DNA of 64,000 bases from Bordetella genomosp. 4 (GTDB lineage Bacteria; Pseudomonadota; Gammaproteobacteria; Burkholderiales; Burkholderiaceae_B). The notes below the pieces were generated by a model. The model saw only the letters and a list, made by a program, of their open reading frames with translations, was not told the origin of the DNA and searched no databases. The DNA is taken from positions 124,001-188,000 of the forward strand of contig NZ_NEVQ01000012.1 in assembly GCF_002261185.1 (NCBI RefSeq). Direction: 5' to 3'. The position numbers and the translations under genes were made by a program. Below are positions 1 to 64,000 of the stretch, one piece after another; within the stretch, counting starts at the first letter, position 1; the number at the start of each line of letters is the position of its first letter.

Positions 1-53
1 TGGCGAAGCTGGGCGGAGAGCTCAATGTGTCACTGCCGGCATCGGCGGACTGA
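1..53 (+). CDS. 3' end of a truncated gene, product unknown
   Basis: An open frame enters from the left edge and ends at a TGA at 51-53. The last 16 codons read AKLGGELNVSLPASAD and have ordinary GC-rich codon use. Too little is left to name the protein. It converges on the racemase-like gene that ends at 169; the 115 bases between them hold no strong terminator that I can see. Confidence 0.4.
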   Translation, partial: AKLGGELNVSLPASAD

Positions 54-168
54 GTTGCCTCAGTTCTGATCCCAGGCGTTTTTGCTGCGATCGACGTGAC
101 GCTATCTGGTGCACGACGATCGCGGCAACGTAGCTGCATAGCGGCCGGCTGGCGGGCAGCTGTGTCGA

Positions 169-1284
169 CTATTCACGCAGCCAATCATCCAGGACTTCCT
201 CGGTATGTTGTCCAGGAGCAGGCGGCGCACTGCGTACGCTGGCAGGCGTGCGGCTGAACCGCGGTGCCGGCGCGGGTTGCACGACACTATCCACCTGAAC
301 AAAGCTGCCACGCGCCACCATCTGCGGATGGTGCGGGGCCTCGGCCATGGATAGCACTGGCGCGTAACAGGCATCACTGTCCGCCAAGCGCTGTTCGATC
401 TCGGTCAACGTCATGGCCGATACCGTGTCGGCGATTATCTGACGCAACCGAGGCCACGCGGCGTGATCGTTGCGGGGCGGCAATGTTTCTGGATCCAAAC
501 CCAGGCCCCAAATCAGTTCTTCATAGAAACGAGGCTCGACGGCAGCGAAAGACACATAGTGTTGATCGCAGGTGCGATAAACGCCATACCATGGCGCTGC
601 GCCGTCTAACAGATTGGACCCGCGCGCGTCACGCCAGACGCCCGAGGCGCGTAAACCATACGTACTGGCCATCAGCAGATTGGCGCCGTCGACCATGGCG
701 GCGTCGACCACTTGGCCCTCGCCGGAATGCCGGGACTCGATATGAGCTGCCAACATGCCTGCTAATAGCAACATGCCGCCGCCACCAAAATCACCGATCA
801 AGTTCAGTGGCACGACAGGGTCGCCATCTGCATGACCAATGGCGTGCAACGCTCCAGTCAAGGCAATGTAGTTCAGGTCATGTCCCGCGACCTTTGCCAT
901 CGGTCCGGTTTGGCCGAAGCCCGTGACGCGGCCATAGACCAGTGCCGGATTGCGGGCTAGGCAGTCCTGTGGCCCGATGGACAGCCGTTCCATCACGCCG
1001 GGGCGGAAACCTTCAATCAGCATATCCGCTTTGTCCACCAGGCGCAGCAGTGTTGCGACGCCCGTCTCTGTCTTGAGATCCAATGCCACCGACCGTCGGC
1101 TGCGATTCAGGACTTCGAATGTGGGCGGGATGGGAATTCCCCGCGCTGGAGCATTGGCGCGTTCGATGCGCACCACGTCGGCGCCCATGTCGGCAAGCAT
1201 CATGGCGCAAAATGGCGCGGGACCGAAGCCCGCCATCTCGATGACACGAATGCCATTAAGCGGGCCATTGTTGCTATTCGGCAT
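169..1284 (-). CDS. alpha-methylacyl-CoA racemase-like, CoA-transferase family III
   Basis: This 371-residue protein has the CaiB/BaiF (family III CoA-transferase) fold. Several segments match the alpha-methylacyl-CoA racemase branch rather than true transferases: GHDLNYIALTGALHAIG (residues 134-150) with the His135 expected for the racemase, and NLIGDFGGGG (161-170) with the partner Asp165. It would epimerise 2-methyl-branched acyl-CoAs so that they can enter beta-oxidation. It is the last gene of the minus-strand cluster and begins 6 bases after the stop of the SnoaL-like gene. The neighbouring Baeyer-Villiger monooxygenase and second CoA-transferase fit breakdown of a branched or isoprenoid-like substrate. 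The subfamily call rests on motifs, so a transferase activity stays possible. Confidence 0.8.
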   Translation of the reverse strand: MPNSNNGPLNGIRVIEMAGFGPAPFCAMMLADMGADVVRIERANAPARGIPIPPTFEVLNRSRRSVALDLKTETGVATLLRLVDKADMLIEGFRPGVMERLSIGPQDCLARNPALVYGRVTGFGQTGPMAKVAGHDLNYIALTGALHAIGHADGDPVVPLNLIGDFGGGGMLLLAGMLAAHIESRHSGEGQVVDAAMVDGANLLMASTYGLRASGVWRDARGSNLLDGAAPWYGVYRTCDQHYVSFAAVEPRFYEELIWGLGLDPETLPPRNDHAAWPRLRQIIADTVSAMTLTEIEQRLADSDACYAPVLSMAEAPHHPQMVARGSFVQVDSVVQPAPAPRFSRTPASVRSAPPAPGQHTEEVLDDWLRE

Positions 1285-1290
1285 GTTGTC

Positions 1291-1866
1291 TCAACCTAAT
1301 CGCAGTTCACGTCTGGCCACCTGCATAGCGTCCTCGCCATCGCGCCGTCCCAGTATCCAGCCTTCATGTGGCTGCAGGGCCTGTGTTTTGACGTCGACCA
1401 GCTGTTTCCAATCCTGGATCAGGGTGCGATGCGCGATTTTCCACTGCCCGTCTCGCCGTTCCATCCGATCCAGATAGCGTGACGACGTGAACATATCCAC
1501 CGCGGCATCGGGATCGCCGCTGGCGCCGCCGGTCAACTGAGACAACTGAGATTTGGCGCCCTGCGGATACTGCTGAATTGTCCGAACATAGGATTCGACC
1601 AGTGCAACGTCCTCGGTCGCAAACTCGATGAGCAGGTTGCCGATGAAATGGCTGGAAAAGGGGATGGGCTTGTGCCGCACTATGATCCAGTCGACCAGGC
1701 CTTCGATGGGACCGATATAGGGGCCGTGGCTGTCTATCGCCCCTGGATAGAAGAGGTCCAGGATACCCTGGCGGTCCAGGCGGTCTACCGCTCGGCACCA
1801 GCGATAGACGACATCCTGGATCATGAAGCGGTCAGCAATGCGTTCGGGGCTGTATTGTTCGATCAC
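1291..1866 (-). CDS. SnoaL-like / NTF2-fold protein
   Basis: About 191 residues that resemble the SnoaL_4 group of the nuclear-transport-factor-2 fold: an N-terminal helix around RFMIQDVVYRWCRAVDRLD, a central IDSHGPYIGPIEGLVDWI segment and a C-terminal region with RYLDRMERRDGQWKIAHRT. Members are small hydrolases, cyclases, dehydratases or ring-hydroxylating-dioxygenase beta subunit relatives. The frame is open much further upstream, but that part overlaps the Bug gene ending at 1923 and is rich in Arg. I therefore chose the GTG at 1866, which has an AAGG nine bases upstream. It lies between the racemase-like gene and the Bug receptor in one transcription unit. The substrate cannot be told from sequence. 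Confidence 0.75.
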   Translation of the reverse strand: MIEQYSPERIADRFMIQDVVYRWCRAVDRLDRQGILDLFYPGAIDSHGPYIGPIEGLVDWIIVRHKPIPFSSHFIGNLLIEFATEDVALVESYVRTIQQYPQGAKSQLSQLTGGASGDPDAAVDMFTSSRYLDRMERRDGQWKIAHRTLIQDWKQLVDVKTQALQPHEGWILGRRDGEDAMQVARRELRLG

Positions 1867-1922
1867 TGTCGGATTCCTTATGGTGGAAAGAGCAACGCTG
1901 TGTGTTGCCACGGGGAGGGGAT

Positions 1923-2897
1923 TTACGACGATGTGAAATTGACCTGCGCGGACAACGCTCGGATTGTTTCGCTTTCTGTCGTTATCAGGGTTCGAATTTG
2001 CGACGGTGAGCCGCCGACGGGCGTGGCGCCATAGGACTGCAGTAGTTGGCGAACTGTGTCGTCCTTCAGCATGTCGTTCAACACTGCGTTCAGTTTCTGT
2101 ATGACCTCGGTAGAGGTGCCCGATGGCGCTGCGACACAGAACCAAGGCGCCATGACGTAGTCCGGCAAACCTGCTTCGATCATGGTCGGCAGTTGCGGCA
2201 GCAGAGGAGAGCGGTCTCTTGATGTGACCGCCAATGCTTTCAGCTTGCCAGCCTTGATCAGCTCCAGCGAGGACGAAATATTGTCGATCGTGAAATCGAT
2301 CGAGCCGCCCATGAGGTCTGCGAGCATGGGGGCGCTGCCCTTATACGGCACATGTTGTGCTTGAACACCTGCCCGCAGCTTGAATAATTCGGCGGATACG
2401 TGAGAGCTCGACGCCAGGCCAGGACTGCCATGATTCAATTGTCCCGGATTAGCCTTCATGTAGGCGATCAGTTCCTGGACCGAACCCACCGGCAGGCCGG
2501 GCCGTATCATCATCACATTCGGGGTCTCGGCAATATTGATGACGGGGTCGAAGGAATCGATCTTGAATGCCAGATTGTCGTAGACAAAATGATTGGTCAC
2601 GATCGTCCCGACCGATCCCATCAACAGGGTGTAGCCGTCCGGTGCAGCACGTGCCACCGCGGCTGTACCGATTGTCCCGGTGGCGCCTGGCAAGTTTTCG
2701 ACGATCACGGGCACGCCGAATGCTTTTTGCAGGTAATCGGCCGTGCGCCGGCCCAGGATATCGGTTGACCCGCCCGGGGGAAAGGGCACCACGATACGGA
2801 TATTCCTGGTTGGCCACATATCTGCATACGACCATCCCGGAATCATCAATGTGCTTGCCATCGCACATGCAATGAAGCGTCTGCGCTCCATACTCAT
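1923..2897 (-). CDS. Bug/TctC-family periplasmic solute-binding protein
   Basis: A 324-residue tripartite-tricarboxylate-transporter receptor. It starts with a signal peptide (MERRRFIACAM...SYA) and then shows the hallmark IRIVVPFPPGGSTDILGR near residues 37-54 and the later ligand-loop GSPGLASSSHVSAELF. The start at 2897 follows a clear AGGAG; the longer open frame upstream lacks homology. No TctA or TctB membrane partners are encoded nearby, so this is an orphan receptor, as is common in Bordetella, where such proteins feed distant transporters or act as sensors. It lies between the patatin-like and SnoaL-like genes and probably binds a carboxylate linked to the cluster's substrate. Confidence 0.9.
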   Translation of the reverse strand: MSMERRRFIACAMASTLMIPGWSYADMWPTRNIRIVVPFPPGGSTDILGRRTADYLQKAFGVPVIVENLPGATGTIGTAAVARAAPDGYTLLMGSVGTIVTNHFVYDNLAFKIDSFDPVINIAETPNVMMIRPGLPVGSVQELIAYMKANPGQLNHGSPGLASSSHVSAELFKLRAGVQAQHVPYKGSAPMLADLMGGSIDFTIDNISSSLELIKAGKLKALAVTSRDRSPLLPQLPTMIEAGLPDYVMAPWFCVAAPSGTSTEVIQKLNAVLNDMLKDDTVRQLLQSYGATPVGGSPSQIRTLITTESETIRALSAQVNFTSS

Positions 2898-2958
2898 TGT
2901 CTGCTCCTTTAGTGTGATCTGCTTGTTGTCGTTGTGAGGCGCTGGGCACTGATACTGC

Positions 2959-3837
2959 TTATTCCCTCCAGACAGAGGCCAATGCATCGGCCAGGCGCAT
3001 GCCTTGCGCCAGCCCAGCCTCGGCACTGGGTTGGCGGCCGGCAGGGTCGAGGACATTGTCTCCAATCGCCTTGCGTGAATAGTCGTCTGGCAGCACTGCT
3101 TCCACGTGTGTGCCGGCGCGTTGCAGCACCAGGACTTCTGCGCGCAAATGGCCACTGACGGGGTTGGTGTCGCTATAGCCTAGCGGGGCAAGTACCAGCA
3201 CGTGCTCACAACCCAGTGCAAGGTCAGCATTGGTCATGGATCGGATGCCGCCGTCCATGAGTTGCCTGTCATCAAATGGCACGGTGGGCCATACACCAGG
3301 AACGGCGCAACTCGCCATCACCGCATCGGTCAGCGCCAAACCGGATTGCGCGTCCAGTACGACCAGTTCCGCCGTCGTTGCATCGACGGCTGTCAGACGC
3401 AGTGCGGAGGCGGGCCAGGTTGTGAGGCTCAGTCGCGCGCTGATAACAGCGCGGCGAGTGTCCAGCGATGGCGTCTCACTGCGTATGGCAAAGGCGCCGA
3501 TCCGTTGACGAGCCTTTGTGAGGTCGCCCTGGACTTTATCCACCAGGACGCGATTTTTCTGGTCGGCAGCTTCTTGGGAATAGTGTCTGAACAACTCTCC
3601 GGACGCTTCGGCTGGCTGGTGCTGGCGCGCGAGTAATTCCTCGGCGAGCACGCCTTGGGCAAGCTCGGTGCCAACGACCGATCCGGCAGATGTTCCGATC
3701 AACAAGCAATCGGACGACACCATGATGCCTGCACGCGCCAAGCCCGCCATGACGCCGATTTCCCAGGCAATGCCGGTGACGCCGCCTCCGCCGAAAACGA
3801 CGCACTTCTCGAAGCCCTTCTCCGTAGGGCGTTCCAT
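2959..3837 (-). CDS. patatin-like phospholipase/esterase
   Basis: A 292-residue patatin-family hydrolase with the full catalytic set: oxyanion loop GGGGVTG (16-22), nucleophile elbow GTSAGS with Ser50, and the DGG motif with Asp195. There is no signal peptide, so it is cytoplasmic. Its ATG overlaps the TGA of the upstream CoA-transferase by one base (TGATG), which points to translational coupling. Next to a Baeyer-Villiger monooxygenase, a natural role would be to hydrolyse the ester or lactone that the monooxygenase makes. That role is inference; lipid acyl hydrolase activity is the general family function. Confidence 0.85.
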   Translation of the reverse strand: MERPTEKGFEKCVVFGGGGVTGIAWEIGVMAGLARAGIMVSSDCLLIGTSAGSVVGTELAQGVLAEELLARQHQPAEASGELFRHYSQEAADQKNRVLVDKVQGDLTKARQRIGAFAIRSETPSLDTRRAVISARLSLTTWPASALRLTAVDATTAELVVLDAQSGLALTDAVMASCAVPGVWPTVPFDDRQLMDGGIRSMTNADLALGCEHVLVLAPLGYSDTNPVSGHLRAEVLVLQRAGTHVEAVLPDDYSRKAIGDNVLDPAGRQPSAEAGLAQGMRLADALASVWRE

Positions 3838-5057
3838 CAGATCACCTTATCAGCGCGTAACTGATCCAGCTCGTCGCGCGACAGCCCCAACAGGCCCGCA
3901 TACACTTCTTCATTGCTGTCGCCGAGTTCCGGCGCCGGCGTAATGGTTTTTTCGGGAGCGTTCGAGAATTTGGGCACGACACCTGTCATGCGGATAGGCC
4001 CGATCTTGGGGTCATGAACGGTAGTGATCGTGCCTCTGGCCTGATAGTGCGGATCGTTCACCATGTCCGCCACGCTATAAATGAACGAGTACGCGAGTTT
4101 GCCTTCGTCCAGAATGCGGCAGATCTCGTCGGTGGGCTTGCTCAGTATCCATTCAGCCACCCCGCGATTGAGCTCGTCCACATTTTCCCAGCGTGATTCG
4201 TGCGATACGAAGCGCGGATCCGTTGCCCAGTCCTGCCGTCCCATGACGGCGCACAGACGCTCAAACCCAGCATTAGCGGAGATCGTCAGGATGATGTAGC
4301 GGCCGTCACTCGTCAGGAAATGCTCGCCCGGCGCCGAGGCAAAATGGGTATTGCCGCGCCTCTGCCGCGCCGTGCCTAGGCGGTCGTAGGCGGGAATCAG
4401 CACATCGGTGAATCTGGCGATGGACTCGTACATGGCCAGGTCGATTTCCTGTCCGCCGCCGTTATGCATGTCGCGATGGTAAATCGCCATCAGCAACGCA
4501 AAAGCGCCTAGTATCGCGGTCTGGTAGTCCGCAATCGATGTACCGATCTTGACGGGCGGGCGATCGGGAAAGCCGGTGATGCCCATGACGCCGCCGAACG
4601 CCAGTGCGATACGGTCGTAACCCGCGCGTGCATGGTAGGGCCCGGTCTGGCCAAAGCCCGAGATGCGCAAGAGGATGAGGTTCGCGTTGTGCGCTTTCAT
4701 GACCTCGTACGACAAACCCCATTTTTCCAGAGTGCCGGGGCGAAAGTTTTCGACAACGGCATCGGCGTGCGCGACCAGCTTCAATAGCAGCTCGCGCCCT
4801 TGCTGCGTACGCAGATCGAGCGTGACCGATTTCTTATTGCGGTTCTCGACGCTCCAGTAAAGGCACACATCATCCACATAGGGACCGATGTCTCGAACCG
4901 TGTCGCCGCGTTCGGGGACCTCCACCTTGATCACCTCGGCCCCGAAGTCGCCAAATAGCGTGCATGCAACCGGGCCCGCGACCATCGTTCCTAAATCCAG
5001 AATCCGCAGCCCGCTCAACAGGTGGCCGGTCTTGCTCTCTGTGTTGATCGTGTTCAT
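3837..5057 (-). CDS. family III CoA-transferase (CaiB/BaiF)
   Basis: A 406-residue CoA-transferase with the N-terminal LSGLRILDLGTMVAGP block, the GDFGAEVIKVE segment, RISGFGQTGPY, and the catalytic Asp177 in GTSIADYQ. Enzymes of this family move CoA from a donor such as succinyl-CoA to a carboxylic acid through an aspartyl-CoA anhydride. Unlike the racemase-like gene at 169, it keeps the transferase-type Asp context. It starts 3 bases after the stop of the monooxygenase and is coupled to the patatin gene. It probably activates the acid released in this pathway; the acid itself is unknown. Confidence 0.9.
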   Translation of the reverse strand: MNTINTESKTGHLLSGLRILDLGTMVAGPVACTLFGDFGAEVIKVEVPERGDTVRDIGPYVDDVCLYWSVENRNKKSVTLDLRTQQGRELLLKLVAHADAVVENFRPGTLEKWGLSYEVMKAHNANLILLRISGFGQTGPYHARAGYDRIALAFGGVMGITGFPDRPPVKIGTSIADYQTAILGAFALLMAIYHRDMHNGGGQEIDLAMYESIARFTDVLIPAYDRLGTARQRRGNTHFASAPGEHFLTSDGRYIILTISANAGFERLCAVMGRQDWATDPRFVSHESRWENVDELNRGVAEWILSKPTDEICRILDEGKLAYSFIYSVADMVNDPHYQARGTITTVHDPKIGPIRMTGVVPKFSNAPEKTITPAPELGDSNEEVYAGLLGLSRDELDQLRADKVI

Positions 5058-5060
5058 GAT

Positions 5061-7034
5061 TTACTCCACTGCCTGCGGCTCGTCCTGATTGTCGCAGGGG
5101 TGCTGCGCCTTCACGACGAAATCATCGAGCCGGGTATCGCGCAACATGTGCCAGTAGTCGTCATTGCGAAACGGTGTCGGGGCGACTACCTTGCCCTTGG
5201 CGTTGCAATACCAGTTGGACATGCCTTTATGCGTCCAGATCATCTTGCGGTGCGCATCCTGGACACGGCGGTTGAACGCATCGTGCACGTCCTGCCGGAC
5301 TTCGATTTCGAAACGCGCGTCGCCAGCCTGGTCCATGGCTTGACGCAGCAAACCCAGCACGTAGCGCGCTTGAATTTCCAGCGACGCGACGACGCTGCCC
5401 CCGTGGCCCAGCGCGGTATTCGGTCCAGCCAGCACAAACAGGTTGGGGAATCCTGGTGTCGTCACGCCCAGGTAGGCCTCGGCCCCTTCGTTATCCCAAC
5501 GTTCGCGTATGGATTCGCCTGCTCGTCCGTAAACCTCCACCGACGAGAGAAAGTTCACGGCATCAAAGCCTGTCGCGACAATCAGGACATCCAATTCGTG
5601 TTGCTTTCCATCCTCGGTCCACACAGTGTTGCCGTCGACCCGGGCGATGTGGCTGTTTTCGAGCGTGACGTTGTCGCGCGTCATCGTTCGGTACCAGCCG
5701 TTATCCATCAGCATGCGTTTGCCGAATGGCGGGTAGTCCGGCAATACGTCGTCAAGCAACTCCTGTCTGTCGCCCAACTCGGCCTTGATGTAGTTGGTGA
5801 AATACTCGCGATGTTTGTCATTGCGGCGATTGATCGCACGCTCGGGATGCGGCCAGGACGCATCGACCTGCAGCGATGCATGTATGCGGTCATTGAATAC
5901 CCAGGCCAGTCGCTGCCGATACCATTCTTGATAAAAGGGGACTTCGCGCAACAGGAACCGCACACTATGCGGTACGTCCTTCTTGAATCGCTCAAAGGGC
6001 GCTGCCCATTGTTTGGAGCGTTGGAATACCGTCATGTGCTTTACCTGGCCAGCGGTGGCCGGCACGATCTGCATCGAGCTGGCGCCGTTGCCGATGATGC
6101 CCACACGCTTGCCGGTGACGTCCATGTCCGCCGGCCATCGGGCGGTATGAAAACAAGGCCCGGCGAACGTGTCCAGCCCTTTGATGGACGGGTACTTCGG
6201 CACGTTCAGAATGCCGACGGCGCTGATCACCACATCGGCGACCAATGTCTCTGTCTGGCCGTTCGGGCCTGTCACTGTCACCGACCAGGTGCACGTCGAC
6301 TCGTCATAGGCCAGGCGCTCGCATTGCGTGTTCACGCGAATGTGTTGACGCAGTTTGAAGTCGTCCACTACCTTCAGAAAATACCCTTGGATTTCGTCGC
6401 GCAGCGCGAAATATTTCGTCCAGTCCCGCTTGGCAAAGGAGAATGAATAAATATGATTCGGCGTATCGACGCCAGCGCCGGGATAATGGTTTTCATACCA
6501 CGTGCCGCCGATATCCGGGTTCTTTTCGATGACCGTATAGTCGATCCCCGCGCCTTGCAGCCGGATGGCGGCGCAGATGCCGGCGACGCCCGCACCGATG
6601 ACCACGACCTTGAAGCCCTCTCTAGGGCGGAATCGCTCGCGCTGATCCAGCCGAAACTCCGGATCCAATCCCAACCAGGAAGCAATCATCGGCCCGTATG
6701 AATCGGGGACCTCCTCGCCGATGCTGGTCGAGAGCATCCGGACCAGATCTTGTGGCGTCGGATCGGGCAGGGCAGGGGCCTGCCCCGCTTTCCAGTCCAG
6801 GATGGCCTGGTACGCCGTGTTTCTGATCTCGTCTTGAATGGTGTCGGGCAACCCACCGGAGTCGTTGTCATCGAGCCCGGCGATACGGCTGCACTGATAG
6901 GGTTCGGCAAGCCATTTCCGGTCTCCGGTCAAATGCACCAGGACCATCAACAAAGTAGGTAAATTGGCCGATTGGAGCGCCTGGCGAAGATCTGATGACC
7001 AGTCTTGATTCTGGTTGGATTGCGTGATAGACAT
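5061..7034 (-). CDS. flavin Baeyer-Villiger monooxygenase, HAPMO-like
   Basis: A 657-residue type I Baeyer-Villiger monooxygenase. It carries the FAD Rossmann motif GAGVAG (about 147-152), GGTWYENHYPG (176-186), the exact BVMO fingerprint FAGPCFHTARW (290-300, FxGxxxHTxxW) and the NADPH Rossmann motif GIIGNGASS (312-320). About 140 residues precede the first Rossmann motif, as in 4-hydroxyacetophenone monooxygenase. The start at 7034 follows an AGGA seven bases upstream; the frame upstream of it lacks homology. The enzyme inserts oxygen next to a ketone to give an ester or lactone. With the patatin-like hydrolase and CoA-transferase downstream it defines the cluster's likely chemistry. Confidence 0.92.
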   Translation of the reverse strand: MSITQSNQNQDWSSDLRQALQSANLPTLLMVLVHLTGDRKWLAEPYQCSRIAGLDDNDSGGLPDTIQDEIRNTAYQAILDWKAGQAPALPDPTPQDLVRMLSTSIGEEVPDSYGPMIASWLGLDPEFRLDQRERFRPREGFKVVVIGAGVAGICAAIRLQGAGIDYTVIEKNPDIGGTWYENHYPGAGVDTPNHIYSFSFAKRDWTKYFALRDEIQGYFLKVVDDFKLRQHIRVNTQCERLAYDESTCTWSVTVTGPNGQTETLVADVVISAVGILNVPKYPSIKGLDTFAGPCFHTARWPADMDVTGKRVGIIGNGASSMQIVPATAGQVKHMTVFQRSKQWAAPFERFKKDVPHSVRFLLREVPFYQEWYRQRLAWVFNDRIHASLQVDASWPHPERAINRRNDKHREYFTNYIKAELGDRQELLDDVLPDYPPFGKRMLMDNGWYRTMTRDNVTLENSHIARVDGNTVWTEDGKQHELDVLIVATGFDAVNFLSSVEVYGRAGESIRERWDNEGAEAYLGVTTPGFPNLFVLAGPNTALGHGGSVVASLEIQARYVLGLLRQAMDQAGDARFEIEVRQDVHDAFNRRVQDAHRKMIWTHKGMSNWYCNAKGKVVAPTPFRNDDYWHMLRDTRLDDFVVKAQHPCDNQDEPQAVE

Positions 7035-7068
7035 GCGATTTTCCTGCAAAGAGAAACAGCTCTCCCCG

Positions 7069-7090
7069 CCGTGCCGCAGTAGCGGCACGG
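7069..7090. repeat. stem-loop between Bug and monooxygenase genes
   Basis: A perfect 9-bp inverted repeat (CCGTGCCGC / GCGGCACGG) with a 4-base AGTA loop. It lies in the 108-base gap between the Bug gene and the monooxygenase start. No run of T follows on either strand, so it is more likely an mRNA-processing or stability element, or a weak attenuator, than a full terminator. Confidence 0.55.
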
Positions 7091-7142
7091 TAATAGGGTC
7101 AAGCGAAAGGAATGCCGCTCCGACGGACCGGCTTGAAAAAAG

Positions 7143-8102
7143 TTAGTTGGCTGCCATGCCTGAATTACGAACGACCTCGCCCCATTTGTCGTAATCCACG
7201 TTGATCGTTCTCTGCAGGCCCTCGGGCGTGCTGCCCTCGGGCTGAAAACCCAGCGACATCAGTTTGTCTTTGAACTCGGGCCGCTCGACGATTTGATTGA
7301 TTTGTTTATTCAGTTTGGCGACCACGTCTGATGGCGTGCCTTTGGGCGCCAGCAATGCAATCCATCCCACGGCATCGTAATCGGTCACGCCGGCCTCCTG
7401 CATCGTGGGCACCTCTGGCAGCACCGGCGAACGTTCGCTATCCAGGACCGCCAACGGCCGCAATTTGCCGTCCTTGATGTTGCTCAGTTGCGCGCCGATA
7501 CTGTCGATCATGATCGGCACCCGCCCGGCAATCACATCGATGGACGCAGCCGCACCGCCTTTGTACGACGCCGAGGTAATCTGCACATCGGCGCTGTGAT
7601 TCAACAATTGCAGGGCCAGTTCGAACGCTTGGGCTCCCGAGGCGAACGTCATGTCCCCAGGCTTGGCCTTGGCCTGGGCGATCAGGTCCTTGACGGAGTT
7701 TTGCGTCAAGCCTGGCCCGGCCAGCAGCACCATGGGGACCTTGGCGATCATGCTGACCGGCGCAAAATCTGTCTTGGGCGCGTATAACTGATTTTTCTGC
7801 AGATGCGGTCCGGTCACCAGCGTGCCGCTCACGCCGAGACCCAATACATAGCCGTCAGCGGGGCTTCGGGTCACGGTGCTCAGGCTCAGCATCCCGCCGA
7901 CGCCAGGCTTGTTCTCTACGACGAACGCCTGCTTGTTCATTTCCTCCAGGTCCTTCGCCACAAGCCGGGCCACGATGTCCGAGGCTCCGCCAGGGGGATA
8001 TCCCACGATGATGCGAACTTGTTTGTCGGGATAGGCCTCCGCCATGGCTGGCGTTGCGGCCACGCTCAAACTGGCCAGTGCCATCAGCAGCATGTGCTTC
8101 AT
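7143..8102 (-). CDS. Bug/TctC-family periplasmic solute-binding protein
   Basis: A 319-residue orphan receptor and the first gene of the minus-strand cluster. The signal peptide is MKHMLLMALASLSVAATPAMA, followed by the family start VRIIVGYPPGGASDIVARLV. The ATG at 8102 has a strong AGGAGGAG upstream. It is separated from the monooxygenase by 108 bases with a stem-loop, so it may be expressed more strongly than the enzymes behind it, as often seen for binding proteins. No membrane transporter is encoded with it. Its ligand is probably the cluster's substrate or a related carboxylate (inference). Confidence 0.9.
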   Translation of the reverse strand: MKHMLLMALASLSVAATPAMAEAYPDKQVRIIVGYPPGGASDIVARLVAKDLEEMNKQAFVVENKPGVGGMLSLSTVTRSPADGYVLGLGVSGTLVTGPHLQKNQLYAPKTDFAPVSMIAKVPMVLLAGPGLTQNSVKDLIAQAKAKPGDMTFASGAQAFELALQLLNHSADVQITSASYKGGAAASIDVIAGRVPIMIDSIGAQLSNIKDGKLRPLAVLDSERSPVLPEVPTMQEAGVTDYDAVGWIALLAPKGTPSDVVAKLNKQINQIVERPEFKDKLMSLGFQPEGSTPEGLQRTINVDYDKWGEVVRNSGMAAN

Positions 8103-8147
8103 TCGTTACTCCTCCTTTGTGGATGTAGTGATTGTTATGACGGGCAG

Positions 8148-8176
8148 AGTATTTGCGTGGCGCTGACCAGGGTCAA
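8148..8176 (-). promoter_or_regulatory. sigma-70-like promoter of the catabolic cluster with overlapping dyad
   Basis: On the minus strand TTGACC (8176-8171) and AATACT (8153-8148) are spaced by 17 bases, about 46 bases upstream of the Bug start codon at 8102. A perfect short dyad TGACC-AG-GGTCA (8164-8175) covers the -35 element. It is a candidate operator for the divergent IclR regulator, placed where binding would block polymerase. The operator assignment is inference. Confidence 0.5.
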
Positions 8177-8289
8177 AGCTGATATGCCAAATAGATCACA
8201 ATATGAACATTTGAGCGAAAATCGTCGCCGATATGGGTCGGCTTATTCATAATATGCACATCTACGAGACGTTCCAGCATTGGTGTTCC

Positions 8290-9063
8290 ATGTCCGTACC
8301 GACTAAAGTCTCCGGCGGCCAGTCCGTCTTTCGTGCGCTGAGTTTGCTAAAGCTCGTGAGCCTGCATCACGAGAGCGGTATAGCGCTGCGCACTTTGGTG
8401 GAGACGACCGGCCTGGACCGCACCACGACCTATAGACTGGTCAGTATTCTGGCTGAGGCAGGCTTGGTAGAGCGTGATGATAAAAAACGCTACCGTCTAG
8501 GTCTGGAGGCGATGCAGCTCGGTTTGAAATCAATGAGCCGCGTGCCGATCCTGGAGCGGTGCCGGCCTTTGATGATCCGGCTTGCGCGTCGAACCGAAGA
8601 CACCGTTTATGTCGTGGTTCGTAATGGCGACTATGCCCACTGCATCCACTACGAAGAAGGAACGTTTCCGATTAAGGCGCTGGTTCTGCAGATAGATGGT
8701 TTGCGCTTGCTTGGCGTCGGTTCAGCGGGCACGGCCTTGCTCTCGACATTGAGCGACGCCGAAATCAGGGAATTTCACCGGCGTCAGCAAAAAGAGCTGC
8801 CGCCATCGCGTTCCAAATTGGCCACGGTGCTCAATGAAATGCGAACCATCCGCAAGCTCGGCTACGCGTCGACCGAGAATCTGGTCGCCGACGGCGTGGG
8901 GGGCGTAGGCGTGGCGTTCGAGGTTACGCCGGGTTCTTATGCTGCCATCAGTGTCGGGGCGATACGTAGCAGGATGACGCCGGAACGCACGCGCCGAATC
9001 GCTAAAATCATGATTGAAGAGCTGAGTGCGACGGGCTGGAAATCCAAGTCCTCGCCAGGATGA
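8290..9063 (+). CDS. IclR-family transcriptional regulator
   Basis: About 257 residues with an N-terminal winged helix-turn-helix (SVFRALSLLKLVSL...TTGLDRTTTYRLVSILAEAGLVER) and a C-terminal IclR effector domain (YRLGLEAMQLG onwards, with IRSRMTPERTRRIAKIM near the end). I favour the ATG at 8290, which leaves the usual short lead before the helix-turn-helix. Upstream ATGs at 8233 and 8254 are also possible, and none has a good ribosome site. It is divergent from the monooxygenase cluster and is its probable regulator, with a metabolite of the pathway as effector. Confidence 0.9.
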   Translation: MSVPTKVSGGQSVFRALSLLKLVSLHHESGIALRTLVETTGLDRTTTYRLVSILAEAGLVERDDKKRYRLGLEAMQLGLKSMSRVPILERCRPLMIRLARRTEDTVYVVVRNGDYAHCIHYEEGTFPIKALVLQIDGLRLLGVGSAGTALLSTLSDAEIREFHRRQQKELPPSRSKLATVLNEMRTIRKLGYASTENLVADGVGGVGVAFEVTPGSYAAISVGAIRSRMTPERTRRIAKIMIEELSATGWKSKSSPG

Positions 9064-9173
9064 TTGGATACGGCAGCGTCTGATTCTCGGGCGGTGACGA
9101 GCGCCGGCTCGGTCTCGGATTTGCGGCGAGCCGGACAATCTACGGATGCCGTATTTTTCTCACAGGAGCGGAC

Positions 9174-9638
9174 GTGCCCATTGTTCTAGCATTCATCGTG
9201 CTCGCGGCCATTATCTATGGCGCGGTTGCCTTGTACATGAGCGTTGCTGCGAAGTTCGGTTGGCTGGCGGGTGTGGGCGCCGATGTGTTGGCTGTCGCGT
9301 TGGTCGTTGCCGTGATTGCTGGTTTTGTGCATCGGTACCGCACGATTCACGGCAAAACCGTCAATGGCAAACGTGTGCTGTCATTAACAGAATCCTGGGG
9401 TGGAATTCGCATCGACGCCAACGAAAAACGGGGCTCGTTGGTAGTGGATGGCAACACCGCTCAATTCATTTTCACGGATATCTGCAACGTCCGGGCGCTG
9501 ACACGCGAAGGGCGCTGGATGCTTGCACTACATCTAGCGCACAACGCTCAAGGCGACTGGGAACTCCCCATGCCAGATCGCAAACAAGCGCACCGTTGGG
9601 CCAAGATTCTGACTCTGGCAGGTGAGCAGAATCTCTGA
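9174..9638 (+). CDS. small membrane protein of unknown function
   Basis: A 154-residue protein starting at a GTG with AGGAG seven bases upstream. Two hydrophobic helices occupy about residues 2-24 and 32-52, followed by a soluble C-terminal half of about 100 residues with GKRVLSLTESWGGIRI and WELPMPDRKQAHRWAKIL. The charge pattern suggests an inner-membrane protein with a cytoplasmic tail. I do not recognise a named family. It stands alone between the IclR gene and a strong bidirectional terminator. Confidence 0.75.
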   Translation: MPIVLAFIVLAAIIYGAVALYMSVAAKFGWLAGVGADVLAVALVVAVIAGFVHRYRTIHGKTVNGKRVLSLTESWGGIRIDANEKRGSLVVDGNTAQFIFTDICNVRALTREGRWMLALHLAHNAQGDWELPMPDRKQAHRWAKILTLAGEQNL

Positions 9639-9640
9639 CG

Positions 9641-9670
9641 AAAAAGCGGCACCCTCAGGTGCCGCTTTTT
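9641..9670. terminator. perfect bidirectional terminator
   Basis: A 13-bp perfect inverted repeat (AAAAAGCGGCACC / GGTGCCGCTTTTT) with the loop CTCA, so a T-run follows the GC stem on both strands. It begins 3 bases after the stop of the plus-strand membrane protein and ends 10 bases before the stop of the minus-strand secreted protein. Confidence 0.93.
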
Positions 9671-9680
9671 GCATGCGAGC

Positions 9681-10058
9681 TTATCGGGTGCCGCACATAT
9701 CAGAAGTTCTCACTTCGTTGATGGCGGTCTCTTGGCGATTGGGGACATAGTTGTGGTCTAGCTGCAGGCCGGTTTTGCTGCCCGGGACGCACGAGTCGCC
9801 GCCTGCGCCGGTGGGCATGGCATAGCGGTCGCCGGCATATCCCTGGCCACGTTGCGCCGGATTGGTTTGGCCGGCCGGCGGGATTTGGCCGGGAGGCACG
9901 GGGGTATTAGGCGGCACCGCCGTTCCATCATTCGGCGTCGTGGACGGCGAACTGCTGTACGGCACACCCGTATTGGGCGTGCTTTGGGCATATGCGCCGC
10001 CAGCCATGGCGCCTATGACGGTTATCGCTGCAACCCGGGCAAGTAATTCACGCTTCAT
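9681..10058 (-). CDS. Pro/Thr-rich secreted protein of unknown function
   Basis: A 125-residue protein with a clear signal peptide (MKRELLARVAAITVIGAMAGGAYA, cleaved before QST). A low-complexity Pro/Thr/Ser/Gly stretch over about residues 25-75 follows, then a short C-terminal region with two Cys (DSCVPGSKTG and SDMCGTR) that could form a disulfide in the periplasm. The ATG at 10058 has GGAG upstream; the longer frame is discarded. No known family is recognised. It is divergent from the acylase gene and ends at the shared terminator. Confidence 0.75.
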   Translation of the reverse strand: MKRELLARVAAITVIGAMAGGAYAQSTPNTGVPYSSSPSTTPNDGTAVPPNTPVPPGQIPPAGQTNPAQRGQGYAGDRYAMPTGAGGDSCVPGSKTGLQLDHNYVPNRQETAINEVRTSDMCGTR

Positions 10059-10399
10059 GTGAGTTCTCCAAACGGTGTGTGGGCTCGGTGCACCGCAACT
10101 ATCGTGCCCGCGGTGGCCACCGTAATTGGAATTCTGACGCCGTCTGCATACGTGGCGAGTCTCGAAGGGCAACGAACCGTCGGCAAATCTTTCCGTGCAG
10201 ATACGTAAACAGACGCTTCGAAAGTGTGATGGCAGAACTCGCGTCTCTCTCCAAAAGTCCTTTTTTTATGCAGAATTGTTACGTTGATTGAAAGTATTCA
10301 CGAAATACAACAATATTTCTCTGCCATCTGTTTACATTATTGACAATGCGCCGGGACAGGTGCGACGGCGCGAGCAAGCCAACAGGGAGGAGGAAAGAT
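10059..10399. other. AT-rich divergent intergenic region
   Basis: This 341-base stretch separates the minus-strand secreted protein from the acylase. Its right half (about 10255-10350) is clearly AT-richer than the surroundings and holds a TTGACA at 10340-10345 without a good -10 at 17 bases. Promoters for both genes must lie here, but none stands out enough to assign. No credible coding frame is seen. Confidence 0.5.
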
Positions 10400-12853
10400 A
10401 TGCGTACGTTCAATCGCAAGGTCGCTGCATGGCTGACATGTGGCGCCGTGGCATTGCTGGCCGGCTGCGCGGGGCCGGGCGGGGACAAGCATGCCACCAT
10501 CGATATGCCGGGTTTGACGCAGCCTGTAGAAATCCTGCGCGACCAGCACGGCGTGTCGCATATTTACGCCCAGAATCAACACGATCTGTTCTTTGCCCAG
10601 GGCTTTAATGCGGCGCGCGACCGGTTGTGGCAACTGGATCTGTGGCGCCGTCAGGGCGAGGGCAAAATGGCCGAGCAGTTTGGCCCGCGTTTCGTCGAGC
10701 AAGACCGGGCAGCGCGCTTGTTTTTATACCGCGGTGACCTGCAGGCCGAGTTCGCCAGCTATCACCCCGAAGGTCAAGCGATCCTGACGGCCTTTGCCGA
10801 TGGCATCAACGCCTATGTCGATTGGGTGAAAGCCAATCCCGAACAGATGCCACCCGAATTCAAACTGACTGGTACCGAGCCCGGCTACTGGAGCCCGCAA
10901 ACATCGTTGATCCGTATTTATGGCTTGACTCGCAACGCTACGAGCGAAGTCAAGCTGGCGCAGCAGATCGCCGCACTGGGCGTGAATACCGTGCAGGACC
11001 TGGGCGTGTATGAACCGCCCATTGCCTTGCAGGTACCGGCGGGATTGAATGTGAATCAGATCAATGAAAACATTCTCGCTGACTACAACCTGGCTCGTAA
11101 GGGACAGAAATTCGAGGCGGGCGATTTCCCTCGCAGCCCCCTCGCTGCAGCCGAGCGCGAAGAGCTCGCGCGCAGCCTGTCGGCGAATATGCTGGCCTCG
11201 CTGGACCCGGCGTTCGATCCGATGGCTCCGCGCTATGAGAGCAACAACTGGACCATATCCGGCCAGCGCACCGCCACAGGCCGGCCGATTCTGGCGGGCG
11301 ATCCGCATCGCGCGATCGCGATGCCCTCGCTGCGTTACATGGTGCACCTGAACGCGCCAGGATGGAATGTCATTGGTGCGGGCGAGCCTGCCTTGCCGGG
11401 CGTATCGATGGGGCATAACGACCGTATTGCATTCGGCCTGACTATCTTTGCGTTTGCCGACGAAGAAGACCTCTACGTCTATGATACGAATCCGGCGAAT
11501 CCCGATCAGTATCGTTATCGCGGCGGCTGGGAAAACATGCGGTCCGTGGACGAATCGATTCCAGTACGAGGCCAGGCCGCTGCGACGCGGCAGCTGAAAT
11601 TCACCCGCCATGGGCCCGTCATTCACGAAGACCGCGTGGCTCATAAAGCCTATGCGCTGCGCGCGGCGTATCTGGAGTTTCCGGGCACCGCGGCATACCT
11701 CGCCAGTCTGCGCCTGAATCAAGCCCAGAACTGGCAGGAGTTCGTCGCCGGTATGGAGCGGCACTACACGCCTAGCGAAAACATGGTGTACGCCGACGTG
11801 GATGGCAACATCGGCTGGTTCGGCGGCAGCATTGCGCCGATCCGTCCACGCAAGGACTGGTCCGGCATGCTGCCGGTACCGGGCAATGGCGATTACGAAT
11901 GGAACGGTTTCCTGCCGACGCGTTCGCTGCCTAAAGCATTCAATCCGCCAGAAGGCTACATCGCCACGGCCAACGAATACAACCTGCCTTATGACTATCC
12001 GTACAAGGACATGTCCGGGCGCGCGTGGGCAGAGCCATTCCGCGTCAAGCGGATCCGAGAGGTCCTGGCCGACGCAAGGGGTTTGGATCTAGAGGCTTCG
12101 CAGCATCTGCAGTTCGACAACCTGTCGTTGCCGGCACGGACTTTGACGGGTTACGCAAAATCGCTGAACTCTACCGATCCTGTGATGGGCGAGGCGCTGC
12201 GCTTGTTGAAGGACTGGGACTATCGCACCGAAGTCGATTCCAAGGCCGCCACCGTGTATGAGTTCTGGCTGCCAGAGGTCGTCAAGCGGGTATCCGAGCT
12301 CTACGTGCCGCCTCAGGGCAGCAAAGTGTTCGGTAACCTGGCGACGATCAAAGTGCTGGATAAACTCGCCACACCCGATGGGGCCTTCGGTCCGCGGCCC
12401 GAACAAGGCCGTGCAGCGTTGCTGCTGGCCGCACTGGGCGATGGCATGCGCAAGCTGACCGCGGCGCTGGGTACTGACTCCAGGCAATGGGAATGGGGCC
12501 GTCTGCACCATATCCAGTTCGAGCACAGCCTGGCCGGCCTGTTGCCAGCCGCGAATGCCTACGGCACGCCGCGCTATCCGGTCAGCGGCGACAACGATAC
12601 GGTACATCGCGCGACATTCCGCAAGTCGGATTTCCGGCAAATCAGCGGCGCGTCGTATCGGCAGGTGATCGATGTAGGCAACTGGGATAACTCGCGCATT
12701 CAGAATACGCCGGGACAGTCTGCCGATCCGCGCAGTCCTTATTACCGCAATCTGCTGGAGGGCTGGGCGACAGGGAAATATATTCCCATGGCGTTTAGCC
12801 GTCAGAAAGTCGAGAGTGAGTTGGGCGATACCTTGGTATTGCGGCCTCGATAG
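10400..12853 (+). CDS. penicillin acylase-family amidohydrolase, lipoprotein
   Basis: An 817-residue Ntn-hydrolase precursor. Residues 1-23 form a lipoprotein signal with lipobox LAGC (Cys23), so the enzyme should be membrane-anchored in the periplasm. The small (alpha) chain shows ILRDQHGVSHIYAQN and FFAQGFNAARDRLWQLD. The autocatalytic site is before Ser281 in YE-SNNWTISG, which becomes the nucleophile of the large (beta) chain with AGDPHRA and GVSMGHND behind it. Relatives cleave amides such as penicillin G or N-acyl-homoserine lactones; substrate choice cannot be read from sequence. The ATG at 10400 has a very strong GGAGGAGG site. It is a single-gene unit followed by stem-loops. Confidence 0.9.
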   Translation: MRTFNRKVAAWLTCGAVALLAGCAGPGGDKHATIDMPGLTQPVEILRDQHGVSHIYAQNQHDLFFAQGFNAARDRLWQLDLWRRQGEGKMAEQFGPRFVEQDRAARLFLYRGDLQAEFASYHPEGQAILTAFADGINAYVDWVKANPEQMPPEFKLTGTEPGYWSPQTSLIRIYGLTRNATSEVKLAQQIAALGVNTVQDLGVYEPPIALQVPAGLNVNQINENILADYNLARKGQKFEAGDFPRSPLAAAEREELARSLSANMLASLDPAFDPMAPRYESNNWTISGQRTATGRPILAGDPHRAIAMPSLRYMVHLNAPGWNVIGAGEPALPGVSMGHNDRIAFGLTIFAFADEEDLYVYDTNPANPDQYRYRGGWENMRSVDESIPVRGQAAATRQLKFTRHGPVIHEDRVAHKAYALRAAYLEFPGTAAYLASLRLNQAQNWQEFVAGMERHYTPSENMVYADVDGNIGWFGGSIAPIRPRKDWSGMLPVPGNGDYEWNGFLPTRSLPKAFNPPEGYIATANEYNLPYDYPYKDMSGRAWAEPFRVKRIREVLADARGLDLEASQHLQFDNLSLPARTLTGYAKSLNSTDPVMGEALRLLKDWDYRTEVDSKAATVYEFWLPEVVKRVSELYVPPQGSKVFGNLATIKVLDKLATPDGAFGPRPEQGRAALLLAALGDGMRKLTAALGTDSRQWEWGRLHHIQFEHSLAGLLPAANAYGTPRYPVSGDNDTVHRATFRKSDFRQISGASYRQVIDVGNWDNSRIQNTPGQSADPRSPYYRNLLEGWATGKYIPMAFSRQKVESELGDTLVLRPR

Positions 12854-12907
12854 CGTGTAGTCAAAGGGCAGGCGGAATGCCTGCCTGACACTGGTGCGGT
12901 ATTGACG

Positions 12908-12935
12908 ATGGCGCGGTTCGATGGAGCCGCGCCAT
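12908..12935. terminator. stem-loop between convergent genes
   Basis: An 11-bp stem (ATGGCGCGGTT / AGCCGCGCCAT, one G-T pair) with loop CGATGG lies between the acylase and the DUF2945 gene. A second 7-bp stem (GGCAGGC / GCCTGCC) sits at 12867-12885. Neither has a clear T-run, so together they probably form a weak two-way termination zone. Confidence 0.45.
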
Positions 12936-12938
12936 GTC

Positions 12939-13160
12939 TTATGTGTTGCTCTTCACGTGCCTGAGCACATCGCCTCGATGTGCAGCGATATGGTCTGTCT
13001 TGTCGCTTTTTATCTCGTACTGCGGATGGTCCGGCGAGGCGCGGTGAGTATGTCCCTTGTAGTCGAAGTCCTCAGTATGGATCGCAATGATCGTGCCTGA
13101 GACTCGGCCTGCCTCTGAATTCCAGGATACGTGGTCGCCGATCTTGAATGTCTTGGACAT
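12939..13160 (-). CDS. DUF2945 / hypervirulence-associated TUDOR-domain protein
   Basis: A 73-residue single-domain protein. It has the DUF2945 pattern: KIGDHVSWNSEAGRVSGTI at the N-terminus, then HTEDFDYKGHTHRASPDHPQYEIKSDKTDHIAAHRGDVLR. The full length matches the family. These small SH3/Tudor-like barrels are widespread in bacteria and fungi, with no established biochemical role. It is encoded alone, just upstream of the cyclodeaminase-type gene in map order but probably in its own transcript. Confidence 0.85.
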   Translation of the reverse strand: MSKTFKIGDHVSWNSEAGRVSGTIIAIHTEDFDYKGHTHRASPDHPQYEIKSDKTDHIAAHRGDVLRHVKSNT

Positions 13161-13226
13161 GGTTCGGGCTCCTTGTGTGCCGATGAGTATTTCAGTCTAC
13201 CGCTCATCAGCATGCCTGTCCGGCGA

Positions 13227-14159
13227 TCAAGCAGCCTGATAAACCAGAATGGCCGCAGCCAGATCTTCGGACGCTGTTCCCACCGCTTTATAGACCGTAA
13301 TTTCATCCGCAGATCTGCGCCCTTGATGAACGCCATTGCACAAGTCTTCGAGCGTGGCCTGCACGCTGGCGGCGTCGAACCGGCCGTTCATGATAGGGGA
13401 AAGCAGATCCCCGGATTTTTCCAGCGCCTCGGTCGTATCGATGAACACGGATGTGTCCGCGAACGTCTCGTCGTCCGATTCCCGCATGGCGGGTTGAAAG
13501 CTGCCGATCAGGTCGAGGTGCGTTCCGGGCTGCAGCCATGCCCGCTGAATCAACGGTGCGCGCGATAGCGTTGCACACGACACGATGTCGGCCTGCTCGA
13601 CCGCGCTGCGCAGATCAGTGACGCTATGCGCATCGAAGCCTTCGGCACAAAGCTGTTGTGCGAGGCTGTCGGCTTTTTCGGGATTGATGTTCCACACCGA
13701 GACTTTCTGGATAGGGCGTATTGCTGCATAGGCTGGTGCGAGTGCGCGCGCGACGTTACCGGCGCCTACGATGAGCATGTCTGTCGCGTCCTGGCGCGCG
13801 AGATAGGATGCCGCCAATGCCGAGGCTGCCGCGGTGCGTCGCACGGTGATCTGGTCGCCGTCGATGATGGCCAGCGGCTGGCCGTTGGTGGCGTCAAACA
13901 GCGTATAGGTGGAAAACAAGCCAGATTTGCCTTGTTTGGCGTTCTCCGGAAAGATCGTCACGTGCTTGATGCCCAGGTATTTTCCGTCCTGCCACGCAGG
14001 CATGATCAACAGCGTGTCGGTCGTCTGCTCGCGCTCGTTGATGGTGTGGATATGCCGGCGAGGGACCACGCAAGTCTCGATGAACATCTGACGGATGGCT
14101 GGGATCAGCGCATTGAATGCCAAGCGTTCTGCAGTAGTGTTGCTGTCGAAAATTCTCAT
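13227..14159 (-). CDS. ornithine cyclodeaminase / mu-crystallin family protein
   Basis: A 310-residue protein of the OCD/mu-crystallin fold. The N-terminal half has GLFSTYTLFDATNGQPLAIIDG and the RRTAAASALAASYLA helix; an NAD(P)-binding Rossmann core follows (MLIVGAGNVARALAPAYA). The family includes ornithine cyclodeaminases, alanine dehydrogenases and ketimine reductases, so the reaction is open. The ATG at 14159 has GGAG upstream. It lies 25 bases after the BaiN-like flavoprotein stop and is probably cotranscribed with it. Confidence 0.88.
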   Translation of the reverse strand: MRIFDSNTTAERLAFNALIPAIRQMFIETCVVPRRHIHTINEREQTTDTLLIMPAWQDGKYLGIKHVTIFPENAKQGKSGLFSTYTLFDATNGQPLAIIDGDQITVRRTAAASALAASYLARQDATDMLIVGAGNVARALAPAYAAIRPIQKVSVWNINPEKADSLAQQLCAEGFDAHSVTDLRSAVEQADIVSCATLSRAPLIQRAWLQPGTHLDLIGSFQPAMRESDDETFADTSVFIDTTEALEKSGDLLSPIMNGRFDAASVQATLEDLCNGVHQGRRSADEITVYKAVGTASEDLAAAILVYQAA

Positions 14160-14184
14160 CGATCGCATCTCCGGTCGTCGAATC

Positions 14185-15453
14185 TCAGGGCACAAGACGT
14201 GCGCGTACGCCCTCGGCTGCAACTACACCGCTGGCCATGCTCGCCGTCAATAGGTAACCGCCCGTTGGGGCCTCCCAGTCGAGCATCTCTCCCGCACAGA
14301 AGACGCCCGGCGCGTTGTGGAGCATCAATGCGCTGTCGGTAGCCTCCAGCCGCACACCGCCGGCGTTGCTGATGGCCTCATCGATCGGACGAGTACGCAG
14401 TAGGCGCAGGGGCAACGCCTTGATCCGGCGGGCGAGCAATGCCATATCTTGCCAATCCTGCGCATCGGTGCATTCGCGCAGCAATGCTGTCTTGACGCCC
14501 TTCAGTCCCAGCCGGCTCTGCAGATGACTGGCCATGGAGCGCGCGCCGCGAGGGTGCGACACTTGCGCGAGGACTTTGTCGGCAGAGAGGTCGGGCAGTA
14601 AGTCAACCCAGGCGAATGTCGAACCCTGTGCATCAATCGCATCTCGCAATCCGGCTGACAGCGCATAGACCAGGCTGCCTTCGATACCCGATTCGGTCAG
14701 CATGAATTCGCCGCGCCGCCATGTGCCGGGCTCGCCATTGCGGTCCAGCGCCATGGCGACCGATTTGAGAGGCGTTCCTGCGTAGCGTTCGCGCAGATGT
14801 GCGCTCCAATCCGCCTCAAACCCGCAATTGGCCGGACGCAGCGGCGCAACGTCTATGTGATGCTCCAGCAGACCTGCAACCCAACTGCCGTCCGAGCCCA
14901 AACGAGCCCAACTGGCGCCGCCCAAGGCCAGGATCGCAGCGTCCGCCTGCACACTCAGTGTCCCATGCGGCGTTTCAAAGCGCAGTGTCTGCGGGGACGC
15001 TGTTTCACCTGCTGCCCAACCCATCCAACGGTGCCGCATGTGAAAGCGTACGCCTGCGGCTCGCAGCCGCGACAGCCAGGCCCGTAATAGGGGAGCAGCT
15101 TTCATTTCCAGAGGAAATACGCGGCCGGATGTGCCGACGAATGTCTCGATACCTAGCCCGTGCGCCCATTCGCGCAACGCTTGTGCGTCCAGGTGTTGCA
15201 GCCAGCTGGCCACAGTTGAGCTGCGGTTGCCAAAGCGCTGATTGAAGCGCTCCGATGGCTCGCTATGCGTCAGGTTCAATCCACCGCGGCCAGCCAGCAG
15301 GAACTTCCGTCCGACCGAGGGCATGCTGTCGTAAACGTCGGCCAGTATGCCGTGGCGCGCGAGCGTCTCAGCCGCCATCAAGCCAGCGGGACCGCCGCCG
15401 ATGATGGCGACGCGGACGGAGGTAGCGCTGGCGGGTAAAGTCGTATCAGGCAT
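14185..15453 (-). CDS. BaiN/HI0933-type flavoprotein oxidoreductase (TIGR03862-like)
   Basis: A 422-residue FAD enzyme. The dinucleotide motif VAIIGGGPAGLMAAETLA lies at about residues 14-31, followed by the family signature GRKFLLAGRGGLNLTHSEP, with a C-terminal NAGGVRLE...FCAGEMLDWEAPTGGYLLTASMASG segment typical of HI0933-like proteins. Members bind FAD and probably reduce unsaturated or keto substrates; most are uncharacterised. It is located between the OCD-family gene and the frameshifted Bug gene on the same strand, separated from the latter by a stem-loop. Confidence 0.88.
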   Translation of the reverse strand: MPDTTLPASATSVRVAIIGGGPAGLMAAETLARHGILADVYDSMPSVGRKFLLAGRGGLNLTHSEPSERFNQRFGNRSSTVASWLQHLDAQALREWAHGLGIETFVGTSGRVFPLEMKAAPLLRAWLSRLRAAGVRFHMRHRWMGWAAGETASPQTLRFETPHGTLSVQADAAILALGGASWARLGSDGSWVAGLLEHHIDVAPLRPANCGFEADWSAHLRERYAGTPLKSVAMALDRNGEPGTWRRGEFMLTESGIEGSLVYALSAGLRDAIDAQGSTFAWVDLLPDLSADKVLAQVSHPRGARSMASHLQSRLGLKGVKTALLRECTDAQDWQDMALLARRIKALPLRLLRTRPIDEAISNAGGVRLEATDSALMLHNAPGVFCAGEMLDWEAPTGGYLLTASMASGVVAAEGVRARLVP

Positions 15454-15504
15454 GGGCAGGGCTGTCGGAGGGAACGACGTGATTGTCGCATGGTGCGCGT
15501 GGTG

Positions 15505-15527
15505 TATAGGGAGGTGCCCTCCCTATA
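15505..15527. repeat. stem-loop downstream of the frameshifted Bug gene
   Basis: A perfect 10-bp inverted repeat, TATAGGGAGG / CCTCCCTATA, with a 3-base loop. It lies in the 114-base gap after the Bug stop and before the BaiN-like gene (minus strand). No T-run follows, so it may limit read-through or protect the 3' end rather than terminate fully. Confidence 0.5.
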
Positions 15528-15567
15528 GCACGTCCAACTGCGTCCTGCTTTGCCGGGAATAAACCGA

Positions 15568-16589
15568 CTAGTCCGCCTGCACGTAACCCGTAACCCGGAT
15601 CATTTCTTTGTACTTCGCGATCTCATCGGTATACGCGGCCTGAGCCTGACCCAGTGTCATCGGCTTGGATACGTTGCGGCCGTCGGCTTCCAATTTGGCG
15701 ATGACGGCCGGGTCCTGCAATGCGTGACCAATGGCCCGATTCAGCGTTTCCTTGATCGCTGCGGGGGTGCCCTTTTTGACGAAATAGCCTGCATAGCTGG
15801 CATATTCGAACTGCGAGAGCTTGGGGATCTCGGTGATGCTGGGCACTTTTTCCAACACCGCAGGTTTGTTTTTCGACAGCACTGCCAGCGCCTTGAAGCG
15901 GCCAGTGTTCACCATTTCCAGCATGGACGCTTGAAACGGCATGATGGTGAAATCGATCTGTTTGCCCACCAGGTCCTGCACCACGGGTGCAGTGCCTTTG
16001 TAGGGGATATGCGTAAACGGCACGTTGGTCAGTTTGCCCAGATACTCAGTGACCAAGTGGTAGAGCGATCCTACTCCGACTGTCCCGTAGGTCAGAGAGT
16101 TCGCTGCCTCTCGGGATCCTGCGAGTTTCAGGAATTCTTCCGTCGTGTTGACAGGCAGATCGGCGCGCACCAGCAACACCAGGTGAGTGATAGTGATCGG
16201 TTGCAGGTTTTCGAACGCATCCGGCTGGTATCGCACCAGCCGGTTGGTGAGCGGCGGAATGATCAGTTCATTCTGCGTACCCTGGAAAAAATAGTTGCCG
16301 TCGGCATTGGCGTTCAGCACTTTGGACGCGGCGATAGTGCCAGTGGCGCCGCCCAGGTTCTCGACCACAATCTGAGTCTTCAGGGCCTCGCCAATGGGCC
16401 CCGACAATATGCGGGCGCTGACGTCGCTAGGGCCGCCAGCGGGTAGGGAACCATCATGGTGACCGGGCCCGCGGGATAGGCGGCTGCGTGGGCGGATTGC
16501 GTGGCAGGCACAGCCAGTACCGGCGTCAAGGCGAGGGCCAGGCCGGCTTTCAGAAAGGACCGCCGTGGGGTTGCTGCATGTGCTTTCAT
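15568..16589 (-). pseudogene. Bug/TctC-family binding protein with a frameshift
   Basis: The signal peptide and first 50 residues are in one frame (MKAHAATPRRSFLKAGLALA...PVTMMVPYP, start ATG 16589). The rest, AGGPSDVSARILSGP onwards to the normal C-terminus, is in another frame. Adding one base near 16440 (CCC-GCT-GGC read as CCG-GCT-GGC) restores the family motif VPYPAGGPSDVSAR exactly. Apart from this the gene looks intact at about 340 residues. It is either a recent one-base deletion or a sequence error. Without repair the product would lose its export signal. It lies downstream of the M20 peptidase in the same direction. Confidence 0.8.
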
Positions 16590-16653
16590 GGTTGGACTTT
16601 GCTGTCAAAAGGGAGGACAAGAAGCGAGGTATGACGATCAGCCGCGCTGCCCG

Positions 16654-17823
16654 TCACCATTGCTGTTCAGAAAGCCGTGTCAGCGTATTCAACACTGCAA
16701 GCCCGCGAGGAACGATCGTGTCGATCTCGCAATACTCGTCCAGCGTGTGGAACTTTCCGCCCACAGGGCCGGTGCCGCATAAGGTGATGACCCCCATGCT
16801 GGAGGTCACGCCGGAGTCGGCACAACCGCCGCTGAATTCTCCCTCGGCTTGATGCCCCATGGCATTCAATTCCGATTGGTACAACTCAAATAATTGCCTG
16901 GATTGCGCGGTGGGTACGAACGGACGGAATTCGCCTTTGATATCCAGCTTGGATAGCGTGCCGGTGATAAAGGATTTGTTGCAGATGCAGCGTATGCTGC
17001 TGACGAGCGATTCACGCTGCTCCAGATTGAAAATGCGCAGATCAATGGATGCCTTGGCCGACGGAGCCGAAGTATTGACCGACAGGCCGCCAGATACCAG
17101 CCCCACATTGACTGTGACGCCTTGGTCTATGTCGGTGAGTTCGTCCAGCGCCACGATTTTGTGGGCCAGCTCTGAGATAGCGCTGATGCCTTCGGAAAAA
17201 TTGGCGCCGGAATGCGCGGCGCGGCCCTCGATATCCATTTCAAAGAACACGCCGCCTTTGCGGCCGGTGACTACGTTACCTGAGGGGCGGCCAGGCTCGG
17301 CATTGAATGCGAAACGAGCTTTTTCGGCAAAGGGGATGATGACGTCTTTACTCAACGGCGAGCCGATTTCTTCGTCGCAGGTGAAGAGGGCGGTTATTTC
17401 GGGCAGCGATTCCGGGCTCTGCGCGGCGGCGGCTACGATGAACGCGTTCATCACGACACCGGGTTTCATGTCGGCGACGCCGGGGCCGTAGGCTCGGCCG
17501 TCCTGAATGCGAAATGGGCGTCGAGCGGCCTCGCCAGCGGGAAACACAGTGTCGCAATGCCCCATCAGCAAAACCGGCTGTCCTTCCTCGCTGCCGGCGT
17601 TCACCGTGACAGAAATTGCGGCCTCCACATCGCCGACGAAATGTGACGTCACCGCGATGCCGTGCTCGGAGAAAAATGACTGCAGACGGCGGAATACTCG
17701 TGCCACGCCAGGCTTGTCGTAGCTGTTGGAGTCGATATTGACGAGGTCTGCCAGCAAAGCCAGCATGTTGTCGTGTTGGCCTGCTAGCCATTGCGCTGCG
17801 GGGATTCCGGCGGGGGTGTTCAT
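16654..17823 (-). CDS. M20-family metallopeptidase (carboxypeptidase G2/ArgE-like)
   Basis: A 389-residue M20 peptidase. Metal and catalytic residues are visible: GHCDTVFP with His89 and Asp91, the bridging Asp118 in GVADMK, the catalytic pair Glu151/Glu152 in CDEEIGSP, and Glu176 in NAEPGRP. A dimerisation insert (GRAAHSGANFSEGISAI) and the C-terminal GGKFHTLDEYC with a ligand His complete the fold. No signal peptide is seen. Such enzymes remove C-terminal Glu or deacylate N-acyl amino acids. It is first in a minus-strand unit and divergent from an IclR gene. Confidence 0.9.
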   Translation of the reverse strand: MNTPAGIPAAQWLAGQHDNMLALLADLVNIDSNSYDKPGVARVFRRLQSFFSEHGIAVTSHFVGDVEAAISVTVNAGSEEGQPVLLMGHCDTVFPAGEAARRPFRIQDGRAYGPGVADMKPGVVMNAFIVAAAAQSPESLPEITALFTCDEEIGSPLSKDVIIPFAEKARFAFNAEPGRPSGNVVTGRKGGVFFEMDIEGRAAHSGANFSEGISAISELAHKIVALDELTDIDQGVTVNVGLVSGGLSVNTSAPSAKASIDLRIFNLEQRESLVSSIRCICNKSFITGTLSKLDIKGEFRPFVPTAQSRQLFELYQSELNAMGHQAEGEFSGGCADSGVTSSMGVITLCGTGPVGGKFHTLDEYCEIDTIVPRGLAVLNTLTRLSEQQW

Positions 17824-17876
17824 GTGTTCGCTCTGGTTGGATGCACGGATAAAAGGAAAAGGGCGGTTCCGGGGAG

Positions 17877-17905
17877 TTGCGTCAATCTTGGTATTGCTAT
17901 TTAAT
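17877..17905 (+). promoter_or_regulatory. candidate promoter of the IclR gene at 17957
   Basis: TTGCGT (17877-17882) and TTTAAT (17900-17905) are spaced by 17 bases, about 50 bases upstream of the IclR start. The -10 sits at the edge of a very AT-rich tract (17898-17921) shared with the divergent peptidase gene, where the regulator may also act. Confidence 0.4.
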
Positions 17906-17956
17906 ACTTAATATTATTATGCGCTACCCGACCGCACCGGTCTATTCTGGAAAACG

Positions 17957-18727
17957 ATGACAAGCAACGCCCTATACGTAGGCTCAGTCGGCAAGGCATT
18001 TGCCGTACTGAACTGTTTTAAAAGCGCCAGCGGTGATCTGAGCCTGACGGAAATCATCGAGCGGACCGGTCTGGACAAGAGCGCCGCGCAGCGTTACGCC
18101 TATACGCTGAACGCCGAAGGGTATCTGGAACAGAATCCGCAGACGCGCCGATATCGCCTGGGAAAGCGCGTGCTCGATTTGAGTTTTCATTTTCTGCGCA
18201 CGCATGAGTTGGTCGAGGCATGGAATCCCATCATGCTGAGCCTGTCGCAGGCCACCGGTGAAAAGATCAGTCTGTCTTTGTACGACGGCCGCGAGCTGGT
18301 GCACGTGATGCGGCACCAGACCAAAACAGAGCATTACCATGCGTCGTTGATCGGCCGTCGTGTGCCACTGTTCTGCACTGCCGGTGGACGCGCGGTGTTG
18401 TCGCGGCTCGGTGAGGCGCAGCTCACATCGGTGCTTGCCGACGCGGAGTTGACGGCGTATACCCAACATACCTTGACGACGCAGAAGGCCATCAAGGCTG
18501 CGTTAAAGCCTGTACGGGAAAAGGGCTATGCCATGGTCGTCGATGAGTTCATCATCGGCGAGATCGCGCTGGCGGCGGCGGTGATTGACGCCAGCGGCGC
18601 ACCGATTGGGGCACTGCATCTGGCGGGCGAGTCACGCGAATGGGCTGCAGCGCAGTACGAGGCCAAATTTGCGCCGCACCTGCTGAACGCGATTGCGCAG
18701 TTTCAACGGCGCAATCAGTTTGGATGA
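17957..18727 (+). CDS. IclR-family transcriptional regulator
   Basis: A 256-residue IclR regulator. The winged helix-turn-helix spans about residues 8-65 (KAFAVLNCFKSASGDLSLTEIIERTGLDKSAAQRYAYTL), and the effector domain runs from RYRLGKRVLDLSF to the C-terminus. It is divergent from the M20 peptidase/Bug/BaiN/OCD unit and likely controls it. No strong ribosome site precedes the ATG. A stem-loop follows between it and the convergent YaiI gene. Confidence 0.9.
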   Translation: MTSNALYVGSVGKAFAVLNCFKSASGDLSLTEIIERTGLDKSAAQRYAYTLNAEGYLEQNPQTRRYRLGKRVLDLSFHFLRTHELVEAWNPIMLSLSQATGEKISLSLYDGRELVHVMRHQTKTEHYHASLIGRRVPLFCTAGGRAVLSRLGEAQLTSVLADAELTAYTQHTLTTQKAIKAALKPVREKGYAMVVDEFIIGEIALAAAVIDASGAPIGALHLAGESREWAAAQYEAKFAPHLLNAIAQFQRRNQFG

Positions 18728-18733
18728 AGGAGT

Positions 18734-18757
18734 AGGGCTGGCGTGTGTGCCGGCCCT
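18734..18757. terminator. stem-loop between convergent IclR and YaiI genes
   Basis: A 9-bp stem (AGGGCTGGC / GCCGGCCCT with one G-T pair) and loop GTGTGT lie directly between the two stop codons, touching the YaiI stop. The T-run is poor, so termination strength is uncertain. Confidence 0.4.
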
Positions 18758-19227
18758 TAATTCGACGGTTTTGCCCTCAACCTGGCATGCCGAGCCAATA
18801 GCGTATCCAGCTGGTTCGCAAAGGATTTGCGATCAGCCTGACTGAATGATGCCGGGCCACCTGTCTCGATGCCGCTGGCCCGCAACTCCTCCATCATGTC
18901 ACGCATCGCCAGGCGCTCTCGAATCGTCTCCGGCGAATAGCGTTCGCCACGCGGATTCAGCGCCATGGCGCCTTTTTCGAGCACCTCGGCGGCCAGCGGG
19001 ATGTCTCCTGTGATGACGAGGTCGCCCGCCTCGGCATGCATGACGATATGCGCGTCGGCCACGTCGAAACCACGTGGCACCTGCACCGCCCGTATCAGAG
19101 GAGATGGGGGCGTGTACAGCATTTGATTGGCCACCAGCGTGAGCGGAATCTGCCAGCGCTGGGCAGCGCGAAACAAGATGTCCTTGATGACGGCGGGGCA
19201 AGCGTCGGCGTCGACCCAGATATGCAT
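18757..19227 (-). CDS. UPF0178 (YaiI/YqxD, DUF188) family protein
   Basis: A 156-residue protein matching the YaiI/YqxD family over its full length: [22 protein letters not shown] at the start, [38 protein letters not shown] in the middle, and [11 protein letters not shown] near the end. The Asp-rich N-terminus and the GD pair resemble PIN-type nuclease folds, but no activity is established. It begins 7 bases after the stop of the small upstream gene, so the two are probably cotranscribed. Confidence 0.9.
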
Positions 19228-19234
19228 AAATAAT

Positions 19235-19498
19235 TCAGGCGTCGAGCGCTTTTTGCAGGAGTTCGGCCACGATGTCGTTCGTGGATACGCCTCGTTCCTG
19301 TGCCAGCGCGCGCACGTGATCGGCTTGCACCTGGGTGAGTTTCAGCGGAAAAGGCACCAGACCTGCGGCCTGGTCCAGTTTGCGCTGTTCGCGCCGATCG
19401 AGCAATTGATCGGAACCATAGCGGCCGGGGGTACCCGATTGCTTCAGTTGCCCAGCGAGTTTCAGGGCTTTGTTCTTTTCGAGATCGTATTTGTTCAT
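19235..19498 (-). CDS. small conserved protein of unknown function
   Basis: An 87-residue, highly charged protein. Residues 1-50 are Lys/Arg/Gln-rich, and the C-terminal half ([33 protein letters not shown]) is a predicted helix-loop-helix with a spacing like ribbon-helix-helix or short helix-turn-helix proteins. No family is recognised with confidence. It lies between the large membrane protein and yaiI, same strand, 7 bases from yaiI. Confidence 0.65.
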
Positions 19499-19531
19499 GT
19501 TTGTTCCTGATTGGGTTGGTTTTTTGAGAGC

Positions 19532-22159
19532 TTACCGCGCCAAGTCATACTGCCACTGCAAAGGCTCGTCATTTTCATACCAATCCCCTTTGCTCCAATA
19601 TAGCTTGCTGCCGGCCGGCGATAGACCCATTACGCCCAGATAGCCCGGAATGGCCAACTGATGCCAGGTGCGGCCGCCATCTCGGGTATAGAAATGCGCA
19701 TCGGTGTCGATCTCGGCTCGGTCTTTCGATACTGGGATGATCAAGCGAGGCACGACCGTGTCGCCCCATTCGCTCACGACCTGATAGTCCCCGTTGTTCC
19801 AGAAATACCGCGCTGAGGTGCGATCCTCGGCGAGCCATTGCGGCAGCAGCGACGGCGTTTTCTGGCGTTCGATCCATTCGCCGGTTTGCGTGTCGAGCTT
19901 GGCCAGCCATTCTCCATCCTTGTCCTGCAGAATGGCATAGGTGCGGCCATCGAGCGAAGTCGACAAATGTTGCACGCGCAATTCCGGGTGGCGCGTGACC
20001 TTGGTGATCTGCCATTCGCCGGAGGAAGTCGTGCGCGAAAGCTCTGCGCGCGTCATCAACATCGTGCGGTGTTGGGCTTCGCCGACGGAATACCACATGA
20101 ACTCTGATGCCCACGCATAGGCACGGGTGTCGCTGACCTGAACGACAAAGCGCTCTTGATCCATGTCCCGGCGCGAGGAAAAATCGGCGGTGGGTTGCCC
20201 GATCATTTCCCGCAGATAGGAGACCGGTGCAATCAAGGGCTCGGGACTATAGACGACAGCCGAGGTTTGTCCTTGGTCGGATGAGTAGAACAAGGCCGTC
20301 GGTCTGGTCTCATTGCCGTTGGCGTCGCGACGCGTGGACGCAGGTTCGGGACGTCCCCATATCCCGGTCGGCTCGTCGTCGCTCGGAGGCTCTTTGCCCC
20401 AGGCCCAGACCTCCTGGTCCGAAGAAAACGTGGGCTTGATATTCCAGGCGAGCCCATCGACCTCGGTCATGAAACCCGATTCCAGCAAAGTCCAGGTGGC
20501 GCCATGATCGGTGGAGCGGAAGACGGCAGTCTGTTCGTTTGCAGGCAACGAGGGGGATGAGGGCCTGGGCCGGTCTATGCCGGTGAACAGGAACAGTGTG
20601 TCGGATTTGGGCGATACCACCAAGCAGGTGACGTCAGGCACCGTCGCGACCATTTTGAATGTGCCGTCATCCTGCAGTAACGACAGCGTGGTCAAGACGG
20701 AGCGAGAGTTAAACAGACTGAAACGGCGTTGCGAGGCCGCTTCGTCTTCGCTCATGACGAGTTTGCTCAGATCCTGGACACCGTCAGGGATGTAAGACGG
20801 GGCGGCGCCGGAGGAATCTTCGTTTCGTCCAACCAGCCATGTCCCATGCCGGGTTTCGACGACGCCCGTGCACCATTGCTCCATGGAGCGCCAGCGCGCG
20901 TCGCCGAGTTTGCCGGTGACGGCCATGCCTGGCGTACCCCCGGCAGCGCCCATATTAGCGCTTGCGAGGGTCCAGCCTACGTAAAGGGGAATGCTGGCGC
21001 ATAGCATCAGGACGGCCAACACACCTGTCCAGCGCCGTGGCGATTGACGTAGTCTGCCGCTTGCTATGCACAGCAATGCCATCGCTACGAGGTTGAGGGC
21101 AATGGCCAGCGCCAGGCCGCTTTCCGGATTGCGGCTGAGCTGGCGCGGTAATGATTCGACGAATCCCGGGTTAAGCCACATCCAGGCCCACACCAGCGCC
21201 AATATCAGAAAACTGGTCAACAGGTACGCGATGACACCGGACAGCAGCGGCTTGATGACGAGTCCGAAAGTGTTCGGCCGGGCGATTGTCAGACGGCGCA
21301 CATAAATCGTCGCTGCCAACAGGCATATCAGGCTGGCAAAAACAATCTGGCTCAGCGATAGCGGCAGGCTCAGTGCGTCGAGCACATCCAGGGGAGGCTG
21401 TATATCCGACAGTTGAGCGGCCCATGGCCACAGTCCGAGGTACGTGAGCAAGACCAGGACAAAATGCAGCCCCAGGCACCCGAGCAAAAAGGAGGTAAAG
21501 GCGATGCTTTTTTGCAGTGGTGCCACCACGCTGGCGGAATGATTACTGTCCGCGAAAGCTGTGTCGTGTGTTGTGTCGACGGGCTTTTTGGCAAACAGGA
21601 AGTGTAGCCAGACGGGCACCCAGGCCCACAGGGGCATCGTGGTGTAGAGGAGGCTGGTGATGGTCCTATTCGCTTGCAATAGGATGGGGGGCATCAGCTC
21701 GAACCAGTCACCGCCTTTGGCTTCCAGAGTTTGCAGTTCTTCGACCCAGAGGTGTTGAAAGTGTCCGAGTATTTGCAAGCGAACAAAATAGGACCAGGCC
21801 AGTGTGGCCAGGACCAGAATGATCCATCGACCTTTGTTGCTCGGACGCTCGGCCGCCCATGGGCGTCGGCGGATGAACCAGGCGCTGAACAGAAACACCA
21901 GCAGGCATTCGATGATCAAGACCGGCACTAACGCGAGTGCGTACTGAAAGCCAAGAGGCAGGGTCAGCACCTGTAGCGGCAACACCGGATAGAGATGACG
22001 CAGCCAAACGCTCTGTGTCTGCACCAACGACTGGACAGTCGCCTCGGGCAGCAGATAAAAGACAAAGAACAGCAGTTCCGGCAGACCGCGTATCAGCAGA
22101 TAAATCAGCGTGATTTTCAGCGCATAGCGTTTGAACCGGGGGGAGTTGTCTCCAGACAT
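19532..22159 (-). CDS. large membrane protein with sialidase-like Asp-box domain
   Basis: An 875-residue protein in two halves. About residues 1-410 hold some ten hydrophobic helices (for example KITLIYLLIRGLPELLFFVF, ALALVPVLIIECLLVFLF, GVIAYLLTSFLILALVWAWM). From about 430 to the end is a soluble region with Asp-box motifs of the BNR/sialidase propeller type: STDHGATW near 549, a degenerate SSDQGQT near 623, and TRDGGRTW near 823. Asp boxes shape beta-propellers in sialidases and photosystem-assembly factors and are not themselves catalytic. The propeller is probably periplasmic, and the full fold resembles no single family that I can name. It could be a sensor or surface-binding protein. 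Confidence 0.75.
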   Translation of the reverse strand: MSGDNSPRFKRYALKITLIYLLIRGLPELLFFVFYLLPEATVQSLVQTQSVWLRHLYPVLPLQVLTLPLGFQYALALVPVLIIECLLVFLFSAWFIRRRPWAAERPSNKGRWIILVLATLAWSYFVRLQILGHFQHLWVEELQTLEAKGGDWFELMPPILLQANRTITSLLYTTMPLWAWVPVWLHFLFAKKPVDTTHDTAFADSNHSASVVAPLQKSIAFTSFLLGCLGLHFVLVLLTYLGLWPWAAQLSDIQPPLDVLDALSLPLSLSQIVFASLICLLAATIYVRRLTIARPNTFGLVIKPLLSGVIAYLLTSFLILALVWAWMWLNPGFVESLPRQLSRNPESGLALAIALNLVAMALLCIASGRLRQSPRRWTGVLAVLMLCASIPLYVGWTLASANMGAAGGTPGMAVTGKLGDARWRSMEQWCTGVVETRHGTWLVGRNEDSSGAAPSYIPDGVQDLSKLVMSEDEAASQRRFSLFNSRSVLTTLSLLQDDGTFKMVATVPDVTCLVVSPKSDTLFLFTGIDRPRPSSPSLPANEQTAVFRSTDHGATWTLLESGFMTEVDGLAWNIKPTFSSDQEVWAWGKEPPSDDEPTGIWGRPEPASTRRDANGNETRPTALFYSSDQGQTSAVVYSPEPLIAPVSYLREMIGQPTADFSSRRDMDQERFVVQVSDTRAYAWASEFMWYSVGEAQHRTMLMTRAELSRTTSSGEWQITKVTRHPELRVQHLSTSLDGRTYAILQDKDGEWLAKLDTQTGEWIERQKTPSLLPQWLAEDRTSARYFWNNGDYQVVSEWGDTVVPRLIIPVSKDRAEIDTDAHFYTRDGGRTWHQLAIPGYLGVMGLSPAGSKLYWSKGDWYENDEPLQWQYDLAR

Positions 22160-22305
22160 ATTCGGCTTGTTAGGTGTTGTCGACGACGCATTATTACCTA
22201 CAAGCGCTTGGTGAGTCGGATGGGCCTTTTATCGAACCGCTGAAAGAATGCCGGCGGGAGTCTTCCGTGTGAGGGCTTATCAGGGCGCCTCGCGCGGAGC
22301 AATGT

Positions 22306-23487
22306 TCAAGCATTTGCGCAGGACGTCTGAACGGCTTGCCGTGCGCGTTGCCTGCTCGAGATGGCCAGGGCTGCTCCCAGCCCCATGGCGGCCAGCACAA
22401 TGACCGCGGCCGTCACACCCAGCCAGACTAGTCCATAGTGGTCGATAACGTATCCGCCCACGATGGCGCCGATGCCAATGCCGGTATTGGCGCCAGAGAT
22501 ATTCAGCGAGGCGGCAAAGGCGGGCGCATCGGGTGCGGATTTCATGACGCGCACATGGCATACCGTAAAGAGCGCTGCCTGGGCGATGCCCCAGATGCCT
22601 AAAGCGGGCGCAAGCAATCCTGGTGAGCGCATGACCGGACCGAGGGCGACCAGACCGGCCGTCATCAACCCGGAAAATAACAGCGTGGCGCCGAGCGCAC
22701 TGCGATCGGCCAGTCTGCCGCCGACCAGGTTGCCAATCAGTCCGATGCCGCCAAAAGCCATCATGGTCCAACCCACCCATTGGCCGTTGAAGCCGGCCAG
22801 CCGCTCCAGCATGTCGGCCAGATAGGTGTAGGCGGTAAACATGCCGGTGAAAATCAGCAGCGACAGCAAGACATGCCCGATGACGTACGGGTCGCGCAAA
22901 ATGCCTAATTGCGTGCGTAGCTTGACTTGTTGACTCTGCTGCGGCGGGCGAGGAAAGAAGGCCCACAGCATCAAGGCCTTGGCGAACGCCACGACGGCTA
23001 GCACGCCAAACGCGGTGCGCCAGCCAAAGCCGTCGGAAATCAGTACACCAATGGGAATGCCAAACACGGTGGCAGCGACGATGCCGAATCCCACCATGGA
23101 AATGGCCCGGCCCGCACGAGCAGGGCCGGCCAGCTCGATCGCTGTCGCGCTGGCCAGCGACCAGAACACCGGCAAAGCCAAGGCAGGCACGAAACGCGCC
23201 AAGGCCATGATGCCGATGTTGGGGGCTAACGCGGCGACGGTATTGGATAGGCCGAACAGCACCAATGTCCCGATAAAGAGCCGCTTGCGATTCATGTTGC
23301 TCAACAGCGCGGTCAGAAACGGACCGGCGGCGGCAATCGTAAAGGCGAACAGCGTGACGAGCAGTCCGGCCTGGGACACCGTGACATTCAGGTCGCGCGC
23401 GAGCGGAGGGAGCAATCCGACGATCAGAAACTCTGTCGTCAGAATGGTGAACCCCGCGGTCGAAAGCAACAAAATAGGTAGCAGCAT
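22306..23487 (-). CDS. MFS transporter, arabinose-efflux (AraJ/YdhP) type
   Basis: A roughly 393-residue major-facilitator protein with 12 predicted helices. It shows the typical opening (LLLSTAGFTILTTEFLIVGLLPPLARDLNVTVSQAGLLV) and the loop 2-3 NMNRKRLFIGTLVLFGLSNTVAAL region of drug/sugar efflux members. The start at 23487 gives the usual N-terminus; the frame is open for 29 more codons but without homology or ribosome site. The cargo is unknown; relatives export sugars, chloramphenicol-like compounds or purine nucleosides. It is followed, same strand, by the sialidase-like membrane protein. Confidence 0.88.
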   Translation of the reverse strand: MLLPILLLSTAGFTILTTEFLIVGLLPPLARDLNVTVSQAGLLVTLFAFTIAAAGPFLTALLSNMNRKRLFIGTLVLFGLSNTVAALAPNIGIMALARFVPALALPVFWSLASATAIELAGPARAGRAISMVGFGIVAATVFGIPIGVLISDGFGWRTAFGVLAVVAFAKALMLWAFFPRPPQQSQQVKLRTQLGILRDPYVIGHVLLSLLIFTGMFTAYTYLADMLERLAGFNGQWVGWTMMAFGGIGLIGNLVGGRLADRSALGATLLFSGLMTAGLVALGPVMRSPGLLAPALGIWGIAQAALFTVCHVRVMKSAPDAPAFAASLNISGANTGIGIGAIVGGYVIDHYGLVWLGVTAAVIVLAAMGLGAALAISSRQRARQAVQTSCANA

Positions 23488-23839
23488 GATGTGATGTGTC
23501 GCGATGGTGAGGCGCGACAGATTAAGTTCTCGGCAGGCTTGGGATCGTGATGGCGTTTTCGTCGACCCAGGCATTACGTCGCGCCGTTTGCCCCGCCGAG
23601 AAAAGCCAGCGGGGCGCGGTCGGATGTCTGTCTAAGGCGAAGTCAGGAAACAGAACGACCGCCGTCTACGGTAAACGTAGGCGACGGAGCCATCGGTAGT
23701 GCAGGGATAACCCGTACTTTAATAGGACTTGATGAAAGGATAAAGACGAAAGATTCGGCATGACTGTTTATTTGAAACGAACAATCACGCCGACACCGAC
23801 ATTGCTGCTACGTTGACTCTGTCAGGGTAGCAGCCGATG
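23488..23839. other. intergenic region upstream of the MFS gene
   Basis: This 352-base gap between gph and the MFS gene holds no credible frame. It carries GC-rich inverted stretches at about 23592-23620 and an AT-richer block around 23715-23790. On the minus strand 15 codons before a TAA at 23769-23771 read like an outer-membrane beta-strand end (NVGVGVIVRFK), but a stop interrupts that frame just upstream. Confidence 0.4.
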
Positions 23840-24514
23840 TCAGCGCGCGTCGCGGGGCAGCAGGGGCTCGATGACTTTCCAGAGATCGGCAGGGGTGTTG
23901 GCGGTGGCCTCGGCCGACCAACTGATGACATTTTCGTCCTGCCCCAAATAGCCGTAGGCTGCGGCGACGGCGGGCATGCCCGCCGCATGAGCCGCTTGGA
24001 CGTCACGCAGATCATCGCCCACATAGACGCAGCGGTCAATCGCGTACCCGGCCTCTCGCGCGGCATGTTGCAATGGCAAGGGGTGAGGCTTGGAATGCGC
24101 GGTGGTGTCGCCGCATACCAGGACAGCACTGTCCCGGGTCAGACCGAGAAACTCTACGATGGGCAGCGTCAGGTGGGTGACTTTGTTGGTGACAATGCCC
24201 CAGGCGTGCCCGCGCTCCCGAATGCCATGGAGTAATTCGGCGATACCTGGGAACAGCCGGCTGTGTACCGTAGAGTTGGATGCGTAATCTTCCAGAAACT
24301 GCAGCCGCGTGGATTCGTATTCAGGATGGTCGGGCAGCATGCTCAACGCGACGCGCAGCAATCCGCGTGCTCCTTGCGAGGCGACGGGACGCAAGGTGTC
24401 GTAGGGCAGGGCCTCCAGGCCGCGGCGGGTGCGCTGACGATTGGCGGCTGCGGCCAGGTCGGGGGCCGTATCGGCCAGCGTGCCGTCGAAATCAAACAGA
24501 ATCAGTGCGCTCAT
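23840..24514 (-). CDS. gph: phosphoglycolate phosphatase, HAD family
   Basis: A 224-residue HAD hydrolase. Motif I is [13 protein letters not shown] (nucleophile Asp8, acid Asp10), motif II is VTNK (Thr), and motifs III/IV include SKPHPLPL and VGDDLRD. Length and the position next to ubiG fit the Gph family, which removes the phosphate from 2-phosphoglycolate formed during DNA repair; in some proteobacteria this protein position belongs to MupP, an N-acetylmuramate-6-phosphate phosphatase. Its ATG overlaps the ubiG TGA by four bases (ATGA), so the two are translationally coupled. Confidence 0.85.
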
Positions 24515-25236
24515 TTGCGGGTGGCCATCAGGTAATTCACAGAGGTATCGCCCGATAGGCGGTATACCTTGGTAATGGGGTTGTATTCCATGCCGCGCAT
24601 GCTGGTGGGCTCCAGGCCGGCTTGGCGAGCCGAAGCAGCCAGTTCGCTGGGTTTGATGAATTGGTCGTGGCTATGGGTGCCGCGCGGCAGCAGGTTCAGT
24701 ACGTATTCCGCCCCGAGGATGGCAAACAGGAAGGATTTTGCGTTGCGATTCAGCGTGGAGAAAAACACCCACCCGCCGGGCTTGACCAGGGCAGCGCAGG
24801 CACGAACGACGGAGCCGGGGTCCGGCACGTGTTCCAGCATTTCCATGCAGGTGACGACGTCATAGTGACCAGGTTGCTCGGCGGCCAAGTCCTCGACCGG
24901 GACGGCGCGATATTCGACTTTGATGCCAGATTCCAGGCCATGCAGGCGAGCGATCTTGAGCGAGCGCTCGGCGAGATCGATGCCCGTGACGGTGGCGCCC
25001 GTGGCAGCCATACTCTCGGACAGAATACCGCCGCCACATCCCACGTCCAGCACCGTTTTTCCGGCCAGGCTGCCTGCGCACTCCTGGATCCAATCCAATC
25101 GCAGCGGATTGATGGCATGCAGGGGCTTGAATTCGCTTTCCGGATCCCACCAGCGGGCAGCCAAGGCGGCGAATTTGTCCAATTCGGTTTGGTCAGCGTT
25201 GACGCCGGGGCGAGTGGAGGTAGCGGATTCAGTCAT
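24511..25236 (-). CDS. ubiG: UbiG, ubiquinone O-methyltransferase
   Basis: A 241-residue SAM-dependent methyltransferase. It has the family opening [20 protein letters not shown], the SAM loop [16 protein letters not shown], the acidic motif [14 protein letters not shown], and [13 protein letters not shown]. It methylates the ring hydroxyls at two steps of ubiquinone synthesis. The ATG at 25236 (MTESATS) was chosen over a frame extension that runs into the ompA terminator. The pairing ubiG-gph is common in beta- and gamma-proteobacteria. Confidence 0.93.
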
Positions 25237-25276
25237 GGGCGGCAGGCAGTGCGGCGTGCAATGACACGCCAGAATG

Positions 25277-25302
25277 AAAAAAGGGCCTCGCAAGCGAGGC
25301 CC
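25277..25302 (-). terminator. rho-independent terminator of ompA
   Basis: An 8-bp GC stem GGGCCTCG / CGAGGCCC with loop CAAG is followed on the minus strand by six T (25282-25277), 26 bases after the ompA stop. It isolates the highly expressed ompA gene from ubiG. Confidence 0.88.
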
Positions 25303-25327
25303 CTCATTGTAACGGCTAGCGCGTCAA

Positions 25328-25912
25328 TTACTGATTGCGGCTACCGACAATTTCAACTTCTACGCGACGGTTCTGGGCACGGCCTTCGCGCGTCTTGTTC
25401 GAAGCGACGGGTTGCAGTTCGCCCTTGCCTTCGGTGTAGATGCGGTTCGGGTCGATGCCACGGCTAACCAAGTAAGCCTTGACCGAAGCAGCACGGCGCT
25501 CGGACAGACCTTGGTTGTACTTCTCGGTACCGATCGAGTCGGTGTGGCCGACGGCGATGATGGTCTCGAGGTTGATGCCTTGTGCTTGCTGGGCAACTTG
25601 ATCCAGCAGCTGACGGCCTTCCGGCTTCAGGGTGGACTTGTCGAAGTCGAAGAACGTGTCAGCGTTGAACACGACCTTGGTGGCCGCAGGCACGGGTTTG
25701 GCGGGCGCTTGAGCGACCGGTACACCATCGCAGCCCGGGATGCCGGTGGCCGGCGTCCAGAATGCATCGCGCCAGCACAGTTCATTCGTGCCGTTCATCC
25801 ACACGTCGCCGAACGGATTGCGCCAGTTGTCCACGGTTTGCGCGGAAGCAGCACCGGCAGCCGTAACGGCGGCGAAGGCGAGCGCCAGAGCGAATTTGGA
25901 GGGTTTGTTCAT
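25328..25912 (-). CDS. ompA: OmpA-family outer membrane protein
   Basis: A 194-residue protein. The signal peptide ends at AASA. A short Trp-rich N-terminal part (TVDNWRNPFGDVWMNGTNELCWRDAFW, about 25-52) contains two Cys (with GIPGCDG) that may form a disulfide; a Pro/Ala linker follows, then the OmpA C-terminal peptidoglycan-binding domain (FDKSTLKPEGRQLLDQ, VGHTDSIGTEKYNQGLSERRA, NRRVEVEI). It lacks the 8-stranded barrel of enterobacterial OmpA, which is the short form known in Bordetella. Codon use is strongly biased, as for an abundant protein. It has its own promoter and terminator. Confidence 0.92.
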   Translation of the reverse strand: MNKPSKFALALAFAAVTAAGAASAQTVDNWRNPFGDVWMNGTNELCWRDAFWTPATGIPGCDGVPVAQAPAKPVPAATKVVFNADTFFDFDKSTLKPEGRQLLDQVAQQAQGINLETIIAVGHTDSIGTEKYNQGLSERRAASVKAYLVSRGIDPNRIYTEGKGELQPVASNKTREGRAQNRRVEVEIVGSRNQ

Positions 25913-25986
25913 GTTTCTCCTCGTTGAGCTTGAAGCTGGATAAGTGACTCGCAGCGAATCCCCGCCGCATATCAGGAAACGGGGTC

Positions 25987-26014
25987 AGTATAGCAATGCT
26001 CGGAAAAGGTTCAA
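25987..26014 (-). promoter_or_regulatory. promoter of ompA
   Basis: On the minus strand TTGAAC (26014-26009) and TATACT (25992-25987) are spaced by 16 bases, giving a start near 25980 and a leader of roughly 68 bases before the ompA ATG at 25912. This is among the best sigma-70 matches in the window. Confidence 0.65.
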
Positions 26015-26291
26015 AGAATCGCTACTGAGTCTCCTGCGTGCTGGAAACAATCTTAAGGCATTTGATGATCTTTGGCTCCCCTGGAAGACGGCATTGGCAC
26101 TCGATATGAGCTTTTATTTCTTATGGGGAGGCAGGGATGTTGGTTTTTGGCAACAAGGCGGCCCATAAGGCCATCGAAGGCCGCGTACCGAAGGCTCTGA
26201 ATTGGGCTCAAGAGGGGCCAGGGGAATCGGATGATAGAATTTCCTGTTTACCCAGCCCGGGTTTCTCTTACACGATTCAGTCGCTATATAT
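26015..26291. other. upstream region of gyrA
   Basis: This 277-base stretch lies between the ompA promoter and gyrA. A TAGAAT (26234-26239) about 50 bases before the gyrA ATG is a plausible -10 element with no convincing -35. The region also holds a GGGGAGG followed by an ATG at 26137, whose frame runs into gyrA out of phase and is not convincing as a gene. Confidence 0.4.
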
Positions 26292-28949
26292 ATGGATTCC
26301 TTCGCCAAGGAGACGCTTCCGGTTTCGCTGGAAGAAGAGATGCGCCGCAGTTACCTTGATTACGCCATGAGCGTGATCGTGGGACGTGCGCTCCCAGATG
26401 TGCGCGACGGCCTCAAGCCCGTGCACCGACGCGTGCTCTACGCGATGCATGAACTCAACAACGATTGGAACCGCGCCTATAAAAAGTCCGCGCGTATCGT
26501 TGGTGACGTTATTGGTAAATATCACCCGCACGGTGACCAGTCGGTGTACGACACCATTGTGCGTATGGCGCAGGACTTTTCCATGCGCTATATGTTGGTC
26601 GACGGACAAGGTAACTTCGGCTCGATCGACGGCGACAGCGCCGCGGCCATGCGTTACACCGAGGTCCGTCTAGCCAAGATCGCCCATGAGTTGCTGGCCG
26701 ATATCGACCAGGAAACCGTGGATTTCGGCCCCAACTACGACGGCAGCGAGCAGGAACCGCTGTTGTTGCCTTCGCGTCTGCCCAACCTGTTGGTCAACGG
26801 CAGCTCGGGGATCGCGGTGGGGATGGCCACCAATATTCCGCCGCACAACCTGCAAGAAGTCGTCGACGGCTGCTTGTATTGCCTGCGCAATCCGGAATGC
26901 TCGATCGACGAGCTGATCGAGATCATTCCTGCACCCGATTTTCCGACCGGCGGCATCATCTACGGCATGGCGGGGGTCCGCGAGGGCTATCGTACGGGCC
27001 GTGGCCGCGTGGTCATGCGCGCGAAGACCCACTTCGAGGACATGGAAAAGGGCAATCGCCAGGCCATCGTTGTCGACGCCATTCCCTACCAGGTCAACAA
27101 AAAGACGTTGCAAGAGCGTATCGCCGAGCTCGTCAACGAGAAAAAGATCGAGGGTATTTCCGATATCCGTGATGAGTCCGATAAAGACGGCATGCGTCTG
27201 GTCATCGAGCTCAAGCGCGGTGAGGTGCCCGAGGTCATTCTCAATAACCTATATAAAAACACGCAGTTGCAGGACACCTTCGGGATGAACCTGGTGGCGT
27301 TGGTGGATGGCCAGCCCCGCCTGCTCAACCTGAAACAGCTGATCAGCTATTTCCTGCAGCATCGCCGCGAAGTGGTAACACGCCGCACCGTGTTCCAGCT
27401 GCGCAAGGCCCGCGAACGCGGCCACGTGCTCGAGGGTCTGGCAGTTGCGCTGGCCAATATCGATGATTTCATTGCCATCATCAAGGCTGCGCCGACGCCG
27501 CCGGTCGCCCGTCAGGAGTTGATGGCGCGTTCCTGGGATTCGTCGTTGGTGCGCGAGATGCTGTCGCGTGCAGATCACGATGCGGCAGGTGGCCGTGCGG
27601 CATTCCGTCCGGACGATCTGCACGAGAGTTTCGGATTGCAAGGCGATGGACTGTATCGCTTGAGCGACACGCAGGCTCAGGAAATCCTGAATATGCGTCT
27701 GCAACGCTTGACCGGCCTGGAGCAGGACAAGATCGTTGGCGAATACAAGGACGTCATGGCGACGATCGCCGATTTGCTGGATATCCTGGCCAAGCCCGAG
27801 CGTATTACCACCATCATCGGTGAGGAACTCCAAGCCATCAAGGCAGAGTTTTCGACTGGCGCCAAGGACACGCGCCGCTCGGATATCGAGATGAATGCGA
27901 CCGAGCTCGACACGGAAGATCTCATTACGCCCACTGATATGGTCGTGACCTTGTCGCATGCCGGCTATATCAAGAGCCAGCCTTTGTCCGAGTACCGTTC
28001 GCAAAAACGCGGGGGACGCGGCAAGCAAGCGACGGCGATGAAGGAAAATGACTGGATCGACCAGCTCTTCATTGCCAATACGCACGATTATCTGTTGTGC
28101 TTCTCTGATCGCGGCCGGGTGTACTGGCTCAAGGTCTGGGAAGTCCCGCAAGGCACGCGCAACTCGCGCGGCAAGCCCATCGTCAATATGTTCCCCTTGG
28201 TCGACGGCGAAAAAATCACCGTTGTGCTGCCCGTGAAGGAATTCAGCGAAGACCGGTTCGTCTTCATGGCGACCTCGCGCGGTACTGTCAAGAAAACGCC
28301 GTTGTCGGATTTCTCCAATCCGCGCAAGGCGGGCATCATTGCCGTGGGCTTGGACGAAGGCGATTACCTGATCGGCGCTGACCTGACGGACGGCAAGCAT
28401 GATGTCATGTTGTTCTCGGATGCCGGCAAGGCTGTGCGTTTCGACGAAAACGATGTGCGACCGATGGGCCGCAATGCGCGTGGTGTGCGGGGCATGACGC
28501 TCGAAGACAGCCAGACGGTGATCGCGTTGCTGGTCGCCGGTGACGAATCGCAGAGCGTGCTGACCGCCACCGAAAACGGCTACGGCAAACGCACCTCGAT
28601 CACCGAGTACACCCGCCATGGCCGCGGCACCAAGGGCATGATCGCCATCCAGACCTCGTCGCGTAATGGCAAGGTCGTCGGCGCCGTGCTGGTCATGCCG
28701 TCTGACGAAATCATGCTGATTACGACGGGCGGTGTGCTGGTGCGTACTCGCGTCGGCGAGATCCGCGAGATGGGCCGTGCGACGCAGGGTGTCACATTGA
28801 TCAGTGTTGATGACGGCAGCAGCCTGTCCGGTGTGCGTCGCGTGGTCGAAAGCGATGCGGACGACGTCGATGGCGAAGACGCCGAGGCACCGGACGCTGA
28901 TGGCGACACCGATGCTTCACCCGAACCGACTGAACCTACGGAGCAATGA
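26292..28949 (+). CDS. gyrA: DNA gyrase subunit A
   Basis: An 885-residue GyrA. The breakage-reunion domain has the catalytic Tyr in [13 protein letters not shown], and the C-terminal DNA-wrapping pinwheel starts with the GyrA box QKRGGRGK. In the quinolone region the sequence reads [14 protein letters not shown], so the residue equal to Escherichia coli Ser83 is Gln while Asp87 is kept. The C-terminus ends in a long acidic tail ([20 protein letters not shown]). GyrA with GyrB introduces negative supercoils into DNA. No strong ribosome site precedes the ATG. The stop overlaps the serC start, so it leads the downstream supraoperon. Confidence 0.97.
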
Positions 28950-30079
28950 TGGCTCGTCCCTGGAACTTTTCGGCGGGCCCGTCGGCCCTGCCTGAAGTGG
29001 TATTGCAGCAGGTCGCTGCCGAGATGCTGGATTGGAACGGCAGCGGCATGTCCGTGATGGAAATGAGCCATCGCGGCAAGCATTTCGTGCAGATCTGTGA
29101 CACCGCGGAATCCGATTTGCGCGAGCTGCTGGGCGTGCCGGCGGATTACGCCGTGATGTTCATGCAGGGCGGCGGCTTGGGCGAGAACGCAATCGTGCCC
29201 ATGAACTTGATCGGACGCCGTGGCTACGCAGCCGCGGACTTTGTGCTGACGGGCCATTGGTCTACTCGTTCGCACAAAGAGGCTGGGCGTTACGGCGATG
29301 TGCAGATCGCTGCGACCAGCGGCGTCGCGACGCAGATCGACGGACGCGAACAGGCGCCCTGGACCTGGGTGCCCCCAGTGCAGACATGGAACGTTCGCCC
29401 CGAGGCTGCCTATCTGCATCTGTGCAGCAACGAAACCATCCATGGCGTCGAGTTCCTGGATTGGCCGGACATGGCTGCGCTGGGCGCGCCGGATGTGCCC
29501 TTGGTCGTAGACGCCTCGTCGCACTTCCTGTCGCGTCCGCTGGACGTGACGCGTACGGGCCTGATGTTTGCAGGCGCCCAGAAAAACGCTGGCCCCGCCG
29601 GCGTCACTATGGTAGTGGCGCGCCGCGATTTGATCGGCAAGTCCTTGCCGATTTGTCCGTCGGCGTTTGATTACGCCAATGTGGCGGCAGAGCATTCCCG
29701 GTACAACACACCGCCAGCTTTTGCGATTTATGTCGCTGGCTTGGTATTCAAGTGGATCAAGGCGCAGGGTGGCGTCGCCGCCATCGAGGCCGCCAACTGC
29801 GCCAAGGCCGAACTGCTGTACGGCTATCTGGATAGCACGTCGTTTTACCGCAATCCGGTGCATACGCCGGTGCGTTCGCGCATGAATGTGCCGTTCGTGT
29901 TGCGTGACGAATCGTTGAATGATGCCTTCTTGCAAGGTGCAGAAGCCGCCGGGCTGATGCAGCTCAAGGGTCATAAGAGCGTGGGCGGCATGCGCGCCTC
30001 TATTTATAACGCGATGCCGCTCGAGGGTGTGCAAGCGTTGGTGGATTACTTGAAAGAATTCGAGCGCCGTTATGGATGA
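28946..30079 (+). CDS. serC: phosphoserine aminotransferase
   Basis: A 377-residue PLP enzyme with the SerC opening [28 protein letters not shown], and the PLP-lysine motif [10 protein letters not shown]. It makes 3-phosphoserine and also serves pyridoxal phosphate synthesis. The start is ATG 28946 (overlapping the gyrA stop as ATGA) or the adjacent ATG 28949, which gives the canonical MARPWNF. The 3' end overlaps pheA by eight bases. Confidence 0.96.
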
Positions 30080-31157
30080 TTCATTGCAGGCCAAGCTCAA
30101 GCCACTGCGTGAGCGTATTGATTCGATCGATGCTCAGATCCTGGAGTTGCTATGCCAGCGGGCCCGTGCGGCGCAGGACGTGGGCGAGGTCAAGCACGCT
30201 GCATCGGCGGATGGCCCCGTGCTGCGTCCAGAGCGCGAGGCCGAGGTCATTCGTCGTTTGCAACAGCTCAATCGCGGTCCATTTCCCCGCGATGCCGTGG
30301 CATCGGTGTGGACGGAAATCATTTCGGCCTGCCGTGGGCTGGAACGAGGCATGACGGTGGCTTATCTGGGGCCGCGCGGTTCGTTTTCCGAACAGGCGGC
30401 ATTCGAACATTTTGGCCGTTCCGTACAGCCCTTGCCGTGTCCGTCGTTCGACGAAGTGTTCCGTGCCGTCGAGGCCGGCCAGGCGGACGTGGGCATGGTG
30501 CCGGTGGAAAATTCCACAGAAGGCGCGGTCAATCGCAGCCTTGATCTGCTGTTGAGCACCTCGTTGAAAATCCTGGGTGAGCGCTCCCTGGATATCCGTC
30601 ATTGCTTGATGACGCAGTCGGGCACTATGGAAGGCATCACCGCCGTTGCCGCGCACCCGCAAGCCTTGGCTCAGTGTCAGGGATGGCTGAGCCGCAATTA
30701 TCCGGGCCTGGAGCGCGTGGCTGAGTCGAGTAATTCCGAGGCGGCGCGTGTGGCCGCCAGCAATCCCACGATTGCGGCGATTGCTGGCGAGACAGCAGCT
30801 CCTGCCTGGAATCTGCAGATCGTGGAGGCCGGTATTCAGGATGATCCGAATAACCGTACTCGCTTTCTGGCCGTGGGCGATATGCAGCCGCTACCCAGCG
30901 GAAAGGATAAAACCAGCCTGATCCTGGCTGTGCCGAATCGCGCCGGCGCGGTTTATGACATGCTGGCCCCCATGGCGGCCAATGGCGTGTCGATGACGCG
31001 TTTCGAGTCGCGTCCGGCCCGTACGGGGCAGTGGGAATATTATTTTTACGTTGATGTGCAGGGCCATCGCGATGATCCGCAGGTGGCGCGCGCGTTGGCA
31101 GACTTGCAGTCGCAGGTGGCGTTCCTCAAGGTCCTGGGGTCGTATCCGGCGCAGTGA
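30072..31157 (+). CDS. pheA: bifunctional chorismate mutase / prephenate dehydratase
   Basis: A 361-residue P-protein. Residues 1-95 form an AroQ chorismate mutase ([23 protein letters not shown]). Prephenate dehydratase follows ([34 protein letters not shown]), and a C-terminal ACT domain from about 275 has the Phe-binding FESRPAR motif (usually ESRP). It makes phenylpyruvate from chorismate and is normally inhibited by phenylalanine. It overlaps serC; a long hairpin separates it from hisC. Confidence 0.96.
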
Positions 31158-31198
31158 TCGCAAGGGTCAGGTGCATCTGCACCTGGCCCATTGCGATT
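31158..31198 (+). repeat. long hairpin in the pheA-hisC junction
   Basis: An 18-bp stem with one bulged A and one G-T pair begins two bases before... directly after the pheA stop: ATCGCAA-GGGTCAGGTGC / GCACCTGGCCC-A-TTGCGAT around the loop ATCT. No T-run follows, so it is not a classical terminator. It may protect the serC-pheA mRNA end or act in partial termination inside the supraoperon. The following 77 bases to hisC hold no frame. Confidence 0.6.
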
Positions 31199-31275
31199 TC
31201 CGTAGTGCCCATCATTGATTTTGCCGCAGTGCTGTTGCGGCTCCGCAGTCACTTTCTTAGCTCTCGCGCATACTC

Positions 31276-32397
31276 ATGACTACCGCAATCAAGTCGTTGA
31301 CCGCTCCTGCTCACGTCAGCGCTATCGCACCCTACCAGGCGGGCAAGCCCATCGAAGAACTCGCCCGCGAGTTCGGTCTGGACCCGGCGACCATCATCAA
31401 GTTGGCGTCGAATGAAAACCCGCTGGGCATGCCGGCATCGGCGCGTGAGGCACTGGTTGCCGCGGCCAACTCCTTGGCACGCTATCCGGATCCCAATGGC
31501 TTTGACCTGAAGGCGGCTTTGGCCAAGCGCTATGGCGTTCCCCCCAACTGGATTACGCTCGGCAACGGCTCGAACGACATTCTGGAGATTGCTGCGCTGG
31601 CACTGCTGGAATCCGGAACGTCGTCGGTCTACGCCCAGCATGCCTTTACGGTGTACCGCTTGGCCACGCAGGCCCGTGGCGCGAGGCATATTCAGGTCCC
31701 GGCGCGTGATTACGGTCACGATCTGGACGCCATGTTTGCGGCGATCGCTGATGACACCCGCCTGGTATTCATCGCCAACCCTAACAATCCCACGGGAACC
31801 TTTGTACCCGGTGCGGAAATTGCCGCTTTCCTGGAGCGTGTGCATGCGGCTCACGGCGACCGTGTGACGGTGGTGCTGGACGAGGCCTACAACGAATATC
31901 TGGATCCCGAGCTCCGCTTCGATAGCGTGGCGTTAGTTCGTCAATATCCCAATTTGATTGTGTCGCGCACATTTTCCAAAGCCTACGGTTTGGCGGGGCT
32001 GCGTGTGGGCTTTGCCGTTGCGCAACCGGTCTTGACCGATTTGCTGAACCGCGTCCGCCAGCCTTTTAACGTAAATACGCTGGCCCAAGCGGCTGCGATA
32101 GCAGCGCTCGCTGATAAAGACTATCTAGAGCGTTCTTATGCCCTGAACAAGGCTGGCAAACAGCAGTTGTCTGAGGCCTTTGATAGGCTGTCGCTGCGTT
32201 ATGTGCCCAGCTATGGCAATTTTGTGCTGGTCCACGTCGGCGATGCCGCGCGTATCAATCTGGAGTTGCTCAAGCGTGGCGTGATTGTGCGTCCGGTCGC
32301 GGGCGACGGTTTGCCCGAATGGCTGCGTGTTACCGTCGGCCTGCCTGAGGAAAACCAGCGTTTCATCGCTGCCTTGACGGAAATTCTGGCGGCATGA
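31276..32397 (+). CDS. hisC: histidinol-phosphate aminotransferase (aromatic aminotransferase)
   Basis: A 373-residue class I/II aminotransferase of the HisC type: LASNENPLGMPASARE near the start, ARYPDPNGFDLK, IANPNNPTGTF, VVLDEAYNEY and the PLP-lysine segment SRTFSKAYGLAGLRVGF. In this genomic position (between pheA and tyrA) the enzyme is known in other proteobacteria to act on imidazoleacetol-phosphate and also on aromatic keto acids. Its stop overlaps the tyrA start by four bases. Confidence 0.95.
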   Translation: MTTAIKSLTAPAHVSAIAPYQAGKPIEELAREFGLDPATIIKLASNENPLGMPASAREALVAAANSLARYPDPNGFDLKAALAKRYGVPPNWITLGNGSNDILEIAALALLESGTSSVYAQHAFTVYRLATQARGARHIQVPARDYGHDLDAMFAAIADDTRLVFIANPNNPTGTFVPGAEIAAFLERVHAAHGDRVTVVLDEAYNEYLDPELRFDSVALVRQYPNLIVSRTFSKAYGLAGLRVGFAVAQPVLTDLLNRVRQPFNVNTLAQAAAIAALADKDYLERSYALNKAGKQQLSEAFDRLSLRYVPSYGNFVLVHVGDAARINLELLKRGVIVRPVAGDGLPEWLRVTVGLPEENQRFIAALTEILAA

Positions 32398-33299
32398 CAC
32401 GCGAAACTTCTGCGTCCGTTGCACAGGGGGCCGATGGCCCCCTGATTCCTGTGCTGGCCGTCGTCGGTGTGGGGTTGATCGGCGGTTCGGCCGCGCTGGC
32501 ACTGCGTCGTGCCGGACAGGTGGGCCAGGTGCTGGGGGTAGGGCGCAATGCGCAGTCGCTGGCGCAGGCCCAGGCGTTGGGACTGATCGATGCGGTGGCG
32601 ACACCGGAACAGGCGGCCGCGCAGGCCGATGTGATTTTGCTGTCGACGCCGGTAGGCGGGCTGGCCGCGATACTGGCGCAGTTGCGTCCGCATTTGCGCT
32701 CCGATACCGTATTGACGGATGCCGGCAGTACCAAAGTTGAAGTCGTGCAGGCGGCGCGCGCGGCGTTGGGGGATCGTATCGGTCAATTTGTTCCTGGCCA
32801 TCCGATTGCGGGCGCAGAGCGCAGTGGCCCTTCGGCGGCGGATGCGGGGTTATACCGGGATCGCACAGTGATTTTGACGCCTGTGCCAGAAAACGCCCCG
32901 GCGGCGACCGCACATGTGCGTGACTTATGGCGCGCGTGCGGAGCACGCGTGATCGAGATGGACGCCGAATCGCACGATCGTGTGCTGGGATCGGTCAGCC
33001 ATATGCCGCATTTGCTGGCGGCTGCGTATATGGCGCAGGTTGCCAACGCTGATGATGCCGCGCTGCGGTTATCGCTGGCTGGGTCGGGTTTTCGTGATTT
33101 CACCCGTATTGCCGCGGGTTCGCCCGAGATGTGGCGCGACATTTTTCTCTCTAATCGTGACGCGTTACGTACCGAGTTGACGGCCGTCCGAGGGGTGTTG
33201 GATCAGATGGAGCGCGCCATGGCCGATGGCGACGGCGCGGCTCTCGAGGAAATGCTGTTGCAGGCCGCTCAGGCGCGCCGCAATTGGCGCAAGGAGTAG
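32394..33299 (+). CDS. tyrA: prephenate/arogenate dehydrogenase
   Basis: A 301-residue TyrA without fused mutase. The NAD(P) motif is VGVGLIGGSAALALRRAG (about 23-40), followed by DAGSTKVEVVQAAR, PGHPIAGAERSGP and SHMPHLLAAAY with the catalytic His region. It makes 4-hydroxyphenylpyruvate or tyrosine precursor from prephenate/arogenate. It starts inside the end of hisC (ATGA) and is 3 bases from aroA, so it is tightly coupled on both sides. Confidence 0.95.
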   Translation: MTRETSASVAQGADGPLIPVLAVVGVGLIGGSAALALRRAGQVGQVLGVGRNAQSLAQAQALGLIDAVATPEQAAAQADVILLSTPVGGLAAILAQLRPHLRSDTVLTDAGSTKVEVVQAARAALGDRIGQFVPGHPIAGAERSGPSAADAGLYRDRTVILTPVPENAPAATAHVRDLWRACGARVIEMDAESHDRVLGSVSHMPHLLAAAYMAQVANADDAALRLSLAGSGFRDFTRIAAGSPEMWRDIFLSNRDALRTELTAVRGVLDQMERAMADGDGAALEEMLLQAAQARRNWRKE

Positions 33300-33302
33300 T
33301 TC

Positions 33303-34637
33303 ATGGCCGGACAGCCATTTCTTGATTTGCCCCGCGCACGGCAGGCGCGCGGCCAGCTGGCCTTGCCAGGCTCTAAGAGTATTTCCAATCGTGTACTGCT
33401 GTTGGCCGCATTGGCCGCCGGGCGCACGGATATCTCGGGCTTGCTGGATTCGGACGATACGCGCGTGATGTTGGACGCGCTGCGACAGCTCGGAGTTGAG
33501 GTTACAGACAGAGGATCGGGCAATGTAACCGTTTCCGGCGCAGGCCGTTTTCCGGTAAAGCAAGCTGATCTGTTCCTGGGTAATGCGGGCACGGCGTTTC
33601 GCCCGCTGACGGCCGCGTTAGCCTTGATGGGCGGGCAGTATCGCTTGTCGGGTGTGCCACGTATGCACGAGCGGCCCATTGGCGATCTGGTCGATGCGTT
33701 GCGGCAATGGGGAGCCGAGATCAATTATGCAGGCCAGGAGGGATATCCCCCCTTGGAAATCGGCGCTGGGACGATTCGTGCGGGAGCTCCTGCCAGCGTA
33801 CAGGGCGCTGTGTCCAGCCAGTTTCTGACGGCGTTGCTCTTGGCTGCTCCAGTGCTGGCTCAGGAAAGCGATCAACCGGTCGTCATCGAGGTGATCGGCG
33901 AACTGATTTCCAAGCCCTATATTGAAATCACGTTGAATTTGATGGCGCGCTATGGCGTGCAGGTGCGTCGCGACGGTTGGCAGCGATTCACGATCGAGGC
34001 CGGTGCGGCCTATCTCAGTCCGGGATCGATCGCTGTCGAGGGAGACGCCTCGTCGGCGTCGTATTTCCTGGCGCTGGGCGCGATCGGCGGCGGCCCGCTG
34101 CGGGTGACTGGCGTGGGGGCGAACAGCATCCAGGGGGATGTCGCCTTTGCGCAGACTCTGGCAGAGATGGGCGCGCACATTGAGTATGGGCCCGATTGGA
34201 TCGAGTCGCGTGGCATTCGCGTGGATCGGGGCGAGCGGCTGAAAGCCTTTGATACGGATTTCAATTTGATTCCGGATGCCGCCATGACGGCCGCCGCCCT
34301 GGCATTGTTCGCCGATGGTCCGTGCCGGTTGCGTAATATCGGCAGTTGGCGAGTCAAGGAAACTGACCGTATTCATGCCATGCACACCGAATTGACCAAA
34401 TTGGGTGCGGTGGTGACCTCTGGGCCGGACTGGCTCCAGGTGACGCCTCCTGCCGAGGATGGCTGGCGTGATGCGCATATCGGCACCTGGGACGATCACC
34501 GCATGGCGATGTGTTTTTCGTTGGCGGCGTTTGGGCCGGCCGCGGTGCGTATTCTGGATCCTGGCTGCGTGAGCAAGACCTTCCCCGATTATTTTGATGT
34601 ATATGCCGGGCTGGTGTCCGGTGATGGTGCGAACTGA
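33303..34637 (+). CDS. aroA: EPSP synthase (3-phosphoshikimate 1-carboxyvinyltransferase)
   Basis: A 444-residue AroA of the Escherichia coli-type class: [20 protein letters not shown] (Lys and Ser for shikimate-3-phosphate), [17 protein letters not shown] with Ala at the class I LGNAGTA loop, [11 protein letters not shown]-type segment [10 protein letters not shown], and the C-terminal [14 protein letters not shown]. It joins shikimate-3-phosphate and PEP in aromatic amino acid synthesis. It starts with an ATG preceded by AAGGAG. The stop lies one base before the cmk ATG. Confidence 0.96.
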
Positions 34638-34638
34638 T

Positions 34639-35331
34639 ATGACGACAGACTCTGACCCCTCTGTGGGGAACCCTGCGGCGCGGATCCCTGTGATTGCCAT
34701 CGACGGGCCCACGGCCTCGGGCAAGGGGACCATCGCGCATCGCGTGGCGCGGGCGTTGGGGTGGGCCATCCTGGATAGCGGAGCCTTGTATCGCCTGACA
34801 GCGTTGGCGGCCCTGAATCGCGGGCTGCCTGCCGAGGACGAGACGGGTGTGGCAGAGGTGGCCCGAGGGCTGGATGTCTGCTTTGAGGGCGACCGGATCC
34901 TGCTCGAGGGCAGCGACGCGAGCGAGGCCATTCGCCAGGAACAAGTCGGTAATTTCGCCTCGCGTATCGCGGCCTATCCCGCTGTGCGGCAGGCTTTGCT
35001 CGAGCGCCAGCGGGCATTTCGCGTGGCCCCCGGCCTGGTGGCCGATGGCCGGGACATGGGCACCGTGGTGTTTCCGGATGCGGCCCTGAAGGTATTTCTG
35101 GTGGCCGACGTCGAGGCGCGCGCGCAAAGGCGTTGTAAGCAGTTGATCGAAAAGGGAATTTCTGCTAATCTTAACGACCTTCTGCGCGATATGCGCGAAC
35201 GTGATGCGCGCGATATGCAGCGCAGCGTAGCGCCTCTCGTGCCGGCCGTTGATGCACATGTGCTTGATTCGTCGGCTCTGACGATCGAGCAGACCGTGCA
35301 GGCAGTGCTCGGTTTTTGGCAGCAGGTTTAA
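34639..35331 (+). CDS. cmk: cytidylate kinase
   Basis: A 230-residue (d)CMP kinase. The P-loop is [14 protein letters not shown], followed by [15 protein letters not shown] and [13 protein letters not shown], and the lid with [11 protein letters not shown]. The ATG at 34639 starts one base after the aroA stop; an in-frame ATG at 34624 is a less likely alternative. The pairing cmk-rpsA is conserved across proteobacteria. Confidence 0.95.
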
Positions 35332-35485
35332 CCGTTTTTGGTTTTCCGTCCCTGGTGGCGGCTCGTAGCTGACAGGCGTTTGCCTGGGGCATATGGGCAC
35401 TGCCGGGTTCATTCACTCCACTGTTGCGGGCGATCCGCTTCGGTGTGTTTTTAATGGCCATTTTGGCCCAATGGATTTCAACTCA

Positions 35486-37195
35486 ATGTCTTCCGTTTCC
35501 ACTCCCGCCACCGGCGAAAGCTTTGCCGCCCTCTTCGAAGAGAGCCTCAAGAGCCAGGACATGAAGTCCGGCGAAGTCATCAGCGCTGAAGTCGTGCGCG
35601 TTGATCACAACTTCGTCGTCGTCAATGCCGGCCTGAAGTCCGAAGCGCTGATCCCCCTGGAAGAGTTCCTGAACGACCAGGGCGAGCTCGAAGTGCAACC
35701 TGGCGATTTCGTCTCGGTGGCTATCGATTCCCTGGAAAACGGCTACGGCGACACCATTCTGTCGCGTGACCGCGCCAAGCGCCTGTCGGCCTGGCTGCAA
35801 CTGGAACAAGCCCTCGAAAACGGCGAATTGGTCACCGGCACCATCACCGGCAAGGTCAAGGGCGGCCTGACCGTCATGACCAACGGCATCCGTGCATTCC
35901 TGCCCGGCTCGCTGGTTGATCTGCGTCCCGTCAAGGACACCACCCCGTACGAAGGCAAGACCCTCGAATTCAAAGTCATCAAGCTCGATCGCAAGCGTAA
36001 CAACGTCGTGTTGTCGCGCCGCCAAGTGCTGGAAGCCAGCATGGGCGAAGAGCGCCAGAAACTGCTCGAAACCCTGCACGAAGGCGCAGTGGTCAAGGGC
36101 GTGGTCAAGAACATCACCGACTACGGTGCGTTCGTTGACCTGGGCGGCATCGACGGCCTGCTGCACATCACCGACATGGCATGGCGCCGCGTGCGTCACC
36201 CCTCCGAGGTCCTGCAAGTGGGCCAGGAAGTCGAAGCCAAGGTCCTCAAGTTCGACCAGGAAAAGAGCCGCGTCTCGCTGGGCGTCAAGCAACTGGGCGA
36301 AGACCCGTGGGTGGGCCTGGCCCGTCGTTACCCGCAGGGCACCCGTCTGTTCGGCAAGGTTACCAACCTGACCGACTACGGTGCGTTCGTCGAAGTCGAA
36401 GCCGGCATCGAAGGTCTGGTGCACGTTTCCGAAATGGACTGGACCAACAAGAACGTCGATCCGCGCAAGGTCGTGACCCTGGGCGAAGAAGTCGAAGTCA
36501 TGGTCCTGGAAATCGACGAAGACCGTCGTCGTATCTCCCTGGGCATGAAGCAATGCCGTCAAAACCCGTGGGAAGAGTTCGCTACGAACTTCAAGCGTGG
36601 TGACAAGGTCCGCGGCGCCATCAAGTCGATCACCGACTTCGGCGTGTTCGTGGGTCTGCCCGGCGGTATCGATGGCCTGGTTCATCTGTCCGACCTGTCG
36701 TGGGCCGAGACCGGCGAAGAAGCCGTTCGCAACTTCAAGAAGGGCGACGAACTCGAAGCCGTGGTTCTGGGCATCGACACCGACAAAGAACGCATCTCGC
36801 TGGGTATCAAGCAGTTGGAAGGCGACCCCTTCAACAACTTCGTTGCTACCTACGACAAGGGCGCTGTAGTGCCGGGCGTGATCAAGTCGGTCGAGCCCAA
36901 GGGCGCCGTGGTGACGTTGTCGGTTGACGTCGAAGGCTACCTGCGTGCTTCCGAAATCTCGGCTGGCCGTGTCGAAGACGCGACCACCGTGCTCAAGGAA
37001 GGCCAGAACGTCGAAGCCATGATCGTCAACGTCGATCGCAAGACGCGTTCGATCCAGCTGTCGATCAAGGCTCGCGACAACGCCGAGACCGCCGACACGT
37101 TGCAGCGTATGTCCGAAGCCAGCGCTTCCTCGGGTACGACCAACCTGGGCGCGCTGCTCAAGGCCAAGCTGGATCAACAGCGTAACGACGGCTAA
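35486..37195 (+). CDS. rpsA: 30S ribosomal protein S1
   Basis: A 569-residue S1 with six S1/OB repeats, for example [24 protein letters not shown]-like [14 protein letters not shown], and the repeated [24 protein letters not shown] and [25 protein letters not shown] blocks. Codon use is the most biased in the window, as for a very abundant protein. The ATG at 35486 (MSSVST) is the canonical start; the frame is open upstream with an ATG at 35471. No Shine-Dalgarno sequence precedes it, as is known for S1 mRNAs, which are recognised and autoregulated by S1 itself. Confidence 0.95.
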
Positions 37196-37197
37196 TA

Positions 37198-37557
37198 GTG
37201 ACCAAGTCGGAGCTGATCGCCGCATTGGCGGCCCGCTATCCCCAGCTGGCCGCCCGCGACACCGATTACGCGGTCAAGACCATGCTCGACGCAATGGCCC
37301 AGGCGCTCGCCTCGGGTCAGCGCATCGAGATCCGTGGATTTGGCAGCTTTTCGTTGTCGCAGCGCTCACCCCGCATCGGACGCAATCCCAAGTCCGGCGA
37401 GCAGGTGCTGGTGCCTGGTAAACAGGTGCCGCATTTCAAAGCCGGCAAGGAACTGCGCGAGCGGGTTGATCAAGTGACTGACAATGCTGACGCATCATCG
37501 TCTGAGGGTATTTCGGACGATCCTATGCCTACATTGCTTGGCATGCACGTCATGTAG
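37198..37557 (+). CDS. ihfB: integration host factor subunit beta
   Basis: A 119-residue IHF/HU protein that starts with GTG, two bases after the rpsA stop. [16 protein letters not shown], the DNA-arm segment [22 protein letters not shown] and the [12 protein letters not shown] end are standard. About 20-25 residues beyond the usual C-terminus ([20 protein letters not shown]) are extra. It bends DNA as a heterodimer with IhfA. The rpsA-ihfB pairing is conserved. Confidence 0.93.
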
Positions 37558-37611
37558 TGTGGTCAGGTGCGCAGCCGTGTCATGTGCCAGGCTGTCCCGA
37601 TAGATATACCG

Positions 37612-37647
37612 AGCCCCTTGAATGTCTTGCGGCATTCAAGGGGCTTT
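37612..37647 (+). terminator. terminator of the supraoperon after ihfB
   Basis: A perfect 13-bp stem AGCCCCTTGAATG / CATTCAAGGGGCT with an 8-base loop is followed by TT. It begins 55 bases after the ihfB stop and marks the end of the long gyrA/serC-to-ihfB transcription unit. Confidence 0.8.
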
Positions 37648-37810
37648 GGCATTCTTAGGGGTATTTACTGAACGCTTCAGGATTGGGCTGTGCCCAGTCT
37701 GCTGTCGTGGGGCGCGGAAATTGCGCTGGCGTGGCGTTTCCCTTGGTACGCACGGACTGAGCCCGCTTCCGCTTACAATTGAAAGTCTTGAATATTCTGG
37801 AGCATGCGCC

Positions 37811-38125
37811 ATGCGCTACCTTATCTGGGCACTGCGATTGCTCGTCTTTATTGCGGTGCTGATGTTCGCGCTGAAGAACACCGGGCCGGTCGCAGTAAAT
37901 TTCTATGCCGACTATGTGGTGCAAGATGTACCGCTTATTGTCGTGATGTTGGTGACCTTTGTCGTGGGCACCGTGTTCGGCCTGTTGCTGACCGTGCCGG
38001 CGGCGATGCGCCGCCGCCGCGAGGCCTTGCGCTTGCGTCGCGAGCTTGAGCGTTTGCAGGCAGCGGCCAACGGGACGACGCCCGAAATCGCGCCCGAGGC
38101 GATTGCTCCCATGTCGCCGCTGTAA
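37811..38125 (+). CDS. lapA: LapA-domain inner membrane protein
   Basis: A 104-residue protein with two transmembrane helices (about 4-22 and 41-63: LIWALRLLVFIAVLMFALK and PLIVVMLVTFVVGTVFGLLL) and a basic coiled C-terminal tail RRRREALRLRRELERLQ. This is the LapA (YciS) pattern. In Escherichia coli LapA works with LapB in LPS assembly control. The ATG at 37811 has GGAG upstream; the frame before it is non-coding. It lies 39 bases before lapB. Confidence 0.88.
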   Translation: MRYLIWALRLLVFIAVLMFALKNTGPVAVNFYADYVVQDVPLIVVMLVTFVVGTVFGLLLTVPAAMRRRREALRLRRELERLQAAANGTTPEIAPEAIAPMSPL

Positions 38126-38164
38126 GCAGCGTCCTTTTCTTCCTCCTGCTACAGAGCTCGACGC

Positions 38165-39394
38165 GTGGACTTCGAACCTTGGTGGTTAATTTTTGTGCCA
38201 GTGCTGTTTGCGCTGGGGTGGTTGGCAGCGCGTTTCGATTTTCGGCAAATGCTGCGCGAAACGCGAACGCTGCCAGATTCCTATTTCAAGGGGCTGAACT
38301 TCCTGCTCAACGAGCAGCCTGATCGCGCCATCGACGCCTTTGTCGAGGTGGCCAAGCTCGATCCCGAAACGACCGAATTGCACTTTGCCCTGGGCAGCCT
38401 GTTTCGCCGCCGGGGCGAGATGGAACGCGCCATTCGTGTGCACCAGAGCCTGCTGAGCCGCTCCGATTTGCCCGAGGCCGAGCGCGAACACGCTCAGCAC
38501 GAGCTGGCGCATGATTTCCTCAAGGCCGGCATGCTGGACCGCGCGGAAAGCGCCTTTGAACAACTGAAAGACACACGTTATGCGTTGCCGGCACTGCGGT
38601 CTCTGATTCGTATCTACGAGTCCGAGCATGACTGGCCGAGGGCGATCGAGGCGGTCAAGACCTTGCAGGGTCTGGTTGACGAGCCCGTCCCGCAAATCGT
38701 GCATTATTACTGCGAGCAGGCCCAGATGGCATTGGCGGCCAAGCCCTTTGACGCCGATGCCGCGCACACTGCCCTGGATGCGGCTGATCACGCTGCCAAA
38801 CAGGCCGGGCAGGGCGAGTCCGCCAGCAAGGCAGCCAAGGTCCGCACAGCCATGCTGCGCGCCCGGCTGGCTCAGCTCGAGGGAGACCTCAAGCGCGAGC
38901 GCATGTATCTGGAATCCATTCTGGCCGATGCGCCCGAATTTGCCGGCCAAGTCGCCGAGCAGCTGCTAGCCAATTACCGCAATGCCGGGCAGGCGGCCGA
39001 GGGGCTGGACGTACTGCAAAAACAGTATGCCCGTTATGCCTCGTTGGATCTGTTCAACGTGGTCTTTCGCGAGTTGCGTGTCCAGCAGGGGGCGGCGCCT
39101 GCCTGGGCCTTTGCCCGGGGCGCGCTGCGGCACCATCCTTCGCTATTGGGGCTGGATCGCTTGCTGGAGGCGGAGCTCAGCAGCACCGACGGCAGCCAGC
39201 AGGATCAAGAACAAGGGCCTGTGCGGGGTGCGGATCTGAGTCTGTTGCGCAGCCTGATCCACAAACACACCCAGCGGTTGGATCGCTACGCCTGCCGCAC
39301 CTGCGGCTTTCAGGCTCGGCGCTATTATTGGCAATGTCCGGGGTGCAATGGGTGGGAGACCTATGCACCACGGCGTTTGGAAGAACTTGAATGA
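38165..39394 (+). CDS. lapB: lipopolysaccharide assembly protein B
   Basis: A 409-residue protein starting with GTG. An N-terminal membrane anchor (WWLIFVPVLFALGWLAARF) is followed by TPR repeats (from FKGLNFLLNEQPDRAIDAFVEVAKLDPETTELHFALG) and a C-terminal rubredoxin-like zinc ribbon with two CxxC pairs (YACRTCGF and QCPGCNGW). LapB (YciM) presents LpxC to the FtsH protease and so limits LPS synthesis. Its stop overlaps the next gene by four bases, tying LPS control to heptose synthesis. Confidence 0.94.
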   Translation: MDFEPWWLIFVPVLFALGWLAARFDFRQMLRETRTLPDSYFKGLNFLLNEQPDRAIDAFVEVAKLDPETTELHFALGSLFRRRGEMERAIRVHQSLLSRSDLPEAEREHAQHELAHDFLKAGMLDRAESAFEQLKDTRYALPALRSLIRIYESEHDWPRAIEAVKTLQGLVDEPVPQIVHYYCEQAQMALAAKPFDADAAHTALDAADHAAKQAGQGESASKAAKVRTAMLRARLAQLEGDLKRERMYLESILADAPEFAGQVAEQLLANYRNAGQAAEGLDVLQKQYARYASLDLFNVVFRELRVQQGAAPAWAFARGALRHHPSLLGLDRLLEAELSSTDGSQQDQEQGPVRGADLSLLRSLIHKHTQRLDRYACRTCGFQARRYYWQCPGCNGWETYAPRRLEELE

Positions 39395-40332
39395 ACGCAT
39401 TTCCCACCGAAGCGATGACGCGCAGCCGTGTGCTGGTTGTGGGCGACGTCATGCTGGACCGCTATTGGTTCGGCGAAGTCGATCGCATTTCTCCTGAGGC
39501 TCCGGTTCCCGTGGTGCGGGTGGCTCGGCGCGAAGACCGTCTAGGCGGCGCGGCTAACGTGGCGCGCAACGTGGTCGCGCTCGGCGGCCAGGCAACCTTG
39601 GTGGGCATCGTTGGAAAAGACGAGGCTGGCGACAGCATTATCAACCTGTCGACACAGGCGGGCATCAATGCCGACCTGTCTGCCGACGCGGAAAATCCCA
39701 CAACCCTCAAAATGCGGGTTCTGGGACGGCAACAGCAATTGTTGCGCGTCGATTTCGAACAGCATCCTGCTAATGCGACGCTGGACGATCTGGATGCGCG
39801 CGTGGCGCGTCATCTCGCGCATCATGATGTGCTGGTCCTGTCCGATTACGCCAAAGGCGCACTCGATCGGGTCGAGGCGCTGATTGCATTGGCGCGCGCG
39901 GCCGGTGTCCCGGTGTTGGTTGATCCCAAGGGCGACGATTACACGCGTTATCGTGGTGCGACGCTGGTCACGCCCAACCGGGCCGAAATGCAACAGGCGG
40001 TAGGGCGCTGGACCACCGAATCTCAACTGACCGAACGCGCGCAGCGATTGCGCGAAGATCTCGATCTCGAGGCTCTGCTGGTGACGCGTTCCGAGCAGGG
40101 TATGACACTTTTTACCGCGGCAGGCCGCGAACATGTCGACGCCCAGGCACACGAGGTGTTCGACGTGTCTGGCGCAGGCGATACCGTGCTGGCGACCTTG
40201 GCGGCGATGCGCGCGATTGGCCAGCCCTGGGAACAAGCCATGGCGTGGGCCAACCGTGCCGGCGGCATCGTCGTGGGCAAACTGGGGACGTCCGTCGTCA
40301 CCGCCGCAGAACTCGCAGGAGCATCCTCATGA
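39391..40332 (+). CDS. rfaE1: D-glycero-beta-D-manno-heptose-7-phosphate kinase
   Basis: A 313-residue PfkB-family kinase: [26 protein letters not shown] near the start, the [15 protein letters not shown] motif, and the C-terminal anion hole [11 protein letters not shown] with the catalytic Asp. It has only the kinase domain, without the adenylyltransferase half found in fused HldE proteins, so a separate HldC-type enzyme must be elsewhere. It overlaps lapB upstream and rfaD downstream (ATGA). Confidence 0.93.
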
Positions 40333-41321
40333 TTGTCGTTACAGGCGCCGCCGGTTTCATCGGCAACAATCTCGTACGTGGCCTGAATCGGCGCGGTATT
40401 ACGGACATTATCGCGGTCGATGATCTGACCGAAGGCGACAAATTCCTGAATCTGGTCGACCTGCAGATTGCAGACTATCTGGATAAGGACGAGTTTCGCC
40501 GTCGCGTACTCGCAGGCTCTTTGCCGCCCTTGCAGGCCGTCTTGCACCAAGGGGCATGCTCGGACACTACCGAGCGCAACGGGCGGTACATGATGGATAA
40601 CAACTACCGGGTCACGCTGGAGCTCTTTGAGTATTGTCAGGCTCAACGCGTGCCGTTCCTGTATGCGTCCTCCGCGGCGGTCTATGGCGGCTCATCGGTA
40701 TATGTGGAGGATCCGGCCAACGAACGTCCGTTGAATGTTTACGGTTACTCCAAGCTGTTGTTCGACCAGGTGCTGCGCAAGCGCATGCCTTCGTTGACTG
40801 CGCAGGTCGTGGGCCTGCGCTATTTCAACGTCTACGGTCCGCATGAACAACACAAAGGCCGTATGGCGTCGGTGGCCTTTCACAACATGAATCAATTCCT
40901 GGCCGAGGGGCACGTCCGTTTGTTCGCGGGCTGGGATGGTTATGAAGACGGCGGCCAGAGCCGTGATTTCATCTCGGTGGACGATGTCGTCGCGGTCAAT
41001 CTGCATTTTCTGGATCATCCGGAAACGTCGGGTATCTTTAACTGCGGAACAGGGCGCGCGCAGCCGTTCAATGACGTGGCGGCTGCGGTCGTCAATGCCT
41101 TGCGCGCCGAGCGCGGAGAGGCGCCTTTGCCACTGGAAAAACTGGTCGAGCAGGGACTGTTGCGCTATATCCCGTTCCCCGACGATCTCAAAGGCCGTTA
41201 TCAAAGCTATACGCGCGCGGATGCGACGCAGCTGCGCGCCGCGGGCTTTACGGCACCGATGCGGGATGTGCAAACGGGCGTGGCCGAGTACGTGAAATAT
41301 TGGCGCGCACGTCAGGCGTAG
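40329..41321 (+). CDS. rfaD: ADP-L-glycero-D-manno-heptose 6-epimerase
   Basis: A 330-residue short-chain epimerase. The NADP-binding motif [20 protein letters not shown] is at the very start, with [10 protein letters not shown] and the active-site [10 protein letters not shown] (Tyr/Lys), and [19 protein letters not shown]. It makes the heptose donor of the LPS inner core. The ATG at 40329 overlaps the kinase stop; the longer frame upstream is the shadow of that gene. Confidence 0.95.
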
Positions 41322-41372
41322 CCATTCCTCGTACGTAGTTTCCGAGGGTGATTTTTCCATTCACTCTCCGAC

Positions 41373-41933
41373 TTGGCGGGGCTTGCAATGGGCATCATGA
41401 GTGGGCTGGCGGACGGTTCGTCCTGCCGTTTGATACGGAGCCTGACCTTGAATCCTTTTTTGCATGTCCCCGTTGCTATACCGACGCAACCCCTGTCTTA
41501 TTCTGTTCTGCGTCGCCCCGTGCGGCGGCTATTTGCGGGGCGTTCTCGCCCTGGCGCCGACAGCCCGCCGGTGGTACGTCGGCGTTGGGCGCGTGCGCTC
41601 GGCCGTGTTGCACTCGCGGGCGGCTTGGCGCTGATTGCGATGCCTGCCCACGCCTTGGACGCGAACATGGCTACTGTCGAGCAACTCGAGGCGATCAATG
41701 GCGTCGGCCCGCGTACCGCCAGGATCATCGTACAAGAGCGTGAGCGCGCCGGCCTTTTCGAGTCGCTAGAGGACCTGTCTGATCGCGTGCGCGGTATCGG
41801 GCGCAAACGTCTGGGGCGATTGCGCGCCGCCGGGTTGACCGTTGGCGCAGGTGTGACTGTGCTCGGCCCCAACTCGATTGCGATGCCGCAGTTTGCGCCC
41901 TCGCTGCCCCAGGCGACGCCTATCGCGCCATAG
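41373..41933 (+). CDS. ComEA-like helix-hairpin-helix protein
   Basis: The conserved part is a signal-like helix (ALGRVALAGGLALIAMPAHALDA) followed by one helix-hairpin-helix pair: NMATVEQLEAINGVGPRTARIIVQERERAGLFESLEDLSDRVRGIG. This resembles the single-domain ComEA proteins that bind DNA in the periplasm. A Pro-rich tail ends the protein. Length is 186 residues from 41373, but the true start is uncertain: an ATG at 41388 or a TTG at 41449 with a good GGAG-like site are alternatives. Position next to cysM is common in Bordetella-type genomes. No other competence gene is seen here. Confidence 0.75.
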   Translation: MAGLAMGIMSGLADGSSCRLIRSLTLNPFLHVPVAIPTQPLSYSVLRRPVRRLFAGRSRPGADSPPVVRRRWARALGRVALAGGLALIAMPAHALDANMATVEQLEAINGVGPRTARIIVQERERAGLFESLEDLSDRVRGIGRKRLGRLRAAGLTVGAGVTVLGPNSIAMPQFAPSLPQATPIAP

Positions 41934-41997
41934 GGTGTCCCTGGCGCCGTCTCGGCTTTATCCCCGCAGTCAGGGATCCGGCGGTATGATCGATTGC

Positions 41998-42921
41998 ATG
42001 GCTACTTTCTCATATCCCACAATCGCACAAACCGTCGGCAATACGCCGCTGGTTCGTTTGCAGCGTATCCCCAGCGCGGCCGCTCAGGCACGAGGCAACG
42101 TCGTCCTGGCCAAACTGGAAGGCAATAATCCCGCAGGCTCGGTCAAAGACCGCCCGGCGCTTTCCATGATTTTGCGCGCCGAAGAGCGCGGTGAAATCAA
42201 GCCGGGCGATACGCTGATCGAGGCGACCAGCGGCAATACCGGTATTGCGCTGGCAATGACCGCGGCCATGCGCGGCTATCGCATGGTCTTGATCATGCCG
42301 GACAATCTGTCGGTGGAGCGTCGCGCGGCCATGGCCGCCTACGGTGCCGAACTGATTTTGACCCCCGCCAACAAGGGCGGCATGGAATATGCGCGAGACC
42401 TGGCCATGTCCATGCAAGACGAAGGCAAAGGCAAGGTCCTCGATCAGTTTGCCAACCCCGATAACCCCCGAGCTCACATCGAAGGCACAGGTCCCGAAAT
42501 CTGGAACCAGACCGAAGGGCGTGTGACGCACTTTGTCAGCGCGATGGGCACCACTGGCACCATCATGGGTGTCTCGACCTACCTGAAATCCCAGAATCCC
42601 GAGGTGCAAGTCGTAGGCGCGCAGCCCGCCGAGGGTTCCCAGATTCCGGGTATTCGCAAATGGCCCGAGGCCTATATGCCCGCGATTTTCGACCGCAAAC
42701 TGGTCGATGCGTATGAGTCCATCGAGCAATCCGAGGCGGAAACCATGGCGCGCCGACTGGCTGCCGAGGAAGGCATTTTCGGTGGTATCTCGTCGGCAGG
42801 CGCGCTGGTGGCGGCATTACGCGTGTCTGAGCGTGTCGAGAACGCCACTATCGTGTTCATCGTCTGTGACCGCGGCGACCGGTATCTGTCTACGGGTGTG
42901 TTTAACGAGAAATCTGCCTGA
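41998..42921 (+). CDS. cysM: cysteine synthase B
   Basis: A 307-residue PLP enzyme with the CysM opening TIAQTVGNTPLVRLQRI, the PLP-lysine motif EGNNPAGSVKDRPA (Lys50), the substrate loop ATSGNTGIALAM, and the phosphate loop SAMGTTGTIMG. It makes cysteine from O-acetylserine and sulfide or thiosulfate. The ATG at 41998 is canonical; an in-frame ATG at 41986 is possible. It ends at a strong shared terminator. Confidence 0.95.
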   Translation: MATFSYPTIAQTVGNTPLVRLQRIPSAAAQARGNVVLAKLEGNNPAGSVKDRPALSMILRAEERGEIKPGDTLIEATSGNTGIALAMTAAMRGYRMVLIMPDNLSVERRAAMAAYGAELILTPANKGGMEYARDLAMSMQDEGKGKVLDQFANPDNPRAHIEGTGPEIWNQTEGRVTHFVSAMGTTGTIMGVSTYLKSQNPEVQVVGAQPAEGSQIPGIRKWPEAYMPAIFDRKLVDAYESIEQSEAETMARRLAAEEGIFGGISSAGALVAALRVSERVENATIVFIVCDRGDRYLSTGVFNEKSA

Positions 42922-42981
42922 TCCTGCCTTTTCGCTGGTTGCCCGAGGCGAAAAACCGCGGGGACAGCAAGCTAAAGGCAC

Positions 42982-43014
42982 AAAACAGGAGGGCGGGAAC
43001 CGCCCTCCTGTTTT
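42982..43014. terminator. perfect bidirectional terminator between cysM and mltB
   Basis: A 15-bp perfect stem AAAACAGGAGGGCGG / CCGCCCTCCTGTTTT with a GAA loop, so a T-run follows the GC stem on both strands. It lies between two convergent stop codons (42921 and 43057). Confidence 0.93.
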
Positions 43015-43056
43015 CATCGGGCAATCGAGGTCGCTGCGAGCCCCTGTCGCGGTGTC

Positions 43057-44193
43057 TTAGCGCCCCATGCGCGTTTCCAGCTCGGCCGCCAAGTCGGCGA
43101 CGGCCGTCGCATAGAAATAGCTGCGGTTGTACTGCGTCAATGCAAAAAAGTTCGGCGTTGCTGTGCGGTACTGCACCGTACCCCGTGCTTCTTCGACCAG
43201 GTCTACGACGCCGAGAGGGCGGTCCTGCCAGCTTTCGGTGCTGGCTCCCGCAGACACACGGGCGCCGGCAGCCTGCAGGGTGCGCCAGGTTTGCGTGGGA
43301 GTGAGCCCGCCCGTGGCCAGAGCGGACGGGTCGGCCGGTAATAGCACCGGGGCAAAAACGGGCAGTCCGCGCAGCCATCCGTGCTCGACCAGGAAATTGC
43401 CGACCGACATGACAGCGTCGTTCACGCTGCTGTTCAACCTGATATGTCCATCGCCATCGCCATCGACGGCGTAACGCATGATGCTGCCAGGCATGAACTG
43501 CGGCATACCTATCGCGCCGGCGTACGAGCCTTTGGCATTCATATCGAGCTTGTCCTGTAGCGACAAGGTAATGAAATCGGCCAGCTGCCCACGGAACATC
43601 TCGGCCCGCTCCGGCTTGTTCGGGTCGGGGTAATCAAAGGCCAGCGTGGTGAGCGCATCCAGGACACTGAAGCTGCCCATGTTGCGGCTGTACAGCGTTT
43701 CCACGCCGATGATGGATACGATGATCGAGGCGGGTACGCCATAGCGTTGTGCCGCTTGGTTCAGCAGTGCCTGGTTTTCCTGCCAGAACTCCACGCCCCA
43801 TTTGATGCGTTTGGGCTCGACAAACCGCGCACGATAGGTATTCCAGCTGCGCCATATTTTCCGCCCGGGCGGAGACGGGGCGATCAAGCGTGCCACCGTC
43901 GCGTTGTAGCGGGCCTCGGTCAAGGCCTGTTCGATAGGCGCCAAGGGCAAATTACGTTCGGCTGCCAAGCGTTCTGCAAAGGCCTTGACTTCGGGCCGCA
44001 ACGTTCCTTTGGCGGTGAGAGCCGCTGGGGGCTCGCCTGTCGGCTGGGCGGGGCCTATGCGTATAGGCGTGACGCCTGCTGGAGCCTTAGGGGGAGTCTG
44101 GGCTTGGGACGAGCCCGAGGGCGCGGTGTTTGCACAACCCGCCAATACCAGGAATACCGTGCCGATTTGCACGAAACGCCGACAGATGAACAT
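43057..44193 (-). CDS. mltB: membrane-bound lytic murein transglycosylase B
   Basis: A 378-residue lipoprotein. The lipobox LAGC gives Cys20; a Pro/Ala-rich linker follows, then the MltB catalytic domain with the catalytic Glu in IGVETLYSRNMGSFSVLDAL, DYPDPNKPERAEMFRGQLADFI, and YAGAIGMPQFMPGSIMRYAVDGDGDGHI. It cleaves peptidoglycan with formation of 1,6-anhydro ends. The ATG at 44193 has AAGGA upstream, and this ribosome site overlaps the ATG of the divergent deacetylase gene ten bases away. Confidence 0.93.
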   Translation of the reverse strand: MFICRRFVQIGTVFLVLAGCANTAPSGSSQAQTPPKAPAGVTPIRIGPAQPTGEPPAALTAKGTLRPEVKAFAERLAAERNLPLAPIEQALTEARYNATVARLIAPSPPGRKIWRSWNTYRARFVEPKRIKWGVEFWQENQALLNQAAQRYGVPASIIVSIIGVETLYSRNMGSFSVLDALTTLAFDYPDPNKPERAEMFRGQLADFITLSLQDKLDMNAKGSYAGAIGMPQFMPGSIMRYAVDGDGDGHIRLNSSVNDAVMSVGNFLVEHGWLRGLPVFAPVLLPADPSALATGGLTPTQTWRTLQAAGARVSAGASTESWQDRPLGVVDLVEEARGTVQYRTATPNFFALTQYNRSYFYATAVADLAAELETRMGR

Positions 44194-44203
44194 AATCTTC
44201 CTT

Positions 44204-45127
44204 ATGGAGACCATGTATCTTACCCATCCGCTGTGCAAACTGCATGAAATGGGCAGTTGGCACCCCGAATGCCCAGAGAGGCTGGATGCTATCGCCGACC
44301 AACTATTGGTCAGCGGGTTGGCGCCATTTCTGGCGGAGCAGCAAGCCCCTGCGGCGACGCGCGAGGCGATTTTGCGTGCGCATTCCGAAGGGCACCTGGA
44401 TGGCCTGCGGTCGCGCTCACCTGCCGAAAGCTATAACGCGATCGATCCCGACACGTTGATGAACCCGTACACCTACGAGGCGGCACTGCATGCCGCAGGG
44501 GCAGGCGTTGCGGCGGTGGACGCGGTAATGCAAGGGCAGGCGGCTAATGCTTTTTGTTCGGTGCGTCCGCCGGGTCACCATGCCCGTCCAGATGTGGCGA
44601 TGGGGTTCTGCTTTCTGAACAATATCGCGATCGCTGCGCAGCACGCCATGCACGTATACGGCGTACAGCGGCTGGCCATCATTGATTTCGACGTCCATCA
44701 CGGCAACGGCACTGAGGAGATGTTTGCGGGTGACGAACGGGTATTGATGTGCAGCTTTTTCCAGCACCCGTTTTTCCCTCATAGCGGGACCGAGCGCCCG
44801 GCCGCCAATATGGTCAACGTTCCGGTTCCTGCCTATACTGGGGGCGCGGCTGTACGTGAGTTGGTGCAGGACGCCTGGTTGCCTCGCCTGGAGGCACATG
44901 CGCCAGAGTTGATTTTGATTTCCGCGGGGTTTGATGCCCACCGCGAGGACGATATGGGCCAGATGGCGCTGGTCGAAGCCGATTACAGTTGGATGACCGA
45001 GCAGATCATGCAGGTGGCTGACCGTCATGCGCAAGGCCGCATCGTCAGCATGCTGGAAGGCGGTTACAACTTGTCAGCGCTGGCGCGCAGCGTAGTCGCT
45101 CATCTACGGGCTCTCACAAAGTTGTAG
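44204..45127 (+). CDS. histone deacetylase-family hydrolase (acetylpolyamine/acetoin type)
   Basis: A 307-residue arginase/deacetylase-fold protein. Zinc-site motifs are clear: [12 protein letters not shown] (two His), [12 protein letters not shown] (Asp and His), and [13 protein letters not shown] (second Asp), followed by EGGYNLSAL. Bacterial members deacetylate polyamines or small amides. The start is ATG 44204 or ATG 44213 (MYLTHP). Only ten bases separate 44204 from the divergent mltB ATG. It is followed by a small dyad and then etfBA. Confidence 0.9.
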
Positions 45128-45150
45128 AATCAACGAATTGTGCAATGCGG

Positions 45151-45168
45151 GACCGGCGATAGCCGGTC
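45151..45168 (+). repeat. dyad between the deacetylase gene and etfB
   Basis: A perfect 7-bp inverted repeat GACCGGC / GCCGGTC with loop GATA lies 30 bases upstream of the etfB ATG, followed by TATTATT. It could be a weak terminator of the upstream gene or an operator/leader hairpin of etfBA. Confidence 0.45.
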
Positions 45169-45197
45169 TATTATTCTTAAGCTTAGGAGGCTGCTGG

Positions 45198-45947
45198 ATG
45201 AAGGTGCTGGTACCTGTAAAGCGCGTTGTTGACTATAACGTCAAGGTACGCGTGAAATCGGATCAAACGGGCGTGGATATCGCGAACGTGAAGATGTCCA
45301 TGAACCCCTTTGACGAAATCGCCGTCGAAGAAGCCACGCGCTTGAAGGAAAAGGGCGGCGCCACCGAGGTGATCGCCGTTTCTTGCGGCGTTGCGCAATG
45401 CCAGGAAACCCTGCGCACGGCAATGGCCATCGGCGCCGACCGAGGCATCCTGGTGCAGACCGACGCCGAACTCCAGCCGCTGGCCGTGGCCAAGCTGCTC
45501 AAGGGCCTGGTCGAAAAAGAACAACCGCAGCTGGTCATCCTGGGCAAGCAAGCCATTGACGACGACGCCAACCAGACCGGCCAGATGCTGGCTGCGTTGC
45601 TGGACTGGCCGCAAGCCACTTTCGCCAGCAAGGTCGAAGTCGCAGGCGACAGCGTCACGGTGACCCGCGAAGTCGACGGTGGCCTGGAGACGGTCAAGCT
45701 CTCGCTGCCGGCCATCATCACGACCGACCTGCGCCTGAACGAGCCGCGTTACGTCACGCTGCCCAACATCATGAAGGCCAAGAAAAAACCGCTGGACACC
45801 GTCACCCCTGAGGATCTGGGTGTCGATGCGGCGCCTCGCCTGAAGACCTTGAAAGTCACCGAGCCGCCTGCCCGCAAGGCTGGTATCAAGGTGGCCGACG
45901 TGGCTGCGTTGGTCGACAAACTCAAGAACGAAGCGAAGGTGCTCTAA
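45198..45947 (+). CDS. etfB: electron transfer flavoprotein subunit beta
   Basis: A 249-residue Etf[21 protein letters not shown] starts the protein; [43 protein letters not shown] and the signature [44 protein letters not shown]-type region (split here in parts) identify it. With EtfA it passes electrons from acyl-CoA dehydrogenases to ubiquinone. A strong TAGGAGG precedes the ATG at 45198. Codon use is highly biased. EtfA starts one base after the stop. Confidence 0.95.
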
Positions 45948-45948
45948 G

Positions 45949-46878
45949 ATGACGACGCTGGTTATTGCCGAACACGACAACGCCCAACTGAAGGGCGCTA
46001 CCCTGAATACCATTGCTGCTGCTGCCAAGCTGGGCGGCGACGTCCACGTGCTGGTCGCCGGCAGCAACGCGAAAGCCGTTGCTGATCAAGCCGCGCAAGC
46101 TGCTGGCGTGGCGAAAGTCCTGCTGGCCGATGCGCCGCAACTGGCCGACGGCCTGGCGGAAAACCTGGCTGCCCAAGTCCTGGCCGTGGCGTCGAACTAC
46201 AGCCACATCTTGTTCCCGGCTACCGCCTCGGGCAAGAACGTCGCTCCGCGCGTGGCTGCAAAGCTCGACGTGGCACAGGTCTCCGACATCATCGGTGTCG
46301 AGTCTGCCGATACCTTCCAACGCCCGATCTACGCCGGTAACGCCATCGCTACGGTGCAATCGAGCGACGCCGTGAAGGTCATCACTGTCCGTACGACGGG
46401 TTTCGACGCGGTCGCCGCCACCGGCGGTTCGGGTGCCGTGGAAACGATCGAAGCCGTTGCCGATTCGGGCAAGTCCTCGTTCGTGGGCCGCGAAGTCGCC
46501 AAGAGCGACCGTCCTGAGCTGGCCGGCGCTCGCGTGGTCGTCTCCGGTGGCCGCGGTCTGGGCAGCGCTGAAAACTTCAAGATCCTCGATCCGCTGGCCG
46601 ACAAGCTCGGCGCTGCGCTGGGTGCCTCGCGTGCCGCCGTTGACGCGGGTTACGCGCCCAACGACTGGCAGGTTGGCCAGACCGGCAAGATCGTGGCTCC
46701 GCAGCTGTACGTGGCCGTCGGTATCTCGGGCGCCATCCAGCATTTGGCTGGCATGAAGGACTCCAAGGTCATCGTCGCCATCAACAAAGACCCCGAAGCG
46801 CCAATCTTCGGCGTGGCCGATTACGGCCTGGTCGGTGACTTGTTCACGGTTGTTCCCGAGTTGGCTAACGCGCTGTAA
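45949..46878 (+). CDS. etfA: electron transfer flavoprotein subunit alpha
   Basis: A 309-residue EtfA with [19 protein letters not shown] at the start and the FAD-binding C-terminal domain: [58 protein letters not shown] and [14 protein letters not shown]. It forms the ETF heterodimer with EtfB and is needed by the acyl-CoA dehydrogenase encoded at 51029, among others. It closes the operon before a strong terminator. Confidence 0.96.
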
Positions 46879-46899
46879 ATAACCGCAGTGCGCCAGACG

Positions 46900-46939
46900 G
46901 GCGTGCAGAACTGGGCTTCCAGTTTTGCACGCCTTTTTT
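46900..46939 (+). terminator. rho-independent terminator of etfBA
   Basis: A 15-bp stem GGCGTGCAGAACTGG / CCAGTTTTGCACGCC (one G-T pair), loop GCTT, followed by six T. It lies 22 bases after the etfA stop and is one of the strongest terminators in the window. Confidence 0.93.
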
Positions 46940-46972
46940 GTCTGGAGCTTTCCCATGACAAAAAGCGCCTAC

Positions 46973-47896
46973 TCAATACAAGGCCTCGCAGCCGCGCCAT
47001 ACCCGAGCGGAAATCAACCTCTTGATTTCGTCTTTGCATAGCTCAATGACGCGCTCTACGGCTGGCGTAGCGGGCATGCTGTCACTGGCGCATAGCACGA
47101 GCTCTCTGGGGTGTCCCATATCCAGCGCATGCGCGCTGATGATGCCGAGCGCAATATCGGAGTGCGCGGCAGAGTAGGGAAGGATGGTGGCAGCGATGCC
47201 CTCGCGGACCGCCGGAATCAGGATGGCGGAGGTGCTGGCTTCTGCAAACAGATTGCATGTGAGCCGCGCAGTCAGAAAGGCATGATCGACGCGCGCCCTG
47301 AGCGTATTCGGCAGGCTGGGCAGGATCAAAGGCATGTGATGGAAGTCTGCAATGGCCAGCCGGCGCCGCGGCAATTTCTGTGCGGCATGAGTGAGCAGGA
47401 ACAAGTCTTCCAGTAACAACGGCGTTTGCTGCAAGCCTTGCATAGGCTGCTGATCTGGCGATAGTGAAAAATCGACACGGCCTTGCAGTACGAGTTTGGT
47501 CAAGTCCGCACTCGGGAGATCCACGATCTCTAGTACCACCGACGGTAATTCGGCTTTGACCCTCTGCATCAGGGGCAGCGATAACATCCGGGCCGTGCTG
47601 GAGGCCAGGCCGATAGAGACTGTTCCCGTAATCTGATCGGCAGCACGAGCCAGCAGGCTGCGCGTGGCATCGACCTGCCGCAATATGGTCTGGGCGTGCC
47701 GATATAGCAGCAGGCCTTCTGCCGTTGGCTGTACGCCGCGTACTCCTCTGGTCAGCAGAGCTACGCCAACCGCCTCCTCCAGCAAGGCCATCTGCTGGCT
47801 TAGTGCAGGCTGCGCGACGTGCAGGCTTTCCGCCGCACGCGTCATGTTGCGCATCTCGACTACCCGCACGAAATATTTCAGTTGCCGCAGATTCAT
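46973..47896 (-). CDS. LysR-family transcriptional regulator
   Basis: A 307-residue LysR protein. The N-terminal helix-turn-helix is LKYFVRVVEMRNMTRAAESLHVAQPALSQQM in parts (about residues 5-35), followed by the linker helix and a periplasmic-binding-type effector domain starting GTVSIGLASSTARM. The sequence style is that of the Nac/Cbl-like group. It is divergent from the CoA-transferase/hydratase/dehydrogenase cluster and probably regulates it in response to an acyl-CoA or acid. Confidence 0.92.
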   Translation of the reverse strand: MNLRQLKYFVRVVEMRNMTRAAESLHVAQPALSQQMALLEEAVGVALLTRGVRGVQPTAEGLLLYRHAQTILRQVDATRSLLARAADQITGTVSIGLASSTARMLSLPLMQRVKAELPSVVLEIVDLPSADLTKLVLQGRVDFSLSPDQQPMQGLQQTPLLLEDLFLLTHAAQKLPRRRLAIADFHHMPLILPSLPNTLRARVDHAFLTARLTCNLFAEASTSAILIPAVREGIAATILPYSAAHSDIALGIISAHALDMGHPRELVLCASDSMPATPAVERVIELCKDEIKRLISARVWRGCEALY

Positions 47897-47900
47897 TGAA

Positions 47901-47915
47901 ATAAGTTTATCTTAT
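47901..47915. promoter_or_regulatory. LysR-type T-N11-A operator candidate
   Basis: ATAAG-TTTAT-CTTAT is a perfect 5-bp dyad with the LysR spacing T-N11-A, five bases upstream of the LysR start codon in the 96-base divergent region. Binding there would cover the LysR gene's own ribosome site (autorepression). A TAGAAT -10-like element for the divergent CoA-transferase gene is at 47960-47965. Confidence 0.55.
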
Positions 47916-47992
47916 GGATTGATCGTTAAATCGTATTTTTTGGTCTGACTGCTACTGCCTAGAATGAGCTCCATACAACAAGGAGACATGTC

Positions 47993-49213
47993 ATGAGCCT
48001 GCCGTTGGCCGGATTGAAAGTGCTGGATTTGACGCGAGCCCTGTCGGGGCCCTTCAGCACAATGATACTCGGGGACTTGGGTGCCGAGGTCATCAAGGTC
48101 GAGCCAGCACCCGATGGGGATATGGTACGGCAATGGGGGCCATTCGACGGAGATATAAGCGTTTATTATCTCAGTGCAAACCGCAGTAAAAAAGGGATAG
48201 GAATCGATTTCCGGCATCCTGAAGGCTTGGCGCTGGTACGCAAGCTGGCTCTGCAGTGCGACATCGTGGTCGAGAATTTCAAAGTCGGAACGATGCAGCG
48301 CATGGGGCTGGGCTATGACGAGTTGGCTGCGGAGAATCCCGCTTTGATCATGGCGTCGATTTCCGGCTTCGGCAGCCGCGGCCCAGCCAAAGATTGGGCA
48401 GGATTCGATCAGATTGCTCAGGGCTATTCGGGCTTCATGAGCTTGACCGGCACCGCGGAATCGGGCCCCACGCGGGTGGGGACCGCTATTGGAGATTTGA
48501 CCGCTGGGCTATGGCTGGTAATCGGCATTCTGTCGGCAGTCGTGCAGCGCAGCCGCACTGGCCGCGGCCAACATGTGGAAACGTCTTTGCTGGCCGGGCT
48601 GATGGCGCTGCTGAGTGTGCAAGGTCAGCGCTATCTGAGCGTGGGAGAGGTGCCGCAGCCTTGCGGGAACGTTCATCCCGTTATCGCGCCCTATGGCACC
48701 TTTGACACGGCAGACGGACCGCTCAATTTGGCCCCGGCGACGCAAGCGATGTGGGTCAAGCTGTGCAACATCCTGGGGATGGAGCATCTGGTCTCCGATC
48801 CCCGTTTCCTTTCCAACGCGGATCGCATGCAGCACAGGCATGAGCTGAAGCAGGAACTGGAATCCGCCTTGATGCGTAGAACCCGCATGGAGTGGACCCC
48901 GCTCATGATCGAAAACGGTATTCCGGCTGGCCCGATCAATACCTTGGAGGATGTTTTTGCCGATCCGCAGGTGCAGGCATGCGGCTTGGTCAAGGCTTTG
49001 CAGCATCCATTGTTGGGTGAGTTGCGACAGGTAGGTTTGCCATTGGATCTCGGCGCCGCGTCTTCTGACGAGGCTGCATTGCAGGCTCCGCCTGTATTTG
49101 GCCAGCACACGCGTGATGTTTTCGAGGCGTTCGGTTTGGCTGCCGAGGAAATCGATCGCTTGCTCCAGCAAAAAGTGGCGTACCAGGCAGACCCGATGGC
49201 GGTGACGCTATGA
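47993..49213 (+). CDS. family III CoA-transferase (CaiB/BaiF)
   Basis: A 406-residue CoA-transferase: LAGLKVLDLTRALSGPF, GDLGAEVIKVEP, SISGFGSRGPAKDWAGFDQIAQG, and the catalytic Asp168 in VGTAIGDLTAG. It would charge a free acid with CoA for the dehydrogenase and hydratase encoded behind it. AGGAG precedes the ATG. Its stop overlaps the enoyl-CoA hydratase start by four bases (ATGA). Confidence 0.91.
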   Translation: MSLPLAGLKVLDLTRALSGPFSTMILGDLGAEVIKVEPAPDGDMVRQWGPFDGDISVYYLSANRSKKGIGIDFRHPEGLALVRKLALQCDIVVENFKVGTMQRMGLGYDELAAENPALIMASISGFGSRGPAKDWAGFDQIAQGYSGFMSLTGTAESGPTRVGTAIGDLTAGLWLVIGILSAVVQRSRTGRGQHVETSLLAGLMALLSVQGQRYLSVGEVPQPCGNVHPVIAPYGTFDTADGPLNLAPATQAMWVKLCNILGMEHLVSDPRFLSNADRMQHRHELKQELESALMRRTRMEWTPLMIENGIPAGPINTLEDVFADPQVQACGLVKALQHPLLGELRQVGLPLDLGAASSDEAALQAPPVFGQHTRDVFEAFGLAAEEIDRLLQQKVAYQADPMAVTL

Positions 49214-49977
49214 GCACGCCCATAGATGCGCCTCAATTAACGGTGCAGGGAGCTGTGGCGACGATACGGTTTTCCAAACCCGCGTTTGCCAACCGGCTGA
49301 GTCCGCAAGATCTGGGCGTATTGCGTCAGCACCTCGATACCGTGAACAGCGATGAGCATGTCTTGGTGCTGCGTTTTGTGGCTGAGGGCAAGTACTTTTG
49401 CAGCGGCTACGACATTTCCTCGCTGGCAGCTGACAGTGCGCCCAGCTCCCTGTATTTCGGAGAAACGATTGATCTGATCGAGGCCGCGCGGCCGATAACG
49501 ATTGCAGCGGTACAAGGCGGTGTCTATGGCGGGGGGACCGATCTTTGCCTGGCCTGCGATTTCCGGCTAGGCACGCGCGAGGCCAATATGTTCATGCCTG
49601 CGGCAAAGCTGGGTCTGCATTTTTATGCGGGAGGCATGGTGCGTTACGTCACCCGCCTCGGGCTGAATCATGCCAAGCGCTTATTTCTGACGGCCGAGAA
49701 AATTACGGCCGAAGAAATGCTGCACATGGGCATGCTGACGGAAATGCTGCCTGCCGATCAGTTGGATAGTCGGCTGAACGCCCTGACAGAGCAATTGACC
49801 GGGATGGCGCCGTTGGCCCTGTTGGGAATAAAGCGGCATTTGAACTTGATTGCTCGCGGACATGTGGAGGTGTCCGAAATTGAAGCAGCCGTGTTGCGCT
49901 CAGAGCGGTCTCGTGACATCGCCGAAGGCGCCCTGGCATGGAAAGAAAAACGCAAGGCCCGATTTACCGGCCAATGA
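49210..49977 (+). CDS. enoyl-CoA hydratase/isomerase family protein
   Basis: A 255-residue crotonase-fold protein. The oxyanion-hole loops are visible: KYFCSGYDISSLAAD and VQGGVYGGGTDLCLACDFRLGT, and a following segment AKLGLHFYAGGMVRYVTRLG. The usual catalytic Glu position after GG is occupied differently (YGGGTDL), so the exact reaction (hydratase, isomerase or hydrolase) is open. It is translationally coupled to the CoA-transferase. Confidence 0.88.
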   Translation: MSTPIDAPQLTVQGAVATIRFSKPAFANRLSPQDLGVLRQHLDTVNSDEHVLVLRFVAEGKYFCSGYDISSLAADSAPSSLYFGETIDLIEAARPITIAAVQGGVYGGGTDLCLACDFRLGTREANMFMPAAKLGLHFYAGGMVRYVTRLGLNHAKRLFLTAEKITAEEMLHMGMLTEMLPADQLDSRLNALTEQLTGMAPLALLGIKRHLNLIARGHVEVSEIEAAVLRSERSRDIAEGALAWKEKRKARFTGQ

Positions 49978-50037
49978 GGCCGATCAAGACCAAAACAGCC
50001 ACCTTTATACAGGCTGGAATAAAAAGGAGACAACGAC

Positions 50038-51015
50038 ATGAACATGCATCGTATTGTGCGTGCCGCAGGATGTGCGCTGGCGTTATTGAGCGGATCGCTG
50101 GTGACTCCAGCCCTGGCTGCCTCGAACTATCCCACGAAGCCGATTACGCTGGTCGTCGGCTTTCCTCCAGGAGGAGGCGCCGATCACGTGGGACGGGTCT
50201 ATGCCAATAATTTAGCCAAGGTGTTGGGACAACCTGTCGTCGTAGAAAACCGGCCTGGCGCGGGCTCGACGATCGGAGCGAGCTTCGTAGCGCGCGCCGC
50301 GGCAGACGGCTATACCCTTTATCTGGGTAACGCCAGCGTCATGGGCAGCGACAGCGCGCTATACAAGGTGGATTACACCGCCGACAACTTCGTCCCCGTA
50401 GCCCAGCTCACGACCGGCCCCATGGTCTTGATTGTGAATGCGGCGCTGGGCATCAATAGCGTGAAAGATCTGTTGGATCGTGCGCGTGAGCAACCCGGCA
50501 AGTTGAACGTCGCCTCGTCAGGCAATGGCGTCATCACCCATCTGGCCGCAGTGGAGTTCATGGGGTTGAGCGGGGCAAAATTCATGCATATTCCGTTCAA
50601 GGGCGGCGCAGCGGCTACGCAATCGGTGGCGGCAGGGGATACGGATCTTTCTTTTGCTACGGCCCCATCGGCCAAGGCAGCGATCGAAACAGGCAAGGCC
50701 CGGGCGCTGGCGGTCACCTCGGCACAACCCTCCAAGCTGCTGCCTTATCCGACCATTGCGGCGACGGTACCCGGTTTCGACGTCACCAATTGGTGGGGCA
50801 TTTTTGCCCCGCGAGGCACGCCGCCAGCCGTCGTGCAGACATTGTTTGAGGCCACGAACCAGGTGCTGGAGCAGTCCGAGGTGCGCCAGACGATGGAGGC
50901 AGGTTACGAAGAGGTGACTCCTTCCGAGTCTGCCCCCGCTTTTGCCGCCTTCGCTCACAAGGAGGGTGCGAAAGGTTTAAGATTAGCCAAGGAGAGCACC
51001 ACCACCGCCAATTGA
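50038..51015 (+). CDS. Bug/TctC-family periplasmic solute-binding protein
   Basis: A 325-residue receptor with a signal peptide (ending TPALAAS) and the family start ITLVVGFPPGGGADHVGRVYANNLAKVLGQP in segments; VVVENRPGAGSTIGASFVARA follows. AAGGAG precedes the ATG by 11 bases. It is an orphan receptor lying between the hydratase and the dehydrogenase, so its ligand is likely the acid that the cluster degrades (inference). Confidence 0.9.
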   Translation: MNMHRIVRAAGCALALLSGSLVTPALAASNYPTKPITLVVGFPPGGGADHVGRVYANNLAKVLGQPVVVENRPGAGSTIGASFVARAAADGYTLYLGNASVMGSDSALYKVDYTADNFVPVAQLTTGPMVLIVNAALGINSVKDLLDRAREQPGKLNVASSGNGVITHLAAVEFMGLSGAKFMHIPFKGGAAATQSVAAGDTDLSFATAPSAKAAIETGKARALAVTSAQPSKLLPYPTIAATVPGFDVTNWWGIFAPRGTPPAVVQTLFEATNQVLEQSEVRQTMEAGYEEVTPSESAPAFAAFAHKEGAKGLRLAKESTTTAN

Positions 51016-51028
51016 TTCTGGAGACACA

Positions 51029-52855
51029 ATGCCTTACGTCACTCCACTGCGGGATTTCCGCTTCGCGCTCAAGGACCTGGCTGGTCTGGACGAGATTCTG
51101 CGGCTGCCGGGTTTTGAGGAGGTCACACCGGATCTGGTGGACGCGATTCTGGACGAAAACGCCCGTTTTGCCGAGCAGGCCATTGCGCCGCTGAACGTCG
51201 CGGGCGACACTCAGGCACCGCAGTGGAACGACGGGCAGGTGACCACGACGCCGGGTTTCAAGCAGGGATTCGCCGATTATGCAGCCAGCGGCTGGCAAGG
51301 CCTGCAGCATCCTGCACAGTGGGGCGGCCAGGGACTGCCTAAATTGGTAGCGGCGGCGCCTTGCGAGAATTTACAGGCGGCCAATCTGGCGTTTTCATTG
51401 TGCCCCATGTTGACGGATGGCGTGATCGAGGCCCTGTTGACAGTGGGGTCCGAAGCGCAACGCCAGACCTATGTGCCGAATCTGATCGCGGGCAAATGGA
51501 CGGGCACGATGAACCTGACGGAGCCGCAGGCCGGGTCAGACCTGGCGCAAGTGGCTACCCGTGCAGTGCCTCAGACTGACGGCAGCTATCGCCTGACGGG
51601 CCAGAAAATTTTCATTACCTATGGCGATCACGATCTGGCAGAGAACATCATTCATTTGGTGCTGGCTCGCATGCCGGATGCTCCTGCCGGGGTCAAGGGC
51701 ATTTCGCTGTTTATCGTGCCGAAGTTTCTGATCAACCAGGACGGCAGCCTCGGGCCTCGCAATGATGTATGGTGCGCCTCGCTGGAACACAAGCTCGGCA
51801 TCCATGGCAGCCCCACGGCCGTTCTGCTTTACGGTTCGGGCAAGGGTGATGCGGGCGAAGGGGCGGTGGGCTACTTGGTGGGTGAACCGAACCGTGGCCT
51901 CGAATACATGTTCATCATGATGAACGCTGCGCGCTTCGGTGTGGGGCAACAGGGCATCGGCGTGTCCGAACGAGCCTATCAGCATGCGCTGGCCTATGCG
52001 CGTGAGCGGGTGCAGGGCCGGGCGATCGAAGGCTCTGCTGGGCCGGTGGCCATCGTCCATCACCCGGACGTGCAACGCATGTTGCTGACCATGCGCGGCC
52101 TGACAGAGGCGGCCAGAGCGGTGTCCTTTGTGGCAGCCGCTGCGCATGACAAGGGGACACATCATCCCGACGCTGGCGTGCGCGCCCGCAATCGCGCTTT
52201 TTACGAGTATCTGGTCCCGATTGTGAAGGGGTTCTCGACCGAGTCTGCCGTCGAGGTGGCGTCGCTAGGGGTTCAGGTGCATGGCGGGATGGGTTTCATC
52301 GAGGAAACCGGCGCAGCCCAGTACTATCGCGACGCCCGCATTCTGCCGATTTACGAGGGGACCACGGCGATCCAGGCCAATGACCTGGTCAGCCGCAAGA
52401 CTCTGCGTGACGGCGGCGCGACGGCCTATGCGTGCATTGCCGCCATGAAAGACACATTGCAGACCCTGCACACCGCCGCGGCGCGTGCCGAGCCTGACGA
52501 CAGGGCCGGGCTGAATTTGCTGCGCGACAATCTGGATCTGGCGATCCAGGGGTATGACGCTGCGGTCACTTTCATCCTGGAGCAGGCGCAATCCAATGTG
52601 CGGGCGGTCTATGCGGGAAGCGTGCCCTATTTGATGCTGGCCGGCATTGTGCATGGCGGCTGGCAGATGGCGCGTGCGGCGTTGGTGTGTCAGCGGCAAC
52701 TGACCGAAGGGACGACAGATCCGTTTTATCGCAGCAAGCTTTCTACGGCGCTATTCTATGGTGCCCAGATCCTGCCGCGAGCGTTGGCGCTGTCGGCGGC
52801 AGTCCGGGCGGGAGGCGTGGCCAATCGCTGCGGTGCACAGTCCGATATTGCATAA
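51029..52855 (+). CDS. acyl-CoA dehydrogenase, DmdC-like long form
   Basis: A 608-residue flavoprotein, much longer than the roughly 380 residues of ordinary acyl-CoA dehydrogenases. The core has MNLTEPQAGSDLAQVATRA, TGQKIFITYGDHD, SLEHKLGIHGSPTAVLLYG, MFIMMNAARFGVGQQGIGVSERAYQHAL and the catalytic Glu region YEGTTAIQANDLVSRK. An extra C-terminal domain follows, as in 3-methylmercaptopropionyl-CoA dehydrogenase (DmdC) and FadE-like relatives. GGAG lies upstream of the ATG. It is last in the LysR-controlled cluster and would hand electrons to EtfAB. Confidence 0.9.
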   Translation: MPYVTPLRDFRFALKDLAGLDEILRLPGFEEVTPDLVDAILDENARFAEQAIAPLNVAGDTQAPQWNDGQVTTTPGFKQGFADYAASGWQGLQHPAQWGGQGLPKLVAAAPCENLQAANLAFSLCPMLTDGVIEALLTVGSEAQRQTYVPNLIAGKWTGTMNLTEPQAGSDLAQVATRAVPQTDGSYRLTGQKIFITYGDHDLAENIIHLVLARMPDAPAGVKGISLFIVPKFLINQDGSLGPRNDVWCASLEHKLGIHGSPTAVLLYGSGKGDAGEGAVGYLVGEPNRGLEYMFIMMNAARFGVGQQGIGVSERAYQHALAYARERVQGRAIEGSAGPVAIVHHPDVQRMLLTMRGLTEAARAVSFVAAAAHDKGTHHPDAGVRARNRAFYEYLVPIVKGFSTESAVEVASLGVQVHGGMGFIEETGAAQYYRDARILPIYEGTTAIQANDLVSRKTLRDGGATAYACIAAMKDTLQTLHTAAARAEPDDRAGLNLLRDNLDLAIQGYDAAVTFILEQAQSNVRAVYAGSVPYLMLAGIVHGGWQMARAALVCQRQLTEGTTDPFYRSKLSTALFYGAQILPRALALSAAVRAGGVANRCGAQSDIA

Positions 52856-52932
52856 AGTTATTAAACATATGCAACAAACGTATTTCCAGTGATACGTGTT
52901 TGATGTAAGAATCTTCGGGTATGACTCTCGCA

Positions 52933-52957
52933 GTCGCTGACCATACTGGTCAGCGAC
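52933..52957 (+). repeat. perfect dyad in the peroxiredoxin leader
   Basis: An 11-bp perfect inverted repeat GTCGCTGACCA / TGGTCAGCGAC with a 3-base centre lies 24 bases upstream of the peroxiredoxin ATG. It can form a leader hairpin just before the ribosome site (GGAG) or serve as an operator for a dimeric regulator. Confidence 0.6.
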
Positions 52958-52980
52958 GCCAACTGCCACGGAGACCTTCC

Positions 52981-53622
52981 ATGACCCAACTTCGTCTGGG
53001 CGACACCGCCCCGGATTTCGAGCAAAAAACGTCCACCGGCCCGATCCGTTTTCATGAGTATTTGGGGGATAGCTGGGGCGTATTGTTTTCGCACCCGGCT
53101 GACTTTACGCCGGTCTGCACGACCGAGCTCGGCTACACGGCCAAGCTGGCAGATGAGTTTGCCAAGCGCAACGTGAAGGTGCTGGCCTTGTCGGTCGACG
53201 GCGTAGATTCGCATAACCAGTGGATCAACGATATCAACGAGACGCAGTCCACGACGGTGAATTTCCCCATCATCGCGGACGACGATCGCAAAGTCGCCGA
53301 GCTGTACGACATGATTCACCCGAACGCCAGCGCCACGGCGACGGTGCGTTCGGTGTTCATCATCGACCCGGCCAAGAAAATCCGCTTGATCATTACTTAT
53401 CCGGCCAGCACCGGGCGTAACTTCAACGAGATTCTGCGCGTGATCGATTCGCTGCAATTGACCGACAGCCATAGCGTCGCGACGCCGGTCAACTGGCAAG
53501 ACGGCGATGACGTCATCATCGTCCCTTCCCTGAAGGACGAAGCCGTGATCAAAGAAAAATTCCCGAAAGGCTACAAAGCGGTGCGCCCGTACCTGCGTAT
53601 TACGCCTCAACCGAATAAGTAA
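52981..53622 (+). CDS. 1-Cys peroxiredoxin (Prx6 class)
   Basis: A 213-residue peroxiredoxin. It has the Prx6 layout: LRLGDTAPDFEQKTSTG, the peroxidatic Cys46 in HPADFTPVCTTELG, a central RSVFIIDPAKKIRLIITYPASTGRNFNEILR, and a long C-terminal extension (DGDDVIIVPSLKDEA). Cys46 is the only cysteine in the protein, so it must be reduced by an outside thiol. The ATG at 52981 has GGAG upstream; the longer frame through the dyad is discarded. It is a single-gene unit between the acyl-CoA cluster and the sulfur operon. Confidence 0.93.
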   Translation: MTQLRLGDTAPDFEQKTSTGPIRFHEYLGDSWGVLFSHPADFTPVCTTELGYTAKLADEFAKRNVKVLALSVDGVDSHNQWINDINETQSTTVNFPIIADDDRKVAELYDMIHPNASATATVRSVFIIDPAKKIRLIITYPASTGRNFNEILRVIDSLQLTDSHSVATPVNWQDGDDVIIVPSLKDEAVIKEKFPKGYKAVRPYLRITPQPNK

Positions 53623-53676
53623 ATAACCGGGATGCAGATCGGCGCGATGTGTGCCGGTCTGCATCAGGTGCCGCTT

Positions 53677-53712
53677 GCGCGCGCTCGCCGTGAGGCAGTG
53701 CGCGCTTTTTTT
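53677..53712 (+). terminator. terminator of the peroxiredoxin gene
   Basis: A 9-bp stem GCGCGCGCT / AGTGCGCGC (one G-T pair) with an 11-base loop is followed by seven T. A second imperfect 13-bp hairpin without T-run (GATGCAGATCGGC and its partner, about 53631-53665) lies just upstream. Confidence 0.8.
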
Positions 53713-53841
53713 CGCGTTGCAATTGCGATAGCGGCACAACCTTTATTTCGAATAGCGATGAGCAACCAAAAAATGATTCTTTCCGTTTAGTTCGGCGACG
53801 CTGCACACTTGCATCCACTGTCTACGGATTCGGGTGCAAAC

Positions 53842-54867
53842 ATGCTGTACAAGAAAAAATTCTGGGCTGCATTGGCGACGGTGGCTGCGGCTTTCGTCTT
53901 GGGGTTGCCGGCTCATGCGCAAGAGAAGCAAACCTTATTGAACGTGTCCTACGATCCCACGCGTGAGCTGTACCGTGCCGTGGACGAGGCATTCGCCAAG
54001 CAATATCAAGAAAAAGCCGGTGTGGCGCTGACCATTCGCCAATCGCACGGCGGCTCGGGTAAACAAGCGCGCTCGGTCATCGACGGCCTGGACGCGGATG
54101 TGGTGACATTGGCGCTGGCCTATGACATCGACGCTATTGCCGCCAAGGGCCTGTTGCCCAAAGACTGGCAAGCCCGCTTGCCCTTGAACAGTTCGCCTTA
54201 TACCTCGACCATCGTTTTCCTGGTCCGCAAGGGCAATCCGAAGCAAATCCATGATTGGAATGATCTGGTCAAGGACGGCATCGAAGTCATCACCCCGAAT
54301 CCGAAAACCTCGGGTGGCGCGCGCTGGAACTATCTCGCGGCCTGGGCCTATGCGCTAGAGAAAAACGGTGGCGATGAAAGCAAGGCCAAGGCTTTCATCA
54401 GCGACTTGTTCAAGCACGTGCCGGTGCTGGATACCGGTGCCCGCGGAGCGACCACCACCTTTGTCGAACGTGGCGTGGGCGACGTGTTGCTGGCCTGGGA
54501 AAACGAAGCGTTCCTGGCGCAAGAGGAATTGGGTCCGGACAAGTTCGATATCGTCGTGCCTTCGCTGTCCATCCTGGCAGAACCCCCGGTCGCCATCGTG
54601 GACAAGAACGTCGATCGCAAGGGCACGCGTGCCGCTGCGCAGGCCTATCTGGAGTTCCTGTACACACCCGAGGCGCAGGAAATCATCGCTCGCAATTTCT
54701 ATCGACCGACCGACAAGAACGTGGCCGAGAAGTACAGCAAGCAGTTCCCCAAAGTGAAGCTGGTGACGATTGACGACGCCATTTTCGGCGGCTGGAAAAA
54801 GGCGCAGGCCACGCATTTCAGTGATGGCGGGGTCTTTGACCAGATTTATCTGCCTAACGGCAAATAG
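53842..54867 (+). CDS. sbp: periplasmic sulfate-binding protein
   Basis: A 341-residue Sbp. The signal peptide ends at [69 protein letters not shown] and [18 protein letters not shown] are the sulfate-binder motifs. It captures sulfate or thiosulfate for CysTWA. The ATG at 53842 was chosen to start at the signal peptide. It begins the sbp-cysT-cysW-cysA-cysH-cysD-cysN operon, which in this group is expected to be under CysB control; I could not assign a CysB site in the AT-rich 129-base upstream region. Confidence 0.94.
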
Positions 54868-54888
54868 GCCAGAGGGCGGGATGCAATC

Positions 54889-55773
54889 ATGACTTCAGCC
54901 ATGACCGCGGCTGCGGGGGCGAAAGCCCCCGTTGGCCGGCAACGTAAACGACCCGGCGTCCTGCCGGGTTTTGGGCTTTCCATGGGTTTCACGGTGGTGT
55001 ACTTGAGCCTATTGGTACTGCTGCCTCTGGTGGTCTTGCCACTGAAGAGCGCGAGTCTGGGATGGGAAGGATTTTGGCGCGTGGTTACCACACCGCAGGC
55101 GCTGTATTCGTATCAGCTGACATTTGGTGCAGCGTTCATCGCGGCGTTGGTGAACCTCGTGTTCGGCATGGTGGTGGCGTGGGTGTTGGTGCGCTATCAG
55201 TTTCCGGGCAAAAAAATCCTGGATGCCATGGTGGATCTGCCATTTGCGTTGCCCACTGCCGTAGCGGGGATTGCGCTGACGGCGCTTTATACCAAGACAG
55301 GTTGGCTGGGCGCACCGCTGGACAACTGGTTTGGTCTGAAAGTGGCGTTCTCGCCGCTCGGCATTGTGGTGGCATTGGTGTTCATCGGTATTCCGTTTGT
55401 CGTGCGTACCGTGCAGCCTGTCCTGGAGGATATCGAACGCGAGATCGAAGAGGCCGCCGCCAGCCTGGGCGCCAATCGGTGGGAAACCGTGCGGCGTGTG
55501 TTGCTGCCGACCATTGTGCCGGCGCTGTTGACCGGGTTTGCCTTGGCGTTTGCACGGGCAATCGGCGAGTACGGTTCCGTCGTATTCATTGCGGGCAATC
55601 GGCCGATGGTGACCGAGATTACTCCCTTGCTGATCATGTCGAAGCTTGAACAATTCGACTATGTGGGCGCCGCAGCGATTGCCACCGTGATGCTCGCTAT
55701 CTCGTTTGTATTGCTGCTCTTTATTAATTTGCTGCAAGGTTGGCAAGCCCGTCGTGGCAGGAGGTTCGCATGA
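54889..55773 (+). CDS. cysT: sulfate ABC transporter permease CysT
   Basis: A 294-residue permease with six predicted helices. It shows GFGLSMGFTVVYLSLLVLLPL, DLPFALPTAVAGIALTALY and the ABC-permease EAA loop EEAAASLGANRWETVRRVLLP. It forms the sulfate channel with CysW. A spacer of 21 bases separates it from sbp; its stop overlaps the cysW ATG (ATGA). Confidence 0.94.
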   Translation: MTSAMTAAAGAKAPVGRQRKRPGVLPGFGLSMGFTVVYLSLLVLLPLVVLPLKSASLGWEGFWRVVTTPQALYSYQLTFGAAFIAALVNLVFGMVVAWVLVRYQFPGKKILDAMVDLPFALPTAVAGIALTALYTKTGWLGAPLDNWFGLKVAFSPLGIVVALVFIGIPFVVRTVQPVLEDIEREIEEAAASLGANRWETVRRVLLPTIVPALLTGFALAFARAIGEYGSVVFIAGNRPMVTEITPLLIMSKLEQFDYVGAAAIATVMLAISFVLLLFINLLQGWQARRGRRFA

Positions 55774-56678
55774 GTTCTGCCGTGACGAGTCGTCCCAGTC
55801 ATTTGACCGAGCCGCGTTGGGTGCGCGGCGTATTGCTCGGCGTCGCGCTGGCATTTTTGACGCTGTTCCTGCTGTTGCCTCTGATCACCGTATTCGTAGA
55901 AGCCTTCAAGAAAGGCTGGGCGCTTTATCTCGCCGCGATTACCGAGCCCGATGCCTGGAGTGCAATCCAGTTGACACTGTGGGTGGCGGCCATATCGCTG
56001 GTGGTGAATCTGGTTTTCGGTGTGGCTGCGGCCTGGGCGATCGCAAAGTTCGAATTCCGCGGCAAACAATTGCTGATCACCTTGATCGACCTGCCTTTCT
56101 CAGTGTCGCCGGTCGTGGCCGGGCTGGTCTTTGTCGTGTTGTTTGGTTCGCAGAGCTGGATGTGGCCCTTTCTTGAAGATCACAACTTGAAGATCGTCTA
56201 CGCCGTGCCTGGCGTGGTGTTGGCGACCTTGTTCGTGACCTTTCCCTTCATTGCTCGCGAGCTGATCCCGTTGATGCAGGCGCAGGGCAGCGAAGAGGAA
56301 CAGGCTGCATTGACGCTGGGCGCCAGCGGCTGGCAGATATTCTGGCGCGTGACGCTGCCCAATATCAAATGGGGCCTGCTCTACGGTGCCATCCTGTGTA
56401 ACGCCCGTGCCATGGGAGAGTTCGGCGCAGTGTCTGTGGTGTCGGGCCATATACGCGGGCTGACCAATACGCTGACCCTGCACGTCGAGATTCTGTACGG
56501 TGAATATCAGTTTGCGGCGTCGTTTGCCGTGGCGTCGTTACTGGCCTTGCTGGCCCTGGTGACGCTGGTGATCAAAAACGTGGTCGAGTGGCGCAGCGCA
56601 CGTCCCGATACCGCCGATCAGCCGATGGAGGCCCGCGTGGCAGCCCCGGTTGCGGCGCCTCAGCCGACAACGGCATGA
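55770..56678 (+). CDS. cysW: sulfate ABC transporter permease CysW
   Basis: A 302-residue permease with six helices and the EAA loop [31 protein letters not shown] in segments; [20 protein letters not shown] matches CysW. The tail is Ala/Pro-rich. The ATG at 55770 overlaps the cysT stop and has AGGAGG upstream. It ends 13 bases before the cysA ATG. Confidence 0.94.
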
Positions 56679-56691
56679 TGGAGTTTCTGGC

Positions 56692-57753
56692 ATGAGTATT
56701 GAAGTCAAAAATCTTTCGCGTCGCTTTGGTGATTTCCGTGCCTTGGACGATGTGTCTCTGCATATCGAAACCGGTGAATTGGTTGCGTTGCTCGGTCCGT
56801 CCGGTTGCGGGAAAACGACCCTGCTGCGCATTATCGCGGGCTTGGAAACCGCCGACACGGGCAGTGTCCTGTTTGCTGGCGAGGATGCGACGGACGTGGA
56901 CGTACGTCATCGTCAGGTGGGCTTTGTGTTCCAGCACTATGCGCTCTTTAAGCACATGACTGTGTTCGAGAACGTGGCTTTCGGTCTGCGGGTCAAGCGT
57001 CGCGCACAGCGTCCCAGTGAAACGCAGATTCGTCAGAAAGTGCACGAGTTATTAAACCTCGTGCAGTTGGATTGGCTGGCCGATCGTTATCCGGCGCAGC
57101 TATCTGGCGGCCAGCGTCAGCGTATCGCGCTGGCTCGCGCATTGGCTGTGGAGCCGCGGGTATTGTTGCTGGATGAGCCATTTGGCGCGTTGGACGCCAA
57201 GGTGCGCAAGGAACTGCGCCGTTGGTTGCGCCGTCTGCATGACGAATTGCATGTGGCCAGTGTGTTCGTGACTCACGATCAGGAAGAAGCCCTGGAGGTC
57301 GCCGACCGGGTGGTGTTGATGAATGCCGGCCGCATCGAGCAGGTAGGCACGCCGCGCGAGGTCTGGGAGCATCCGGCGACGCCATTCGTCTATGGGTTCT
57401 TGGGCGACGTCAATCAGTTGGCAGGCTACGCGACCAATGGCGTCTGGCATGCGCATGGCGTCGAGCTGCCTGCGCCCGAGCTGGCCAAGGCCCACCAGCA
57501 GCAGGCAATTGCCTATGTGCGGCCGCACGAGATCGATCTGGCGCGTGACAACGGTCTGGGGCAGGGGATCCCCGTGCGCCTGAACCATGTTTACTTGGCC
57601 GGGCCGAGCGCCTATCTGGAACTGGAACGTCAGGACGTCCAGGCCACCATCGAAGCGCAGGTGCCGGAGCAACTCTATCGTGAACTTGAACTGAAGGAAG
57701 GCGAAAGCTTGTTGGCGCGACCGCGCCGCGCTCGAGTTTTTGCCGCGGCATAA
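56692..57753 (+). CDS. cysA: sulfate/thiosulfate ABC transporter ATPase CysA
   Basis: A 353-residue ATPase. Walker A is GPSGCGKTT, the signature is [15 protein letters not shown], Walker B is [12 protein letters not shown], and the switch is [18 protein letters not shown]-terminal TOBE-like regulatory domain follows from about residue 240. GGAG precedes the ATG at 56692. It energises CysTW and lies two bases before cysH. Confidence 0.95.
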
Positions 57754-57755
57754 CT

Positions 57756-58508
57756 ATGACAGTCATTGATTCCGCATTAGACCCGGCCGTGGCCGTGCGC
57801 TGGCAGGCGCTGCAAGAGCGTCTGGCCGAAATTGCCCGGCAGTATCCCGACGCCGCGCTGGCATCGTCGCTCGCGGCCGAGGACATGTTGTTGACACACG
57901 CTATCTACGATGGCGGCTTTCCGTTGGAGGTTTTTACCTTGGATACGGGGCGTCTGCATGCTGAAACACTAGGCATGATCGACGCCGTGCGCGAGCGCTA
58001 CGGCCGTGAGTTGACGATCTATCGTCCCGATGCCGAGGCGGTGGATCAGTATGTGAAAACGCACGGAGCTTACGCCTTTTATGAAAGCGTGGACCTGCGC
58101 AAGTCCTGTTGCCAGATCCGCAAGGTCGAGCCCTTGAAGCGCGCTCTGGCGGGCCGGGGCGCCTGGATTACCGGACAACGCCGTGCCCAGGCCGCCACGC
58201 GCGGCGAGCTGCCTGAGGCCGAGCAAGACCCCGTGTTCGGTCTATACAAATACAACCCCCTGGCCGCCTGGAGCGAAGAAGACGTGTGGCATGTCATTCG
58301 CGCTCTGGACATTCCCTACAACCCGTTGCATGACCAAGGCTACCCTTCGATCGGCTGTGAGCCTTGCACGCGCGCCATCCGTCCGGGCGAGGATGTGCGG
58401 GCGGGACGGTGGTGGTGGGAATCCTCCGACTCGAAAGAGTGCGGCCTGCATGCGGGCAACCGAGTGATCTCGGTCGTCGCAGCACCAGAAAAATCGACTT
58501 CTGTATAA
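57756..58508 (+). CDS. cysH: adenylyl-sulfate (APS) reductase, Fe-S type
   Basis: A 250-residue thioredoxin-dependent reductase. The PP-loop region is ASSLAAEDMLLTHAI; the 4Fe-4S ligands of APS reductases are present as Cys118-Cys119 (KSCCQIRK) and Cys201/Cys204 (GCEPCTR), and the catalytic Cys229 is in KECGLH. The Cys pairs separate it from the Fe-S-free PAPS reductases of enterobacteria, so APS is probably reduced directly to sulfite. This fits the absence of an APS kinase in the operon. Confidence 0.94.
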   Translation: MTVIDSALDPAVAVRWQALQERLAEIARQYPDAALASSLAAEDMLLTHAIYDGGFPLEVFTLDTGRLHAETLGMIDAVRERYGRELTIYRPDAEAVDQYVKTHGAYAFYESVDLRKSCCQIRKVEPLKRALAGRGAWITGQRRAQAATRGELPEAEQDPVFGLYKYNPLAAWSEEDVWHVIRALDIPYNPLHDQGYPSIGCEPCTRAIRPGEDVRAGRWWWESSDSKECGLHAGNRVISVVAAPEKSTSV

Positions 58509-58518
58509 AAGGAAAATC

Positions 58519-59427
58519 ATGTCTGTCGTTCTCAATCGCAGCCATCTCGATTGGCTGGAATCCGAAGCGATCTACATCCTGCGTGAAGTGGCGGCCGAAT
58601 GCGCCAAACCCGTGTTGCTGTTCTCCGGGGGCAAGGATTCGGTCGTGTTGTTGCGGCTCGCGGAAAAAGCCTTCCGCCCGGGCCGTTTCCCGTTTCCGCT
58701 GATGCACATCGACACGGGCCATAATTTTGATGAAGTGATTGCGTTTCGAGATCAACGCGCCGCCGAACTGGGCGAGACCCTGATCGTGCGCAGCGTCGAG
58801 GATTCCATCCGCCGCGGCAGTGTGGTGCTGCGGCGCGAGAACGATTCACGCAATGCGGCGCAAGCAGTCACGCTATTGGAGTCGATCGAAGAGTTCGGCT
58901 TTGACGCGTGTATCGGCGGCGCACGTCGTGACGAAGAAAAAGCGCGCGCGAAAGAGCGCATTTTTTCGTTCCGCGATGAGTTTGGTCAGTGGGACCCCAA
59001 GGCTCAACGCCCCGAGTTGTGGAATCTCTTCAACACCCGCGTGCACAAGGGCGAAAACATGCGGGTGTTTCCGATTTCGAACTGGACCGAATTGGATGTG
59101 TGGCAATACATCCAGCGTGAGCAGCTCGCGTTGCCGTCGATCTACTACAGCCATCAACGCGATGTGGTGCGCCGCAAGGGCCTGCTGGTGCCCGTGACGC
59201 CATTGACGCCGCCGCAAGATGGGGAGCAAGTAGAGAACCTCGCGGTGCGATTCCGTACCGTTGGAGATATCTCTTGCACGTGCCCCGTCGCGTCTGACGC
59301 GGCCGATCCCTTGGCCATTATTGCCGAGACGGCTGTGACCGATATTACCGAGCGCGGCGCGACGCGCATGGATGACCAGACTTCCGAGGCTTCTATGGAG
59401 CGCCGCAAGAAAGAAGGCTATTTCTGA
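58519..59427 (+). CDS. cysD: sulfate adenylyltransferase subunit 2
   Basis: A 302-residue CysD of the ATP-PPase family: LLFSGGKDSVVLLRLAEKAF (PP-loop), PLMHIDTGHNFDEVIAFRD, and the C-terminal EASMERRKKEGYF. With the GTPase CysN it makes APS from sulfate and ATP. AAAGGAAAA precedes the ATG. It is 10 bases after cysH and 20 before cysN. Confidence 0.96.
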   Translation: MSVVLNRSHLDWLESEAIYILREVAAECAKPVLLFSGGKDSVVLLRLAEKAFRPGRFPFPLMHIDTGHNFDEVIAFRDQRAAELGETLIVRSVEDSIRRGSVVLRRENDSRNAAQAVTLLESIEEFGFDACIGGARRDEEKARAKERIFSFRDEFGQWDPKAQRPELWNLFNTRVHKGENMRVFPISNWTELDVWQYIQREQLALPSIYYSHQRDVVRRKGLLVPVTPLTPPQDGEQVENLAVRFRTVGDISCTCPVASDAADPLAIIAETAVTDITERGATRMDDQTSEASMERRKKEGYF

Positions 59428-59447
59428 ACTGATTACCGGATTTCGAC

Positions 59448-60749
59448 ATGAACGCTGTGAATGATTCTTTCCTCCCGGACACCGACAATGGTGTTCTGCG
59501 TCTGATTACGGCCGGCTCGGTTGATGACGGTAAGTCCACCTTGATCGGGCGTTTGCTGTATGACAGCAAGGGCGTGTTTGCCGATCAACTGGATGCGATC
59601 TCCCGCGCCAAATACAAACGCGTGGTGGGTGACGGGATCGATTTCTCGTTGTTGACCGACGGCCTGGAGGCCGAGCGTGAGCAGGGGATTACGATCGATG
59701 TGGCCTACCGCTATTTCTCGACCCCGCTGCGCAAGTTCATCGTGGCCGACGCCCCGGGGCACGAGCAGTACACGCGCAATATGGTGACCGGCGCATCGAC
59801 CGCCGATGCCGCGATCATCCTGATTGATGCCACGCGGGCCGCCGATGGCCAGTTGCTGACGCAGACCAAGCGCCATAGCACCATTGCTCACTTGCTCGGC
59901 ATCCGCCATATCGTGGTGGCGGTCAACAAGATGGATCTGGTTGACTGGGATCAAGCCGTATTCGAACGCATCCGTGATGCGTATGCGGAACTCGCTCGCC
60001 GCCTGAATATCGCGCACCATCACGTGTTGCCGTTGTCTGCGCTCGAAGGCGACAACGTCGTCAATCGTTCGGATAAAACGCCGTGGTATGACGGCCCGCC
60101 GCTGTTGAGCCTGCTGGAACAACTGGGCGGCACCAATAGCGAAGCCGCCGTGCGTCCGTTGCGGTTTCCTGTGCAATGGGTGTCGCGTCACGGTGGCGAT
60201 AGTGCGGAGGATTTCCGTGGTTATGCAGGCCGTATCGCCAGCGGCGAATTGCGTCCCGGCGATGACGTGGTGATTCAGCCCTCCGGTGTTGCCGCACGGG
60301 TGAAAGAGGTTCTGGCATTCGATCGCGCTGTAGATGTCGCGGTCGCGGGTGATTCGGTCACTATCGTGCTGGATCGTGATGTGGATGTGTCGCGTGGCGA
60401 TGTGCTTTCGCATGCTGCAGCTCCCGCGCGCGTGGGGCGTGAATTCGAGGCAGAGCTGTGCTGGTTGGATACGCAAGCCTTGAATCCCGCTCGCAAGTAT
60501 TTGCTCAAGCATGGCACGCGTCTGACGTCGGCGAAGATCCGCGGCGTGTTGACGCATCGTGACATTCACGAGCTGCAAGAGGTCGAGAACCACAGCGGCA
60601 CCTTGAACATGAACGAGATCGGCCGTGTGTCGTTCGCGACGCGTGAAGCCTTGGCGGTCGATAACTATATCGATGCGCCGGCAACCGGAGCGTTTATTTT
60701 GATCGACGAAGCCACGCATCAAACCGCGGCTGCAGGCATGCTGCGTTAG
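59448..60749 (+). CDS. cysN: sulfate adenylyltransferase subunit 1 (GTPase)
   Basis: A 433-residue EF-Tu-like GTPase: G1 AGSVDDGKSTLIGRLL, switch EREQGITIDVAYRYF, G3 DAPGHEQYTRNM, G4 NKMDLVDW. Its length shows that there is no fused APS kinase (CysC), unlike NodQ/CysNC proteins. GTP hydrolysis drives APS formation by CysD. It is the last gene of the sulfur operon. Confidence 0.96.
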   Translation: MNAVNDSFLPDTDNGVLRLITAGSVDDGKSTLIGRLLYDSKGVFADQLDAISRAKYKRVVGDGIDFSLLTDGLEAEREQGITIDVAYRYFSTPLRKFIVADAPGHEQYTRNMVTGASTADAAIILIDATRAADGQLLTQTKRHSTIAHLLGIRHIVVAVNKMDLVDWDQAVFERIRDAYAELARRLNIAHHHVLPLSALEGDNVVNRSDKTPWYDGPPLLSLLEQLGGTNSEAAVRPLRFPVQWVSRHGGDSAEDFRGYAGRIASGELRPGDDVVIQPSGVAARVKEVLAFDRAVDVAVAGDSVTIVLDRDVDVSRGDVLSHAAAPARVGREFEAELCWLDTQALNPARKYLLKHGTRLTSAKIRGVLTHRDIHELQEVENHSGTLNMNEIGRVSFATREALAVDNYIDAPATGAFILIDEATHQTAAAGMLR

Positions 60750-61028
60750 GTCATCGCGCGTCTTCGGATGCGTCAGAGTTCAGCACCCACTGCTCATCAG
60801 TTCGACCCAAACTGGCAGTGCTGTCTGAATGCCCAGACAGTGATTCCTGTCGAGCCCAAAACCGGTCCCAGTGGCCGCCGTCCGTAGGGGCGGCGGCCTG
60901 TTGTTTTTAGGCTAAATCCAATATCCATGCGGGTTTCCAGCCGATTTCCAAAGTATGAAATCGATTCTCCAGACGCGGGGCCCGTCTTGGGGTAAAGTGA
61001 GATTTCGCTCGATTAGGGCATTTGGGGC
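60750..61028. other. gap between cysN and the radical SAM gene
   Basis: No frame is credible here. It holds a small hairpin CTGTCTG / CAGACAG (60821-60840), the cysN terminator (60873-60907) and about 120 bases of ordinary composition leading to the promoter of the next gene. Confidence 0.55.
60873..60907 (+). terminator. terminator of the sulfate assimilation operon
   Basis: An 8-bp all-GC stem GGCCGCCG / CGGCGGCC with a 10-base loop is followed by TGTTGTTTTT. It lies about 125 bases after the cysN stop and ends the sbp-to-cysN unit. Confidence 0.78.
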
Positions 61029-61057
61029 TTGCTGAAAGTACTGGTTTTTTGTACAGT
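61029..61057 (+). promoter_or_regulatory. promoter of the radical SAM gene, start at its ATG
   Basis: TTGCTG (61029-61034) and TACAGT (61052-61057) are spaced by 17 bases. The expected start point, about seven bases after the -10, falls on the A of the ATG at 61064. There is no Shine-Dalgarno sequence before this ATG, so a leaderless mRNA is likely. The elements are only partial matches (3/6 and 4/6), as is usual for regulated promoters. Confidence 0.45.
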
Positions 61058-61058
61058 A
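61039..61058. promoter_or_regulatory. LexA-type SOS box candidate
   Basis: TACTG-N10-CAGTA with an AT-rich centre (GTTTTTTGTA) matches the layout of the beta/gamma-proteobacterial LexA operator (TACTGTATATATATACAGTA): both outer pentamers are exact, and one half-site reads CTGG instead of CTGT. It is the core of a longer perfect 11-bp dyad (61033-61043 and 61054-61064). It covers the -10 element, so a bound repressor would block transcription. Confidence 0.65.
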
Positions 61059-61063
61059 CTTTC

Positions 61064-62323
61064 ATGGAACGCACCAAGCACGCTTTTTCCGCCGGTTCTG
61101 GGTCCCCGGCTACCGCCCCCGCCGCCTTGCGCGGCCGGGGAGCGGTTACTAATGTTCGGCATCGATTCGAGCAGACCGAGCGTGAGCCCGCCGACGACGG
61201 TTGGTCCAGCGGGCAGGTGGCGGCTTCCCAGGATGATGTGTCCGATGCCGACATTGCCGGCGGTTACATTCCCATCGTCCCCGAATCGACCCTGAAGACC
61301 ACCGTCACGTCCGAGCAGGCGCGCAAGCTCCTTTCACGTAACGATTCCCCCGATATTCCCTTTGATGTCGCAGTGAACCCCTATCGTGGGTGCGAGCACG
61401 GCTGCGTCTATTGTTACGCCCGGCCGACTCACGCCTACCTGGGGTATTCCCCTGGGCTGGATTTCGAGACTCGCCTGATCGCCAAGGCCAATGCCGTCGA
61501 TGTGTTGCGAGCCGAGCTGGCGCGGCCGGGGTATCGCGTTTCGCCGATCAATATCGGTTCGGCGACGGATGTATATCAGCCCATCGAGCGCGAATGGCAA
61601 CTGACCCGCGGCGTGCTTGAGCTCTTGCTGCAGACACGGCATCCCGCCACGATCGTCACCAAAAACGCGCTGATCGAACGCGATCTTGACCTGTTGCAGC
61701 CGCTGGCAGAGCAGCGCCTGATCACGGTATACATCAGTGTGACGACGCTGGATACCGAGATGGCGCGCACGCTCGAGCCGCGCGCGTCTGCCCCGTGGCG
61801 GCGCATTCAGGCTATTCGCACGCTGACGAATGCCGGGGTGCCTGTGGGCGTGCTGGTCGCACCCATCATTCCGTTCATCAACGACGAGTCTCTCGAACAC
61901 ATCCTGCAGGACGCACGCCAGGCGGGCGCCTGCTACGCCAGCTATACCGTCGTGCGCTTGCCCTGGGAGGTCAAAGCCGTTTTCCAGGAATGGCTGGAGG
62001 CCCATTTCCCCGATCGCGCGCAGCGCGTGCTGCACCGTATCGAGGACATGCGCAATGGCCGCCGCAACGACCCTCAATTTGGCACGCGGATGCGGGGCAC
62101 GGGCCTATGGGCCAATTTGCTGCGTCAGCGTTTCAACCTGGCCGTACGCAAACTGGGCCTGAATACCACTCGCCCCCAATTGGTCACGCATTTGTTCCAA
62201 GCGCCCAGGGCAGTCAGCCCGGCGTCCTCTGCCTCGGCTGCCTCAGTGGCAGGGCAGAGTTCATCCCGGCAATCGAGATCCTCGTCGCCGCTTTCGTCTT
62301 CACCGCAGTTAGCGCTGTTCTAA
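61064..62323 (+). CDS. PA0069-family radical SAM protein (spore-photolyase-like) with clamp-motif tail
   Basis: A 419-residue radical SAM enzyme. The N-terminal ALRGRGAVTNVRHRFE is the usual beginning of the PA0069/Rv2578c family, and the cluster motif CEHGCVYCYAR gives the ligands Cys110, Cys114 and Cys117. NIGSATDVYQPIER and VLVAPIIPFINDESLE follow in the barrel. The family is related to spore photoproduct lyase (SplB), but its substrate is not established. After the catalytic part a tail of about 30 residues rich in Ser/Ala ends exactly in QLALF (415-419), which fits the sliding-clamp binding consensus (QLxLF). Upstream lie a LexA-like box and a promoter that predicts a leaderless transcript. 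A clamp-recruited SOS function is inferred. Confidence 0.88.
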   Translation: MERTKHAFSAGSGSPATAPAALRGRGAVTNVRHRFEQTEREPADDGWSSGQVAASQDDVSDADIAGGYIPIVPESTLKTTVTSEQARKLLSRNDSPDIPFDVAVNPYRGCEHGCVYCYARPTHAYLGYSPGLDFETRLIAKANAVDVLRAELARPGYRVSPINIGSATDVYQPIEREWQLTRGVLELLLQTRHPATIVTKNALIERDLDLLQPLAEQRLITVYISVTTLDTEMARTLEPRASAPWRRIQAIRTLTNAGVPVGVLVAPIIPFINDESLEHILQDARQAGACYASYTVVRLPWEVKAVFQEWLEAHFPDRAQRVLHRIEDMRNGRRNDPQFGTRMRGTGLWANLLRQRFNLAVRKLGLNTTRPQLVTHLFQAPRAVSPASSASAASVAGQSSSRQSRSSSPLSSSPQLALF

Positions 62324-62335
62324 CCGGAGCCTTTC

Positions 62336-62824
62336 ATGTCCACTGCCACGCTTGCTTCCGATACCGTTGTTTCTCTGCCTTCCCGGCTGCCGACCTGGGT
62401 ACCACGCATTCTGGCGCGAGCTGCGGCCGGCGTGCTGCGTCAGCCTGCCAAATGGCCTTTTTCTTCTGGTTTGTCCCAGGGGCGCCATCGCGCCTTGGCG
62501 CCGGCTGCACAGTCGGATGTCATCGGCGCTTCCGCCGTGGTCCAGCCAGTAGAGGCGCCGGCCGTCGAGGTCCAGCCGGTTGTTCAGCCGACGCCCGCGG
62601 CTCGGATTCCACAGCCTATCGTCGGTGCTGCCCACGCGCATGTATCCGCCGCCGCTCTGTCAATGGATACGATGGCCGCGCACAGCCAGTCCATGGGCAC
62701 GGCCAGCCGAGCCTTGAGCCAGGGCGTGACCATGCGCCAAATGGTGGGCGATGTCTTGTTGGTCGCAATATGGGGGGCGCTGATTCCCGGGGTGATGTGG
62801 CTCGGGGCGGCAGCGGGGTTTTAA
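62336..62824 (+). CDS. small Ala/Pro/Val-rich protein with a C-terminal membrane helix
   Basis: A 162-residue protein 12 bases after the radical SAM gene, with GGAG seven bases before the ATG, so probably cotranscribed. Residues 1-50 are basic, about 60-85 are a low-complexity Ala/Pro/Val/Gln run (VVQPVEAPAVEVQPVVQPTP), and the end is a hydrophobic helix (VGDVLLVAIWGALIPGVMWL). No family is recognised. If it shares the SOS box it may be a damage-induced membrane protein, perhaps in the manner of the small division inhibitors; this is speculative. Confidence 0.65.
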   Translation: MSTATLASDTVVSLPSRLPTWVPRILARAAAGVLRQPAKWPFSSGLSQGRHRALAPAAQSDVIGASAVVQPVEAPAVEVQPVVQPTPAARIPQPIVGAAHAHVSAAALSMDTMAAHSQSMGTASRALSQGVTMRQMVGDVLLVAIWGALIPGVMWLGAAAGF

Positions 62825-62924
62825 GCCTGTTTTCCCGTGGACAGAAGCCTCCTCGCATAGCAGCACCGTCCGCCTGTATACGGCCAAATCACGCCTGTGC
62901 GGCAGCGGCCGTCCGAAAGCCTAT

Positions 62925-63797
62925 TTAGCTGGACCCGAGCAGGACTACCCCGGCCAGAATAGCCAGGCATCCCAGTAGCCGTCCGACGCCGACCTTTTCC
63001 CGCAGGAGAAACATGCCGGCGAGGGTGCCCAGCATCATCGACATTTCCCGGGCGGGGGCGACCAGGCTCAACGGTGCGCCGTTGCGCAGGGCATAGAGCA
63101 CCAGGATATAGCCCAGAGGCGACAGCAGGCCGACGGCCCAGGCCAGACGCCAATATCCCCGCATGGCTTGCCAGTTTTCCGCGCGGCGCTTCATGACGTG
63201 CGGCGCCATCATGACGGTACGCGTAGCACACGTGAACCAGTCAAAGAGCACCGGCATGATCAGCAACACCTTGACGCCGTAGGCGTCCACGACGGTGTAT
63301 GTCGCGATGAACAGGCCGATCACGATGCCCCAGCGCACGCCCAGCCACGCCTGAGGTTGGCGGAATAGCGACAGTCTGCCTTGCGTAGCAATCAGCAGCA
63401 CGCCGCCGACGACGCATAGCATGCCGATGATCCCTGTCGTCGTTGCGGGCTCGCCCAATAGTAAAAATGCGCCCGCGGTAGACAGCAGCGGGCCAGTACC
63501 GCGGGCAATGGGATATACCACCGACAGATCTGCGACCTGATAACCGCGTTGCAGACACAGGCTATAACCCAGGTGCAGGGCGCTGGATGCGAGGATGCAC
63601 GCAATGACGGGCCAGCTCCAGACCATCCCTTCGTGCAGCAGGATCCAGATTACCCAGGGCGCATATAGCAGCGTGGCGCACAGCCCATAGGCAAAGACAA
63701 AGACCGGGCCCACCATGGCGGCCCGTTTGGCCAATAGATTCCACGAGGCGTGAGCCATGGCCGCCAAAACAACCAATATCAGGGACGCGTAAGACAT
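62925..63797 (-). CDS. EamA/DMT-family transporter
   Basis: A 290-residue protein with ten predicted helices made of two EamA repeats: VLAAMAHASWNLLAKRAAMVGP near the start and PARE-type APAREMSMMLGTLAGMFLLREKVGVGRLLGCLAILAG in the second half. VVYPIARGTGPLLSTAGAFLLLGEP ends the first repeat in the typical way. Such drug/metabolite transporters export amino acids, nucleotides or other small molecules; cargo is not readable. It is convergent with the small protein at 62336. Confidence 0.9.
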   Translation of the reverse strand: MSYASLILVVLAAMAHASWNLLAKRAAMVGPVFVFAYGLCATLLYAPWVIWILLHEGMVWSWPVIACILASSALHLGYSLCLQRGYQVADLSVVYPIARGTGPLLSTAGAFLLLGEPATTTGIIGMLCVVGGVLLIATQGRLSLFRQPQAWLGVRWGIVIGLFIATYTVVDAYGVKVLLIMPVLFDWFTCATRTVMMAPHVMKRRAENWQAMRGYWRLAWAVGLLSPLGYILVLYALRNGAPLSLVAPAREMSMMLGTLAGMFLLREKVGVGRLLGCLAILAGVVLLGSS

Positions 63798-64000
63798 GGG
63801 TGCAGCAGTTGCCGTCTATGACAGAAATATGACATTTCGATGTGCAAGGGTACTGCTAAAACCGGCCAAAAAGGGGACGGTGTCGCACAAAGCATGGGAT
63901 TTCTGTCCGCGTGCAGGTGGTATGTACGTAAAGTCTTGATTTGATGTAGAATGCTGGGTTTACCACAAACCTCATCCTCTGCTTGCGTACAGCAAAGGTC
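63798..64000. other. region upstream of the EamA gene, right window edge
   Basis: These 203 bases carry no credible frame. TGTAGAAT near 63946-63953 looks like a -10 element for a rightward transcript that would start at about 63960 and leave the window; no gene start is reached. Confidence 0.35.

Follow-up and report, generated by a model that had tools for sequence, protein, structure and literature searches.

Results

Gene content of the locus

The DNA analysed here (the window) was a 64,000-nucleotide stretch of Bordetella genomosp. 4, and the features of the locus under study were collected in Table 1. A radical SAM gene and a gene for a small membrane protein follow each other closely behind a predicted LexA operator. 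The upstream cys operon is separated from the radical SAM gene by a terminator-like site, and the terminator scan returned one hit, at this place, against 0.5 in shuffled sequences.

Table 1. Coordinates of the features of the locus, numbered from the first letter of the window
Feature	Position	Strand	Description
Intrinsic terminator	60873..60908	+	11-bp stem followed by TGTTGTTTTT, after a cysN-like gene
Candidate -35 element TTGCTG	61029..61034	+	TTG exactly 10 nt 5' of the LexA box; 36/36 clade-1 rows
Perfect 11-bp inverted repeat	61033..61064		10-bp spacer; surrounds the LexA box
Predicted LexA operator TACTGGTTTTTTGTACAGTA	61039..61058		23.5 bits
Candidate -10 element TACAGT	61052..61057	+	Within the right half of the operator; invariant in 36/36 clade-1 rows
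Start codon ATG	61064..61066	+	At the predicted (inferred) transcription start; without Shine-Dalgarno
PA0069-family radical SAM gene	61064..62323	+	419 aa; predicted spore-photoproduct-lyase fold
Second gene of the putative operon	62336..62824	+	162 aa; C-terminal hydrophobic helix; good Shine-Dalgarno (CGGAGCC); 12 nt separate it from the radical SAM gene

The first gene had been assigned to the PA0069 family in the preliminary description, and the assignment was borne out by a match to NF033668 (rSAM_PA0069) of 472.1 bits, against a curated cut-off of 360. Both the radical SAM motif and a predicted spore-photoproduct-lyase fold were found in the product of 61064-62323, which shared 16-18% identity with spore photoproduct lyase (PDB 4FHC and its mutants). 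In that enzyme C140, named in the titles of the 4FHC mutants, is the hydrogen donor. The three cluster cysteines were the only invariant cysteines among the 28 sequences of alignment A2, so that, by sequence alignment alone, C140 of 4FHC has no invariant counterpart in this family. The product is probably a DNA-lesion repair enzyme.

Geometry of the operator, promoter and start codon

It had been proposed from the letters alone that a TACTG-N10-CAGTA site lies within a perfect 11-bp dyad, that it is overlapped by a TACAGT hexamer 17 bases from TTGCTG, and that the predicted start falls on an ATG which has no ribosome site. Each of these points was confirmed. The operator reads TACTG-GTTTTTTGTA-CAGTA, and the arms of the dyad occupy 61033-61043 and 61054-61064, its last base being the A of the ATG; the same A is reached seven bases after the end of TACAGT (61057+7 = 61064). 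Nothing complementary to the anti-Shine-Dalgarno sequence was detected 5' of the radical SAM ATG by the duplex energy calculation, which gave +0.7 kcal/mol, while 500 random 18-mers of the window averaged -2.7 kcal/mol. The neighbouring genes gave -5.8 (the 62336-62824 gene, whose ribosome site is good), -5.6, -3.3, -2.0 and -1.7 kcal/mol.

Dyads with arms of at least 11 bp and a spacer of exactly 10 were absent from ten simulated 64-kb sequences, and three such sequences had none when spacers of 6-14 were allowed. Arms of at least 11 bp were also present at four other places in the real window, so the dyad by itself proves little. A simple sigma-70 scan listed no promoter at 61029-61057, because TTGCTG has 3 of 6 consensus bases where 4 were demanded and the two hexamers together have 7 of 12 where 9 were demanded, TACAGT contributing 4 of its 6.

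Probable LexA identity of the site

A LexA matrix was built from 64 sites that precede lexA (30 genes) or recA (30 genes) in members of the same bacterial family, with the target gene left out. Scored with this matrix, the site at 61039-61058 reached 23.5 bits and the runner-up in the window 9.2; under a zero-order model, chance alone would give 0.05 such sites per genome. These values agreed with the beta/gamma-type LexA operator layout named in the preliminary description. The genome encodes LexA, with one PF01726 match (E 3.6e-28).

For the genome scan, a model (R1) was derived from 56 of the 64 training sites, excluding weak second sites and repeats, and 150 of 490 first-look candidates were scored. 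The 14 rows at E <= 10 corresponded to eight distinct sites, located at lexA, recA, uvrA, a gene which we take to be uvrD together with a divergent DUF72 gene, a FAN1-like nuclease gene, an ORF without Pfam hit that is presumably imuA, a prophage-like gene, and 61039-61058. The genome-wide ranking that had been suggested at the outset placed the site among the eight, albeit as the weakest (E 2.4, 12.0 bits by the genome model). It is one base off the CTGT-N8-ACAG core, with CTGG replacing CTGT on one side; the same CTGG half is carried by the genome's own recA operator, CACTGGATTTATATACAGTA, and the recA operator of a relative differs from the target operator at 1 of 20 bases. TACTG-N10-CAGTA occurred at four places in the 5.53-Mb genome, against one for the reversed control. 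Two of the other three places also scored as LexA boxes (L002, 29.8 bits; L004, 20.9 bits), and the third (L003, 11.8 bits) is hardly one.

Several other loci with LexA boxes were recorded along the way. At L002 and L004 the box lies 7 nt before the ATG of prophage-like genes (MPRYPALTIREL...) with no obvious ribosome site, and the genes near them presumably encode SOS-response peptidases. L132 (G000:C23:254503) is the box between the presumed uvrD-like gene and the divergent DUF72 gene. At L209 (G000:C16:504342), a FAN1-like VRR-NUC nuclease gene, TTGATA starts 10 nt before the LexA box and the ATG follows 7 nt after it. Of the 25 FAN1-like loci scanned, the genome's own included, 24 had a box above 12 bits, with variable spacing; as a second leaderless case this gene was rejected, since the TTG layout was kept in its own genus alone (3/3) and the start spacing varied. 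A PDB sequence search gave no match.

Conservation of the box in orthologues

The radical SAM gene was present in 54 of 121 family genomes by protein search. A LexA box was located at the start codon in all 30 returned family loci of the target's clade (clade 1), and just 5' of the gene in each of the 20 loci fetched from a more distantly related clade (clade 2); these represent 20 of the 24 other family matches. Among the 80 named loci kept from the collection search, a box was found in 38, near the match in 37 and, in L011, 1.3 kb upstream of it at the start of a 753-aa frame; a scan of the entire 462 kb of the 80 loci gave 38 hits above 12 bits in total, and the remaining 42 loci had no such box. 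It was absent from 12 of 14 Xanthomonadales, with a box above 12 bits in 2 of the 14 and a TTAG-N6-TACTA site in 1, and from 11 of the 14 loci outside Burkholderiales, Xanthomonadales and Alphaproteobacteria. The 14 alphaproteobacterial orthologues had no box of the beta/gamma type. Upstream of 10 of these 14, GTTC-N7-GTTC was detected (11 such sites in their 80 kb), which we take to be the LexA motif of Alphaproteobacteria; the box thus appears to be replaced there by the lineage's own LexA motif.

PA0069 itself belongs to the LexA regulon of P. aeruginosa. The preliminary description had named recurrence of the dyad upstream of orthologues as a check, and the counts of 30/30, 20/20 and 38/80 upheld it strongly. 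Its reading of the PA0069-family gene as an SOS gene is supported by the same conservation. Long frames of 460-753 aa, with inserts near the N-terminus, were observed in the clade-1 radical SAM proteins of L011, L119, L122, L124, L127 and L128, so that start predictions at these loci may miss the box.

The proposed leaderless layout across the clade

The clade-1 set consisted of 36 rows representing 35 distinct loci (L008 and L111 are the same locus), and its 30 family genomes span nine genera. This clade formed one group with a support of 99 in a quick tree. The proposed leaderless layout held in all 36 rows: TTG exactly 10 nt before the box, the N17 spacing, an invariant TACAGT, a start codon 5 or 6 nt after the box (7-8 nt after TACAGT), and no Shine-Dalgarno motif. 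TTG was missing from the 10-nt place in every one of the 20 clade-2 loci, L216 included, and at all 60 lexA/recA boxes. The start in clade 2, where it could be read, was mostly 10-21 nt after the box and often had a better ribosome site, and in other Burkholderiales its position varied widely, some starts falling within the box and others over 20 nt from it. Two clade-1 rows start with GTG, which is a poor leaderless start in E. coli. The Achromobacter gene starts at offset 6, and its closest in-frame stop codon begins 66 nt upstream of the box end; in L112, L115 and L125 in-frame stops were found inside or close to the box. Taken together, this geometry suggests that the radical SAM mRNA probably starts at its own start codon.

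The layout was also present in single rows elsewhere in the tree (L037 and L072). A search for the bare pattern followed by ATG hit 101 of 229 family genomes and gave no hit for the reversed control; 76 of these genomes belong to clade-1 genera and 25 to other genera. In the latter, the pattern, where annotated, is found at a different gene, which mostly has its own start beyond the ATG of the pattern. Across the order, the bare pattern was found in 11 of 300 genomes. Six hits were located outside the family. At L267 a PA0069-like radical SAM gene starts at the ATG of the pattern, while at L271 the radical SAM gene has a later start; L268 carries a gene that we presume to be imuA-like, at L269 a recA-like gene lies further down, and at L261 and L270 the gene is ambiguous.

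The dyad often extended past the 20-bp operator at start-adjacent boxes, with 14-18 further pairs in L052, L221 and L229. Covarying flanks were observed at such boxes, including the lexA loci L144-L165, and were not observed at recA or the FAN1-like gene. The flank pair -1/+20 covaried, with 22 of 28 paired against 11.4 after shuffling.

The small protein encoded downstream

No Pfam or NCBIfam match was found for the 162-aa protein, whose gene does not figure in the preliminary description, and for its family Pfam, NCBIfam and PHROGs returned stray weak matches alone, each to 1 of 18 members. The family proteins have one hydrophobic window near the C-terminus, with the helix consensus DVxLVAxWGAMIPGLMWLGxAxGF. 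Downstream of the enzyme gene, 24 of the 34 clade-1 rows retain this helix under the strict motif and 26 once BLAST is added, and four clade-1 loci of one genus (L125-L128) were without the small gene. By profile search, the family was present in 92 of 121 genomes and 35 of 42 genera of the bacterial family, nearly always once. The order-wide search found it in 11 of 399 genomes, 2 of them marginal and outside the family; up to 16 candidates were scored per genome, so absence in the wider order is not firm.

Among 27 hits of the layout pattern away from the radical SAM gene, 14 were annotated, 13 of which precede a clear family member and 1 a look-alike. A LexA box within 450 nt upstream was found in all 65 distinct standalone small-gene loci examined, two or more boxes in 59 of them, and TTG 10 nt ahead of a box in 63. 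None of the 9 small-gene loci of the same set that lie behind the enzyme had its own box. The count excludes weak matches in G011, G030, G049 and G100, the second match in G071, and further copies behind the enzyme; among loci L314-L391, L322 and L390 are the same small gene, and L391, the same locus as L354, has two boxes. The first two sites were 18 nt apart, and therefore share two bases, in 17 of 58 two- or three-box loci, and some second sites were weak (12-16 bits). With boxes at 65 of 65 standalone loci, the small gene would, by these signs, be an SOS gene in its own right.

Discussion

Computation gave the operator match and its conservation, the promoter geometry, the missing ribosome site, the predicted fold, and the LexA boxes found elsewhere at relatives of the operon partner. 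Very likely, 61029-61066 is a sigma-70 promoter under LexA repression: the right operator half doubles as the -10 element, and transcription starts at the start codon. When LexA occupies 61039-61058, it would cover the -10 element and part of the spacer and so block RNA polymerase. Upon DNA damage, self-cleavage of LexA stimulated by RecA would free the promoter, and the first base of the mRNA would be either the A of the ATG at 61064 or the base preceding it. Its leaderless translation would then yield a radical SAM enzyme with the spore-photoproduct-lyase fold, which probably repairs a DNA lesion, and the mRNA would continue into the second gene, for a small membrane protein with its own ribosome site. 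Operator, -10 element and start codon merged into one 38-base unit make a clear comparative case, in which one can ask directly if a proteobacterium uses leaderless translation in its response to damage.

An mRNA with a long leader from an unseen upstream promoter, in which the operator is still a LexA site and a hairpin of the box controls access to the ATG, was considered improbable. The 11-bp dyad does fold well as RNA (-23.1 kcal/mol, z -3.5), and its extension past the box exceeded that of swapped flanks in clade 1 (2.56 vs 1.2), clade 2, other Burkholderiales and lexA, although no such excess was seen in recA or the FAN1-like gene. However, the terminator-like site closes the upstream operon, and TTG, which stands at a constant distance from TACAGT in all 36 rows, is most readily taken as part of the promoter. 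G-U against A-C mismatches in the flanks gave no consistent excess either (60:45 in clade 1, 24:65 in lexA), which leaves pairing at the RNA level unsupported; as the related rows are also not independent, the RNA-hairpin reading of the extended dyad was set aside. Binding of the dyad by a dimeric repressor other than LexA is very improbable: perfect dyads of this size serve many repressors, and those of prophages read similar sites, but the match to lexA and recA operators and the exchange of the box for the presumed alphaproteobacterial LexA motif in orthologues speak for LexA. Still harder to believe is a non-functional look-alike, for which the site's lowest place among the eight genome sites might be cited, given that 30 of 30 returned family loci conserve the box and 0.05 such sites are expected by chance.

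A further proposal concerns the origin of the arrangement and is compatible with the LexA-repressed leaderless promoter preferred here. Insertion of the radical SAM gene exactly at the start point of the small gene's promoter would explain why it is leaderless. Standalone small genes share the layout (63/65) and the sister radical SAM clade does not (0/20), and the two genes adjoin in the majority of the clade-1 rows, as counted above. Nevertheless, a right half-site used as the -10 element with a 17-bp spacer gives the layout automatically, so it can arise repeatedly, as in L037 and L072; moreover, both genes have the layout 9.4 kb apart in G032, and L125-L128 are without the small gene. Such an insertion is possible but rather unlikely.

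LexA control of the radical SAM gene is already known in kind. It was predicted for splB-like (COG1533) radical SAM genes in alpha- and betaproteobacteria with several chromosomes (PMC3323433), and for a radical SAM gene of Streptomyces venezuelae it has support from ChIP-seq of LexA and from mitomycin C data (PMC9380542). It was also named for other phyla: the SOS core of Gram-positive bacteria contains a radical SAM protein (PMC7739468), and Bacteroidetes are a further case (PMC8565304). With such control of this protein group in print, the main proposal of the preliminary description is ordinary for the group. As far as the pertinent sections of these reports go, the cases are alike in that a LexA site precedes a radical SAM gene similar to that of spore photoproduct lyase; the likeness is one of protein group, as the published genes may not be of the PA0069 family proper. 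The present case, from Alcaligenaceae, differs from them in its probable leaderless merger of operator, -10 element and start codon, and in that the other gene of the putative operon encodes a small membrane protein.

What appears to be new is the way operator and start codon are joined in a leaderless layout, and no such LexA layout was found in the open PMC literature. Leaderless mRNAs make up 4.67% of primary starts in the betaproteobacterium Cupriavidus metallidurans, where they are enriched in repair genes (PMC7563307), a likeness to the messages proposed here, and papers on Deinococcus and Mycobacterium mention leaderless mRNA together with LexA. Unlike the present locus, none of these sources, in the portions bearing on leaderless mRNA, describes a LexA operator merged with the start codon.

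The unannotated small-protein family, with its LexA boxes upstream, appears new as well, and a text rather than sequence search of the open PMC literature did not find it. That the product of 62336-62824 is an SOS division inhibitor is a guess by analogy, more doubtful than probable. Equally tentative is the wider suggestion that the second gene represents a new family of SOS-induced membrane checkpoint proteins, widespread in the bacterial family and, within the searches made, confined to it, mostly repressed through tandem LexA sites, linked in at least six genera to the photoproduct-lyase-like enzyme within a single leaderless operon under LexA, and forming the Alcaligenaceae counterpart of SidA and YneA. 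The small-protein family would make division arrest after DNA damage testable in these bacteria with one gene. SidA and DidA of Caulobacter and YneA of Bacillus are described as small membrane-bound SOS division inhibitors (PMC6051672). Matched by no known family in Pfam, NCBIfam or PHROGs beyond the stray hits, the family of the operon partner is likened to these inhibitors, as they are outlined there, by description alone: small size, a single hydrophobic helix near the C-terminus, and LexA boxes upstream, mostly in tandem at standalone loci.
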